DNA of 64,000 nt from Otis tarda (Eukaryota; Chordata; Aves; Otidiformes; Otididae): NCBI GenBank assembly GCA_026413225.1, contig CM048557.1, positions 47,189,371 through 47,253,370 on the forward strand, read 5' to 3'. Below are positions 1-64,000 of this stretch, piece by piece; position 1 is the stretch's first letter, and the number at the start of each line of letters is the position of its first letter. The position numbers and the translations under genes are program-made. Under the pieces are notes generated by a model, which saw only the letters and a program-made list of their open reading frames with translations, ran no database searches and had not been told where the DNA came from.

Positions 1-1744
1 CTGTGATTTTCTTCTTAGGCATCCCGTTATCCTCAGCTTAAGTGGGATTATTGATCTTATTTTCCTGTTTGTCTGTTTAGGAGGATATATCTCAGCAGAC
101 CTAAGTCTTGAGTATTCAGAGGCTCACAGGGAAGCTATGGCTCCATTGTTCTGTGCCCACATCCAACCTGTGTGATAAGCAGGCACTGCACCAAGTACTA
201 GCATGGCTGTCTCCTGGCTGGACCGCCTGGTTGACTTCACTAATCACCTAAGCATGATTGGGAATGTTTCTTGGCACCGAGGCCAAGCATTGCAGGATGG
301 TCTGTGTTTGTGCTCATAAGCATGCAGAACAGGATGGGGTGCATGCAGACTGGGTACTAGGAATGGTCGCAGGCATATCCTAACTCCTGAACTGTGTGCA
401 GGAATTATTTGGAAGTGTGCTAGTTAAATGAGAAAAAACAGATCAGAGACTGTTCTAATAGTTTAAAATTGCAAACTACTGTGTTTCAAAGTCTAGAAGT
501 GCACTCAGGCGCCATTTTAATTGTTAATGTAGGTATAATCTGTCAGTTTGACTCCCACGATATTAGTCTCTCCAGTGTTTCTAAAACCCTTCACAAACGG
601 TTAAGGGAAACAAGGCCCTCAAGAAGATATAAGGAAGTGTATGCAGGCTGAAAATACTGATATTGGAACTGTGCTGCTCAGCTGTGGTGCTGTGCATGGT
701 CAACGCTTCAGGCAGGCAGCTTTCCTCATACTGGTGTGACTGGGAGGCCACCGGAGAATGGGAGATGGCTGCTCCCAACCACTGCAGGTACACTGCTGGT
801 GGGTGTAAAGCAATAGTGTTAAAGATCAAATACAAGAGTCTGCTAGATGCAAGGTTTGGAGTTGCCACCATCAAATAAATGGTGAAGGGAGAGCCCAGTG
901 TGTCTTTTCCCTAAAGAGGAGTCAAGAAGTCAAGATGTCTTTCATTTGATTCCAGTCTGCTGTGTAGCTGTCTCCCACTTACTTTCCTGTGGGGAATATC
1001 CTTACTTTTAAAGCAGGAAGATGGTGAACAAAGTTTTCTAGATCTCAGCACCTGTGTGTGTGCCAGGAGCTTGCTGCAAAAACCTTGATGGGTGAGAGGC
1101 ATAAACCCTGTCTCATTGTGCCTCGGGTTCCTGATTAGTATTTTAGAGAATTTGATGCTCCTCAGCCTACTACGTGGTCTTTGAGAGGCTTAGTTCAGCA
1201 CTGCTTCCGATAGCCTTAGAGACGCTGCTGCAGAGGTAACTAGAGAGGAGAGGGGGATTGCCGTCATTGTTATGGGACAGAGGGTGTAGGGAAAGGACAA
1301 GGGCAGAGGGATGAAGGGACAGTAGCTAGAACCTGTGATAGTTAAAGCACTGTGCACCCGCTTGGCCATCAGCCTCTCTGCATATTAAATGGACGTCTTT
1401 GTGGTGCTCCTGTGAGTGCGAGGGACCTACCCTCCCCTTGCTTGTGCTCCTCCACTGTTTCTCTCTGTCCTTCGCTCCCGCTGCTCTGCATCGCTTACTC
1501 CCTCCCCCTACGTGCACGCACCCCTCTGCTTGCAGCCAGGTTCATCAAAAAACAAGTGGGTCTCCATGGTAACGGGGAGGCAGCTGAAAAATGGCAGCTA
1601 AATGCAGCTGGCCCTCATTTAATATCGACTCTGGCACTGACAGAACAGATAATGGGCAATAACATGCCATTATGCTGCAGGGAAATGAAATGCTTCAGCA
1701 GACGCCTGTCATGCTGCAGGGATTTATTTGTTACTGTACCAGCA

Positions 1745-1960
1745 GAGATTTCTCTCGCCTTCTGTCTATCACTTTCTGTCATTCCCTCTTCTTTTCCTCC
1801 TTCTCCTTTCCTTTTTCTGTCTGTTTCTGTGTTTGTCCCTTCTTCCTTTGCTTTCCACTGTTTTTCTTTTTCATCTTCCTTCTTTTCATCTGTCCCCCAC
1901 CTCTTTTTCTCTCACCTCCTCTGTCATGTTCTCTAACTCTCTTGTTACACTGGATTTCTT
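1745..1960 (+). repeat. Pyrimidine-rich (C/T) low-complexity tract
   Basis: About 215 bases made almost only of C and T on the plus strand, with irregular TTCC, TCTTT and TTTTC units. Overlapping open frames here translate to Ser/Phe/Leu/Pro-rich strings and are composition artefacts. No AG followed by a convincing exon is seen after it. Confidence 0.8.
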
Positions 1961-4650
1961 GTTCCTGATATTGGAGCATGCTGTGTCTGAAGCCCAAGAG
2001 CTCTGTGAAGCTCCAAGCTTTTTGCTCCTTTCAGGCTTCCAATTTTCTTCCTAGATGAAACCTACTTCTATCTTCTGTCTGTGTGCACATGTCAATATGA
2101 GTCTAGTAAGGATGAAGCTTGCTTGATGAGCCTTCGGCCTAACATACTTCTACGGGCTGTCTTTTAATTTGACAAGTGCAACAATGTAATGAGAGTTTTC
2201 AGTGGAAATGTATAGGAAAGTGCTAAGGAAAGGGATGTTCTGCTTCTCCTGGTGGTAGAGTTTGTATGGTTTTTTTGCAGCTGGCCACAGCATGCCCAGA
2301 GGTTGGGTAGTTTGTCTGTGGGTTGTGGATCACGTTGGTTTCTAAATGATTCTTATCACTGTCACTCTTTCACATCCTAACTATCCGGAGTTAATTCTAC
2401 TTTGTGATTGCTGTGGAGTAATTTTTCTAAATGTCCTGCTCGTGCAAATCTGAAAAGTCACAGAACTGGGGGCACGGATGATAGCAGGTGGTCCTTTCAG
2501 GTCTTGTAAGACCTGTTCCTGTAAGGAAGTCATCACTTAGTTCCAAGTTATACCTGCAGGTACCTACATTTTAGCCGGAATGAACTGAGGCCTGTGAAAC
2601 TATTGCTTTGACTCAGTCTTCTCTGACATGAGCAAAGGGCTGTCAGCGTGGATGCAGTTCATATAGGCCAAAGCATGCTGTTTTCAGTGCAGCTTGTTTC
2701 CATGTCTTCATGCAAAGAAACATGAAATCCTCACAGACATAGTCATGTGGGTATAGCTGCATCCATGTGAGTGACCTTTGCTGGTCACCCATGTCCAGAC
2801 ATACATTTGATGGGTGGAGTAGAGGAGCTATAGCATCTTCTCCTCCCACAAAATGTACACCATCTGTGCAGCGTGCAGTCCTGATCGCACAGTGTGGCAG
2901 AGCTCTGGCACCTGCCTAGTCTCTAGTTGCTGCAGTGAACACTAGCTGTGTCCACCGTCACATCAGGTCACCACTGCCTGATGCTGGTGTCCTGGAAAAC
3001 CTGTGTGATGCAGAACCTGTTTGAGGCCTGGAGGGTTTTATTGACCTAGGCATGCCAGGAGTTGATTTGAGGACAGATGTCCTTTATAAATTCTTTCACT
3101 AGTGTGGCTGGTCCCTTATCAAAATAAATCGCACCAGCAAAGTTGAATTTTCTGTGAGTATAATGACATCTTCACTCATAATTTTGTCATTGTTGATACG
3201 GTGATTGCAGGAGGTGTTGATTGGTTTTTTTTTGTACACCCAACTGCTGTATCTGTGCCATTAAATCTTAAGGTAAGAGTAGGCCTAAATTCTGAGTGAT
3301 GTATTTATACACAGTATACCATATGGACCTACGGTAAGATCATTCTCCTTTTCCCTAAATGTGATGGAGTCAGCAAATCAAGTTAAGCAGATTCTTAGAA
3401 AGCTAATTTTGCAACAACTGAATGCAATACAGTTTTAAGCAGTACAGACCTTACAGATTCTCTTGTTACTCTAGTATGGGGTTCCTCTAACCCAACCTTT
3501 GATAAAATACATTGATCTTGTCTTGCAAATTATCTACATTTTTGCTCCTTGGTTAATTTCTGATCTAAAATCCCAGGGCTGTGGAGTAAGTACCCATTGC
3601 TTGAATTTTAGCAGTTTCCCAGAAGTGATTACACATCTGAGTAAAATCGGTATGACGACTCCTGAGTTCTCTGAGCTAGCCAGCCCTTGCTGTGGTTAAT
3701 GACAAATGAATGTGGGAGGAATCTTTAATACAATAGCAAGTAAGATAATACATGCTAGAGGAAAGGAGGTAACAATAAAGAAGGAAAGATCCTTTTGGCT
3801 TATGTCCTTGCATGCCATCATATCTCTGCAGAGGAGCTTATTGAACCAGAATATTTCCAGAATGTCAGTATGCACTCCACATACCTGATTTTATTTACCA
3901 CTTTGCTCAAAACGTAGAGCATGTTCCTTAGAAGTCTTGTTAGAACTCACATGTGAAACAGGCAACTTGGAGACATCACAGCTTGATGTGCAGTTGATTG
4001 GTAAAATACCATTCATCCTCACTGATACTTTGGTTATGTTCCAATAGACTTTGAGAGTAGCTCTTGGGCTGCTATGGGTTTTCCAGTCTTTCACTGTTTT
4101 TCCCAGTGTCTTTAAAATTGATCCCTGTTGTAAGATATTAAAACAGTGGGAAACTAATTTCCAAGGAGCTTAGTGGATTTTCTGCCTTAGATATCAAAAG
4201 AAGCAAGTTAGAGTCCAAAAAATCCTTAACTGTTGTCATTCCATCCACCTCTCTGAAGCTAGGAGATTTTTAGATATAAACCCTGCTCAGAGCTATCTTT
4301 CCACAAATGCCAGTGCACTGACCTCGATTTCAACTGCATGCCCTGCCACAGTGCTTATTAATGAAATAAGCAAACATGGAAGCGTCTGAATTTTTCTGTT
4401 TTTTTTTTTCTTTTTTTTTTTTTTCTCATCCCCCAACAAACCCACAGTCATTAAGTGCCATCGTGAGAGTGGAAATGGCTTGTTAAAAAGAAAAGCCCTG
4501 ATTTTTTTTTTTTTAATGAAGAATACCATCAGGAGTAGGCTATGATTAATACACATAATTGAGACAAATTGCAGCTAACTGCAGAAGAGTATCTCCCAGC
4601 TGTTGACAGAAGGAAACTGCTGACAGGCTTTTCCCATTCAATGAAGAAAA

Positions 4651-4905
4651 GAGAGAGAGAGAGAGAAAGGAACTTTGCCCAGCCTGTGTAAATACATGGC
4701 CATTGCTTGCACATGCATGTACAAAAGCACTCATGCAACCAGCATGCATGTATGTCATCATGTGTGTATCTGTTTGCATGTACAGAACTGGCATACGTGC
4801 AGGTGCCAGCCCAAGTTTTGCATATGTATAATGACTGTATCTCTGTGTACAGTCATTATATGTATGCATGTCTTATCCTTCCATGTCTGTGGATGCCTGC
4901 TTTGC
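4651..4905 (+). repeat. GA microsatellite followed by degenerate TG/CA (ACATGCATGTA-type) repeat
   Basis: A perfect (GA)8 run at 4651-4666 is followed by about 220 bases rich in alternating purine-pyrimidine words such as ACATGCATG, GCATGTATG and CATATGTATA. The translated His/Cys/Met/Tyr-rich open frames on both strands come from this composition. A long inverted repeat lies inside it. Confidence 0.7.
4819..4868. other. Near-perfect inverted repeat (21-bp stem, 8-nt loop)
   Basis: The arms are 4819-4839 and 4848-4868, with the loop TCTCTGTG between them. All 21 positions can pair if two G-U wobbles are allowed. The stem core ATAATGACTGTA / TACAGTCATTAT is exact. It sits in TG/CA-rich DNA, where self-complementary words are common, so chance origin is possible. 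The stem is short for a microRNA precursor. Confidence 0.7.
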
Positions 4906-7642
4906 TGAACAGACTGTGTGCCCACACACAGTGTGACAGTGATGCCAATTTAATGAGAACTGCCCTGGAGGCACTCTGTGCTCCCCCAGAGAGAGAGAGA
5001 GGGGGCTCTAGCTGCACATGTGCTTGCACACATGAAGTTGTGTATTCACATGTGAAACAGAGACCCTAACTTCTACAGGGAGCCGTTCCTCAGGCTTTAT
5101 CTTTAGAAGGCTAAGGCAGGCTCATTTTTGGCTTTTAAAATGTCCTCCACCACTACCTTTCTGTCCCTTTCACTTTGTCTTTCATGCTCCCTATCCATCA
5201 TTAACAGCCTAAATAGAAAACACTTACATACAAGAGATGAGTCTGAAGCTAGGAGAGTCATCTTTGATTGAAATGCCATACAGATGGCTAATGGGTGTAT
5301 GCCAGAGCCTTGCCTGGTTCAGAAAGTTGCTCTGGAGACAACTGCTAAGACAATCAACAAGTGAGTTGCATCAATTGTTTTGTGATACAGATTTGTCATG
5401 TATGGATCATTTGTAGCTGGCCCATCCAGTGATCTTCTCCCACACAACCATGTGGTTGTTCCAAAGCGGGCAACCCATTGTGCTGAGTGGGCCACAGGAA
5501 TGCTAGTGAGTAGAAGGCAAAGTTAGAGACCCTCCAGCCAGATTGTTAGTAAGACCTAGCAAACTGGTTGGCAAAATCTGCTGTTGATTTCTTAATCTGA
5601 GCTTCTACTGGCCACTTCATAGGGGCATTTTGACTTATTTGGAATCAAGCAGGAACATCAGGTATGAGTTATTTCCCTTGTATCTGCCTTTAAAGCTGAT
5701 TGCTATGATATGGTGCCAGATAGTAAAAAATGAAAAAATAGTTCTTCCTGTTGTGGTTCTGCCCATTGAAATACAGCTGTGAAGTCTGTTTGTAACCATA
5801 TGCATATTATAAGGGCTATAAAAATAACCTGCTTAAACTGTTCCCTAATCTGTTATTCCCCTTCCCTTTGTGCGGGTGTGCACTGTAAACACATCAATAT
5901 GAGGCAGTTGGCAAACAAACATTCCTTTATCAGAGGTGTATGCTGATCCCAGTGGAAGCTTAACAGCTCAGGCAGGCAGATGCAGCAGTAGGGAAGTAAC
6001 TGATAAACTCAGATGTTACAGGTTATGGATTGTGTTTGTGAGTTAATGATTTACAGAAGATGCAACCAAGGGGGTGAAAGAGGACTGGAGCTGTTGACAT
6101 TTGAAGTTCAACCCAGGAAACGGTGCATTCATCTTTAGCACTACCCAGAGAGCTTGGGAAGGGTCCCAGAACATTTTAGTGAAAAACCTGAATGCTGAAA
6201 GAATTTAAAATAATATCAGGTGAGTGCTGCAGGAAGGGGGGTAGCTGACTCAGGCTATTGCCATAATAACAAATCACTTCGAGGCAAGCTAGACGAGGAA
6301 TTTACCTATTCCAAAACAATCACATGTGTACCCTTATAATTCTAAGGGAAAACAAGCTAACTTAGCATATTCACATTGAGGTGTGAGCTGCCATGCGTTT
6401 ACTGAAGGGTAAGGCAATGCAAGTGGGCAGCTCCCATGAAGTAGCTGATGTAATGCCTTCTACACGCTTGCCTGTTGCACAGAAACACAAGTGTTTAGCC
6501 TCTCAGTCAGGGTCGCTGCTTGTCGTGCAAAAGCCAAGTCTGCCATTGCTGTAATTTCTTTCTGCCCCTTTAAACTTCCCTTGCAGCTAAAAAAGATTAT
6601 ATACTCAACTGCATTTTATTCCTCAGTAGTTATGCAATGTTGATGCAGAGCTATATGCACAAGATAGTCTGCTTTAGAAAGAGCTCTATTTATGTATGGG
6701 TTGTAGCAATTTATCTTTTATAGAGGTGAAAAAGCAGGCACAGGTGCAGTCTGAAGGCTCATATGCCTGCAGGGACCACAACATGTTGAAGGATAAGCAG
6801 GACCGGCCATGGTGCCTGTGTCCTTCATCGCAGCCTGTTCCGAAAGGTGCTTGCAGGACTATCAGAAATTGTAGTTTGTTGACAATTACAATTCCCGTCA
6901 AGGATCATTTTTTTCTTGCGGGGCCTGGCAATCTCAGTTCTGCCAAATGAAGCAATTTCAGCACGTACTTATAAACCACACTAGAATTACCTAGGACTAA
7001 AGGTACTTTATGGAGTTGCAGTTCTTGTAAGAGCTTGAAAATGAGTTCTTAGTTCACCCCCACTGAGAAACAGAATCTTGGGGACCAGCAAGCTTGTTCT
7101 GCCAGATGCAGTGAAGTCTTAAGGTCAGCGCTAACATTTGTCTGCTGTTATCTCTGCAACTTGAGAACTTTTTTTTTAACTAGCAGTCCTTGTAGAGGCC
7201 ATTCAAGGAGATGTTGCTGATGAGGAGGGCACCGACTCTGTCTTACGATTTATACATCACAGTATGGTCAAGCCAAACAGATTGCAGAAGTTTGAAATTT
7301 AGCTAGTCATCTATAAGACAAAGAAACAGCAAAGTGTTGCTCTAGAAGTATGTATAGACAGCAGCAGGGATAACTGTGATCCTATGTGGGCTGCAGATAG
7401 GGCAGCTTAAAGTTGTGAGTCATCAGGTAACTGTACAAAAGCTTTCACTATTGGTATGTACCGTTTGCAGTGAGTTCTCTTGCTCCTTTGTCCTCCTGAA
7501 GTAGTTAAGTTACACAGTTTCCTTTTTCTGGGATTGAAGTTTCGTTACAAGCAAGAAAAAGTGTAAAATTGGGGAAAATATTTAATGGAGTTTCTTTATT
7601 TTTTCCAAGTCTAATTGCCTGAATGTAAGGCTAAAACTGCGC

Positions 7643-7659
7643 ATATATATATATATATA
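7643..7659 (+). repeat. (AT)n microsatellite
   Basis: Eight and a half AT units in an AT-rich setting. Confidence 0.9.
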
Positions 7660-10600
7660 GGTAGATCAATTATATAAATTAATATAATGATATATTATTT
7701 CCCTACCTCTTATTTTTCTTGGCTCTGCAGAACAAACACAGTTCTGAGAAAATAAGTTTTATATTGTTCTGACGCATGTATTAACAGAACAGCTTTTAAA
7801 ATTACATTGTCAAGGCCAAATTCTACCAACAGTCCTCCTTCAGCAGCTCTGTAAGAGATCATGGCGTTCTGAAGGAATGAGTAGAACTTGGTCTGCCAAA
7901 ATTCTGTTGCTAGAGATAGTGTGCAAAAAGATCCCAGCTTGTCTTTGACTCCACAAAGTAGTGGCAGACCTAGCAGTTACACGGGAAACAACCCCACTTA
8001 TTTTTATTTGAACTGAGCACGTTTGACCAGATAGCTGTCAAGAGACAATTAACCTGGAGGCTCTGGAGGTTACTTTGTCAAAGTTTGTTTTCACAGTTGT
8101 CTTGTATTTCAAAAATAGGGATCCTTTCAACGTAGCAGCAGCTTCAGTAATCCCTGTCCCTGGCTATGTACAAGTATATACAAGGGTTTCCCTCTGGGTC
8201 TTGACCAAAAAGGTTGGTCCTCTTTCCCAAAACCTCTGACCAGCTTTCAGTTCCAAAATGGCAAGACCCTAGTGGCAGTGGGTTAATTGAGTTGTTAAAG
8301 TGCGGGGAACAGCTTGAAGAAGGACAGCACTTAAGTAAAACAGGGGCTGGAAAATATAAAATATACAAGTCCCCCCAGTATTTAGATTAGAATAAGAGTC
8401 TTTGCTATTTAAAACAAAACAAAACACACCCCAGAACACAAAACCACAGAAATCAAGACCCTCCAGGGTGAACTCATCTCCAGAAAAATAATGGCAGCAC
8501 ATTTCTGGACTGAAAGAGAAACACATTTTTCAACAGTAGTTGTAACACAAGGGCTGTGTCACATTTCCTGCAGGGAGACTTGAAAAGTCATTTTTACAGC
8601 AGCTGGGCTTTGCTTGTAAGAGTAAGAATTACATCAGTTCTGACCTTCTAGCAACAAGCTTAGGAAAAATAACCTGCACACAGATACCAGTATGATTGCT
8701 GCCTTACATCCAGTGGTATACCTTCACTGATTACCATAAAACTACCCCTAATTTTTACCAGGGCTAGTGGGTTCAGAGTTTGGCTTATAACATTGAAGAG
8801 AAATATTGATTTGTCTGTTGTTTTTTATTTTTTTTTGTTTTTTTTTTTTTTTAAGTTGATATCCAGTGTTGATAACTTGTACATGGCTTTAATAAGATCG
8901 TGCTACCCAGTAGCTAGAACTAATGAAATAGCTGGGCTCATTCTTGGTGGTGTCCCATCAGGTATGAAAGTAATTTCATTGATGATATGGAATTACTAAT
9001 TTTGAATGAACTGATAGAATAGCTGTGATTTGTTATTCCAAATATCATAGATAATTTCATGAATTTATGAAATCAAGTGAGCTGATAACTATTTTAAGAT
9101 ATTTACAGTGTAGACTAAGCATGAATTTTTATTGCGTTGAAATAAATGCATATAATGTGTATATAGCAAAAGATCACATGGAAATAGCCTTGGAACAATT
9201 ACAACCACGATATAACTTCTTTAGTTGAATACAAGAAATCTACACCATAATGGAATATTTATTTTCAAAATCTTCTTGGTTTGGTGGGGTTTGAAGAGAT
9301 CTTGTATACTTCCAGTGATTAGCTGGAATACTTTTGCCCAGGTACCTTTTCTGTTCATCAGCATCTTTACCAGTTAGAGATGCTAAACTGAAACATTTAT
9401 TGCACTACTGCTGAGCTTCCTCCATTATCTGACTTCAGATGACTTTCTCTGTACCTCTTAGCCCACTCCTATTTTCTCAGTCTTGTCTGGATGGCATGTA
9501 AAATCTTCAAAAGCATGCTTATTTTTCCACAAGTGCCTAGATGAATTAATGCTGTGTCCAGATGATTTTTTGCGGAGCTTCTTGCAAACTTTTATTCTCT
9601 GAACTTTCATCAGTGTCATCTAGCTCCCATTCTGTACATGCAGGGGGTTACTAAAATGGAAGAGCATGTCCCTTTTAGTCTCTGCTATTGCAATGCAATG
9701 ATAGTAAAAAACCCAAACCACTTGCTAATATTAAGCTGTGCTGTCTTTTGCACATACAGGGAGACTACTGCCAAAAGATTGATGTTTACTTTTTCAAGAT
9801 AGCACATGAATTCTGTGTGCCTAGGATTTGCTCTTGAAATTTCATGTTGATCTTGATCTTCAAGCATGTTGGTGGCGTGCAACTATTACAGAAAATCATG
9901 TTAGTGAAGAGAGACTTCAGAAAATGCAGTATGCATGGTTTGCCCAAGTCTCTCACGCTGAGCTGTCAGCAGAGCTGAGAACAAGCAGATTTTCTCTGAG
10001 CATTTCCTGAGCAGTAAATCCTTTGGACAACTGACTAGACCATCCACTTTATGTTCAGGTGTTTGTGCCTTCCAAGAAAAGCAGTCTCCTGCTTACTTGG
10101 AACTGGAGTTGCACTCTTCATGGGATGAGCCTCCTTGTCATTATTAGAAGAGACTATTTGATAGGTTTTATTATTTTTGTGGTTCCTAACTCAGGTGTAT
10201 CCAGTTTAGTTCTTTTAATGAATGTATTTGTCTATGTGCTGTTAGGAGCCAGTCCCACAACAGCAGAGGTATAGGATGGCAGGGTGATAACTTGTCTTTG
10301 CCTCCTCTGCTCTATGTGTTTTAGTTTTCTGGTAAAGATCTTTGCTCCTTCTATCAGCTTTGCATACATTTATACAGATGTGTATGTATCTGTGCATGGG
10401 CTTAGTGTCATTATACACCTCACAAGTGTTTCCTGTCCTCTCTGCTTTCCTTTCTTGTTTTACATGGGCTGTGTTTTTGCACATAGCTTTGCTACAGCCA
10501 AGCCGTGAAGAAGATAATTAAGTGTGTGCATGGCAAAATAAGATGGAATCAAACCCTTATATAGCTGCTCTCTGTCTTTTTTTTTATGTGCATCATTCTC

Positions 10601-11038
10601 TCCTTTCTGTCTGCAGTGCTGTTTGTAACGGTTTAGAGTCTTCCCTTTCTTCAGCTTTGTTTTCAGCATTGTGTTAATTGTTTGTAGTGTATGGGTTTTT
10701 CAGCAGTGTGCAGTGGGAAAGGTCAGCTGTCAGAAACAGGCCTGTCCACAACTGATAAGGCATTTGAGAGATTGGATTTGACTCATTAAGCACCTTCCCT
10801 GTAGAGGTGGAATCTGCTCTGCCGCAAAAAAAAAAACCTAAAGTTGGAGCATGCGCCAGAAACACTGGCATGCCCTCTCTCTTGCCCCTGTATGCAATGC
10901 TGGAGCTCATTACGCTTCCACCACGCTTGCATCCTCACACACTGTGGATATCTATGCTTACAACCTGAGATTGAGTGCCTTCACTCCTGTCTTTTCACCT
11001 GGTCAAGACGCATATTCATTTTCCCTGTGTACATAGGG

Positions 11039-11053
11039 GTGTGTGTGTGTGTG
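11039..11053 (+). repeat. (GT)n microsatellite
   Basis: Seven and a half GT units. The next 350 bases contain scattered TGCATG/ATGTGTG words of the same flavour. Confidence 0.85.
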
Positions 11054-13799
11054 AGTTCTCATGCATGGGTGCCCTGAGGTTACATGGGGGAGATGCATTT
11101 CATTCGTGCCCTCTTACATGTACAGAAAGGTGTACAGGGATGTTAATTCTCTCACATTTTGTATGTGTGCATGCACAGCTGTTCCAAGCAGGTTTTGTGT
11201 GTTTCTCACCCTCTAGTAAATCTCTTCACTCTAATGCCTGCTTCCTTTCATGCTGTAAAAAGGGCAAATCTCTTCATGTGTATGTATCATGGGTTTTTTT
11301 CAGATGCACTTTATCTGCCTTTCCATAGAAATATGCTGTGCAGCTGTACTGCCTCTACCTGCATATACACATCCACTGTGTTGGTAAAGACACATGAACT
11401 TGCTGCTGTATAGACAAGCAGAAGCCTAGCCTGTTTCTCATTGCATACAAATGCACACATTTTTGCCTCTAATTACTGGCTAAAGCTGCTCTGCCAGCTT
11501 GTAGCAGTCCCTTGCCTGTGGCTTTGTTTTGAGAAGAATCGTTGTGCCTCAAATTGGGTTTGGATACTGCTACTTCCATAAATGGCCTTAATGATATCGC
11601 ACAGCGAGCATAAATGAAGGGCAACAGTAGTGTTTGGCAGTGCATTTTGATACTGTGGTGGTACTGGGGTTCCACACGTACACGCTTTCTAATAATACTA
11701 AAGCTGGGAGCGCTGACGTAACCGCAGCCTGTGAGATACCTGCCCTGCCCTGCTCTGCATCTCTTCCATCTTCCACTTTTGCTTTTCACCTTTCTTTGCA
11801 TCTCCCCTTTCCCATGGGCATGGCTTTCAATACCACTCGCTGGTATAGAAAAGGGTAATTTTGTGAACCATTATTGTGTTATTACAGTGATTAGCATTAA
11901 CTATTTTTCTATTCATGCTTCGTGCTGGAAGGATGCCCAAAGGGCTCCCAGATCCAACAGCAAGCGTGACGCCTGCTAGAAGGCTGCTGCTAACACAAGC
12001 ACGTATGTGTGCAGAAGGGCACACACACACCTCTTACAGTGTTGTCTGCTCCTGTCCTTCCAGCTACTTTCTTTGAGAGCTTTCAGCAGTTTTCTAAAAT
12101 AATGCCCTTCAATGGAAGCAGGAATTTCTCCTCCTGCCAGGTTCCTTAGATGTGCTTTTGCTCTGAATGTATTTTCCAACTTACTTTCTCTCAGTGTTGG
12201 TGTAAATCTTTGTTCATTCCTGCAGTCAGTTTTGGAAGATTCCCACCAACAGTCCCCATGTTTTTTCCCCAAGCAGGACCAATCCATGTAGGGAAGAATG
12301 CTGTAGATACCTAACATTCTTCTCTCTAATGCTGTGGCTTTTTATTAAGGTCGAAAGGTTTGGGGAAGACCTTGTCTTCAGTATGGTGAGGAAAAAAGGC
12401 CAGAAGTGCATCCTGTTTTATTAGCTGAGTATTAGTGCTCTTGAATCTATACCCAATAATAAACAGGTCTAAATACTTAGCATCAGGATTAGTATTTGGT
12501 GTTTGACTTCTGTTTTTTAATGGGCTAGAAGAGTAAGGGTGGTGTGAAACTGGGAATTGCGACTGCATGCAAATTGCTGCTGAACGACAGTAAATCTGTC
12601 TTAGGTGGCGAGTATAATGTTGCTTGTTGGCCTGCAGGTTGCTTCAGTTTTTATAAAAACTTGGTCTGTATAAAACAATGGTACTTTTGTTCGACAGAGT
12701 ACGTAACACAAAAAGCTGGTGAATTAAGAGCTTAGCAGTACGCTCACATGCTCTTACCCTGCTGTACCATCATGCATGTTCTACACAGAAGGGCAGAGGG
12801 GGCTGGGTGACAACCCAGCGGTGGAGATACCTGTATGAGAACAAGGCTGGTGAATGCTAAATCTTGATTTTTCTGTTCATGGTGCTGCGATGGTCTCTCT
12901 GGTCAGTTTGCACTTTGCCGAATGTTCAGTCCGTAAGGAAACATTTCTGCTGGGTGGTATGTTCAGAGCCTGGCACCCTTATGTTTTAGAATGATGCACC
13001 AGAAAAATAAGTACATTAGAAGAAATGCAGAGCAGAATAAAAGCATAAGAAAAAGTTAAGTACAGCAACAATGGGAATTGTCCTCACCCATGCTCAGCAG
13101 TGAGGAATCTAGAGGACTTCCTATGCTCAGCACTTCATCATGGTATCTGAGCTCTTCATAAAATTAGTAGCAACATCTTGCTTTTCCTGCATTTTCTGGA
13201 GCTGGGAGTGAGAATAACAAAATTGTTCAGAGATATGAGAAGAAAAAAGCAAAACAACTTGTGAATTTATGTGAATATATCAAATTGTTTTGGGTAAATT
13301 ATTTTTAAAATGGATTTATTCAGCATCATTCATTTCAAAATAAACGTTTCATAGTTTTATTTGAAAATGGAGCTCTACTTTTTAAAGCAATGTGTTTTTA
13401 AGGAAGTGTAAACTAAAATTGTTAAATTTCATTTTCAGTTAAGCAAGACATTGTCACAAGATTGTATTTTGTCCCTTTGGCCTGTTGATCAGATTATAAA
13501 TAATGTATGAAACTCTAAGTACGTAGTGCCACAGTCAGACTGCTGCTTGGAGTTTATTGATTTTTGTGCAAATGGCAGACAATGCAACATCAGACACTGA
13601 TAACGGAACAGTTGTCTGTACTTAGCAAACACTGGACAGTAGCTGGAGAGAGGGATGCCCAGCACACTCTGTAAGCTGTGGGTACTCTGGATGGACTTAC
13701 AGCTTCTCCTCGTGGCTGTGCAACACTTCTTGTTTTGCAGAGAAGTTTCATTAAACTCATAGAGCTTTCGTTTTCCCATAGGTCTCACAGACTTAACCT

Positions 13800-13915
13800 A
13801 TATTTTTGTTATCTTTCTACTACAGATGGAGGCAGCTAAGGTTAATTAAGTGCCTCAGGTTGCACAGTAAATCAGTGGCAAAGTTGAGGATAAAATGCTT
13901 AGATTTTGACTTTTA
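13800..13915 (+). mobile_element. MIR-like SINE fragment
   Basis: The segment follows the MIR core order: a three-base variant of 'ACAGATGGAGG', a short degenerate stretch, 'GGTTGCACAGTAAATCAGTGG' and 'CAAAGTTGAGGAT'. This is the 'hold, sum, compare' signature of an ancient amniote CORE-SINE. It is highly diverged with no clear ends. Assigned from remembered consensus only. Confidence 0.6.
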
Positions 13916-16900
13916 TACCTGCAGCTTGTCATTTAGATCAATTTTGGTGGGCAATTTAAAAGGTGATGTTATATACTATAATCTTTTGTAGATGTATGTC
14001 ATCCTATTTATTCATGTTCATTATTGTAGAACTTACTCTTATTATCAAAGCATTTTAGCTAAAACATTTTACGAATGCTTTTTTTCAGCTATTTTGTGTG
14101 GTATTGGAGCAAACGATGCCAGTGGGTGGTTTGTGTACTAAATACTTCACTTCCGTAGGTTCAGATTCTTCTTCAGACCCTTCTGTTTTCTGCTTCCCTT
14201 CAGAAAAAAAGACAGAAAAGGTGCTTCAGAAAGTCAGCAAGGGATCTGTGGATCATAGTGTTAATGAATCCAGGTTTAAATAATCTCTCTCTATGCAGAA
14301 TATGCTGACTAACTAGGAGATTTTCTGTGATACATCTGATTATTTTTTCTTCTCAGAAGAGGTTTAATTGAAAGGACTGCAACATACTGTTGAGTGAAGA
14401 AGAGTCTTCCAGGCTTGATAAGCAAAATAGCCTTTCATTTGTGTGAATTTTTGTTTGTTTAGATGATATGAACTTCAGCTGTGTATTTAATAGCTGCATA
14501 GTCCAGAAATTTAAAGCAGTCATGCCTCTAATAGACTACTAGCTCTATCATCAATATGTGAAAATGATAAATGGAAAGTCCTTTATACATTCTCCATTAG
14601 ATAGTGCATGTCAGCTGTTTGAGGATTAGGAGCCTACGTGATATTCCTCCTTTCTTTGAGTTAAAGATTCAGGCATTGTCATGTCTATTCCCTGCCTTTG
14701 TTCTCAGTCTTTGCTGTGTGGTGGCCTAAATTCATCAGGAGAGCTTAGTCACTTTGCAGGGCTGGTTCTGGGCCTCTTAAGCATGGTTTGCAGTCCAGTG
14801 GGTCAGACCATCCTCTGTGTTGGAGCCAGCCCAAAGAACATTGTCCAAGGATGCAGGCAGCAGCAAGCGGAGATGGAACCTGCAGCTTGTGAGCTGTTGT
14901 GCAATATCTTTAGAGACAGCATTTCTTCCTCCTGTTTTCATTACTGCTTTGGAGCTCAGAAAAAATAATAGATTAGTCAGGTTTGAAAAAAAGATGAATG
15001 TTCATTGTATTGCCAAGTCTTGATCTCTTCAGGGCTTAAATTTGAGGACCTTTTTACAAGCATTTTCCTTTAGACTTGAAAGGTAATGTGTAAAACAGCA
15101 GATAATGGAGGAGAGGGCATGATTCATGCTAGGCACTTGGTGTTCTCTGGTGTAACATAATGCTTCCTTTGCTCTTACTGGTGAGATGAAAGAGCTTTTT
15201 GGGCAAGATCAGAGCTGCTACACTATGTGCAAAATTTGAGTTCAGTGCTGAAAGAGCACTGACTAAGTGCATCTCACCACTGATTTGGGCTCCTAGGCTA
15301 CATTGCACTTTACATCTCTTAAACATGATGAGAGATGTTGCCCTCCATTGATTCTTACCTACACAGTTTCTGATGCTCTTACTGTGATTCTTCTCTGCTT
15401 CCAAGTTACAAATTATGTAGATACAATAAGTGAGAATGAAGGGCCTGAGGAAACAATACCTGACACTATCTCTGGATAATCTAACATTACCCAGAATGGT
15501 TTAAAGCTAGTAAGCATTTGGGAAACTACTCTTTTTATTGTGGGACTCCATCTCAGCACTTAAACTTCTCCATTATAACCTCTTTCTGCATTTTTACAGA
15601 CAATTTTTTTTCCAACAGCAAAAATTATTTATTCTTCTGAAAATTTATTCCCATAACTTCCTTGGAGTTAGAAGTCATATTCTCTTTATATGGTTTTATC
15701 AATGCAATCAGTTTAGTTGTCTCATTATGACGTTAGGATGACTTAGATGTTCTTACTTTACAGTTTGTGGAGTATAAATGCAGTATATGATATGACTCTC
15801 AAAGCTTCTATGTGTCAGTATCACTGTTGGCGATGCTTCGTGCATAGAATGTTTCACACACTATTTCTTATGCATCTAAATAATTAAACAACCTCTGTGA
15901 GACTCTTCAAACAAATATTTGCTTTTGACTATTGAGAGCACAGAAGTGTGTATGTGAGGTAGGGACCTTATGAGAGGGTTTGATTAGTGGTGTCACTGGT
16001 TCAAGCAGGTGGTATGAAGAATGATCAGACTAGAAAAAGCAGAACTATTTTGATGTATTATTTTTCCTGCTCACAGGCTAGAAAGGAGGAATGGAACAAA
16101 AGGATTTGGACAACTTAATGGAGGATGCAGTAATCTGCTGTTGAGCTATTACCAGAGTCTGTCACCATCTCTTTAAAATAACAGCCTGGTTGTTACTAAA
16201 CTATCCAGTTTTGTTTTAACAACATGAATCTGGGTCAGCTGCTTTGACTGCTTCTGAGGGCTTTCATTAGAGTTTCAGCATCCAGTTGCTGGACAACTCT
16301 TTTGGATGATGTTGGAAATAGTTTGCTTTTTCTGTCCTTCAGAGGTGTTGGCTGACTTCTTTTCTGTGACATTTGATGTACAGTTTCTCCTCCTCTAACC
16401 TCTGAGGGAACATCAGATACATGTGAAAGCAACTCATGGAACATAAATTGTTCATTGTTCTGTAATGTGTTTGAGGATCATAGCTATTATAGGTGACTCC
16501 CAGGACAACCCTTCTGTCCAGAACAGAATTACCTCCTGCCAGAGTTTATAGGTGTTTGCCTAGACTGGGATTCTGCCCCATCCTTGAGGAGGCACTGCCT
16601 TGATCTCTCATGGCTCATCATCTAGAACAGCTTCTAAGTCTATTTTCCCCTTAGTTCACATGATTCATGTCTAGAATTTATTCTTGACTGAAGTCAAAAG
16701 GTTTCCTATGGCTCACTTATAATTTTAAAACTTTAGGTCTGTTGTTTATGGTGTAATAATTAGTATTAAAGGGAAGACAAAGATATATGTGCTGGTGCTA
16801 AGACAGCTAAACAGTGACAAAGCAGGAATACCTGTTAATTTCAGCAGTACAGAAAGACTGCCAGAAAATTTCTTCCCAGAACCATTGAGTTCAGTTCTGC

Positions 16901-18164
16901 TTGCTAGGATCATGATCTTAGCCAGCCTTGCCATCAGAAATAGATGGTTTCCTTGTGTGTCATGCTGCTGCCCACGTGCAGTAAGTTCGTAGCCATTGCA
17001 TACTACGGCTCTACTGTAGTACTCCACTGATTTCACTAGCATTGCTCGGGTGAGGAAGGCTCATCATTCAAGCAGCAGGACCAATGCCATAGCGAGAACT
17101 TCTGCCTTTTTTACCTCCTTGCACTTAGGCCTTCTGTGTAGCTGTATCTTATAACATACATCTTTATTGTACTGACTTAATTATCTATCTACAATAACTT
17201 TTGAGTCCATTGTTATATTTCCTTCTGTGTTCTGAATTAATAGTGAGGTTGATTGGTTGGTTGTTTTGGTGTATTTTTTTTTTTTTACTGCCATGGTGGA
17301 TGATAGTCCTCTATTTTAATGACAACAGTACTGTGGTTAGTGGCCAACTTTAGAAGCAGATTTTTCTTAAGCAAGTTCCATACCTGTAGGATTTTTCTAA
17401 GTTACAGAGAACTGTTAAATAGTAGGGAAAAAAGGTTCCTGTAAATACTATTTTCCTTGTTGACCTCTGTTTGAGAGAAGGTCAAGGGAGTACCCAACTG
17501 TTCTGCTGCCTCCATCATTAATGCACCCTGCTTTGGCAGAGAAGCCTGACGCTTGACAGTATTAGACCATTCCTAGGTTATCAAACAGCACCAGCTCTTC
17601 TGTGCAAAGCCCAGCAAACCACTCAGATAAGGTAAATCCCACCAAACAGTGGGGTGGTTGTTAATTCCGAAGCAGTACAGAGAATTTGCTGTTCTCACTG
17701 ACAGAAGACGTGCTCCAGTATTGGCTGTAAACCAAACCCCAATGACAGAGGTAGGGACTGCCTCAGAGTACACCTGTAATGCGGTGGGTTTTGACAGAAG
17801 GTGAGCAAGTGAGCCAGCTGATTTTTATTTTTAAAAGAACTACCTGAAGTTTTTTTTCAGTAGACTTCAGGGAAGTCACTCTCTATTTTATATTTTCCTA
17901 AATATTTCCTCATTTTATCTGAGGCCAGACATCCTAACTGTGATGTGAAATGCTGCTTTTGTTCAATATTAAACTTCCTGCCCTTGGGCAGAATCAGTGC
18001 TTCTAGGATTGGCTGTTTTCAGCTTCACAGACATGAAGCATTTATTTTCAGGTGTCATCCAAAACTTCAGAGGTTCCTCTGCTCCATGCTCTTTGCTGAG
18101 TTGACTTCCTAACAGGACTGGGGAAAAAAATAGGAGGTTGGTTTTCCTCCACAAATGTGTAAGG

Positions 18165-18300
18165 ACTTGTGGAATAAGCCCAGGACTGGGAGCTAGGAGC
18201 TCCTGAACTCAGATGCTTCCTCTGCTATTGATTTTCTTGGAGGGCATGAGTAAATCCATTAAAACATCTGTGCATTGGTTTCCTCATACATAAATCAAAA
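18165..18300 (+). mobile_element. MIR-like SINE fragment
   Basis: Contains in order 'CCCAGGACTGGGAGCTAGGAG', a stretch matching the MIR 'ctctgccact' region, and 'TGGTTTCCTCATACATAAATC', matching the MIR core in sense orientation. Diverged and truncated. Confidence 0.6.
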
Positions 18301-19699
18301 TGCCAACGTTTCTCAAGCTCCTAGTGATGTTGTGAATTCTGAATATCTGAGTCCTCCTTTGTAGAAAGAGCTTTGACGGGAACACATAGCAACAGCTTTG
18401 CACATAAAAACTGAAGTTAAAATTACTGTCTGGCTCTCCTGACTGGGTATTATAGCCATATATACAATACAGAAAGATCTCCAGTCCTTACCTGTCCTGG
18501 GAACCTGAGATTCAGCCAGCTCTCTGGTTTCTGAAGGGAAACCTAGCAAAGAGCAAGGAACTTGGCTCAGATAGTTTTGGCCATGCTTTTGTTTCTGTTC
18601 TGCAGTCTGCAGTGTGTACTGGCAGCTGATTTGGAATTTCGAACAGGTATACATCTGAGACTTGCAAAATAGGCTTTGCAGTGGGGTGTTGATGGTAAGT
18701 GCTTAATGTGCTAGGTGTGCCTGTTAGTGATTAGTCAGAAAAGCATAACATTCTCCTGCTTCTTAAAGTGAAGGAATGACTCAGTTAAAGGAGAATGTGA
18801 TGATCAGTCTTGAAGATCCTGAGTTTGACTCTGGTGATTTCTGTGAGGCGTTGAATATGTCAAGGGTTAAGTCTGTGGTCTCAGATCTCTGCAAGTCCCA
18901 GCTGTTGCAGAGATGTTAATTATGTGAGTGTGTTATAAAATAAATAATCCATTTAGATTAATATTAACAAGTGAAGTGAAAGGTCTGATTTCTTACATGT
19001 GCTAAGTAACTTGGTTTCAGATTCTGATTTTTTAAAATCTATCTAGTATTAACTGAGTTAAAAATAAAATCTTGGACATCATGTATAAATCAAGAGTTTC
19101 CAAACATATTCTAAATGCTATTGTGAGTAAGCTTTATTTCATGCAGTTGTATTGTCACACTTGAACAACTGGATCATCATTTCAAGTTAATATAACTTAT
19201 ATATAGGGTTTCACATCCAAGCAAAAACAAGGTTTGATCTACTGTGCCATGTAACATAAATCAAGGATTCCTTGTGACTTTGAGATAGGCCTTAAGTTTT
19301 TAGCTATTTTAGGTTAGTTTTGTTGCTATGCAGAGACTCCTTAGTACACTACCACTGTATAAAGAATACAGAAGGCATAAATATCACAGAGCAATTTGTG
19401 GAGCCTTCAGAAACGTATAGCACAAGGGTCACAAGCTAACAAATAACAAGTGGTTCACCACTCTCTGGTCTTCCAGATGTCACCAGACTGTGCCTGAGAG
19501 CATATGGAAATACTGTGACACCTGCAGCCTGATTGGGGCATTTTCTCTTCTACATCATACATTGTGGAGAGGATCTGTATCCCTTTTTTCCCTTCCAGGC
19601 TCTCTGGTGATTTTTGCGTGCTTTATGCTCATAGCCATCACATATGTCACAGCATCCTAACAGGCAGACCAGCGTGGAAAGGCTTGTGCTTGGTAAAAA

Positions 19700-19750
19700 T
19701 CAGAAATTTCATGATGATCTTAAATCTCTTCTTGAATGGCTGCTGAATAG
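19700..19750 (+). repeat. Distal copy of a perfect 51-bp direct repeat
   Basis: These 51 bases are identical to 23016-23066, just upstream of the first LNS2 exon. Sequence outside the 51 bases is unrelated at both ends. This copy is not followed by a polypyrimidine tract or an AG, so it is not an obvious decoy splice acceptor. Confidence 0.9.
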
Positions 19751-20802
19751 CCTGGTCTGGCACAGGCTACTGTGTTGTACCTTGGAGGAACACATAGTCA
19801 AACTCTTCAGCAACTGCAGCCTAATCTGTGCACTGAAGCCTTTAATGAGACTGATAAACCAGTCATCCACATGGCCACTAGTAAACTGTTCAGGAATTAG
19901 TGGTTTGGAGAATATAGTTTTTGAGCGTATGTTGACCCTGGGACTTGTGCTTATGAGACATGGGGTGGAGAGGCGTGAATTTGGATTGGCCAGTGAACCC
20001 CAGAGAGATCTTAGTGTATGGTGATCTGAAAATATGAATGTCTATCCCAACCAGCCACAGGAGGAAGAAAAAAATCCCCATAACATATGAAACAGAAATA
20101 GGTGACATTGTCCCAAGAACAGGAAGGATATAAAGATGAATCAGGTCCAGAATCCTATCTATGACAAGAGTCAGTAGCAGATGACTGGAAGAAACAGATG
20201 CCATAGTTGCACACAGAGGTGGAGGGATAACACCTTATATAAAGTGGTACAAGTAAGAGTAATCTCTTTCTGAATTTTCTCTGCTCTGTTTTGATGAGTC
20301 TGCAGTGGTTGCCTTAAATTACTGTTCAGATTTCTAATCTACTCTTCACCTTCTCCTTTGTGTGGAGTAGACCAGTGAGAATTCATCTAAGTGGTTGAGA
20401 AAGTGTAAATGAGCCCTATTACTCTGTCTCGTACTGAGTGAACAATCAACTTTTTGCACCCCTCTTCCCAAAGACGTCAAATGTGTATTCAGTGCTTTGC
20501 ACATCCCAGGGCTGTAGGAAAATGTCTCAGTCATAACGATCGTGTTTGACTCCTGCCCTCAGACACTGGCTATTTGATCGGAATTACCTGCAGGTACCTA
20601 GAGCCATGTGTCTGACTTGATTGTAACACGTTGCCTTCCAATGGATCGGGAGTGACTAGGCAGGGGAATTATCATTGTGGAGAGAGTTGTTAGGCGCTCA
20701 GCTCCAGCTTCCAGAACTTCAATCAATATCAGCCCTCTGTGCTTAAGCTGGTTGAACAGCGACACAAGCACATGCTCTCCTTCGTGGTAGTTAAATGTAT
20801 TC

Positions 20803-21490
20803 AGAATAGAATCACAGAACCAAGTAATTGGAAGGGACCTTTAGAGGCTATGTAGTCCAACCAGTAGCTCAGATCAGGTCCATTTAGAGCAGGTAGCTCA
20901 GGGCTGTGCACAGTCAAGTTTTTAGTATTTCTAAGGATGGAGATGTCACAGCCTCTCTAGGCCCTTCCTAGTATTTGATCATCCTCAGGGTGGAACTTCT
21001 GCTTCTCATCCTTCTTCTGCACATCTCTGAGAATAATTTGGCCCTGTCTTTCCTATGCTGTCACATTAAGTAGTTGCAGAGAGTAACAAGATTCCCCCTC
21101 AGCTGTCTCTACTTCAGGCCAAACAAACCCAGCTCTCTCAGCCTTTCCAGACACATCACCTGCTCCAGGATCTTGAGTACCTCTCTGCTGGACTTGCTCC
21201 AGTATGTTTAGGCCATTTTTGTAGGCAGGAGCTCAATACCAGATGGAGTAGTCCAGGTATGATCTCACAAGTGTCCATTAGGGAAACAATAACTTCCCTT
21301 AGTCTCCTTGCTGCGTTTTTGCCAATACAGTCCAGGATGTGGCTGAAAGGGCAGGCACTGCTGGCTCATGCTCACCTTGTCCACTGGGACCCCCAGGTCT
21401 TTTTCTGTAGAGCTGCTTTTCAGCCAGTTGGCCCCCAACCTGTACTGTTGCATGGAGTAATTTGTCTTACTGTTTGCTCGCAGGGGTGTA
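20803..21490 (-). mobile_element. Old CR1 LINE fragment, reverse orientation
   Basis: Starts with the CR1 3'-terminal motif seen in reverse (AGAATAGAATCACAGAACC, then TTGGAAGGGACC and TAGTCCAACC). It continues through the reverse-transcriptase C-terminal region (AGCTCTCTCAGCC, GACCCCCAGGTC). In the minus frame near 21440-21360 residues such as YRLGANWLKSSS and EKDLGVPVD match the CR1 reverse transcriptase tail. Frameshifts and stops break it, so it is an inactive, old copy. The 5' edge is approximate. Confidence 0.85.
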
Positions 21491-23015
21491 TAGCCACACA
21501 GTAGGCTTGCATAAGCACAAACATGCATTAGTGCTGCCTTCAAAGTGCCTAGATTTTTTAATGAGTTCATTTTGTGATACCCTTAGTCGAGACTGCAAAA
21601 GTCTCTGCTTAAAGCAGATCTATCACTTGAAGATGATAAGTGTTCACGTTGCAACACTGTGCAGTTTTGTCACTGCTGTTTCATGCTGCAAGGGCACGGA
21701 TTTCACCATGCAGTTATTTTTCAAGAACAGCTATGACAACAAGTATTTTCCCTTCACTCTTGTACTAACAAATTCTGGCTAATCTGTATTAGGATTGCTA
21801 AATGAGACAAAATGAAGCAGAAAAATGCTATTAATGTCAATGGCAATAGCACCAGCACTTTCCTTATGTAGCGGATTGTGAGCAATGATAGCTTGACTGC
21901 TTGTACCATCCAGTTATTCATGCTTAAGCTCACTTTCACAGCTGGGAGTCAGAAAGCTGCTGCAATATGGAGTGGGGGGATATGTATAGACTCTATTGTA
22001 AGTATCATTTTCCCCTAGATTGCACTGGTAGGAATGGGCTATGGGCAGCTGTCCTGCAAACTTTACTATCTCTGTCCTGTATTTCTTCCACTGGGCAAAA
22101 CTGAGGTACACAGCTGGTTCGAGTCGCGTGAGCACAATACAGCAGCAGAGCTGCCCTGAGTGACTGTGGAAGCCCAGGTTCTGGGAAGCAGACTGCCAGC
22201 TCACGTGAAGGATTTTTATGGTATACAAATGCTGCCTCCAGTTGCTAAGAAATTATCTCAGTGGTTTTCCCTACTGTACGTGAAAGAGAGTTTGTTTTTT
22301 TTTTTTTTTTTGTTAATGATTAAATATTTCATGTCACGTGCTCTGAATACTACCCCTATGTTTATTTTTGCTGTGTGAAAAGGATATGCTTGTCTAGTAG
22401 AGATTTTCTGGATAAGGTCATCAAACAGTCAATGTCCTGAGATGTGTTTAGCAGCAACATCATTACTTATGGCTACGGACAAAATGTTTCATGTGGACTT
22501 CCCTCATGCGCTCAGAGAAGGAAACTGTAGGACATTTCACATGGCTCTCTGGTTTGCTTGGTCTCTCATTCAGTTGAAAGAAAGGAGCAGTTCTGTCAGT
22601 ATTATATCCTGTCTCTCTCTCAGATTGCCTGGCAGATAGGTTAAGACAAGTTCAGAAGACACAAGCAATGAGTCTAAATACTAATCTTTGGAAAATGTTG
22701 GTTTCTTTTGGAATAACGTATACATGATGATTGTGTTGTGAATAGTGGAGTTTTCCATCCTTCTCCAAAAAAGGATGTGAAGAGTCTTATAGCAGTCTCT
22801 TTAAATGTAGTTTTTTCTAGGCTCCACTGCGTACTTTTGAACGGTCCCTATGGTGACAGTGCTGCAGTGAAACTGAAAACACAGCGCTGAATTTCTTTGG
22901 TACCGTGGACCCTGCCGTTAATTCTCTTGATAGCCCTACTACAAAAGGAGCTGTACAGTGATTAGCGTGCCATGATATATAGTTGTATGGAACTTTAACA
23001 GTGCTGTGGGATTGC

Positions 23016-23066
23016 TCAGAAATTTCATGATGATCTTAAATCTCTTCTTGAATGGCTGCTGAATAG
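23016..23066 (+). repeat. Proximal copy of the 51-bp direct repeat, abutting a splice acceptor
   Basis: Perfect match to 19700-19750. This copy ends at the exact point where the polypyrimidine tract of the neurexin exon begins, so it covers the usual branch-point zone (24-75 bases before the exon). Confidence 0.9.
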
Positions 23067-23090
23067 TTCTTCTGTTTCCTTTTTTTCCAG
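23067..23090 (+). promoter_or_regulatory. NRXN3: Polypyrimidine tract and 3' splice acceptor of the first LNS2 exon
   Basis: A run of T and C (with one G) ends in CCAG directly before the exon. It fixes the exon start at 23091, which leaves the reading frame two bases into a codon. Confidence 0.9.
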
Positions 23091-23392
23091 CGCGAGATGA
23101 GAACATGGCCACTTTCCGTGGTTCCGAATACCTTTGCTACGACCTCTCGCAAAACCCCATCCAGAGCAGCAGCGATGAGATCACTCTTTCCTTCAAGACA
23201 TGGCAACGCAACGGGCTCATTCTGCACACTGGCAAGTCAGCTGATTACGTCAACCTGGCCCTGAAAGATGGTGCGGTCTCGTTGGTCATTAACCTGGGGT
23301 CTGGGGCCTTCGAGGCCATTGTGGAGCCAGTCAATGGCAAGTTCAATGACAACGCATGGCATGACGTTAAGGTGACACGCAACCTGCGGCAG
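23091..23392 (+). CDS. NRXN3: Neurexin-3 alpha, exon encoding the first part of LNS2
   Basis: Neurexins are presynaptic single-pass adhesion receptors; the alpha forms carry six LNS (laminin-neurexin-sex hormone globulin) domains and three EGF repeats. This 302-bp exon encodes the first ~100 residues of LNS2, from [11 protein letters not shown] through [33 protein letters not shown] and [11 protein letters not shown] to NLRQ. It begins after CCAG, in phase with two bases of a split codon, and ends with a complete CAG codon followed by donor GTAATG. The variants [17 protein letters not shown] and AFEAIVEP match NRXN3 as I remember it; NRXN1 has KTLQRNGLML, ALKNGAV and AFEALVEP. The fit to the SS2 microexon and the next exon confirms the gene. 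The paralogue call rests on memory and is a little less certain than the neurexin call. Confidence 0.93.
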
Positions 23393-24930
23393 GTAATGGT
23401 GAAGGGGAGAAAATGCTGGGGAACGTTTTGTTCTATTTGATTAGGATGGGCAGATGGGAGAGAGTAACGGAGAAATGGGGATGCTCAGTGGAATTGCTAG
23501 ATTTTCTCCACCTTTTTCTGTATCTCGATATCTAAAGGACAGTGAAAAAACATCAGTTGATCAGAGTTTATCACTCTTGTGATATCTTCATTTCCACTTT
23601 ATTAATTTTCCATTTTTTCTAGTTTGATTTAATTTTAAAAACTTGTGATGTAACTTTACTTTCATCTCCCTTTTCCTTTTTTTTTTTTTGTTCTCCCTTT
23701 TTTATTTTATTATTTCCTTAATTATGATTCAATCTTATCAGTAATATTCTTGTTGCATTTAATTACTGTGGGAACAGAGTCTTTTTCCAACACCCAACAC
23801 TCTACACCTTTCTCCTTTTTCTTTCAGTTTTGTTAATTGGTTTAACCATTCCCATGCTGTCATAATTCTAATTCTGGAAGTCTTTTGTTTTTCCGTTACT
23901 TTCTTCTCTTTTTTTTGTGTGTGTGTGCACGTGAGTATGCAGGTATGCAGGCTGGTGGGTACATGTGTAATTTTAACTTTATATCCTTGGAATTAATTGG
24001 CTGGAGTCTTCCTGAGTCTTCTTGATTCTCTTTTCTTCTTTTCTTCTTTTTTTTTTATTCCCCCCCCTCCGCCTTCTTTCTATAATGAGATTCTACTTTA
24101 TTTCTTATGTCTCTGCCTATGAGACTCTTCTGTTGGCTGTGAGGACTGGAAAAGTGGAAGGATCAAAAAAACCAAGCAAACCCAGATCAATCCAGCACCC
24201 TTCAATTCCACTTTGGAAAAGTTTTTCTGATTTTGCCACTGTAATTTTGCACATCTGCATGCTGCTTTTCTAAGCAGACAACTCTATCAGGTGACGTATT
24301 TGGTAGTAGGCTAGTCTTAAAATCCTGATGTGCCTTCCTTGTGAAATATAAATTCAGACATAAATAGATAAGATAAAATTAAACAACCTTGCTCTGAAGG
24401 CTGGTGAATATATCAAGTCTCTAAGGCCCATCCACTGCATGATAAATGAGATTTACACTGAATAGGAGCTATTTGATGTCTTGCTGGTAGGTAGAAGCAG
24501 CAGAAATAGCTTGTCAACTAAGATTTTAAAATAAATTTGTGAAAACAATATTATTTGTTTATTTACTCATTAATGTAAATATCAACACAACCCTTAATAG
24601 TTTTGTTTTGGTTTAGACAATGTCATTTGCTGAGAAAAAAGCTTTTGTGGTAACATTTTACAGGAGCTAAAATAAAAGGTATCTGTGCCAGGGATCAGAA
24701 ACAGTCTCTACTACTAGATGTTAGTGGATAATTTCTGTTATGGGGATTTCACATCTTTCTTTTAAATATTTGAGTTTGGGGCTGAAGATATTTGTCTTTC
24801 CCATGTGAGTTCCTGCATTTCTACATGCTCAGGATGTATGGGTCTTTGATGACAAATCTGTCATCAAACTTTTGTGAGGCTACTGGGTTCTTACTTATGG
24901 CAACATGAGTCTGCTTTCACTAGTTTATAT

Positions 24931-25497
24931 AGAATCATAGAATCATAGAATGGTTAGAGTTGGAAGGGACCTTCAAAGGTCATCTAGTCCAACCCCCCTG
25001 CAAGAAGCAGGGACATCCCTGACTAGATCAGGTTGCTCAGAGCCTCATCCAGCCTGGCCTTGGAACATTTCCAGGGATGGGGCATCCACCACCTCTCTGG
25101 GCAACCTGTTCCAGTGCTCTACAACTCTCATTGTAAAAAATTTTTTTCTAATATCTAATCTAAACCTACCTCCTTCTAATTTAAACCCATTACCCCTTGT
25201 CCTATCACAACAGGCCCTACTGAACAGCCTCTCCCCATCTTTCCTGTAGGCCCCCTTGAGGTATTGGAAGACCGCTATCAGGTCTCCCCGGAGCCTCCTC
25301 TTCTCCAGGCTGAACAGCCCCAACTCTCTCAGCCTGTCCTCATAGGAGAGGTGCTCCAGCCCTCTGATCATCTTGGTGGCCCTTCTCTGGACCCTTTCCA
25401 ACTGGTCCATGTCCTTCTTGTGTTGGGGACTCCAGAGCTGGACGCAGTACTCCAGGTGGGGTCTCACAAGGGCAGAGTAGAGGGGCAGATGAAAGTT
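24931..25497 (-). mobile_element. Young 5'-truncated CR1 LINE, reverse orientation
   Basis: The 3' end is at 24931 and shows the CR1 terminal repeat in reverse (AGAATCATAGAATCATAGAA, then GGTTAGAGTTGGAAGGGACC). The body runs through a 3' UTR of about 110 bases into the reverse-transcriptase C-terminus and stops abruptly near 25497, the typical 5' truncation of target-primed reverse transcription. Divergence looks low, because the coding part is open throughout. Confidence 0.93.
25045..25490 (-). pseudogene. CR1 ORF2 fragment: C-terminus of reverse transcriptase
   Basis: About 145 open codons read on the minus strand: [55 protein letters not shown] and [20 protein letters not shown]. These are the end of the CR1 reverse transcriptase 'thumb' and tail. 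The catalytic palm and the endonuclease are missing because of 5' truncation, so the fragment cannot work. The first codon of the visible frame is not a true start. Confidence 0.92.
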
Positions 25498-25628
25498 TAA
25501 TTTTTTTTATGCAGTGCATGTGTATCGATCCTATTTTGTTCAAATGTTCCAGTCAGTCCAGTAGAGGGAGATGCAGCAACTGGTTGAGGTTTGTCAGCCT
25601 GGAAGGGTCAGAACATACAGCTTTATTT

Positions 25629-25634
<6 letters not shown>

Positions 25635-25665
<31 letters not shown>
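25635..25665 (+). repeat. Poly-T run of 31 bases
   Basis: Uninterrupted T run in the intron, about 140 bases after the CR1. The large plus-strand open frame over it (poly-Phe) is an artefact. The exact length is prone to sequencing error. Confidence 0.9.
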
Positions 25666-25669
<4 letters not shown>

Positions 25670-28615
25670 GTCTCTGGTCTCTGAATATCTCAGTATACAT
25701 ATCTCAGTATAGCTTACTGGTCATTTCAGTTAATCATGGCTTTTATTTTCACCAGAAATTGGTTTTCAATGAGAGAATGTGCCTGAAGCAAAATGCATCC
25801 TTGCTTCATGCCATGATTAGTTTGGATCATGAAGAAGCAGAAAGTGAGGAAGGGTCACAGACAAAACTGTGGATAGGAAGCTCTCACTTTCTTTTCTTAA
25901 TCTTTCAGCTAGTGATTTTTTATTTGTTTTCTGGGCCCATGGTTAAATTGAAATACGTTTATGCCTCTTCATCTTTGATTAGACCAAGACAGTGCTCTGG
26001 CAATTATTATAAAGCAGGCGAGTCCCTTGCCAGTGAAGCAGCACCACAAATTTTTAATCCTGATCTATTCACTATGGATATTTTCATGTGATCCTGAATT
26101 CTTAAAGGGTCCAACTTGACTGGGCAAAAAAGAGGATGTTTTAAGAAGATGACTGTGCTCTGTCCAAAGAAAGGCCAGTCTTAAAATCAGTTTAAAAATA
26201 AGTAGCAGAGCTGGTTTGAGGTCTAATTCTATAAATAGGCATGACAGAATGGAGTTTAACCAATAAATATCAATAAGGCTGGAATTTTTTTGAGTAATCT
26301 TTTCCTGGATGTTTTAATTTTAACTTCTGATGAAGTTAAATTAAATTAACCTGTAAACTTGAAGCGTAATATAAGTCACTTGGAAGTCTTGTTTCCAACT
26401 GTGCCCATGTTTCCTCAGGAAAAAAAATCCTCAAAAAAAAAGAAAAACAAAAACCAAAAACTTCAACAAAAAAAAGCATTGCTGTTGGATATTGAGGCTT
26501 TATAAGGAAATCAGTAGCCCCCCTGCAATTGGTTGAAAACATTGCACTGGAGTTAAATACATTTCTTGTTCAAAATGAACTTTTTTTTTTTTTTAAATAA
26601 ACTTTCAGGAATTCCAAGAATATGATAGAAAGCTAAACCAATTTCAGGTAAATGGGCTGTCAGGATCTTCAGGATGCCATCTGGTCTTTTCCTCTGCTCT
26701 TTTTGGGGTGGGAGAAGGGGGAAGAGGATTTGCATGATTTTTTGGCTGTTTCTAGAATTAGAGCAGAACTTTAAATAGCTGGGCTTTTGCCCAATACTTT
26801 TTTGAATTGTGAAATGGTTTGTAGCTAAGCTAGAAGAGGGCTAAGTGCTGCTTTTTTTTAAGATCAAATAACTATCACAGCAGTTAATCTCCTTAGAGAC
26901 AAACAAAGTGAACTCGCAGATTCCCTTGAGTGGTGATTGCTAATGTCGAAGCAAATCTCCTTGTTTACTTATCTTATTATTTCAGTTAAAACTAAATCCC
27001 CTTTCTGCCTTCTGAGAAACCTTTACTAGAAATAGGGTTGTGGCTGTATTTTACCAGGGCTTTCAGAGCATGTTTGGGGCTGTGTAGTCTGGTGGGAGGA
27101 GAAGGAGGAGGCATGAAAGAGACTGAAGGTCAGACGCCCCATGTCTGTCTTCAGGTCTGCTGCTGACACTCTGTCTCATTTTCAGCATGCTTTTCCCCTC
27201 TGTGCCAACTTCCTTGTTTGTAAAAATAGATTTACTAACATATCACTGAGAGTGAGGCTTCCTTGGTGAAGAATTCAGAGGAGTTTGCATTCTTTATACC
27301 CAAGTACAGAATATTATTATTTCATTCCCATAGACAAATAATACAAATAGTGGGAAAATAAATATTATTTTATTCCCATAGACCTGGGACATTATGTTCA
27401 ATGCCACAAAGTTTTCACAAACTGATTTCCTTAGTCAATGCACAATTCTGAAATTCGCAAGCAGATTTGAGGCAGCGTAGACCTTATTTGTGTAATTTAG
27501 CATAGTTCTTGCCAACTTCACTCACACTGGAACAAGGACTTGGAGCCTCCACGAGCTGTACTTCCCTATTAACACTGAAGCTAGTCACCATGCACAATCT
27601 CCTATAAAGATCTTGAGTTCCCCAGCTGCTAGTAAGCAAGCAAGAAACAATGTGTAGGTTCAAACAGTTGGCATGTGCATGCCTTGGGAGGGATTAACAA
27701 AACATCCCCAAACCTCTGCTAAACCCAACTGGTGAGAACTAACTGGTGAATTCTCCTAGCTCCTCTGTAATACAGATGCAGCGTAACAGGAGAGACACTA
27801 TATCTTGTCAATCTTCTGTCTTCTACCTTGATGCAAGCAACACAATTCTTCCTAGACAATTCCTCCACACATTTCTCCCTACAGTAGGAGAGGTTCAACT
27901 CCTGTACTCTTGGATGATGTAAGTGGGCTACAGACAGACAAGCACAGGCATTTTTGTGCACTTCTGAAAGTCACAAACTCACCTGCTGTAAAGAAACCTG
28001 CAAATTGGGAAACTTGGAAGGAAGTCTCAGAGTCTTGGACTCATCTTCATCTGTATCCTGCAGCCGAAGGAAATATTGTCCTGCTTGTGATACACTGCAA
28101 CGCTTGAGGGTAGAGAGGCTTGAAAAAGGAGCAAGAATGTAGAGATGATGGTGGGCGGAAGGGAATCATAGTTGGGTTTGGCAAATTGTGTACTGTGCGT
28201 GTACATCTTTGAGGGTAAGGGTCTTGTTTGGGTGAAGCACCTTGGTGGGCATTTGAAGAGTAAGTATTGCACTGTTTTAACTTTGCTTCAGTCCTGGATA
28301 ATGTATATAAGGGTTGAAGTTAATGAATACTACCAGGGTGGGAAGACTAGGCAGCAGCCACCTTCTTTACAGTCTAGATGACATGGTTCCCCATAGAGTC
28401 CTGGTCATATTGTCCTCTTTCTCACTTTGTGTGTCTCAGGTGCCCCACGCCTTTTTTTGAAAGACTAACACTAGACCATTCATGCAATGTGTCATTTTTA
28501 CTAACCAACTAATGTACTAACACCCTAACGACTCATCTTTGCTTTTAGTTATTTTAATTAACAATCGTTCTGTTCACGATTTTTTAATTTCCTTTCTTCC
28601 CCCTTTTCCGCAAAG

Positions 28616-28660
28616 CACTCAGGCATTGGACACGCTATGGTAAACAAACTACATTGTCTG
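28616..28660 (+). CDS. NRXN3: Neurexin-3 splice-site-2 (SS2) alternative microexon, 24 or 45 nt
   Basis: After a pyrimidine tract and the acceptor CGCAAAG, 45 bases encode HSGIGHAMVNKLHCL. Two nested donors are visible. GTAAAC at 28640 ends a 24-nt exon (HSGIGHAM), and GTAGAT at 28661 ends a 45-nt exon. Both lengths are multiples of three and both neighbours are phase 0 at this junction (…NLRQ | VTISV…), so skipping, +8 and +15 all keep the frame. This matches the known neurexin SS2, where an insert of 8 or 15 residues sits in a loop of LNS2. Published work on neurexins shows that inserts at SS2 control binding of dystroglycan to LNS2. The acceptor is weak (AAAG), as expected for a regulated cassette. 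It is far too short to be found by open-frame length. Confidence 0.93.
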
Positions 28661-30379
28661 GTAGATATCATTCTTATTGTCTCTTTTTTTGGGTTTGCCG
28701 TGTGTTACCTGCCTTTTCCTCCCCCTACCCTCTCTTTTTCCCCCCCTCCTTTATAATTCTTCCTTTAATTTAATTTCATTGGAAACACATTTTTACTTTT
28801 TTAAATATTTTTTTTTCTTCTTTTTAATGGAAAAATAAGCTACAAAAGCAACTAACACAACTTCTGGAAATGGGGTTCGGACATTTCTTTCATTGGTTTC
28901 TTCACCTCCCTCTTTGGTTATTCTTTTCCATTCCAGTGATAAATTGTTGGATTTTTTTCCCCTTGCTTTTGAGTTTAGCTTTCTCTCTTTTGCTTTGGTT
29001 TTCATTTTGCTTTTTTTTCCCCTCTTGGTTTTTGTTTTTTACTCAGAAGGTTTCTAGATCAGAACCATTGCAGGGCCTCTAGTCCATGCTGGTGAAGGCT
29101 CTCTTTTTCTCTCATTCTTTTGTTGTGGCAACGGCTATTACAGGCAAACTGGCCAGAGTTGTCCTCTTTCTCCTGATTTTCCCCCACTTCCCTCCTTCCT
29201 CTTTCTCTCCTCCTCCTCCTTCTTCCTCTCTCTCTCACTTTCTCTCTGACCTCTACCTGCCGTGGCCAACAGGAGCTCAGCCGGTTGTTTGTTTCAGTAC
29301 ACACTCTGCATGGCATGTCCACGTCTGGTGACTCGCCCATGTCCTCCTGGCCTCGACCTATTTTTCCTCCATCTTTCCTCTAAACCACTAACAACATTGA
29401 AGCAAAACACATCAAATTCACTTACTCCTCTCCCTCCCTCTCCTTCCATCCCCCTTCACTCTCCATGTGTTTGGGGTTAGAAGTTTTTGGGGACGTTTCT
29501 ATTTGGTTTTGAGTTTTTTCATTATTATGGGGTTTGTTTGGTATTTTTATTTTTGATTGCATGCAAGTGTGAAATAGTTTTCTCTCTCTCTCTCTCGTTC
29601 TCTCTCTCTCTCCGCTTTCTTTTTTCCTGTCATCTTTCTGGGCTCCAGATATATTGGCATGACATGTCAAAGTGCAGTGTGTGCACGCTTTGTGTTTTCT
29701 TTCTTTTTCATCTCTGCTTCTCTCATACTTGTTGGTGTGTGGTTGATTTATTTTAATTTATTTTGTTTTCCATATGATTTATATTTTGGTTATGAGTTAG
29801 TTTCTTTTTTTTTTTTTTTTTTTGTGGGTGGTGGGTGTGTGTTTCTCTAGGTACATGGCATGCACATCCATAATGTATTGAAAGTGAGATTCCCCACCCC
29901 ACCTCCCTGAATGCATGATCGTCAGTGTGCCGTGAGCAAAAGAAACATAAAAAATAAAAAATACCAACCTCGTCTTCATTAGTGGTTTTTTTTTTTTACT
30001 AACAACCATAACTAACTGTAATCATTAAAATAAATACTAATTAATTATAAAATCAGCTGATATGAGAAATCTCTTTCAAGGACAGTTCCATTTTCTGGCC
30101 TGAGTAGATGGAAAGCATCTCAATGGGTAGACTGCTGGGTCAGCCTGACAGTGCTAATAGACCAGAAAGGGGAGAAGCAGATGCTGGAGCATTTCCATTG
30201 TGGGTGAAGCAGACCAGAAAATGGAGCGTGGCTGAACAAAAAAAAAAAAAATACATCCCAAATCTCAACAAAATCCTTAATAAAACTGACATAAAAAATA
30301 TAGGGAAGGTAACTTTGTTCTGTTCAGGATTGTAAGGTCATTGCTGGGATTTTCTTTGTCCGTTGTGTCCCTTGAACAG
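28661..30379 (+). other. NRXN3: NRXN3 intron after SS2, strongly T/C-rich
   Basis: Roughly 28680-29260 and 29480-29830 are dominated by T and C, including an interrupted (CT)n microsatellite at 29580-29613 and a poly-T run near 29808-29823. Copies of TGCATG, the RBFOX-binding hexamer, occur near 29308, 29559 and 29914. Regulation of SS2 by pyrimidine-tract or RBFOX proteins is an inference. No further exon seen. Confidence 0.75.
29580..29613 (+). repeat. (CT)n microsatellite, one interruption
   Basis: Seventeen CT-type dinucleotides with one G in the middle, followed by more pyrimidines and a CAG at 29647-29649. Confidence 0.9.
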
Positions 30380-30541
30380 GTGACAATCTCTGTGGATGGC
30401 ATCCTTACCACCACGGGCTACACACAAGAGGACTACACCATGCTGGGCTCGGATGACTTTTTCTACGTGGGAGGGAGCCCCAGTACTGCTGATTTACCTG
30501 GCTCTCCAGTAAGCAACAACTTCATGGGCTGCCTCAAAGAG
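30380..30541 (+). CDS. NRXN3: Neurexin-3 alpha, exon encoding the second part of LNS2
   Basis: A 162-bp exon (54 codons, phase 0 at both ends) beginning [19 protein letters not shown] after acceptor CTTGAACAG. It continues [12 protein letters not shown] and NNFMGCLKE, where donor GTAACT follows. It supplies the C-terminal beta strands of LNS2, with the conserved Cys of the NNFMGCLKE motif. It is spliced after NLRQ of the upstream exon, with or without SS2 residues between. The peptide is nearly invariant across neurexins, so it supports the gene family but not the paralogue. The next exon, starting with the conserved VVYKNND motif, is not in this window. Confidence 0.95.
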
Positions 30542-33492
30542 GTAACTATTTCAAATTAATTATTGTCTCTGTGCTTTTGGTTTCTTAGTTATTGCTCTTT
30601 CCTGCCTTTCATTACACACTCAATGTCTTTTCCTGATGCTGAATTTTACGCTGATGCTGCAACAGCTCTGTAAGGGTAAACTTCTCATTCAGACGGACAG
30701 AAGGAATCAGCTGGAAAACTCATGACCTTATAGTCAGAATCAGACTTCAGTGCTTGGGTTACGGGAAAACAGACCCATGGTAATGGGAGAGGTGCCTTCT
30801 GTGTCCCGTTAGCCATTTAGAGGGAAGCATTACAATCTTCTAGGTACTGAGGTAATAGCCGTTTAAAAAATGTAAATGACTTTTGATGACTAAGCAGCAT
30901 TTTTTGGGTGGAAAAATAATAATCAGAAGCATATTTAGGATATTTTTTAAGGTTCTGGGTTTCACTTGGGAATATAGGCAGTTGTCAATTTACCACAAAG
31001 ATGCAGAGGCAGAATAAACTGGAAAAATTAAAGCTGAGAGTAGCATAAAATATATGTATAACTTGGGTGAGACGAATGTGGCAGCGTGTGGAATTGAAGC
31101 ATACTATGTTGGCAAACCCATGTAGCAGAGCGCTGCTGCTTTGGTCAGGAACAGCTGTCTGGCTTCCACAACCGTGTTGTCTCCTGCTGGCTTCTTCCGT
31201 CACATAGTTAATCCATAACTTTGAGAAAATTCACATGTGGATAACAGAGATTGGACTGCCTGGTTAGCAGCAGGCACCAGAATAATAGACTAGTGTTCCT
31301 TGGAAATAAAATTAATTTAAAAAAAAAAAAAAAGAAGCTTCACTCCAAATCTGAAACTTGATGCAGTTGTTGTTCAGGTGTTACAGTCTGCTGTCAGCTT
31401 TTGTCTTTTTTCCTAACTCTTCTAATAGAATTTGTGATGACTGTAATTAATGGTGATAGATATTGACATCCCCAAAATGTGTTATAGAAAACTTACTGAA
31501 AAACAACCTTGTTTTCTGTTAGTCAGCTTCCTAGATAGTCTAGAATAAGAGTTTCTTGCAAGAGTTTTCTCCCTAATGTTGTGATTCTGTACTAATAGTG
31601 TTTTTCACACGGTGTGGTTTGGTGGGTCTAATTTTATTTGCAGACAGGAGGTTTTTCATAATACCCTCTTTGTACGAAAATTTAATATCAGAGGGAAGGT
31701 AGAGCTGAGTTTTCATATAGGAGTCATGGAAACAGCAATGCTGAGCTAGATGTTGTTCTGCAGCTGTAACTGCCTGACAAGTTACCATCCTACAGATGCT
31801 CGATTCTGGTGTCAGGGGTTGTATGTTATGTTGCCAGTCCTTTGATGCGAGCAATGGCTGTCAGAGTCTGGAGCTGCTCTCCTGCCTGACCTCTGGATTA
31901 GTTAAGGGGATGCACATGTGCTGGGAAAGAGCATGTGAGTATCTTGCATGGGCAGTGAAACTGCCCTGCTGAATACTGTCATACAGATATCAAATCCTTC
32001 TGTTTTCATCTATAGAGCCTTGGGACTGATTTTCATAGGCACTGAGTATCCAGTTTGATTGAAATCAAGAGGAGGTACAGCTTTGTAGTGTCTCTTTAAA
32101 TCAGGATCTTAATTTTATTTATGGATGCTATGAACATAACACTTAGCAGAGGCCATTTTTATGTGTGCTTTAAGTCAAACCAATGGAGCACAGAAAGCAG
32201 TGACAAGAAAATCTTTAGCAGCTTTATTATTTATATAATCATTTGTATTCTATTAGCTTGCACAATGTGCTAAGAGCTGCCTACATAGCCGTCCCAGGCT
32301 GATAATGCTCTGTGAGAAGAAAAACACAAGCAACCACTTAAGAATGAGAGGAAGAGGAAGCAAACAGATAGAATGTGCTTTATAATCTTGACTAGGTAGT
32401 GACAGAAGATGTGTATGAGCAGCTCCCTAGACTTAAAGGCAGGCTGATACTGACTTGATTTGAGCTACAGCCTGCTTAATAGCAACCTGCTCTTAGTAGT
32501 GGCCTAGTAATGCTTTCAGCTGCTGTGAAAATGTGCCCAAAATGTACGTTGCCTGGCCTCTGAGGATTAATTCAGTATACACAATTCACCAAACATAAGT
32601 GTAGTGCAGGGTTGTCAGGGGGAGACACCTGAAAATTGGATGAATGGAGAAAATGTAGTATTTAAGAATGAAAGATTTGTTACTAATTAGCACTTTGTGT
32701 GTCCAGTCCATCATTCCTCCAGCTGCGTTAGGTTGGAGGATGAGTTACTGCAGGTATCACTAGGAAGTGTAAGGAAGCTGTGTATTGTGCTTTTTCTCAG
32801 TTCTGTTTTTGGCAAATGGAGGTGACAGGGAGCTGTGCTTAATGGAGAAAGGACGGCCCTAGACTACTGTCAGAATCCTGACAAAGTCCAGAAATGCAGC
32901 CGTAACACCGACAGCTGCATGGAACACAGGGTCTGACCAGAATAGATAGCCTATATAGGCTGAGAAGGGTTCTCATTGTATGTGTAGTGGGTTATTCTCA
33001 GACATCAAAGCAGGCAGTACTTTCATTCAGTGGAGCGTTGGATGAGTTGAGCAGAAAATAGTTTGCCTCGTGAAATTCCTCCCAGGGTTGATTTTCTCTT
33101 CTTTCCTTTGCTAGGGATGAAAACACTGATGGCAAAGGTAGCAGGATCAACCTGAGATCCACCCAGAATTAGGGGACTTTTTTTTTTTTTTTTGAGTGTT
33201 TTCTTTATGTTTAGTTCTGAAATGCCAGAATATGTCTGTGGAATGCAATGCAGCGTGGTATGAAAGAAACCTGAGCTGGCTCAAGAAAGCCAGAATGCCT
33301 GTGGGGGATCAGCATGACGCCCTGGGGCAGACAGCTTTGATCCTTGAAGAGGCAGAACTGGGTTAGTGCAGTGCTTGTGTGCCTGTAACGTTTCTGGTTC
33401 CGGAACCGGCTACAGGGAACTTTACTTGGCTCTCAGCATTGCGTGGCAGTGTATTTCATAAATATATCCCTGTAGGTAATGTTTTAAAATTT
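30542..33492 (+). other. NRXN3: NRXN3 intron, left part, before the provirus
   Basis: No exon recognised. Contains a poly-A run near 31319-31333, a poly-T run near 33179-33193 and one possible ancient interspersed repeat at 32027-32113. Otherwise ordinary single-copy-looking intron. Confidence 0.75.
32027..32113. mobile_element. Possible ancient amniote interspersed repeat
   Basis: The words GGGACTGATTTTCATAGGCAC and TGAGTATCCAG followed by TTGATTGAAATCAA resemble a widespread old amniote repeat with the 'ctgattttcaaaggtgctgag…' start. Family not identified. Weak call. Confidence 0.35.
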
Positions 33493-33497
33493 GTCTC
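33493..33497. repeat. Target-site duplication (left) GTCTC
   Basis: GTCTC directly precedes the TGTGGTGG end of the provirus and is repeated exactly at 40518-40522 after the other end. Five bases is the usual length for ERV-L-type integration. Confidence 0.92.
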
Positions 33498-34192
33498 TGT
33501 GGTGGTTTAGCCCGGATCACCACACAGTTTCTTATTCACCCTCCCCCTACCCAGTGGGACAGGGGAGAGAAATTGGGAAGAAAGGAAAACTCGTGGGTTG
33601 AGATAAAAACAGTTTACTAAAAATACTAAAAACTACAAAGCTAACAGGATATAAGGATATTAATATATACAAAATATACAAAATGAACAATGTACAATTT
33701 CTCACCACCCGATGTCCGAATGACCGACGCAGCCCGTCCCGAGCAGCAATCACAGGAATGACACCGAGCAGCAAGCAAAAGGGGGGAGAGCAAGCTAGCA
33801 AGGTAGAGGGAACGATGCCAGCAAGCAAGTGAGAAGAAAAGGGTGCCAAGGGTGCCCGAATGGATACCCGACAAGAAAGGAATACTAGAAAAGGATTAGG
33901 ATGCCCCCTCCCATGGGCAACCCCCACTTATATACTGAGCATGACGTTTATGGCATGGAATACTCTCTTTGGCCAGTTTGGATCAATTATTCTGTCTGTC
34001 TTTCGCCCAGCTTCCCGCATCTGCACGTTAACGAGACCTTAACGAGACTTGGAAAGCCAGACAGTGTCCTTGGTCTCATTAACAACAACTCGTATCATCA
34101 GAATGTTTTTATCAACATTCTTCACACACGAAATCCAAAACACACCGGCTACTAAGAAGAAAATTAACTCCATCCCTGCTGAAACCAGGACA
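33498..34192 (-). repeat. Provirus 3' LTR
   Basis: 695 bp, TG…CA ends. Identical to the 5' LTR except for six rather than seven Gs near 33781. U3 (minus strand) contains a TATATAAG box at 33927-33934 and a tandem 11-bp repeat (TTAACGAGACC / TTAACGAGACT on the plus strand) at 34028-34049. No canonical AATAAA was found; AGTAAA near 33613-33618 is a candidate variant poly-A signal. Confidence 0.93.
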
Positions 34193-34208
34193 GTATCCAC
34201 CCCTTATT
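34193..34208 (-). other. Polypurine tract of the provirus
   Basis: Directly upstream of the 3' LTR on the minus strand, reading AATAAGGGGTGGATAC. A purine-rich segment in this place primes plus-strand DNA synthesis in retroviruses. The run is interrupted by pyrimidines, so its exact limits are uncertain. Confidence 0.7.
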
Positions 34209-34613
34209 CCATACCATTTACGTCATGCTTATAGGTATACACACAGATATCACTATCTCAATCTATGAGCTATCCCTTCAAAGTCTGTTGAGTTGATTTA
34301 GTCCATGACTTTGGGCCCCATCTGTGATAGCAGTCTCTCAGGGCAGGAGAGATGGTATGTAGTGTGAAGTTGTTACATACTGCATCTGGAACTTGTAGCT
34401 GGTACCTCTGGCACGGTTGGTGTATCATGTCCATGGTCTGCGAGTTGAGGATGTTGATCTCGAGGAGGTTGTTGGTCACCAGTTCTGGTTCCATCACTGC
34501 TGCACGTAGCTCGGTTTCATCGAAGCTTGTTCTTCACTGATGAGGGTGATTCTTGCTGCAATACCTCTGATAGAACATAAAAGAACTACAGACATGATTA
34601 TATACGGTTCAAA
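34209..34613 (-). other. Provirus segment between integrase and 3' LTR; no env
   Basis: About 405 bases. A minus-strand open frame of 75 codons (34270-34497) has no signal peptide, transmembrane segment or recognisable Env motif and may be chance. Nothing else seen. Confidence 0.6.
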
Positions 34614-36800
34614 TCATTGGCTATTTTCACCTAGAATCAAATCTCCTTGAGGTACACATCGGACTTCCCCATCCTCCCGCATCACCCACCAAGTACATCC
34701 AGGTCCTTGAGCGAAAGCAATCCCACGGATGGGTTTGCCCTTGCCCAGAGGAGGAATAACCCAGACTGTTTTCCCCAACATATTCCTTACATGCACCACA
34801 GGAACTTTATCACCATCTACAGTATGTAAAAGTTCAGATTGGGCAGGGCCAGCTCGATTGATGGATCCCCGAGTGTTGACTAACCAAGTGGCTTTTGCTA
34901 AATGTTTGTCCCAGTTTTTGAAGGTTCCACCACCCATTGCTTTCAGTGTAGTTTTCAGCAGTCCATTGTACCGTTCAATCTTTCCAGAGGCTGGTGCATG
35001 ATAGGGGATGTGATATACCCACTCGATGCCGTGCTCTTTGGCCCAGGTGTCTATGAGGTTGTTTCGGAAATGAGTCCCGTTGTCTGACTCTATTCTGTCT
35101 GGAGTGCCATGTCGCCAGAGAACTTGCTTCTCAAGGCCCAGGATGGTGTTTCGGGCGGTGGCATGGGGTACAGAATATGTCTCTAGCCACCCAGTGGTTG
35201 CTTCCACCATTGTAAGCACATAGCGCTTGCCTTGGCGAGTTTGTGGGAGTGTGATGTAATCAATCTGCCAGGCCTCTCCATATTTGTATTTCAGCCATCG
35301 TCCTCCATACCAAAGAGGCTTTAGCCGCTTGGCTTGCTTAATTGCAGCGCATGTCTCACAGTCGTGGATAACCTGTGCAATAGTGTCCATAGTTAAATCC
35401 ACCCCTCGATCACGAGCCCATTTGTATGTTGCATCTCTTCCTTGATGGCCTGAGGTGTCATGGGCCCACCGAGCTAAAAATAGTTCGCCTCTGTGTTGCC
35501 AGTCTAAGTCCACTTGGGAAACTTTAATCTTAGCAGCCTGATCCGCTTGCTTGTTGTTTTGATGTTCTTCAGTGGCTCGACTCTTGGGTACATGGGCATC
35601 TACATGACGTACTTTTACAACCAGCTTCTCTAACCGGGCAGCAATATCTTGCCACAGTGCGGCAGCCCAGATGGGTTTGCCTCTGCGCTGCCAGTTGCTC
35701 TGCTTCCATTGCTTTAACCACCCCCACAGAGCATTTGCCACCATCCATGAGTCAGTGTAGAGATAGAGCTTTGGCCATTTTTCCCGTTCAGCAATGTCTA
35801 AAGCCAGCTGGATGGCTTTCACCTCCGCAAACTGACTTGATTCACCTTGGCCTTCAGTGGCTTCTGCCACTCGTCGTGTAGGACTCCACACAGCAGCTTT
35901 CCACTTTCGATGTTTTCCTACAATGCGACAGGATCCATCAGTGAACAGAGCATATCGCCTCTCATTTTCTGGGAGGTTGTTGTATGGTGGGGCTTCTTCA
36001 GCACGTGTCACTTCTTCCTCTGGCGGCATTCCAAAATCTTTGCCTTCTGGCCAATCTGTGATTACTTCCAAGATTCCTGGGCGATTGGGGTTTCCTATTC
36101 GGGCTCGCTGTGTGATCAGTGCGACCCATTTACTCCACGTGGCATCAGTTGCATGATGTGTAAAGGGGACCTTCCCTTTGAACATCCAGCCCAGCACTGG
36201 CAGTCGGGGTGCCAGGAGGAGCTGTGCTTCAGTACCAATCACTTCTGAAGCAGCTCGAACTCCTTCGTATGCTGCCAGTATCTCTTTTTCAGTTGGAGTA
36301 TAACGGGCCTCAGATCCTCTATATCCCCGGCTCCAAAAGCCTAGGGGTCGACCTCGAGTCTCTCCTGGTGTTCTCTGCCAGAGACTCCAGGTAGGGCCAT
36401 TCTCCCCGGCTGCGGTATAGAGGATGTTTTTCACATCTTGTCCTGTCCGGACTGGCCCAAGGGCTACTGCATGAACAATCTCCTGTTTAATTTGTTCAAA
36501 GGCTTGTCGCTGTTCAGGGCCCCATTTAAAATCATTCTTCTTTCGAGTCACTTCATAGAGAGGGCTTACAATCATACTGTAATTTGGAATATGCATCCTC
36601 CAGAAACCCACAACACCTAAGAAGGCTTGTGTTTCCTTTTTGTTAGTTGGTGGAGCCATAGCTGTTATTTTGTTGACCACATCCATTGGAATGTGACGAC
36701 GTCCATCTTGCCATTTTACTCCTAAAAACTGGATCTCTTGTGCAGGCCCTTTGACTTTGCTTTGTTTTATTGCAAAACCGGCTTTCAGAAGGATTTGGAT
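34614..36800 (-). CDS. pol: ERV pol, 3' portion: RT connection, RNase H and integrase
   Basis: This is the downstream part of pol, in a different frame from the upstream part because of a one-base break near 36803-36806. The first methionine in the frame is at 36686; residue numbers count from it. RNase H carries the acidic residues D250 (FTDGS), E288 (FAEVKAI), D312 (YTDSW) and D382 (KQADQAA). Integrase follows with a zinc-binding HHCC set (H409, H414, C443, C446) and a complete D,D-35-E triad (D476 in WQIDYI, D535 in ESDNGTHF, E571 in KIERYNG). A C-terminal segment ends at a normal stop. Both nuclease/transferase domains therefore look intact. With no start of its own, this part would not be made unless pol were translated through the break. 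Neighbours are the upstream pol frame and the env-less 3' region. Confidence 0.93.
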   Translation of the reverse strand: MQILLKAGFAIKQSKVKGPAQEIQFLGVKWQDGRRHIPMDVVNKITAMAPPTNKKETQAFLGVVGFWRMHIPNYSMIVSPLYEVTRKKNDFKWGPEQRQAFEQIKQEIVHAVALGPVRTGQDVKNILYTAAGENGPTWSLWQRTPGETRGRPLGFWSRGYRGSEARYTPTEKEILAAYEGVRAASEVIGTEAQLLLAPRLPVLGWMFKGKVPFTHHATDATWSKWVALITQRARIGNPNRPGILEVITDWPEGKDFGMPPEEEVTRAEEAPPYNNLPENERRYALFTDGSCRIVGKHRKWKAAVWSPTRRVAEATEGQGESSQFAEVKAIQLALDIAEREKWPKLYLYTDSWMVANALWGWLKQWKQSNWQRRGKPIWAAALWQDIAARLEKLVVKVRHVDAHVPKSRATEEHQNNKQADQAAKIKVSQVDLDWQHRGELFLARWAHDTSGHQGRDATYKWARDRGVDLTMDTIAQVIHDCETCAAIKQAKRLKPLWYGGRWLKYKYGEAWQIDYITLPQTRQGKRYVLTMVEATTGWLETYSVPHATARNTILGLEKQVLWRHGTPDRIESDNGTHFRNNLIDTWAKEHGIEWVYHIPYHAPASGKIERYNGLLKTTLKAMGGGTFKNWDKHLAKATWLVNTRGSINRAGPAQSELLHTVDGDKVPVVHVRNMLGKTVWVIPPLGKGKPIRGIAFAQGPGCTWWVMREDGEVRCVPQGDLILGENSQ

Positions 36801-37798
36801 TATTTTCTCCCTTTCTCAAAAACTTCTTCTGCTGTGTTGCCCCATACGATGATGTCATCAATGTACTGCAGATGTTCTGGAGCTCCACCCTTTTCTAGTA
36901 CAGTCTGGATCAGTCCATGGCAAATGGTGGGGCTGTGTTTCCACCCCTGGGGCAGTCGATTCCAGGTATACTGGACACCCCTCCAAGTGAAAGCAAACTG
37001 TGGCCTGCATTCTGGTGCCAAAGGGATGGAGAAGAACGCATTGGCAATATCGATGGTGGCATACCACTTGGCTGCTTTTGACTCCAGTTCATACTGAAGT
37101 TCTAGCATGTCTGGCACGGCAGCACTCATTGGTGGTGTAACCTCATTTAGGCCACGATAGTCCACTGTTAATCTCCATTCTCCATTAGATTTTCTCACTG
37201 GCCATATGGGACTGTTAAAGGGTGAGCGGGACTTACTGATGACTCCCTGGCTCTCCAGTCGACGAATCAGCTTGAGGATGGGGATTATGGAGTCTCGGTT
37301 GGTGCGATATTGCCGCCGGTGCACCGTGGTGGTAGCAATTGGTACCTTTTGTTCTTTAACTTTCAGCTTTCCCACAACGGAAGGGTCCTTTGAAAGTCTG
37401 GGCAAGATGGACAGCTGTTTATTTTTCTCTGCCTCCACGGTGGCTATACCAAAAGCCCACCGGTGCCCTTTTGGGTCTTTGAAATACCCACTCCTGAGGT
37501 AATCTATACCAAGAATGCACGGAGCATCTGGGCCAGTCACTATGGGGTGCTTTTGCCACTCATTCCCAGTCAAACTTAGTTCAGCCTCCAATACAGTCAG
37601 CTCTTGGGATCCTCCTGTCACTCCAGAAATACAAATGGGTTGTGCCCCTTTATAGCTTGATGGTATTAGGGTACACTGTGCACCAGTGTCTACTAGAGCT
37701 TTATACTTCTGTGGGTCTGATGTGCCAGGCCATTTAATCCATACAGTCCAGTAAACTCTGTTGTCCCTCTCCTCCGCCTGGCTGGAGGCAGGGCCCCT
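36800..37798 (-). CDS. pol: ERV pro-pol, 5' portion: protease and RT palm, truncated by a frameshift
   Basis: Directly after the gag UAG and in the same frame. Protease is recognisable from ALVDTGAQCTLI (active-site DTG) and from ILGIDYL nearer its C-terminus. Reverse transcriptase follows with ATIDIANAFF (first catalytic Asp), LPQGWKHSP and YIDD (catalytic Asp pair). The frame then meets TAA at 36800-36802, exactly where an A run (36803-36806) has lost one base relative to an open continuation in the next frame. The result lacks the RT thumb and connection. With no separate initiator, expression would need read-through of the gag stop. Protease plus RT fused in frame behind gag, with no separate pro frame, resembles gammaretroviral organisation. 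Confidence 0.92.
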   Translation of the reverse strand, partial: RGPASSQAEERDNRVYWTVWIKWPGTSDPQKYKALVDTGAQCTLIPSSYKGAQPICISGVTGGSQELTVLEAELSLTGNEWQKHPIVTGPDAPCILGIDYLRSGYFKDPKGHRWAFGIATVEAEKNKQLSILPRLSKDPSVVGKLKVKEQKVPIATTTVHRRQYRTNRDSIIPILKLIRRLESQGVISKSRSPFNSPIWPVRKSNGEWRLTVDYRGLNEVTPPMSAAVPDMLELQYELESKAAKWYATIDIANAFFSIPLAPECRPQFAFTWRGVQYTWNRLPQGWKHSPTICHGLIQTVLEKGGAPEHLQYIDDIIVWGNTAEEVFEKGRK

Positions 37799-37801
37799 CT
37801 A
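37771..37801 (-). promoter_or_regulatory. Gag UAG stop with downstream stem-loop: candidate read-through signal
   Basis: The gag frame ends in UAG (37799-37801) and the same frame stays open for 333 codons afterwards. Ten bases after the stop a GC-rich hairpin can form: CCTCC at 37784-37788 with GGAGG at 37771-37775, around an 8-base loop. A UAG followed by a structured element is how gammaretroviruses make Gag-Pol by stop-codon suppression. A pseudoknot has not been shown here. Confidence 0.6.
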
Positions 37802-39682
37802 GTCCTGTTTATAATATTTTCTATTCACTTTCTGTGAATATGAATCAGAAGTTCCTTCCATAGGATCAGAGGTGAAATCAGCCCTTCTACGCTGTCTGGG
37901 GAACTGCCCACTGGAGACTGGAGCAGCAAATTGCCTGGAAGAACCTCCCTTTATGATTGTTTTACCTCGCAACTCACGTACACGTGCCTCTAGGGCCGAG
38001 GTAGGCTCTCCATCCCACTTCCTCATATCCTCTCCTTGGTCACGCAAGGTAAACCATAGGTCATCTCGTCGGGAGTACCGTCTCCCTTGAGCAGGAGGAG
38101 GATGAGGTCTTCTTCTAATAGCTGAGATATTGATCTGTGCAGGTGGGGAGCAAGAATCTTCCAGTTTCTGACACACCTCAGATAGTTTTTCTAACAGTTT
38201 TTCAAACTGGCTTTCAGATTTCTCAGTCAGTCTTTCTATAGCTGAGACACAGGCCCGCATCGGGGAAGAGAGATTGTCTTCATATTGTCGGAGCTGGTTA
38301 GCCACTGCACGTACTGGTGGCATCTCATCATCTTTCCAACTCATTGCTGCCAATGAGTTGGCATACAATGATGGTGCACTCTGTACAAATTTCCGCCACA
38401 TGGGTCGGGTGCATTCAATTTCATCTGGATCTACGGATGTCCGTGGGTCATCCAGGTTATGATAAATCAGCTCCCGAACAGCTAATTCTCTCAGAAACTG
38501 GATACCTCTCTCCATGGTGGTCCACTTGCTTGGGTGGCATACAATATCTTCCTTAAAGAAATACCTGTCCCTCACACCTGACAGGAGTCGCCTCCAGAGG
38601 CTGCAGGCTGCTGACTCTCTTCCGATCGCCCTGTCAATGGCTGCTTCCCTAGACAGGGATCCCAGCTGCCTGGCTTCCCTGCCTTCTAATTCCAGGCTAC
38701 TGGCCCCTCTGTCCCAGCATCGGAGCAACCAGGTGACAAGTTGCTCACCTTGATTACGGCTGAAATCTTTTCGCATATCTCGCAGCTCACTCAGGGATAG
38801 GGACCGGGTGACTACCTCTCCTTCTGCCTCTCCCTGATCATGCGATGGGCCTGGTTCATCATCATCTTTCACTATGCGAACTGATTTTTTGGTGTATTTC
38901 TTCTGTACAGGGGCAACTGACACTGGTGTAGATTGCTTTTTTGGTTTCTCTTTGGTACTGCTGGGCGAGGTTTGAGTAGCCACAGCGTCTGGCGTGGGGG
39001 CTGAAGCAATCGCAGTGCCCGTAGCCGGGGCTGCGGTAGCTGCAGTGCCTGCTGTAGCGGCTGAAGTAGTTGCAGTATTTGTAGCAGCAGTTTGAGTAGC
39101 CACAGTGTCTGTTGCGGGGATTGGAGGAGCCATAATACTTTTAAAAAATTGTTTAAACTTAATCAATATCAAGATCTGAGATAGCTGCAAGAGACTTGTC
39201 ACCATGAACATGGTGCTAGGGGTATCAAAAGGGTATTCAAAATTCTCAAAAGCTGTTGAAATTAGCTTGGCAAGGTGGGGATAGCTGTAAACAGATGTTC
39301 CCCCTGCGGCCTGGCTTCCCGGAACAAAACAACAGGTATAGTTCCAAACAACACCCACAAGATGGCTCCCGAAATACCCGGGTGGAGGTGCCTCTGCCTC
39401 CTCGGTCTGCACACTGCCCGCTGCCATTGAGTACAGATACGAAACCGATCCTGTTACCAGTGATCTCACCAAACCAACCAGTGCCACACAGCACAGCAGA
39501 GCGATACCTTTAATCCCAGAATCGATAAGCCGTGTATAAACACCAACAACCAGCATATACAGCAAGTAGGGTGCTATCCAGTACAGCTCTAAAAACAACT
39601 GCGAGAACAAATAAAACAACATTGTGCCCAGCGATGACCAAACCAGCTTAATGAACACTTGTAACAAATCTGTTTTCAACAC
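37799..39682 (-). CDS. gag: ERV gag, with a hydrophobic N-terminal leader
   Basis: Structural polyprotein frame of about 627 codons. The first ~180 codons are markedly hydrophobic, with likely membrane-spanning runs near residues 12-30, 33-50, 57-79 and 155-178. They are followed by an Ala/Thr/Pro-rich linker, a basic KKYTKKSVRIVK patch, a helical capsid-like region (LSLSELRDMRKDFS, LVTWLLRCWDRG, RPMWRKFVQSAPSLYANSLA) and a basic Arg/Pro-rich tail. No CCHC zinc knuckle is present, and no Met-Gly myristoylation start. The frame opens with GTG. The first true ATG is at 39620-39622, and a later ATG at 39131-39133 (MAPPIPATDT) has a much stronger context, with A at -3 and G at +4. The latter may be the ordinary Gag start, with the leader an in-frame extension. 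The frame is intact up to UAG. Confidence 0.88.
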   Translation of the reverse strand: MLKTDLLQVFIKLVWSSLGTMLFYLFSQLFLELYWIAPYLLYMLVVGVYTRLIDSGIKGIALLCCVALVGLVRSLVTGSVSYLYSMAAGSVQTEEAEAPPPGYFGSHLVGVVWNYTCCFVPGSQAAGGTSVYSYPHLAKLISTAFENFEYPFDTPSTMFMVTSLLQLSQILILIKFKQFFKSIMAPPIPATDTVATQTAATNTATTSAATAGTAATAAPATGTAIASAPTPDAVATQTSPSSTKEKPKKQSTPVSVAPVQKKYTKKSVRIVKDDDEPGPSHDQGEAEGEVVTRSLSLSELRDMRKDFSRNQGEQLVTWLLRCWDRGASSLELEGREARQLGSLSREAAIDRAIGRESAACSLWRRLLSGVRDRYFFKEDIVCHPSKWTTMERGIQFLRELAVRELIYHNLDDPRTSVDPDEIECTRPMWRKFVQSAPSLYANSLAAMSWKDDEMPPVRAVANQLRQYEDNLSSPMRACVSAIERLTEKSESQFEKLLEKLSEVCQKLEDSCSPPAQINISAIRRRPHPPPAQGRRYSRRDDLWFTLRDQGEDMRKWDGEPTSALEARVRELRGKTIIKGGSSRQFAAPVSSGQFPRQRRRADFTSDPMEGTSDSYSQKVNRKYYKQD

Positions 39683-39717
39683 ACTGTGTTCAAACCTGTC
39701 CTTATCTCAACCCTTCA

Positions 39718-39790
39718 GGACTGACCGGGGCTTGAACCTTGGATCCTCAGACTAAGGTCTGATGATCTCACGACTGATCTAGTGAGGCCC
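39718..39790 (-). other. tRNA-Lys-like sequence in the proviral leader
   Basis: Read on the minus strand, these 73 bases follow a tRNA layout. A 4-bp D stem (GATC with GATC) encloses AGTCGTGA. A 5-bp anticodon stem (TCAGA with TCTGA) encloses a six-base loop, CCTTAG, containing CTT. A T-loop follows in GGTTCAAGCCCC, a good B-box match. Compared with vertebrate tRNA-Lys as I recall it, the D stem is changed on both sides in a compensating way. The acceptor stem (about 4 of 7 pairs) and T stem (3 of 5) are poor, and the anticodon loop is one base short. It is not a normal tRNA gene. It starts next to the primer-binding site and has the same sense as the viral RNA. Confidence 0.65.
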
Positions 39791-39796
39791 TTTCGA

Positions 39797-39814
39797 GCCC
39801 CACGTTGGGCGCCA
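39797..39814 (-). other. Primer-binding site, tRNA-Lys type
   Basis: Minus strand TGGCGCCCAACGTGGGGC is the reverse complement of the 3' end of a tRNA-Lys (CTT-type) including CCA. Complementarity continues into the T loop, giving about 23 bases (39792-39814). Seven bases separate it from the 5' LTR, more than the usual zero to three. Confidence 0.9.
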
Positions 39815-39821
39815 AAAAGAC

Positions 39822-40517
39822 TGTGGTGGTTTAGCCCGGATCACCACACAGTTTCTTATTCACCCTCCCCCTACCCAGTGGGACAGGGGAGAGAAATTGG
39901 GAAGAAAGGAAAACTCGTGGGTTGAGATAAAAACAGTTTACTAAAAATACTAAAAACTACAAAGCTAACAGGATATAAGGATATTAATATATACAAAATA
40001 TACAAAATGAACAATGTACAATTTCTCACCACCCGATGTCCGAATGACCGACGCAGCCCGTCCCGAGCAGCAATCACAGGAATGACACCGAGCAGCAAGC
40101 AAAAGGGGGGGAGAGCAAGCTAGCAAGGTAGAGGGAACGATGCCAGCAAGCAAGTGAGAAGAAAAGGGTGCCAAGGGTGCCCGAATGGATACCCGACAAG
40201 AAAGGAATACTAGAAAAGGATTAGGATGCCCCCTCCCATGGGCAACCCCCACTTATATACTGAGCATGACGTTTATGGCATGGAATACTCTCTTTGGCCA
40301 GTTTGGATCAATTATTCTGTCTGTCTTTCGCCCAGCTTCCCGCATCTGCACGTTAACGAGACCTTAACGAGACTTGGAAAGCCAGACAGTGTCCTTGGTC
40401 TCATTAACAACAACTCGTATCATCAGAATGTTTTTATCAACATTCTTCACACACGAAATCCAAAACACACCGGCTACTAAGAAGAAAATTAACTCCATCC
40501 CTGCTGAAACCAGGACA
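39822..40517 (-). repeat. Provirus 5' LTR
   Basis: 696 bp, TG…CA ends, identical to the 3' LTR but for one extra G in the G run near 40105. This copy would drive proviral transcription on the minus strand. Confidence 0.93.
40252..40259 (-). promoter_or_regulatory. TATA box of the provirus promoter (5' LTR)
   Basis: Minus strand TATATAAG. Transcription would be expected to start about 25-30 bases further along the minus strand (near 40225), giving a long R-U5 of about 400 bases. The matching box in the 3' LTR is at 33927-33934. Confidence 0.7.
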
Positions 40518-40522
40518 GTCTC
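40518..40522. repeat. Target-site duplication (right) GTCTC
   Basis: Exact copy of 33493-33497, flanking the outer end of the 5' LTR. Confidence 0.92.
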
Positions 40523-40867
40523 TGTGGCCAAGAAGGATGCTTAGTTTCTCATCAGCCAGTACTGGAGTAGCTTGAGCTTTTAAGAAAAAATATTCTGAGC
40601 TAAGAATGTTGGAAAAAGAGGTTGGATAGACTGTCACAGAAAATATTATCCCTTTCAGTTTATGCTTTCTGGAAAAGCAAGGCTCTTTTTTTTTGTGCTG
40701 AAGTCCTAGCTGACTCCTAGCTGCAGAGACACAGCACATCTCGGGTGGATTGCACTGCTGTTTGTAATGGTGAAGAACATCCTGCCAAGCCCTGTGCTGA
40801 TCTCTTGAAGCTGTTAAGCAGGATTGTCTATTCCAACTCCTTTGCATTTGTTGAAGGTTTCCCCTAG
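40523..40867 (+). other. NRXN3: Intron segment between provirus and solo LTR
   Basis: 345 bases of ordinary sequence. No repeat or exon recognised. Confidence 0.6.
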
Positions 40868-41687
40868 TGTCATGGAAGGAGTGAGAGTGATGCACTTAAC
40901 TGGCAAGAGAGAAGCAGCAAAACACTTTATTGATATAAACCAGCAATTTAACAAAGTTTGATAGTAAATGCGATGGTTAACAAGATTCCATGACAAGTTA
41001 CACTGTATTATTTACTGCGTAGTAGGACAGGGTCAGACAAAACTGTCAGGGAGATCCTCCTATTGAGTCATGAGATTCAGAAAGGACCCCCTTGCATTCT
41101 AAACTCCTCCTCAGAGAGGAGTCTATATGCGTCTGGATCCAGTCCTAGTCCCAGACTTGATCAATGGTTTACATCTAAAGAATTATATATGCAGAATCAA
41201 TCCTTTATATCACTTAGCTAAGATTTCAAAGTTTAGCATACTGTTAGTCACTTAACAAGAATCTGTTGTGACAAGGAGCCTCTCAGCCTGGAGGAGTTAC
41301 CTTGAGAGGCATCTTTGCCCACAGGGATATCCTGGTGGGCAGCACACTGCTGTGCAGGAGAACTCAAAGGCCTCTTGGGCTGCTCCCTATTTATGGACTA
41401 AGATAATTGACTAATAATCATATTTGCATACCGATTGAAGATGTTAGTTTCTTCCAAATTTGGCTTGAGTCATGCTTTGACCAGCTCTGTGGTTAGGTGG
41501 GTGCATCACCATAAATTAGCCCTTGGCTATTGTTTTGTTATCAGTCTCCCCCAAATCCACTTTAAGCCAGATGCTGCCACCGTGACCAGACGTATCCATT
41601 GTGGCTGCTGTTGGTGGTTACCGCTTGAGCAGGGTTATATGACAGGGTCAGGTTGGGGAAGGGGGCAAGGGGAAGCACACCGTCACA
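40868..41687 (-). mobile_element. Older solo LTR, reverse orientation
   Basis: An 820-bp segment with retroviral ends. On the minus strand it starts TGTGACGGTGTGC and ends TCCTTCCATGACA. Inside, in the correct order for that strand, are a TATA-like ATAAATAG (41387-41394) and an AATAAA poly-A signal (40926-40931) close to the 3' end. Flanks are CCTAG and TCTAG, a 5-base target duplication with one mismatch. There is no internal retroviral sequence, so it is a solo LTR left by LTR-LTR recombination. It is unrelated in sequence to the LTRs of the nearby provirus. Confidence 0.78.
40926..40931 (-). terminator. Poly-A signal AATAAA of the solo LTR
   Basis: Minus strand CAATAAAGTGTTTTGC, 60 bases from the LTR end, where the R/U5 border is expected. 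Confidence 0.65.
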
Positions 41688-44600
41688 TCTAGGTATGTCT
41701 CACTGTTCTAGGAAGGCAAAGGCATTGATGTAGGCTTTGGGGTGAGATTTTCAGCCCTCACCCTGTAATTTCTCTTATTTCATCTGGACTGCATCAGTCT
41801 CACAGTACAGCAACCAAACTACTCCTGTGGGGGCTGCGGCCTCCTTGAGGGGAGCGTTGCCTTCCCACTTCCTCCGAGATTACATATAGGTGCTGAAGGT
41901 GCAATGGGGCAGGGTGCCTAAGGACCCTCTCTGCCCCTTGGCAGCTGGGAAGAACTTCTCCACTCAGCTGGGGTTGGTGGCAGGAGAAGTGGCAGCTCTG
42001 ATAGGGTAGACACTTCACCTGGTCATAGTCTGAGCCTTGACTAGGAGGAACTGGAGAGTGTAAGGGTGCTCCTCTGCTGCAGTATCTAAGTAAGCCATGA
42101 TGTAGGTAACCTAGTTTTCTTTGAATTGTCTGAGGCAATGTTTCTTCCTTTTACCACAGAATAGACCCTCCTGCCTCTTCTTTTCCTTGTGGCTACAGGT
42201 TCTGATTGAAGAGAATCTACTAAGTTGCTAGCAGTAATATACCTAAATCATAAGTCCAAGTGCAGAATGTGTAGTTCAGGTTGGACTTTTCCCCCATTTT
42301 TGTCAGAATTAAAGATGTCCCAATGTCTGGTAGCACTATTTGACATTTCTCTGTAGTCATCCTGGCAGTGTTGCAGTATCCCTGACACTGTGATGAGGGA
42401 GCAAGATTGGAAAAGAAAAGTAATTTTTTTTCATGGAAATTTTTAAAAGGCATAGGGCAGTACACAGATGTCAAATATGGACATTATACTGTATTTGCAT
42501 AAAATCTAAGGCTTTCTGGACCTTCAGTCTTAAGATAAATTGTTCTACAGGAATTCTGAGGGGAAGCTGGTGTAGTTCCTATTGTGGAAGAAACCAGATA
42601 TAGAGATGGGATAGGAGAAGGTACAGAAGCACATCTGAGGCAGATGAGCAGAAATGTTTTCCAGTGGGTGTCAGAAAAGGAGTGACAGTGCTTTGAGAGT
42701 CAGTGAATGCATAAACAGGAATAAGCACTGCCTGAAGGTGGAAAGGGAAAAGGATCTATTAGTAGTTTAGAGACACTCACATGGCCAGAAGGAGGTAGGA
42801 CAAGAAAGGTAATGACAGACAGTTATGTTTTGCATGTACTGGAGAGTCTCAGGAGGAAGGTTTCAGTAATGACAATTGGAGATGGAGAGTGACTGGGTGA
42901 GAAGTTTAGCTGTGTAGGCAAAGAGGGAAAACTGGATTTCATTCTCTGATTGCTAGGGAAGGGAGAGAATCAGAATATTTCCCAGGTTGTATTGGGGAGC
43001 CAGCCATTCAGATTCAATTTACTTGGAGCAGTACTTAGATGGTACAGATGGAGATGCTTTAGAAAAGCCTAAGGCGGTCCCTAGAGAATGGATGTGTGTG
43101 AGAGAATTTATGAAATCTTCACATTTTTCTATCAATGCTTTATTAAAATCTCAATTCTGAAAAATGTTGATTGGTACTAACAGCTTGATGGAAGCAGTGA
43201 GGTTTGCATATGGGTGGAATATGGCAGAAATGATTGCAGGGGTTAGGCACCATCTGGCCGTGATGGGAGAAAGCTGTGAAAGCTTAGATCATTTCTGTCT
43301 GCAATTTAACTGCTAGGAGCCAGATTTCCAAATGGTTCATGAGTGTGCCCAGTCGCTGTACGTACATCTCGGATGCTACCTGCAAGCCAGGTTTTTTTCA
43401 GGCCTATTTGCATGTGGAATGTTAATAATCATGATTTCTATTTGGGAATGGGGATTTTCTGGTTGGAGTGTCACACTGGGGAGGAGGCTGAAGGTGCAGA
43501 TAGAAAAGGTCTAAAACACAGATGCAGAGAAAAACAGCCCGAGTATGAAGAGGGCAGATGGAGAAAGTTGCAGTTGTAAGAGTCCCGCCATAACAGTTAG
43601 ACCAGATAGCCCAAAAGCATTTGGGTGCCTGAGATTCCCCTCCAGAGCAGTGATTAAACAGAGCCCCAGGAATGCATAAAAGGAGATGACAAGTCAGAGA
43701 ATCAGTGGTGTGGGGAATTTCACTGATGCACTATGGAGGAAGTTACCGCATGAATGGCATTAATTGCCCACGTGTGCATCCAGTGCTGCTGCTCCAGCTG
43801 CTCTATTGTGTTTGGACCAGTCTGTTTCCTATCTGCATTACTTAGCGAATTTAATATTTGAAAGATAAGGGGAGGGGCTAGTGGTACTGCACAGAAGCAG
43901 ACAAAACATAGGCAAAGGCTGAATATGACTCCTCTCCTCAAAATATGTCTTGTGCTTAATCTTAGTCTCCCATTACTATTCTCTGCCAGAGCATCCCAGA
44001 TAACTCTGATCAACTGCCTCTGATTCCTAAACTTCCAGAACCAGATGCCTATAAAGTTTTTGGTTGCCCCTCTTAAGTTTCCAACTGCTGTAGCTTTAGA
44101 CTATGCATATGGAGAGTCAATATCTGTGCATTTTCTCTGTGGATCTGTAGAGCATCCAGCATATGGCCTTCATCATGTTTCTGAGCGCTCTTGTTGTAGA
44201 AACAACAGCTTGGGAGACATAACAGGAGAGATGTTTGACAACATTTTGAGCAGCTCCTGCTGAAATTCATGAAGGGAAAAAGAAAAAAAAAACATATTTC
44301 TGGGAAGATTTAATTTAGAGGTGGGAATGGAGGCACTTGGAAATGGAGCAATATGATAAGAGGCAAGATGCTGAGGGAATCCTGAATAGACAAATAGGGA
44401 GGGGGAGATGATTTTGTTTTCTAATCAAGTAATGCTTAAAAGCTTAGGTCCTGGGCTGGTTTGCATTTGGTATTTCTATATTAGCTCAGAGTCTGAAGGG
44501 GTGTATGATTGCTTATTTGGGCAGTAGAACATTTCCCAGGCTGCCTGCTTGTTGCCAAAACATGTTGGATGCTTGGGCCTGAATCCTTGGGCAAGACTTC

Positions 44601-47600
44601 CTGCAGTGTGCAGTAAAGAACACCTTGTGCTTTCTGGTATGAGTGCGGGGCGTGACATAAAGCCAAGGTGAGCAAGAGGCTCTCTGAACTGAGCATCTGA
44701 GAGCTGAATAAGCTTGCCTATCTCTCTCTGGACTTTTTGACAGCAAGAAAAAGAAGCAATGTTTTGAGGAGGGTTATTTTTAAACAAACATTTTTATCTT
44801 CCTAGAGGCACTTCTGTTGCCCTGCTAGACCTCTGCTTTGTTGCCAGGAAGGAGTGGCATTGTGCCTCCCTTATTTTGCTTGCCTGTATGTTTATGCGCT
44901 CACACCATCCTATAACCACAAAAGATTGGATCACACCAGCCTCTTTTGTCGGGAATAACTACTAGAGAGAAATTTACCCTACACACAAGTGTAGGAGAAA
45001 ATCTATAATACCACTTATATCAAACCAGGCATAAGTCAGTCTTCTGTGGTTCGTGGCCCCAGTACTAACATTTAGCAGTGATGAATGTCAGCCTTTCTGG
45101 AGAATGCACTTGATTCAGTTGATTTTGCTAGTGGCTTTTTTAGGGAATCATTTAGCAAAGATGAGAGAAAAGAAGAATGTTTGTTCTGTGAACCAAAGGC
45201 AAGGCAGTAATTCCAACATGGAAAATCTACACCTGTGCTGTGAGCCAGGGCGCAAAGAAGAGAGAGGATGCAGATTTCTCTGCAGTGTTTATGAATCATG
45301 GGAGAGGAAAGGTCAGAGGTGAGCTTTTGTGGTGCAGATGGAGCACGCAGAGAAGAAAGCATCATGTGGCACAGTAACACAATATCAACTTTTAACAATT
45401 AGTTAATCTGAAGGAGTTCAGGCATAGAGGAAAAAACTACCTAGCAATCCCTTTGATCTCTGAGCTTGTTCCTATTTAATACTCTTGAGTGAATTCTCTT
45501 AATTTTCACCACTCCCTAAACATCAAAAATGTAGAATATACCAAACTGAGAGCTCCTAGGAAAACATCAGATCAGAATGGCCCATTAAGTTTGACGTGAC
45601 AAGTGAATATCTTTGATGTATATTTGTGTGGTGTCTGATTTTTTTTTTTTTTTTTTCTAAATTGTGATTCTTGTGAATGGCAAGGATCTTGCACAGAAAA
45701 GCCAATGGTATAGAGTTTGATATACTGGGACACTATACTTACTAAATACATACACTAAAGTAAAATTCATAATGATGAAAAATAGTAGCTCATAGGACCC
45801 ATTGTCTGAAGAGTTCTGCAGGTGGCTTTTTCAAAGCAGCCTCAGAGATTTTGGGTTCTTTCAAACTATTGGCTAAAATACAGCACCAAAGGGAGTAAAC
45901 GTCATTATCCTCTTCCTTCAAATGCTGCAACTGAGGCACAGATGTGATGTGACTTAGTTGGCATCATATAGGCTTCCACCAGTAAAGCAATGGATAAAAG
46001 AGGGATAGCCTACCTATTGCTCCATTTCTTTTTGTTGCACTTTACTTCCTCCCAGGTAGGAGAGCCTAGGTCTTCAGTACAGTGTAAGAGGTACAACTGA
46101 CTGATGTTCTTACTGGAGAATACTGGAATTATTGCAGCCTTGTTTCTCTGGGGAATTTTCTTCTTTACGCATAATATTTACCAATTTCTTCTTGTTTTGT
46201 CTTTGATTTCTTTATACACTCCTGTCAAGCTGAGAAGGGGACGAGTGTGGAAAAAACAATTTCGGAAGATCGCACAGGGCGTATATAGGTTATGTCAAAA
46301 GTGTATCTTAACTTGCCAGCTGAACCTGTTGCTGATGGGTATGAAGTGCCCTCTACTTCCTCTTAAGAGTCAGCTCAGATGAGGAAATGAAGGAAAAATC
46401 CAGAACAGACCCTACTTCCAAGCAATCTAGGTAGCTGAGGTTGAGGCTGGGGACTGTTCAAATGAAGATCAGTCCTGAACAAACAGTTGGCATTGCAGTT
46501 CATTTTTGAATGTCAGCAAGGTCTGATGGGCATTTCTCTGCTTATTTGTGCTGTTTCTGTTGCACCTTCAGTCCAAGATACTAGGAAATGCATCGTAAGT
46601 GCAGTGTATCTTAGGAGATTTCTTCCATCTTGACCAGAATGGGAAATGATCTTCCAGTTATGGATCCAGTTAAAACTTAAACTTCTGCTGGATTTGGGGA
46701 GACTCTTTAAGGAAGTACCTGTTGCTTTGCATGTTCCAGAGGTTAATATTTCACGTTCTCATGTTTTGACATTTTTAGTAAGGATTACTGGCCTGACCCA
46801 GAGGAACAGAAATCGCTAGTCTTGTAAGGTGTATGAGTGTGCTGGCAGTGCTGTGGCTTTGCTTTAGCTAGGGAGTTATTCAAAGCCTCTTTTCCTTACG
46901 TAGCTTAGCCCTTGCCTACCATACAGAAGAAAGGCTTCTGCTAGCATTATTGCCTTGCCTCATGCATGACACAGAAAAGAACTTTGTCATTTGGGCTTAT
47001 TTGCATCCATTCCCAGGGTTTTGCTGGCATAATGCTATTGGATCTGGATTTGTTGCAAAATAACTTAAGGTAACCTCAAGTATTGATCAGTCTCTTTCAT
47101 CAGATGTTTTTGGCCACATACAAAATATAAGGGTGATGTACTAATGTCATGTCCATAGAAAAGGGTGTTCATGGCCTGCCCATACATCTACGGAAAGTAT
47201 TCCTGTTAAAAAAGAAAACATTTTTAGGTTGCCTCATGAAATTAGTCCTTAGTGAAGATATTTAAGTGTGAAAATGAAGTGATAGAATTACTTTGCAATT
47301 AATAAAACATGGGAGATCCAAAGACAGGAGCTGAAATTTGGTACAGGAAGATGGAGGAGATGTTATTTTATCATCTGTGTACTGAAACAGTCACCAGGCT
47401 CAGAATTTTTTTTTCTTTAATTAAATTCATACAGCAAAGGCTCTAGAATACTATAGCCATAATGAACCTAGAAATACAAACTGTGGGGTTGTTTTTTTTT
47501 AATTTCTGTCCACAAATTAAACAAATACAGGTTCTAGTTAAGATCACATTTGTTACAATATAGTATGTTGTTCTCTGGAACTTTTATCTGTAGGCAGATA

Positions 47601-50600
47601 GCGGCTTGCAGGTGTGTGAGGCTGGCCCCACTGCATACATTTTTGTATGTCACAACTGGGACATCTACATATGGCCCTCAGTCCTGGTGCTATGGCCATC
47701 TGTGCTTGCTTTGCGGCAGGACCGTCAGGAGCGCGCTTTTCTTTTCTGCAAAATGAACCTGACTCCTGCTGAGCTTCTGTACCTGCAAGGGATGTGCCAT
47801 GTTCTGTTGTTTGGAAAATAAGAGTGTTTACAGGTGTAGAACTGTTTTCATATAACCAAATTTAGAAGACATAATGGAGATTGGAGCAATATAGCCTGTG
47901 CTTTAGGCATATAATAGAGGTAACTGGTAATGTAGGCCCTAAAGAATGGAGATGCTAAAGCAACAAACCTTGCACACTTACATGATCCAATCTATCTCTG
48001 TTCAAGAATGAGCAAACTAAGACAGGATACAGAATATTGATGGAAAACATAGCTGAGTCCAAAGCCATCAGCAGAGCAGTGGTGAGGCTCACGGAGGTTA
48101 GTGTGGCAAAGATTTCTGGCTGTTGTCACATTCTGTTTGCCAAATGTAGTCCCATCCTAATGGAGAGCAGTGCTCAGCTGCTGTGATCTTCACTTCAGTT
48201 GTCCAAAGCCTGATGTTTTCAGCTTAGGATCAAAGTGAATGAGCTTCTTTTGCTTTGCTTGACTTGGTAGTTTACTGAGCTTAATAAACTCTTGGTGAGT
48301 ATTCGGGTGAATTCTCAAGAAAAAATGGGAAATATACTTTTATTTGTTACTCCATATGTTGTATTAAAGAGATTGCTAAGGCTCAATCTTATATTGTCAG
48401 CTAGAAATACAGACAAGAATGGTTTTGGAGAGTCAGGACCTGCTATATGCTAATATTAATAAAACAAACTCAGCTGAAAGTTATATGAGAGAGAGGCTGC
48501 AAAACTGCGCTGTTTATGTACATGTGTATAAAATAGGCACTTTAAGCCTAGGGCTGAGTGGGATGCTCGTCACCAAGGAAGGTGAAGGGAGAATGTGCTT
48601 TTTTGGCACGTAGGATTTGAAAGTTTGTCAGGTAGAGAGTTAATAACATGGAGCATGCAGAGCGTAATGTATTCTCCAGTGCGATGATATGCCCTCTGAC
48701 TCTTGACATGGCTGTAATAGTGATGAGAGAAGCACCTTTCCTTCTGTATTTGAGTACCTGCTCCAAGCTCAAGAGTTAAAGGACTCTGCTCCCTACATAA
48801 CTGTGTTACCTAGCACACTTGCTTTTGATAGGTCTGGTTATGCTTCTTTTGAAAATATCTGCTATCTTTACCAACAGGAACAGGCACCACTGGATTTTAG
48901 GTTAGAACAACTTCTAACTTAACCCCATTTCAGTCTGACTTTGGTGACCGTTAGCAAATCCTCAGCCTTCCCATTAGTTATTTTTTTTTCTCCTCTTGGT
49001 ATTTTAATTTTATTGCAGTCTTCAAATATAGGGGTGCCCAGCAGTGAATGTTATACTCTAGCTGTGCTTTCAGGTAGGTTGTGGTCATTCAGTCATGGTG
49101 TGCAAGGGCTGGATCTAAACTTTTAGAGCTTTAATTAGAGGAGGTTTTTTGACTGTAGTAGCTTATTTCCTATTTGATAAGCGGCATCTCTTTGGGAGCA
49201 GCAACCACTGTATAAATCTTCTTGCCTGACCCTGAAGTCTATACTATTGCTATGAAGTGTGCATGTATTGTGAGCAATGGGGAAAGACTGAGCTGCTGCT
49301 ATCGGCCACAAAAAGCCAGGCTGCTGCAGCTGCCAACAAGGGAGGCAAGAAAGGATGATGAGGTTTGAATGTTGAGCGGGTGGGCTGAACAACTCCTCCC
49401 AGTTTTACCACTCCTCTCTAGCAGTGAGCCAAGTAGCTGTCAAGTTGTGAGCAGGACAAGAGGAAGCAGGCAACTAATGGGCAGCATTTTGTTACTTGAA
49501 CTGCATGGAAAGGCAGTGGGCTTGATATGATACAACCAGATTTTGTGTTGTCTCTGATTTTCTTTCCATTCTAATTCTTTGTCATTGCTGCTCTCTGGCT
49601 TTGGTCTACTCATGTTGATGTTGTCTGTTGCACTGAATATCTCTACTCCCTCTTTCCTTCAAACTGCACAGGCAGAATTAATGTAGTTCAGAATTAACAG
49701 TGGATATATCTAGATCCCTGAACTATTAAATGGGCATAATTTAGGTATGTGGAAAGATGCAATTAAAGGCCTGAACTACTTATCACAGGGTTTTATACTC
49801 TTTGAACTACAGTTCTGTCAGTAGAGGTGTTAGAAATGGTAATATCAGAGCTCAAAGATGTGTTAGGGTCTGCCCTCCACCCTTGCTTCTTGTAGCCCTA
49901 GGCATAGCCCTAGGCATAGATGTAGTAGCACAACAAGATAAATGTGTTTACTTTAACAGGTCTTAGGGGAAATATCAGGAGGATTTCTGTATTGCATACT
50001 GTGACTACTGGTGACTTCACATCACCAGAAGTGAGAAAACTCAAATGCTCCTACTTCATAAGCATGGATCTTAGCACTTGAGGGAGAGCATTAGTTATCT
50101 GTGAGCTGCATGGGGCTGATGACACACAACTGAACAGTAGCAACTGCATCCAGAAAGGCAGTGATGTGTAGTATGCAAATTACCAAGCTCCTCTGGCCAG
50201 AGTGGAAGTGACTGAGAGGTGATGTCTCAGTTCTAGCACCCCGGGAGGTAGCTGTGAATGATGCCAGCAAAGCTTTCTTACTGTATCAGTGTTAGCAAGC
50301 AGCGGGAATGCAGGCGTTTGGGAAAGGTGGCAGAGAGGAAAAATGTCATTTATAAATGGGACTTGAGAATGGCATAAGCGTTCCTGTTAAATCTGTGCCT
50401 TTCTGATTGTTAGCCATTTTAAGTGGAATGGGTTTTGCATCTAGAACAAGTCTCTGAACAGATGATTAATGGTTTCATCTGTAATAACTTTACATTTTGT
50501 AGAACCCTGCTAGGATTCTGCATCTGGTGAGCCAAGCTATTTAAAGCTGTGTTAATTCTGTTAATTGCTCTACATTTATTTGGATTGCTGGCACCTGCAG

Positions 50601-53559
50601 GCTTTAGGATAATGTAGGGGGGATATATGCTGTCCCTCTTTCTAGCTGACAAAAATGGAGTGGACCATTTCCTCAGCTAGGAACAGCAACCTTGGCAGAA
50701 CATCCTGGTTGGATTGGTTGTCCTTGAGATTTCCCTCTTTTACTACAGCTGAATGCAGTGAGATGCCAGCCAGAGGCAAGATGTACCCTTGATTGGGGTA
50801 GGAGGTAGGCAGACAATCTGCTTTTGCATGCACTTGCCATCGTCAGGCAGTAGCAAGCAACAGGAATGAAGCCAGTGATTTTTAGAAGGCTGATCAGGTC
50901 CATCCCATTCTGATCCTGCTGCTCAGTTGCCTGCTAGTATTTGTTTAACAGTTTGGAGCACTTCATAACCAAAACTAGTAGGTTTCAAACTCTGAACAGA
51001 TGTGAAAATAAGTATGCTGATGATGTCTGAACTTTTGTCAGAGAAAAGATCTGGGAGCAGAAGTGGAATTCAGAGCACTTGAGGCGACTAAGACATTGCT
51101 GTGAAATGCTAGGAAGGGCAGTGCAGTTGTTTTCGTGTTTGCAGCTGGATTGGACAAACCACTGGAACAGTACAGACCAGGCTCTGGTGACAACCTTTTT
51201 CCCAGTCCTTGGCTCTTTTACCTCTGGAAAGATTCTTCCATGGGTGGCAAAAAGGGGAAGTAAAGAGTTTCACTTGCATTATTAACTGACTACTTAAAAG
51301 TGTGGTAGATGCCGAAAGGCTTGGTACTTGGAGGCTTTCAGCTAGTATCAGCTCAATATGGCTGTTGTCTGAGAGGCCAGGAGAAAAGAGATGGTTGTTT
51401 TGGTTTATGTAGGTGCTAGTTCTCTCTCAGATCTCTGATACGAGTTTCAGTCTAGGCTTCAACTTTGGCAACGCTAGGACATTTTCACAACAAGTCCGAC
51501 TATCAGCTGAGAAGATCTGTTCACACTCTGTTACTTGTCTTATGTCTGCAATTTTTCTTGAGAAGATCAGTGAGATGCTAGGGTGAAATCTGTCCTCCTG
51601 ATAACTGATGATGTGACCCCAGCTGGGTTTCTGCAACTGCCCCATAATCCTTTGTGACCGCTGACTAAATGGGATTTTGGTTGTAGCCTCTCAAAGGAGG
51701 TTCCTACACAAAGGAGGGGCTGTCACATCACCCATCTCAAAGGTGTAAAGAAAACCACCTGTAGCAGAGGGGAAAGCTTTCTCAAGAGTTTGACAAGCCA
51801 TGATCCTTGTGACTTGTCACTTCTAAAGGACCAAGACTGCTGTCTTTATCATCTCTCTCAGGTAGAAGCTGTTACTGTGGATGTCCAGTTCATTTATTCT
51901 ACCCAGGTAATGGTTAAACAATCAGTTACAATATTAAAATTGCTTACAAAGCAAAGCTCAAACAAAGCGTATGCTGTTCTAATATTTAAGAATGTGTTCT
52001 TCCTCTGCAGCTTCAGTGTTCAGCTAACAGAGCAAGCTGTCAGCTGAGCACTTAGCTCCTTTTCCCTGGTTTATATTGCAGAGCAGATTTGTCCTGAAGT
52101 TGCCTTCGTCTGAGATAACAAGAACACTCAATGCCTCCATTTTCCTTTACCCGAGCTTGATGTGCATGCTTCTCTCTCCTTGTCTGAGCTTGCTGCCTAT
52201 TATTCATGGCTGCACACTAGGACATCACATAGAAATGCAGTATTGTCACTTTCTCTCTCCTCTTCTCCATTTTTTTTTTCTTAATATGTGTTTCTACTAT
52301 GTTCTCTTAATTAGCATATGCTTAGCTCTTCTGGCTTCAGGCTAGTTTTCCTGTTTACAACCTGTGACACATTTTGTTAGAACTTCACCAATCATATATC
52401 ACAGGAGAAATTCATTATGTATGTAACTTATTACGTTACTAACTTTCATCTCACAGTGCGCTTCTCATTAAGTCTATACGTTACACACTAATAATTCAAA
52501 TGATAGCTTTGACATTGAGTGCATTTTCTAAATTGCTACTTCTATCCCTTCTTAGGAGTTTTGGGTCTATGTGGTTTGGGAAACCACAGCTGTTTTTCAC
52601 AGCTGGTTTCCGTACAGGTTTTTAAAAACTTAATTCCAGCTCTGTTTCCCTGTTTCTCCTGTGGGCTGGATTTGCCAGTGCATCAAACAGAGGATGTGGG
52701 TATTTCTCGCCACAAGAGGAGAGTGAATAGATGTTGGCATCCCCTTTGGTTTTGCAACTGGAGCTTATGGAAGAGACTTGGTTTGTATGAGGACACCTTT
52801 TGGTAAGAAGTGCAGCAGATGAGCTTTGGCGCAGGTGCCAAGGACTTATGACTCCTATTGGCATTGTATTTTAACTGTGGCAACCAGGACCTTCCTTGGA
52901 TTTGTTGAAGGCGTCAGTAAGAGTGTGGACAAGGGAGTTCTGGTAAATGTAGCCTGCCTTTTGAATATCTTGCAGTGAGGTGTCTCACCAAAAGGCTCTT
53001 CAAGAATCTAAAAAACAAACACACACAACAAAACAGGCAAAGAAGGAAGATCCCTGCACAGAGGAGGAACTGGTTGGAAGGTAAGAAACAGCATGTGTGA
53101 CTAAATAGGCAGTTTTTCCATGGGAAGGCCCCAGTGGAGACGACCTCTGGGATCCATTATGAGGTCTGAAAATTCATTAGTGGAATTATAAATGGAAAGG
53201 AAAGTGAATGGAGGAGGCATACATTTTACTGAGAATATGACAATATTCAGGTGAGGATTGCCTGCAGAACTGCAGAGGATGACCAAGTAATGCTGAATGA
53301 CTGGACTGACAAACATATGTAAAAACAAATTGAGGTATATATATTGGGAGCAAAGGAAAGTAATCCCAATTATATGTAGTGATGGACTTTGAGTTGATTC
53401 TGATCTTTTAGTAAATAATTCTTTGAAAATACTTGCTTGGTGGTCAGTATTGGTGAAATAAGCACATCTAATGTTAGAAATTGTTAGGAATAGAGAATGA
53501 TACAAAAATTATAATTATGTCATTAAGTAAAACCACACTGGACACTGTCATTCTGTCTT
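41688..53559 (+). other. NRXN3: NRXN3 intron, no exon recognised
   Basis: About 12 kb of AT-rich intron with one MIR-like fragment (45885-45985), poly-T near 45638-45657 and many short chance open frames on both strands. None carries a recognisable domain or a credible pair of splice sites. Nothing else seen. Confidence 0.7.
45885..45985 (+). mobile_element. MIR-like SINE fragment
   Basis: TCATTATCCTCTTCC…CAACTGAGGCACAGA followed by GTGACTTAGTTGGCATCA matches the MIR core in sense orientation. Diverged. Confidence 0.6.
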
Positions 53560-53930
53560 TTTAAACTCAGAAAGAGGAAAAAGGCAACAAAGATCATGAA
53601 AGGTCAGGAGACAGACTTCTGTACAAAGAATGGCCAAAGAGACCATGGCTCTTCATAACAGAATTGACTGAAAAAGGTTCAGATAGTGGGACATAAAATC
53701 TTGTGTGATGTAGAAGAGTAATCAAAGGGAACTGTCATTTAGTTTCTTTTCAAATAGAGGGACTAAGTGACATCAATGACAAAGGCAGGGCAGGCTTCAG
53801 AACAAACAGAAAGAAATATGACAGCAATTAAGTCATGGAAATCCTTGCTGTTGGATGTTATTGTGACTGGAAAAACTCAGAGAAGAAATGGTGGAATCTG
53901 TGACGTGGTTTTAGGGGAGTGTCACTACAA
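53560..53930 (+). mobile_element. Ancient CR1/L3-type LINE 3' fragment, forward orientation
   Basis: Diverged but ordered matches to the end of a CR1-clade reverse transcriptase: GGCAACAAAGATCATGAAAGG; a TATAAAATCAT-like word (CATAAAATCTTGTG); AGAACAAACAGAAAGAAATA; and TGGAAATCCTTGCTGTTGGA, the decayed 'W-N-S-L-P' region. Many frameshifts. Confidence 0.6.
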
Positions 53931-55017
53931 AACTGCTCTGCTAGACTTGCCTGGGTATTTGTGGAGGTGGTTATCAGATCCAATGTAATATGGAGGAATT
54001 TATGTTTACATATTTCCTAGTGTGGCCAACCATTTCTAGGCTCCTTGTAGTATTTTGCAGTAGATAGTCCATTTGCTTTGCCTTATATTAACTATGATGT
54101 TCTACAACCCATCAGAGGCCATGAAGCACATAACCCCTTAATTGCAAGTATTGCATAGCAAAGTAATGTTCCTGAAGGCTTGCGCACAACTGAGCGGGAA
54201 GTCAGCTGAGCAGCAGAGTATCAGAGGAGCAGAGAGTCAATTTGATGTAAGGTCTGATACACAAGTTTGTGCAAAATTAGGCAGTAATGTGTAGATGTGG
54301 AAGTGAGATGTGTGTAGGAGGAGCTGGAGGAACAGTGAGAGAAGGATTCGGAGAAGGCTGGAGTGCCATGTGTTGGTCAGAGGTGTAATGATGCCCATTT
54401 GAATGAAACAAGTATTTGTGTGTGTATCAGGAAGGCTACATTTGAGGAAGATGCTTTAAGTGAAAAGAGCAATAAGGAGGGCTAAATGAAAATAAGTTGG
54501 CTTCTTTCATCATTTGTAATTATTAAGGCCCCCCGAATGATTGATCCAAAATGAGGATATTAACAAGCAGAGCTGTAAAACTGCCTCTGAGCTGTGTGGC
54601 AAAGGCATTTGCCTTTCAATACTGAGTGATCTTTTGATATATGGAATTGGGTATTCTGTGAAGGCTTGGAGGGAGATTCATCTCTAGTAGGGAAATCTCT
54701 CCAGATGAGTACGGACTGCGGAAGCAGCAGACAGAAAGCTCCCAGGCTTTAACTTGGGCTTGAGAATCTTTCCATCCAGGACTAATGTTCACATTGTGAT
54801 CATGTGTATTTCTTTCCCTGTGCGGTAATTGTGGAAGTAACCATCAAGAAGATGTATTATTACCAAACCTGGCCCTTTTCTGAGTGCTGAATCTACATGG
54901 GGTTGTCATTTACAAGAGACTTAAAAACCAAGGAGCATTTTTTTTACTCCTCAAAAAGGTGGACTGGTGCTGTGTAAAAAAGGGATGAAAAGAGACTACC
55001 CCACTGAGACAAACTTC

Positions 55018-55130
55018 AGAGAATCATAGATATTAGAAATAGTAAACACCTACCAGGTCACCTTGTCCAACTTCTCCTGCCAGGAGTGCCATTGTTCCCT
55101 TCAGTGTATTAACTCGGGAGCGTTTCTACA
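55018..55130 (-). mobile_element. Old CR1 3'-end fragment, reverse orientation
   Basis: AGAGAATCATAGATATTAGAA, then GGTCACCTTGTCCAACTTC and CCTGCCAGGAGTGCC resemble the reverse of a CR1 3' end. Short and diverged. Confidence 0.55.
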
Positions 55131-55376
55131 AAGAGCTGTTCACCATGGGACTGTGCTTGTTGGTTTCTGTGTTCCGTTTGCTGCTGCTGAAGATGTCTTA
55201 AGGACAAGTAAGACTTCTCCTCAGAACTGGGTTTCTTTGCATTTTGAGTACTGCAGATGTAACAATAAAAAATAAATAAAAGAAAATGCAACTAAAAAGC
55301 AAAGAATTATTATTTGGAGAATGAGATGTATTAGTGCTATTTAGTTCACTAATTACTGATTTCCTCAGCTAAGAGA

Positions 55377-55490
55377 CTGTGACAAAAACTGTCAAAAGTT
55401 GTCCAACTGACAAGTGGCAGGATTAGGAATAGAATCCAGGAGCCATAACTCCTGATCTGTTGCTCTACTCAGTAGAAAACAAATGCCTGC
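55377..55490 (+). mobile_element. MIR-like SINE fragment
   Basis: CAAGTGGCAGGATTAGGAAT followed by AGAATCCAGGAGCCATAACT and CTGTTGCTCTACTCAG matches the 3' half of the MIR core. Confidence 0.6.
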
Positions 55491-55564
55491 TACTCGAAGT
55501 GAATCTGCAGTCATCTGTGCTGTTGCTACCTGAGTGATTTGTGGCATGTAAGGGTTTCAGAAAG

Positions 55565-57160
55565 TCAGAGATTTTTAACACCAAAAGAACCATCATAGCC
55601 AACTAGCTCAGCCTTCCATTGATTATTTAATTCTCTCCATTTATGTATAGTTTCAGAGTGTCCATAAGCAAGAAACATCAAGCCTCAATTTCTTCTACTT
55701 TCCTCCACATTAAGTCTAATATTTTTGGGCCTCTTCTGGGGAGTTCTGTTTTAAACAGCCTTGATGAGAAGGTATTAAAATACAATCTGTTGCTTTCCTT
55801 GGTAAGGTGTTGTGATGTTTAATTGCTCTTTACTTTTCAAGGAGATTGGGCCTTGTTATCCATTTGGAATTTGTCCGGCAATAGCTCCCAAATGTCGATG
55901 CTTGTGCTGCAGTTTTCTACTGGAACAAAGATGCTTCAGAAATCTTTTTTTTTTCCCCCTCATTCACTATGATCAAGTTCCTTCTTTATCTGTCTTCTGA
56001 AAAAAAATAAACAGATTGAATTCCTTGTCTTTTACTGTAAGGCATTTATTCTAGTTCTCAAATCATGTTGAAGCTGCTTGATGCATTCTTTGCAATTTTT
56101 TAGAGCCCTTTCTTTAAGAAATGGTAGATGCTAGAATTATACCTAGGGTTTCAGTGCATATCGTACCACTGCTATGTGCAGAAGTAACATCCCGTTTCTT
56201 TTATGGCTTACTTTAGTCATGTATTCTGAGATAGAACTGGCCCTTTTGGCCATAGTGCTTTACTGGAAGCTCACAGTTTCTTCTCCGGTGTTTCCTAAAC
56301 TGTTTTCAAAGTCACTGCTTTGCAGAGTGCAGCTCCCCCGTGGCTTCCCCTTCCTGGTTCTGTAGTTCATGCCCTGTCTTCTGTGTTCATAAGCTCATAT
56401 GTTTTAGTATTCAACTGTTTTAAAATTTTTTTGTACTGAAAGGGCTTCCACGCTCTATGAATCACTTTGAATGACGACTCTGTCTTTGAGGTTATTTAGT
56501 GCTCTGCCAAACTTGGTGTTACCTTCAAGCATTAGCTTCAGTGCTTTTTATATTCACTTCTAGGTAATTGATAAAATGTTTGATGTGCATCAGAAATGCC
56601 TCTTTTCAGTAATGATACTCCACTGACAATTACGTTTTGAGATTTGTCAGCGGAGGACTATCTATCTGTCTAATATTATGTCCTGTTTTCTTCTTGTATG
56701 CTGTTAATTTAAGCAGAGCTGTCTTCTAGTGTTCAGTCAAATGCCTTAAAAAATGTTTCATCTGTGCCTTTACCATTGTTATTCAAATGATATCTGGTTT
56801 ATTTGACAGGAATTCTTTTTACACAGGAAAGTCTAATGACATTAAGTATTGTATTCTTATCCTTTAATGTTTTTATTAAGCACTTTGGATAGAAGCTTTT
56901 GTGCTATTTCCTCCAGGGTTGATGTTTCTTGCAGGCTAAACCCTTCTGCAGTTACACATTTTGTCCTGTTTGGCTTTTTAAAACATTCACACAACATTAA
57001 CGTTCTTTTATTCTTCTGTTATTTTTCTGTTATTCCAAGATTAAAAATAAACCTCAGTGGATCAGAAATCTTCTCATTCAGCTCTTTTAAGACTTTGAAG
57101 CAACTGACCCAGGTCTGCAAAATTAAAAATAAAGCATATTTATTCCTGGTTGCTGATCAA
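55565..57160 (-). mobile_element. Ancient CR1/L3-type LINE, about 1.6 kb, reverse orientation
   Basis: A long chain of weak but collinear matches to the reverse strand of a CR1-clade LINE. A 3'-end-like start near 55571 is followed by AGAGCCCTTTCTTTAAGAAAT near 56103. Further along are GTCAAATGCCTTAAAAAATG near 56738, GGGTTGATGTTTCTTGCAGGC near 56917 and TTCAGCTCTTTTAAGACTTTG near 57078. The order is that of the CR1 reverse transcriptase gene. All frames are broken. Edges are approximate and the family assignment rests on remembered consensus. Confidence 0.6.
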
Positions 57161-59999
57161 CATCCCTTTTTGTTCTCCTGGATTGCAAAATACTTTGTCA
57201 TCCTCTTGTGATACAAGCGCTTACGTTCCTCATGTATTTATATCTGACAGAGAAAAAAATATTTGTTACATACTTCACAAATTTTATAAGCTGAACCTTT
57301 TAAACAAACCATTGCCTCCTTGGGGTTTTGATGGACTTCTGCATCAAGTCCATTTTTAACTACAATGCACCCTATCGTGATTTAAAGACTTCATTAATTA
57401 ATTAGATCAGTAGGAAACATTGCACATTACTTCCAGAGTGAATAGTTGCAATTTGGCTAGCTGACATATATGATTATGCTTTTGTCTCCTAAATTAAAGC
57501 AGACCTCTTCTGTCAGAGGACTTCTCCCCATGATTCTTGTAGCATGTAGATTTGGATCCGCTTGTAACCTACCTTTGGGTGAAACAGATGGAATTCATTG
57601 GATAGCTCACCTAGCGTAGTATAAGACTTTGAGACTTGAAATCACTGTAGCACTTTTCTGTTCTCTTTGAAGTTTTTTTTTTTAACATCTTTTTAAAAGC
57701 ATAGACAAGATAACAGGCCACAGAATTATTAAATGGTTTTACTAATACTATATACATAGTCAGTGTGTTTTCTCTGTACTTTCTTGATAGTTTCCTACTT
57801 AGACACTGAAGAATCACATTAGCCCTCTTAGGAACTGTTTTACAAAGGCATTTCATGTTCAATTGGTTATGCACCAAGACACATGTGCTCTTTTCATAGT
57901 CACTATTTGCAAGGCTTAGATACGGTTCCCATTGTGTGAGAGTTACTTACAGTCTTTGATCCTCAATCTATAATCTAGCACTGGGCTGAACTGAAACAAG
58001 AATGTGTCTGAGTATATATCATTATATGCATGTCAAAGTGATAAGTAAACTGAATTTTAGATATCTTCTTGTCCTTTTCCAGAATCTGCCTTAGGTCTCA
58101 AGACTACTTTCCAGTATCTGGAAGTTACTCAATGGCTGTAATTCAGCCATGCTAGGACTGGAACTTTGGGCAGTGTCCCCAGTGTGCTGCCACATTTGTC
58201 ACTCTCTGGCACCTGGAAAGCTTTATTCATAACACTTCTTCCATAAAATCAGAAGCAAGGATTAAAGCAAAATATGCCCGTTTGCCTGTTTCTTCTTACT
58301 GCCCTTAATTTTTTCATGCAAGAGATCCCTAGGACATTGGAATGAACCTCCAGTCCTAAGTTTTTGGAAAGTGGTACAGGATGATCCTTATGCTTCTCCA
58401 TGTCAGAGAGATCCCTTCATCTGCTACTTGCTACTCCTCATTTCCCTGACCACACCAGTGTCTCCAATGTGTAATAATCAATAGTAATCATAGCAATAGT
58501 AATAATAATGTAATAGTAAGGTTCCCTTACTGGCATAAAATTTATGTTTGACCTGGGAAAATGAAACTTGTTTTTAGAAGGCAGTGACTATGCCTTTTAT
58601 ACTTCTTGCAGGAACACACAGACAACTTTGCAGGGTGTGAGTATCACAAGGGGGTTTACTCTCTTCCTTCAAGCTTATTTAATGGTTTAACTTTCTGGGG
58701 TACAATACTTCTACACAAGCAAGGAAGCATGTGGCAAGACGCTGATGATCTGCCTTTAAAATGTATGCTAACGTAGGTAGGACAAAACTAGTTGTCAGCA
58801 CAGTGTAGAAACAGCTGTTTAGGACTTCTAGTTTCTCTGTGGCTTTGTGAGGGATTAACAGGATCTTTGACAGTGTCTGCAACCCATCTCTCCTTTTGGA
58901 AGCTTTTGGGAAAGAATTCTTACCCTTAGTAATACTTGTTGATAGACCCGCATGCAAATGATGGGTTTCCAGCGAGAGGTTTCAGGCTTGTGGGTGCCAA
59001 ACCAGTATGAAATCCTTGCACTTTTAAGGGCAAAGAAATCGTATTATAAAACCATACAGACCCTATTGACAGAGTGACTGAGGAGTTAGGGAAATAATAT
59101 GCCTGTTTTGGTTGCTATTTATATGACTTCCAAAGCAAAATGAGGAAGTGTGGGGTAGCTGAAAAATGCAGACCTTTCAAAGCGCAGTGCTCTAGGGGAA
59201 GAAAGAGGAAGAAAAGAGCATAGTACAGTACAGAAAACAGCGACCCTTTCAGTATGCCTTAATCATCATCACTAATCCTCTCCCTCTAAGTGCCTTTTGT
59301 ATGAAGGACCCAAGCCAAGCAGAAAAATTCCTGCCTGGGAATGGCAGGACACAGTGGTGCTGAATTGCATTGTGGGCTGAACAGACGTTCTCTAGCGATG
59401 TACTTTTCAGCATCTACCTCTTTATATTTTGCATGATGCACTTTGTATGCAGTTGTTTTATTGATTTGAATTTTTTTCCCCTTGTTTACCTCTTTATAGT
59501 AGTAGAACAGTTAGAGTTGACGTTGAATTATTTGGACTTGGAGCAGGACTCCAGGCAAGAACATGGCCAACCTGGGACAGCTTACATTAGAAATACTTTA
59601 CTTACAGGCCCCTGTTGTCTTTTTCTTTGCTTCCTCCCTTGTCTATACTCCTTTCAGGTTTGACCATGTCAAGGTGACAGAAAAAGAAGTGCTGCAAGGA
59701 GCGTGCTTAGCTCCTGCTAAGTCCCATTTGGCACACTGGTCAGTGTCATGTACAGCAGTTAGTTGCATCTTCTGAAAGGAAATCTGACTTGTAGATACAC
59801 TGAGGGATGTGGATATGTGAAGGCTGAATTTGCAGTCACAAGGATTCTGGTGTAATCTCACCTCCACCAGTCTTTTTGCTATGAAATGGTGACTCTGCCC
59901 TTGTGAGAGTGTTTCTGAGCTCCCTTCAGAATAAGAGAAGGATAGCAGTTACCAGAATGACAAGCAGTCTGTTGGTGGCACACCTGCATAAGAACATGG

Positions 60000-60345
60000 G
60001 TGTGTGGGAATCCACATGCAGACCATGTGCATTCTTCTAACTCTAATCATGCAGACACTTCAATTTACTGTCCTGGAAAAACATGTGCATTGCATGAGAA
60101 TCACAAGTTGAGAGACGAATACACATGTATGCGCGTATGTACATATAGTACTGCGTACAGGTACTGTTTACAGATACATATAAACCCATACATATGCCCT
60201 GAATAGGTACAAATGCAGAGATCCACTGTTCAGTACTACATGTATGTAAATACATAACTTTCTTATGCATGTGTGCACAGTGTATGGATATGTTTATGTA
60301 AATGCAAATATACATAGGTGCATATTGCATGTGATTTGATTATGT
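60000..60345 (+). repeat. Degenerate TG/CA (ACATGTATGC-type) low-complexity zone
   Basis: Words such as ACACATGTATGCGCGTATGT, ACATATAAACCCATACATAT and GCATGTGTGCACA recur without a fixed period. Similar in flavour to 4680-4905. The translated frames are composition artefacts. Confidence 0.6.
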
Positions 60346-61280
60346 GTCCAGACATCAGCATACAATCCTGCACAGAGGAATACATGTGTCCTTGCTTCCA
60401 GGAATTTTTTTTTTAAGTTTTGTGACTGTGTCAGCCATTTCGTCTTATTCCTCTACTGTTTCCTTCAGTGTCCAATGTACCAGACAGTCAGGCTTTCTTG
60501 GTATATTAGAAAAATAATGTCTGATTGATTTACATGTATTTTGTGATTTTTGACAGCGCTTGCTCTATGCAAGGAGAATAAAACTGACATAGAGGAGAAA
60601 TGCTTGGTTCTTTGAGTGCCACGTGGACGAAACAATCATTTCTATCATTCTAGTCAACGTTGTCTGGGTAATAACAGGAGCAGGGCCCCTTTCCCACCCC
60701 ACTCCTGCAAAGAAGGTTGCCCCAGAAATGGAAGCTCACCATGTTCCGAGTCTATTTGCTGCTGCTACAGTAGCGTGTCAGTGCTCAGTAAAGGCATGGA
60801 CAGGTTGTTGGAACTTGAATGACAAAAGTGGATAGCCAGTCCTGTTGACCAGAAAGAATTAAAAGATTTAAGATGAGAATTTTGGCTAAACAATGACTAA
60901 GGTAGATTTTGATTTCTGCTTGTCACTTTTGAACAGTGTAAGCTCTATATATGTCTGCTTGAGAAATTAAGAACCAGGATAGTACTGAGGAAAACAGTAA
61001 TTAGGAAGGACACATTCTTTCTGACCATCTGTTGACTTGCTGGAGGAATTCTCCAAGAATATTCAGTTCCCTCTGCTTTACTTACTCTTTCTGGAAAGTG
61101 GGGATAGTGGCCCTCACTGGGGGAGTGGGAGATGGTTATAGATAGTACAGTGAGCTAACATCTAAAACCAATATTCACAGAGTAACTTAATGTCCTGTAG
61201 AAATTTCTTATGTAAAGTGTTTCTACAATGGAGAGGTGTATCTTTTTTCAGCTCCCTTTAGGGAAAAGCTGTTTGCAACC

Positions 61281-61330
61281 TTTCTTTTCTTTTCTTTTCT
61301 TTTTTTCCTTTTTCCTTTTTCCTTTTGAAA
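61281..61330 (+). repeat. (TTTTC)n-type pentanucleotide repeat
   Basis: About four TTTCT units grading into TTTTTCC units. Confidence 0.85.
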
Positions 61331-63071
61331 GGAAAAAAATACATAGTGATAGGCCCACTCCGGAGGCAAAATGGTACTGAGAGCTCTCTGCCTTTTGCAG
61401 AATCAGGTGCGCTAGGTGCCTGGAACCAGCTAATCAGCTGCCTCCTTTGTGCTCAGTGCTGACTCCAGCCCTGACCTCTCTCCCTCCTGAAGAGCTCTTG
61501 CTGCTCCTGATTGCAGCACCCCACCTGCTTTGATAGGGAAGTGTAATCTAGTGCTGAATGGGGTGCTTAGGCCATCATCTGTCTCCCATTTCTGCATCTC
61601 ATCTCAGTGCTTCGGCTAGAAAATGTCATCCTTTTTTTTTTTTTTTTTTTTCTTCTTTTCATTTTGTGTTTTCTCCTTCTGTATGCTTTCCTTAGCGCGC
61701 TGTCAGTGCAGCAGCAGCGTTCTGGCTGTACTGACTGCTGTCTTATCCCCCAGGAGCAGCTGGACTTCTGCTTCATGCGTGCAGCTTCCAGATCGAAGCA
61801 AGTGATGCAGGTGAAGTTTTACTGGCAGCCCTGGTGGGCTCTGGCAGGGCCGCTGGGCTCTTTGCACCATTTTGGTACTATTCCTCAATAGGTCTGTAAA
61901 ATGAGTGGGGGCTAGGAAAACAGCTTTGTCAATAAGGGTCACTCTGGGGCCAGGTGAGACCACATGAGCAGGTGAGGGGAAGCTGTTCCATTCACAGCCT
62001 CCCTTTATTGGTCTTAGTGTTGCACTGTGTACTAAAGCTGTGGCTGGTGCAGCTGGGTGGCTTCTGAGTGAATAGATGGACTAGACATTTTGGCATCGTG
62101 GTAACTGGGATTTGGCCCCTAACACAAAGTAGAGACGGTTTGGTTTTGTTTTTTTTTCCCCTCTTCCTTTTGTCAATGAGCTGGAGGTCACAACTGAGAG
62201 AGATTTTAGGTACATGTAGGAGAAAGATGTCAAAAAACTTCTGGTTCTTTTTCTAACATCAAGGAGGAGTTATAAGATGATGGCATTTTTCTCTTCATGT
62301 CACTTGTAGGTACAGAATTAATTACAGGGAATTAATTACATTCCCCGCCCCCTCTAGTAAATATTTAGCTTATCACCTCCCCATTTTTTGCACAACAGTG
62401 TGGTAAGTGCAATGCTGATAAGTGTTTGGGGAACCTTACCTATGGATGGTTTGAACTTTGTTCCATGCTTTGTAATTTGAACACAGGTGAGCAAAGAGAT
62501 TCTGGAGAGATGCTTGTGCTGGCAGGTTTTTGCACATGGCAAGAAGAGAGAGGCTAAAAAAGAATATTTGAAAAAAACATAGAATTTCAGTCTAGGCGTA
62601 TGGAGGCAGGTCCTTTTCTCCAGTCCATCTAGATTTGTGTAGTACACAGTGCTGGTAGTCTGACAGATGGTGCCAGCCACAGGATAGTGCCATCCTGCCG
62701 ATGGCACTTCTTCAGCAGACTCAGCGTGTCTTTGCTCCCTCACAGGAGGAGAGGCTTGCTGAAGGCTTGCCTCTTACTTTGGCTGTTATTGCAGATAGGA
62801 GATGCCAGTGCCCCCATGACCTTTGTGCTAAGGCTGAAGGAGGGAGAGAGACACATGCTGGGATGCTGCACCCCTGTTTGCTATCATTCTGCTGTGAACA
62901 GTGACAGCACCCTGCTGTGGTGACACCGCTTCAAGTTTGTGGACTAAGTCTACACAATACTACATCTGCCAAATAATCTGTTGCCCTAATTGTATCATTA
63001 TTTAAGCAGTGCTCGCTTTTAAGCCGTGCTCTGCCATATATAATGGCAAATGTTTTTGATTGTTTTCGTGC

Positions 63072-64000
63072 GAGCAGGGCTACGACCTTGTTGGCATCAC
63101 GGAGACGTGGTGGGACGGCTCTTACGACTGGAGCGTCAACATGGAGGGGTACAGGCTTTTTAGAAAAGACAGGCAGGGAAGACGAGGAGGGGGTGTCGCT
63201 CTCTATGTCAGCAACCGGCTGGAGTGCGTGGAGCTCCGCCTGGGGATGGGGGAGGAGCTGACAGAGAGCTTATGGGTCAAGATCAGAGGACAGGGACGGA
63301 CGGGGGATGTTACGGTGGGGGTCTGTTACAGGCCGCCTGGCCAGGAAGACAGAGCGGACGAGGCGCTCTATAGGCAGATAGGAGCAGCCTCACAGCGGTC
63401 ACAAGCCCTGGTCCTCATGGGGGACTTCAACCACCCTGACATCTGTTGGAGAGACAACATGGCAGGGCACAGGCAGTCCAGGAGGTTCCTGGAATGTGTG
63501 GACGATAACTTCCTCCTGCAGGCGATAGAGGAGCCGACAAGGAGGGGTGCCATGCTGGACCTTGTGCTCACCAACAGGGAGGGGCTGGTGGGGGACGTGA
63601 AACTGACGGACAGCCTTGGCTGCAGTGACCATGACGCGGTGGAATTCAAGATCCACGGGGCGGCGAGGAAACTGCACAGTAAGCTCTCTGCCCTAGATTT
63701 CAGGAAGGCGGACTTTGGCCTCTTCAGGAACCTCATGGGCAAAGTGCCATGGGAGGCGGCCCTGGAGGGAAGAGGGGCCCAGGAAAGTTGGTCCATATTT
63801 AAGGAGCACCTCGTCCAAGCTCAGCAGAGGTGCATCCCGATGAAGAAGAAGTCGGGCAAAAAGGCCAGGAGGCCAGCGTGGATGAGCAAGGAGCTCCTGG
63901 ACCAACTGAAAGTAAAGAAGGAAGCCTATAGAGGGTGGAGGCGGGGACAGGTAGCCTGGGAGGACTACCGAGTGGCTGTGCGAGCGGCCAGGGATAGGGT
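63072..64000 (+). mobile_element. 5'-truncated CR1 LINE, forward orientation, running off the window
   Basis: CR1 coding sequence begins abruptly within the endonuclease region; a TGA stop at 63057-63059 lies in unrelated intron sequence just before it. GC content jumps from AT-rich intron to about 60% at this point, which marks the junction near 63072-63078. The element continues beyond the right edge. Confidence 0.93.
63078..64000 (+). CDS. CR1 ORF2, apurinic-endonuclease domain (partial at both ends)
   Basis: An open frame of about 307 codons without a stop, beginning [18 protein letters not shown]. It carries the AP-endonuclease signature that nicks target DNA for LINE insertion: ITETWW (catalytic Glu), [16 protein letters not shown] at 63417-63431 (Asp/Asn pair) and SDHDAV starting at 63624 (final Asp-His). 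After the endonuclease comes a basic linker ([20 protein letters not shown]) leading toward reverse transcriptase beyond the window. The N-terminal ~30 residues of the domain and any ORF1 are missing through 5' truncation, so the copy cannot move by itself. The undamaged frame implies a young insertion. It is in the same orientation as NRXN3. The frame has no natural start here. Confidence 0.93.

What the first reader, a model, noticed from the sequence alone, without database searches (positions are those of the whole stretch)
39718..39821. A tRNA-Lys-like domain sits in sense orientation directly behind the tRNA-Lys primer-binding site of a young provirus
Seen: on the minus strand, 73 bases next to the primer-binding site fold like a tRNA, with a perfect 4-bp D stem (GATC/GATC), a perfect 5-bp anticodon stem (TCAGA/TCTGA) around a loop containing CTT, and a B-box-like T loop. 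Known: HIV-1 RNA has a small tRNA-Lys-like element near its primer-binding site that binds lysyl-tRNA synthetase and helps deliver the primer. Inference: this avian ERV-L may have captured a whole tRNA-Lys body and kept its D and anticodon arms, with a paired change in the D stem relative to normal tRNA-Lys, to recruit the synthetase or the primer. Simple read-through of the primer would give the antisense, so a separate capture event is needed. I know of no description of this in avian ERV-L.
Basis: partly seen in the sequence, partly recalled or inferred. Interest (0 to 1): 0.8.

Follow-up and report, generated by a model that had tools for sequence, protein, structure and literature searches.

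The report
Captured host tRNA-Lys in bird retrovirus
A lineage of bird endogenous retroviruses carries a copy of a whole host lysine tRNA, in sense orientation, right next to the site where a lysine tRNA starts its DNA synthesis; the part resembling the tRNA's anticodon arm has been best preserved, hinting that it helps handle that primer.

Summary
Confirmed and enlarged. Window 39719-39788 (minus strand) is a decayed sense copy of tRNA-Lys-UUU, positions 1-72, directly behind a primer-binding site for the other isoacceptor, tRNA-Lys-CUU. No shuffle of 20,000 reaches its match to recalled human tRNA-Lys; Rfam's tRNA model spans it at 21.4 bits, below the gathering score. In the window's own genome I aligned 29 divergent leaders with the insert; one is 69/72 identical to a host tRNA-Lys-UUU gene and scores 67.8 bits. 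Ten related leaders lack it and carry once the short repeat that flanks it, so it is an insertion with a short duplication. The anticodon arm is the best-conserved of 182 windows; 25 of 29 keep a lysine anticodon. The D stem changed in pairs, with modest, tree-dependent support; acceptor and T stems are not maintained. In 8 of 14 younger leaders a lengthened anticodon hairpin is predicted instead of a cloverleaf. Best reading: a captured tRNA remodelled into an anticodon-arm mimic that handles lysyl-tRNA synthetase or the primer, as HIV-1's tRNA-like element does. Capture is near certain; function is inferred.

The parts
39822..40517 (-). 5' LTR of the provirus (TGTCCTGG...ACCACCACA)
   Evidence: repeat and blastn comparison with the other LTR; 1 mismatch and 1 gap in 702 aligned bases
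33498..34192 (-). 3' LTR
   Evidence: end points by register with the 5' LTR
40518..40522 (-). target-site duplication GAGAC, 5' side
   Evidence: read
33493..33497 (-). target-site duplication GAGAC, 3' side
   Evidence: read
39792..39814 (-). primer-binding site; 18-nt core 39797-39814 plus 5 further bases, complementary to the 3' end of tRNA-Lys-CTT with CCA
   Evidence: tRNA-Lys-CTT genes of the same genome read
39719..39788 (-). sense copy of tRNA-Lys-UUU, positions 1-72, two bases shorter
   Evidence: covariance model, alignment, shuffles; 56 of 70 identical to the genome's own tRNA-Lys-TTT gene, measured on L001, which equals the window over the 151-base leader query
39764..39779 (-). 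D arm: GATC/GATC, paired change from GCTC/GAGC
   Evidence: table
39747..39762 (-). anticodon arm TCAGA-CCUUAG-UCUGA; best-conserved stretch of the leader in the family
39742..39745 (-). GATC of the variable loop, predicted to pair with GATC 39767-39764 and lengthen the anticodon stem
   Evidence: mean pair probability 0.97 in L001; EX helix
39711..39718 (-). CTGAAGGG, right copy of the short direct repeat that flanks the insert
39789..39797 (-). CTCGAAAGG, left copy of the repeat, overlapping the end of the PBS; in this copy only 4 bases (AAGG) match the right copy without a gap
37799..39682 (-). gag-like open frame (627 aa)
   Evidence: 253 relatives at E <= 0.001, of the 120 listed the named ones nearly all from birds; no Pfam match
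36800..37621 (-). pol open frame with reverse transcriptase domain
   Evidence: RVT_1, E 7.8e-21
34614..36686 (-). pol open frame with RNase H and integrase domains

Best explanation
Shown: leaders of this bird retrovirus lineage carry, just behind the PBS, a sense copy of host tRNA-Lys-UUU (positions 1-72) flanked by a short duplication of the leader, and related leaders without it exist. Inferred: the copy was made by reverse transcriptase jumping onto a packaged tRNA and back, or by another retroposition. Inferred: it stayed because its anticodon arm imitates tRNA-Lys, so that lysyl-tRNA synthetase (LysRS), which brings primer tRNA-Lys into HIV-1 particles and may do so here, binds next to the PBS and lets the primer go there. 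In the younger, successful clade the acceptor and T stems, which RNase P and tRNase Z need (recalled), decayed, while the anticodon arm was kept and lengthened into a hairpin. My confidence is about 0.97 for the capture, about 0.65 that the anticodon arm has been under constraint, and about 0.45 for the LysRS or primer role.
For: tRNA identity: L073 67.8 bits; ARAGORN names L073 tRNA-Lys ttt; L073 69/72; 6 of 22 sense leaders scanned pass Rfam's gathering score (L073, L081; L092, L121, L124, L125). All 29 aligned divergent leaders fit a tRNA-Lys-TTT gene better than tRNA-Lys-CTT. Insertion with short duplication: 10 leaders without insert carry the repeat region once (read by eye); a repeat of at least 5 nt flanks the insert in 15 of 29 leaders, 9 of 20 against 0-1 of 20 at four control offsets. 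The anticodon arm is the top 17-column window of 182, identity 0.891 against 0.774 downstream and 0.735-0.753 in the other arms; permutation over non-CpG columns 281/20000. Lysine anticodon in 25 of 29. D stem: double paired changes 4 against null 0.78, 26/5000, with the flank tree; D pairing 52/5000 and 123/5000 for 49 rows. Extended stem paired more than null, 88/5000 and 68/5000. The PBS takes a tRNA-Lys primer. HIV-1 precedent: passages of PMC9315659, PMC4810235, PMC11181671.
Against: No binding data. Pairing statistics are weak or mixed: with midpoint rooting doubles are not significant (936/2000 and 248/2000), though paired cells are high (12/2000 and 59/2000); coincident changes at true pairs do not beat random matchings of the same columns (1490/5000 and 676/5000); with the full tree D doubles give 549/5000 and D pairing 350/5000, and two of the four D doubles of the flank tree are a change and its reversal next to L073. 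Acceptor and T stems are not significantly above null. The anticodon stem hardly varies, so it gives no covariation and its pairing is not above null (1430/5000 and 2267/5000). 4 of 29 rows have no lysine anticodon (L081, L116, L121, L137 by its deleted loop). U33, contacted by human LysRS (passage of PMC11878792), is lost in the younger clade and in the window. 11 of 20 leaders gave no tRNA match at E <= 10, L001 among them. Most older copies fold into neither structure alone. The position differs from HIV-1 (behind, not before, the PBS).
Confidence: 0.45

Rival explanations
1. Passive passenger: the tRNA copy was captured once, did no harm, and has been inherited and is decaying; conservation of the anticodon arm reflects low mutability or chance.
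For: Acceptor and T stems and the Pol III boxes decay; pairing over all 21 pairs is not significantly above null (449/5000 and 1492/5000) and coincident changes do not beat random matchings; tRNA-like identity overall (0.787) is close to that of the downstream leader (0.801) in 20 rows.
Against: The anticodon arm ranks first of 182 windows, and remains high when CpG-type columns are left out (281/20000); paired D-stem changes of two kinds.
Confidence: 0.33
2. The remnant works as an ordinary packaging, dimerisation or leader-folding hairpin, without any link to LysRS.
For: A stable extended hairpin is predicted in 8 of 14 younger rows; retroviral leaders behind the PBS usually hold packaging signals (recalled).
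Against: 25 of 29 rows keep UUU or CUU in the loop; older copies show no such hairpin.
Confidence: 0.17
3. A tRNA-derived SINE or tRNA gene inserted in the leader and acts as a Pol III unit.
For: Sense orientation, complete 5' end and a short flanking duplication; the window family still meets my B-box pattern.
Against: My A-box pattern is met in 1 of 20 and my B-box pattern in 8 of 20 leaders (both patterns recalled and strict); no SINE tail follows C72.
Confidence: 0.03
4. Chance resemblance.
For: 21.4 bits is below Rfam's gathering score.
Against: 0 of 20,000 shuffles and the relatives with 31-68 bits.
Confidence: 0.005

Closest known systems
HIV-1 tRNA-like element (TLE) next to the PBS
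   Same: Hairpin imitating the tRNA-Lys anticodon arm beside a PBS for tRNA-Lys (passages seen: PMC9315659, PMC4810235, PMC11181671)
   Different: HIV-1's lies just upstream of the PBS and is described as mimicry; here a real tRNA sequence was captured, lies downstream, and is of another isoacceptor than the primer. LysRS binding is shown there, not here.
Primer read-through copies of tRNA in retroviral DNA
   Same: tRNA letters next to the PBS; seen in this genome as antisense tRNA-Lys-CTT (L082, L084, L085)
   Different: Those are antisense and of the primer tRNA; this is sense and of another isoacceptor.
tRNA-derived SINEs and tRNA pseudogenes (e.g. the CR1-mobilised tRNA-Ile SINE of finches, named in a passage of PMC6523648)
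   Same: Complete 5' end and short flanking duplication
   Different: No tail, one fixed place inside a retroviral leader, spread as part of the provirus.
3' tRNA-like structures of plant RNA viruses
   Same: tRNA mimicry in a viral RNA
   Different: At the 3' end, and part of RNA replication rather than beside a reverse-transcription primer (recalled).

Membership tests
tRNA gene (Rfam RF00005) | covariance score at or above the gathering score of 29 | tested here: not met
   window 21.4 bits. Relatives above it: L073, L081, L092, L121, L124, L125, 6 of 22 sense leaders scanned
tRNA-Lys-derived sequence (by descent) | significant sequence identity to tRNA-Lys in sense | tested here: met
   0 of 20,000 shuffles; 56/70 for L001, 69/72 for L073
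HIV-1-type tRNA-like element | PBS for tRNA-Lys close by | tested here: met
   23-nt match to the 3' end of tRNA-Lys-CTT
HIV-1-type tRNA-like element | hairpin with a lysine-anticodon-like loop | tested here: inconclusive
   predicted, not probed: mean pair probability 0.98 for the anticodon stem in L001; loop CCUUAG holds CUU but has lost U33
HIV-1-type tRNA-like element | located upstream of the PBS | tested here: not met
   downstream
HIV-1-type tRNA-like element | binds LysRS and aids primer placement | not testable with these tools
   needs RNA and protein
ERV-L (class III) | 5-bp target-site duplication | tested here: met
   GAGAC on both sides; that 5 bp fits ERV-L is recalled
ERV-L (class III) | dUTPase in pol | tested here: inconclusive
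   not among Pfam matches of the three open frames scanned; other stretches were not scanned; dUTPase as an ERV-L trait is recalled
ERV-L (class III) | reverse transcriptase groups with ERV-L | not tested
tRNA-derived SINE | A and B boxes and a 3' tail | tested here: not met
   window family (L001) meets my B-box but not my A-box pattern; after C72 follows the retroviral leader, no tail

The most novel reading that the evidence does not exclude
A retrovirus lineage took a complete host tRNA-Lys into its genomic RNA in sense beside its PBS and turned it, from cloverleaf to lone anticodon hairpin, into a LysRS decoy for primer placement: independent evolution of what HIV-1 has, by capture instead of mimicry. 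One further leader (L143), nearer to tRNA-Lys-CTT (score 61 against 49), with an anticodon stem that is paired although different, would mean that tRNA-Lys was captured more than once at this place.
Probability: 0.35. Interest if true: 0.9.

Novelty: new variant of a known kind. Interest (0 to 1): 0.76.

Why it matters
If the function holds, two unrelated retroviruses would have reached the same answer to primer placement, one by mimicry and one by capturing the tRNA itself, which would suggest that LysRS handling beside the PBS is a general need of viruses primed by tRNA-Lys. Even without function, it is a record of a whole host tRNA entering a retroviral genome, with empty and filled leaders side by side, and it gives a testable series from near-perfect cloverleaf (L073) to lone hairpin (window). 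The nine paper searches I made (open-licence PubMed Central only) listed no description of it.

Tried and rejected
Chance match: rejected. Antisense read-through of the primer: rejected for this element by orientation and isoacceptor; true cases seen in L082, L084, L085. Pol III role: not supported. Relatives in viral contigs: PBS pattern 0 stretches, pol 0, gag 15 pattern matches but no relative, three tRNA/leader patterns 0 each; a PBS-plus-sense-tRNA pattern gave 39 stretches, of which 12 carry an ARAGORN tRNA gene at the match; I took all 39 for phage or other microbial DNA from their letters and contig names and did not classify them further. Genome contigs: PBS pattern 0; gag 58 pattern matches, no relative. 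Cloverleaf fold by energy alone: not obtained for the window family. Midpoint-rooted covariation test: doubles not significant. Random-matching control: not significant.

Rows dropped: near-identical leaders were collapsed (83 loci to 49 rows); I chose 20 rows by eye for and 29 rows for (those 20 plus L134-L142), leaving out most young-family rows. L143 and the 10 leaders without insert were left out of the counts. The loci were found by similarity to tRNA-bearing leaders, so the 29 are no estimate of how common the insert is. Fewer places were scored than the first look found (40 scored of 266, 129, 144, 135 and 298; 16 of 16), and of the 42 places listed I fetched 20; the rest were held already or not looked at.

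Full report
What is there. The provirus lies on the minus strand between LTRs at 39822-40517 and 33498-34192 (1 mismatch and 1 gap in 702 aligned bases, 5-bp duplication GAGAC). Its gag-like frame has relatives in many birds, and pol frames hold RT, RNase H and integrase. The PBS at 39792-39814 fits the 3' end of tRNA-Lys-CTT with CCA over 23 bases. After three more bases, at 39788, starts a sense copy of tRNA-Lys that runs to 39719.

Is it real? Rfam's tRNA model matches over its full length at 21.4 bits, under the gathering score; ARAGORN and the gathering-level scan find nothing. Local alignment to recalled human tRNA-Lys-TTT scores 72, with 0 of 20,000 dinucleotide shuffles reaching it (maximum 47); tRNA-Lys-CTT scores 60, also 0 of 20,000. 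A search of the own genome with recalled tRNA-Lys-TTT gave 16 places: on reading 7 tRNA-Lys genes, 6 retroviral leaders with a sense insert and 3 antisense copies beside LTR ends. Against four of those tRNA genes as references, 28 of 29 aligned leaders score highest with the tRNA-Lys-TTT gene L071 and one (L140) ties between the two TTT genes; none prefers CTT.

The family. A search with the window's leader gave 40 scored copies of 266 candidates, all at 98-100% and the window's own among them. The older leaders' LTR and 5' internal pieces are 66-75% identical to the window where at least 100 bases align. In L073 the insert is 69/72 identical to the host tRNA gene, scores 67.8 bits and is called tRNA-Lys (ttt) by ARAGORN. 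L081, L092, L121, L124 and L125 also pass the gathering score, 6 of 22 sense leaders scanned. In one search 11 of 20 leaders gave no tRNA match at E <= 10, among them L001, which equals the window over 151 bases; the smaller and so more permissive search does find the window's. The window family is thus at the decayed end: D stem 4/4, anticodon stem 5/5, acceptor 5/7, T stem 2/5 in L001.

How it came in. A later search brought ten leaders of the same LTR group without any insert, where the PBS runs straight into a single copy of the repeat, as in CTCGAAGGG then TTCGAGATAA in L145 (read by eye). Leaders with the insert carry that repeat on both sides: a shared stretch of at least 5 bases in 15 of 29 leaders, and in 9 of 20 against 0 or 1 of 20 at four control offsets; in the window only 4 bases are left. 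So this is an insertion of tRNA positions 1-72 with a short duplication. Most of the ten have another downstream part and may be a lineage that never had it; L150 and L152 share the downstream part of filled leaders and might also be deletions. Copy-choice by reverse transcriptase onto a packaged tRNA explains sense orientation and the exact 5' end; a LINE-type insertion into a provirus is not excluded. Antisense tRNA-Lys-CTT copies of near full length beside LTR ends (L082, L084, L085) show what primer read-through looks like.

Is it maintained? The anticodon arm is the best-conserved 17-column window of 182 in the leader, for 20 rows and for 29: identity 0.891 against 0.735 (D arm), 0.753 (T arm), 0.753 (acceptor), 0.774 (downstream) and 0.718 (LTR end with PBS). 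With CpG-type columns left out, the permutation gives 281/20000. 25 of 29 rows keep UUU or CUU; the CUU of the window family and that of L091 look like separate changes between two lysine anticodons. The D stem changed from C11-G24 to A-U in the younger clade and to U-A in L091 and L135. The tree-aware null gives, for 29 rows, D doubles 26/5000 (flank tree; two of the four doubles are a change and its reversal next to L073) and 549/5000 (full tree), D pairing 247/5000 and 350/5000, doubles over all 21 pairs 224/5000 and 295/5000, pairing over all 21 pairs 449/5000 and 1492/5000; for 49 rows D pairing 52/5000 and 123/5000, doubles over all pairs 500/5000 and 72/5000, while coincident changes at true pairs do not beat random matchings of the same columns (1490/5000 and 676/5000). 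A version with midpoint root gave no excess of doubles (936/2000, 248/2000) but high pairing (12/2000, 59/2000). Acceptor and T stems are not significantly above null; the anticodon stem varies too little to test. I read this as good evidence for conservation of the anticodon arm and moderate, tree-dependent evidence for the D stem.

A change of structure. Predicted pairing shows that in L001, L092, L112, L117, L118, L121, L124 and L125, 8 of the 14 six-base-loop rows in that set, the anticodon stem forms (0.81-0.98) and is prolonged by GATC 22-25 with its partner at 45-48 (0.61-0.99), instead of a D arm. In the other 12 of the 20 rows the extension stays at or under 0.17 when folded free (L122 reaches 0.72 with the PBS held single-stranded), and most older copies form neither structure. 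The extension is paired more often than the null (88/5000 and 68/5000). The lineage seems to have gone from a cloverleaf to a long anticodon hairpin.

Function. HIV-1 has a hairpin beside its PBS that imitates the anticodon arm, binds LysRS and lets the primer go next to the PBS (passages of PMC9315659, PMC4810235, PMC11181671). The present element has the same neighbourhood and the same kind of arm, but came by capture, lies on the other side of the PBS and is of the other isoacceptor. LysRS serves both isoacceptors (recalled). Against it stand the loss of U33, which human LysRS contacts (passages of PMC11878792), and the absence of any binding test. Loss of acceptor and T stems would spare the viral RNA from RNase P and tRNase Z; this is my inference.

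A possible second capture. L143 has a sense insert at the same place that scores 61 with tRNA-Lys-CTT and 49 with tRNA-Lys-TTT, the only one of 30 to prefer CTT, and its anticodon stem CGAGA/TCTCG is fully paired with a change on both sides against tRNA-Lys-CTT. It is one locus, its loop has lost two bases with the lysine letters, and its 3' part is broken, so this is a lead.

Literature. Nine searches of open-licence PubMed Central listed no paper on a captured sense tRNA in a bird retrovirus; I saw listings with the starts of abstracts and, for six papers, passages found by terms.

Noticed in passing
L082 484-557, L084 491-563, L085 about 500-548: Antisense tRNA-Lys-CTT copies that continue the PBS beside an LTR end: primer read-through past the usual stop, integrated. 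In L082 an inverted piece of the same LTR end follows.
   Followed up: partly
L143 (G000 C14:19747360-19747630): Sense tRNA insert nearer to tRNA-Lys-CTT than TTT at the same place of a related leader; possible second capture.
   Followed up: partly
L144-L153: Ten leaders of the same LTR group without the tRNA insert, with a single copy of the flanking repeat.
   Followed up: partly
window 39767-39786: In the young family CTCAC and GTGAG can form a 5-bp hairpin that competes with the D stem; the letters of L112, L118 and L121 do not allow all five pairs.
   Followed up: partly
gag 37799-39682: A protein filed under Klebsiella pneumoniae (FK518_27370, contig of 1903 bases) is 95% identical to this gag over 71% of it, which suggests bird DNA in a bacterial assembly.
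   Followed up: no
gag 37799-39682: Relatives in crane, hawk and owl records are named ubiquitin carboxyl-terminal hydrolase 4, apparently gag misnamed or fused in annotation.
   Followed up: no
window 19700-19750 and 23016-23066: An exact 51-base direct repeat, 3316 bases apart.
   Followed up: no
G000 C12:7926139-7926211 and C12:7470325-7470397: Two identical tRNA-Lys-TTT genes with the same upstream flank in opposite orientation; this gene, not the human-like one on C32, is the nearest to the captured copies.
   Followed up: no
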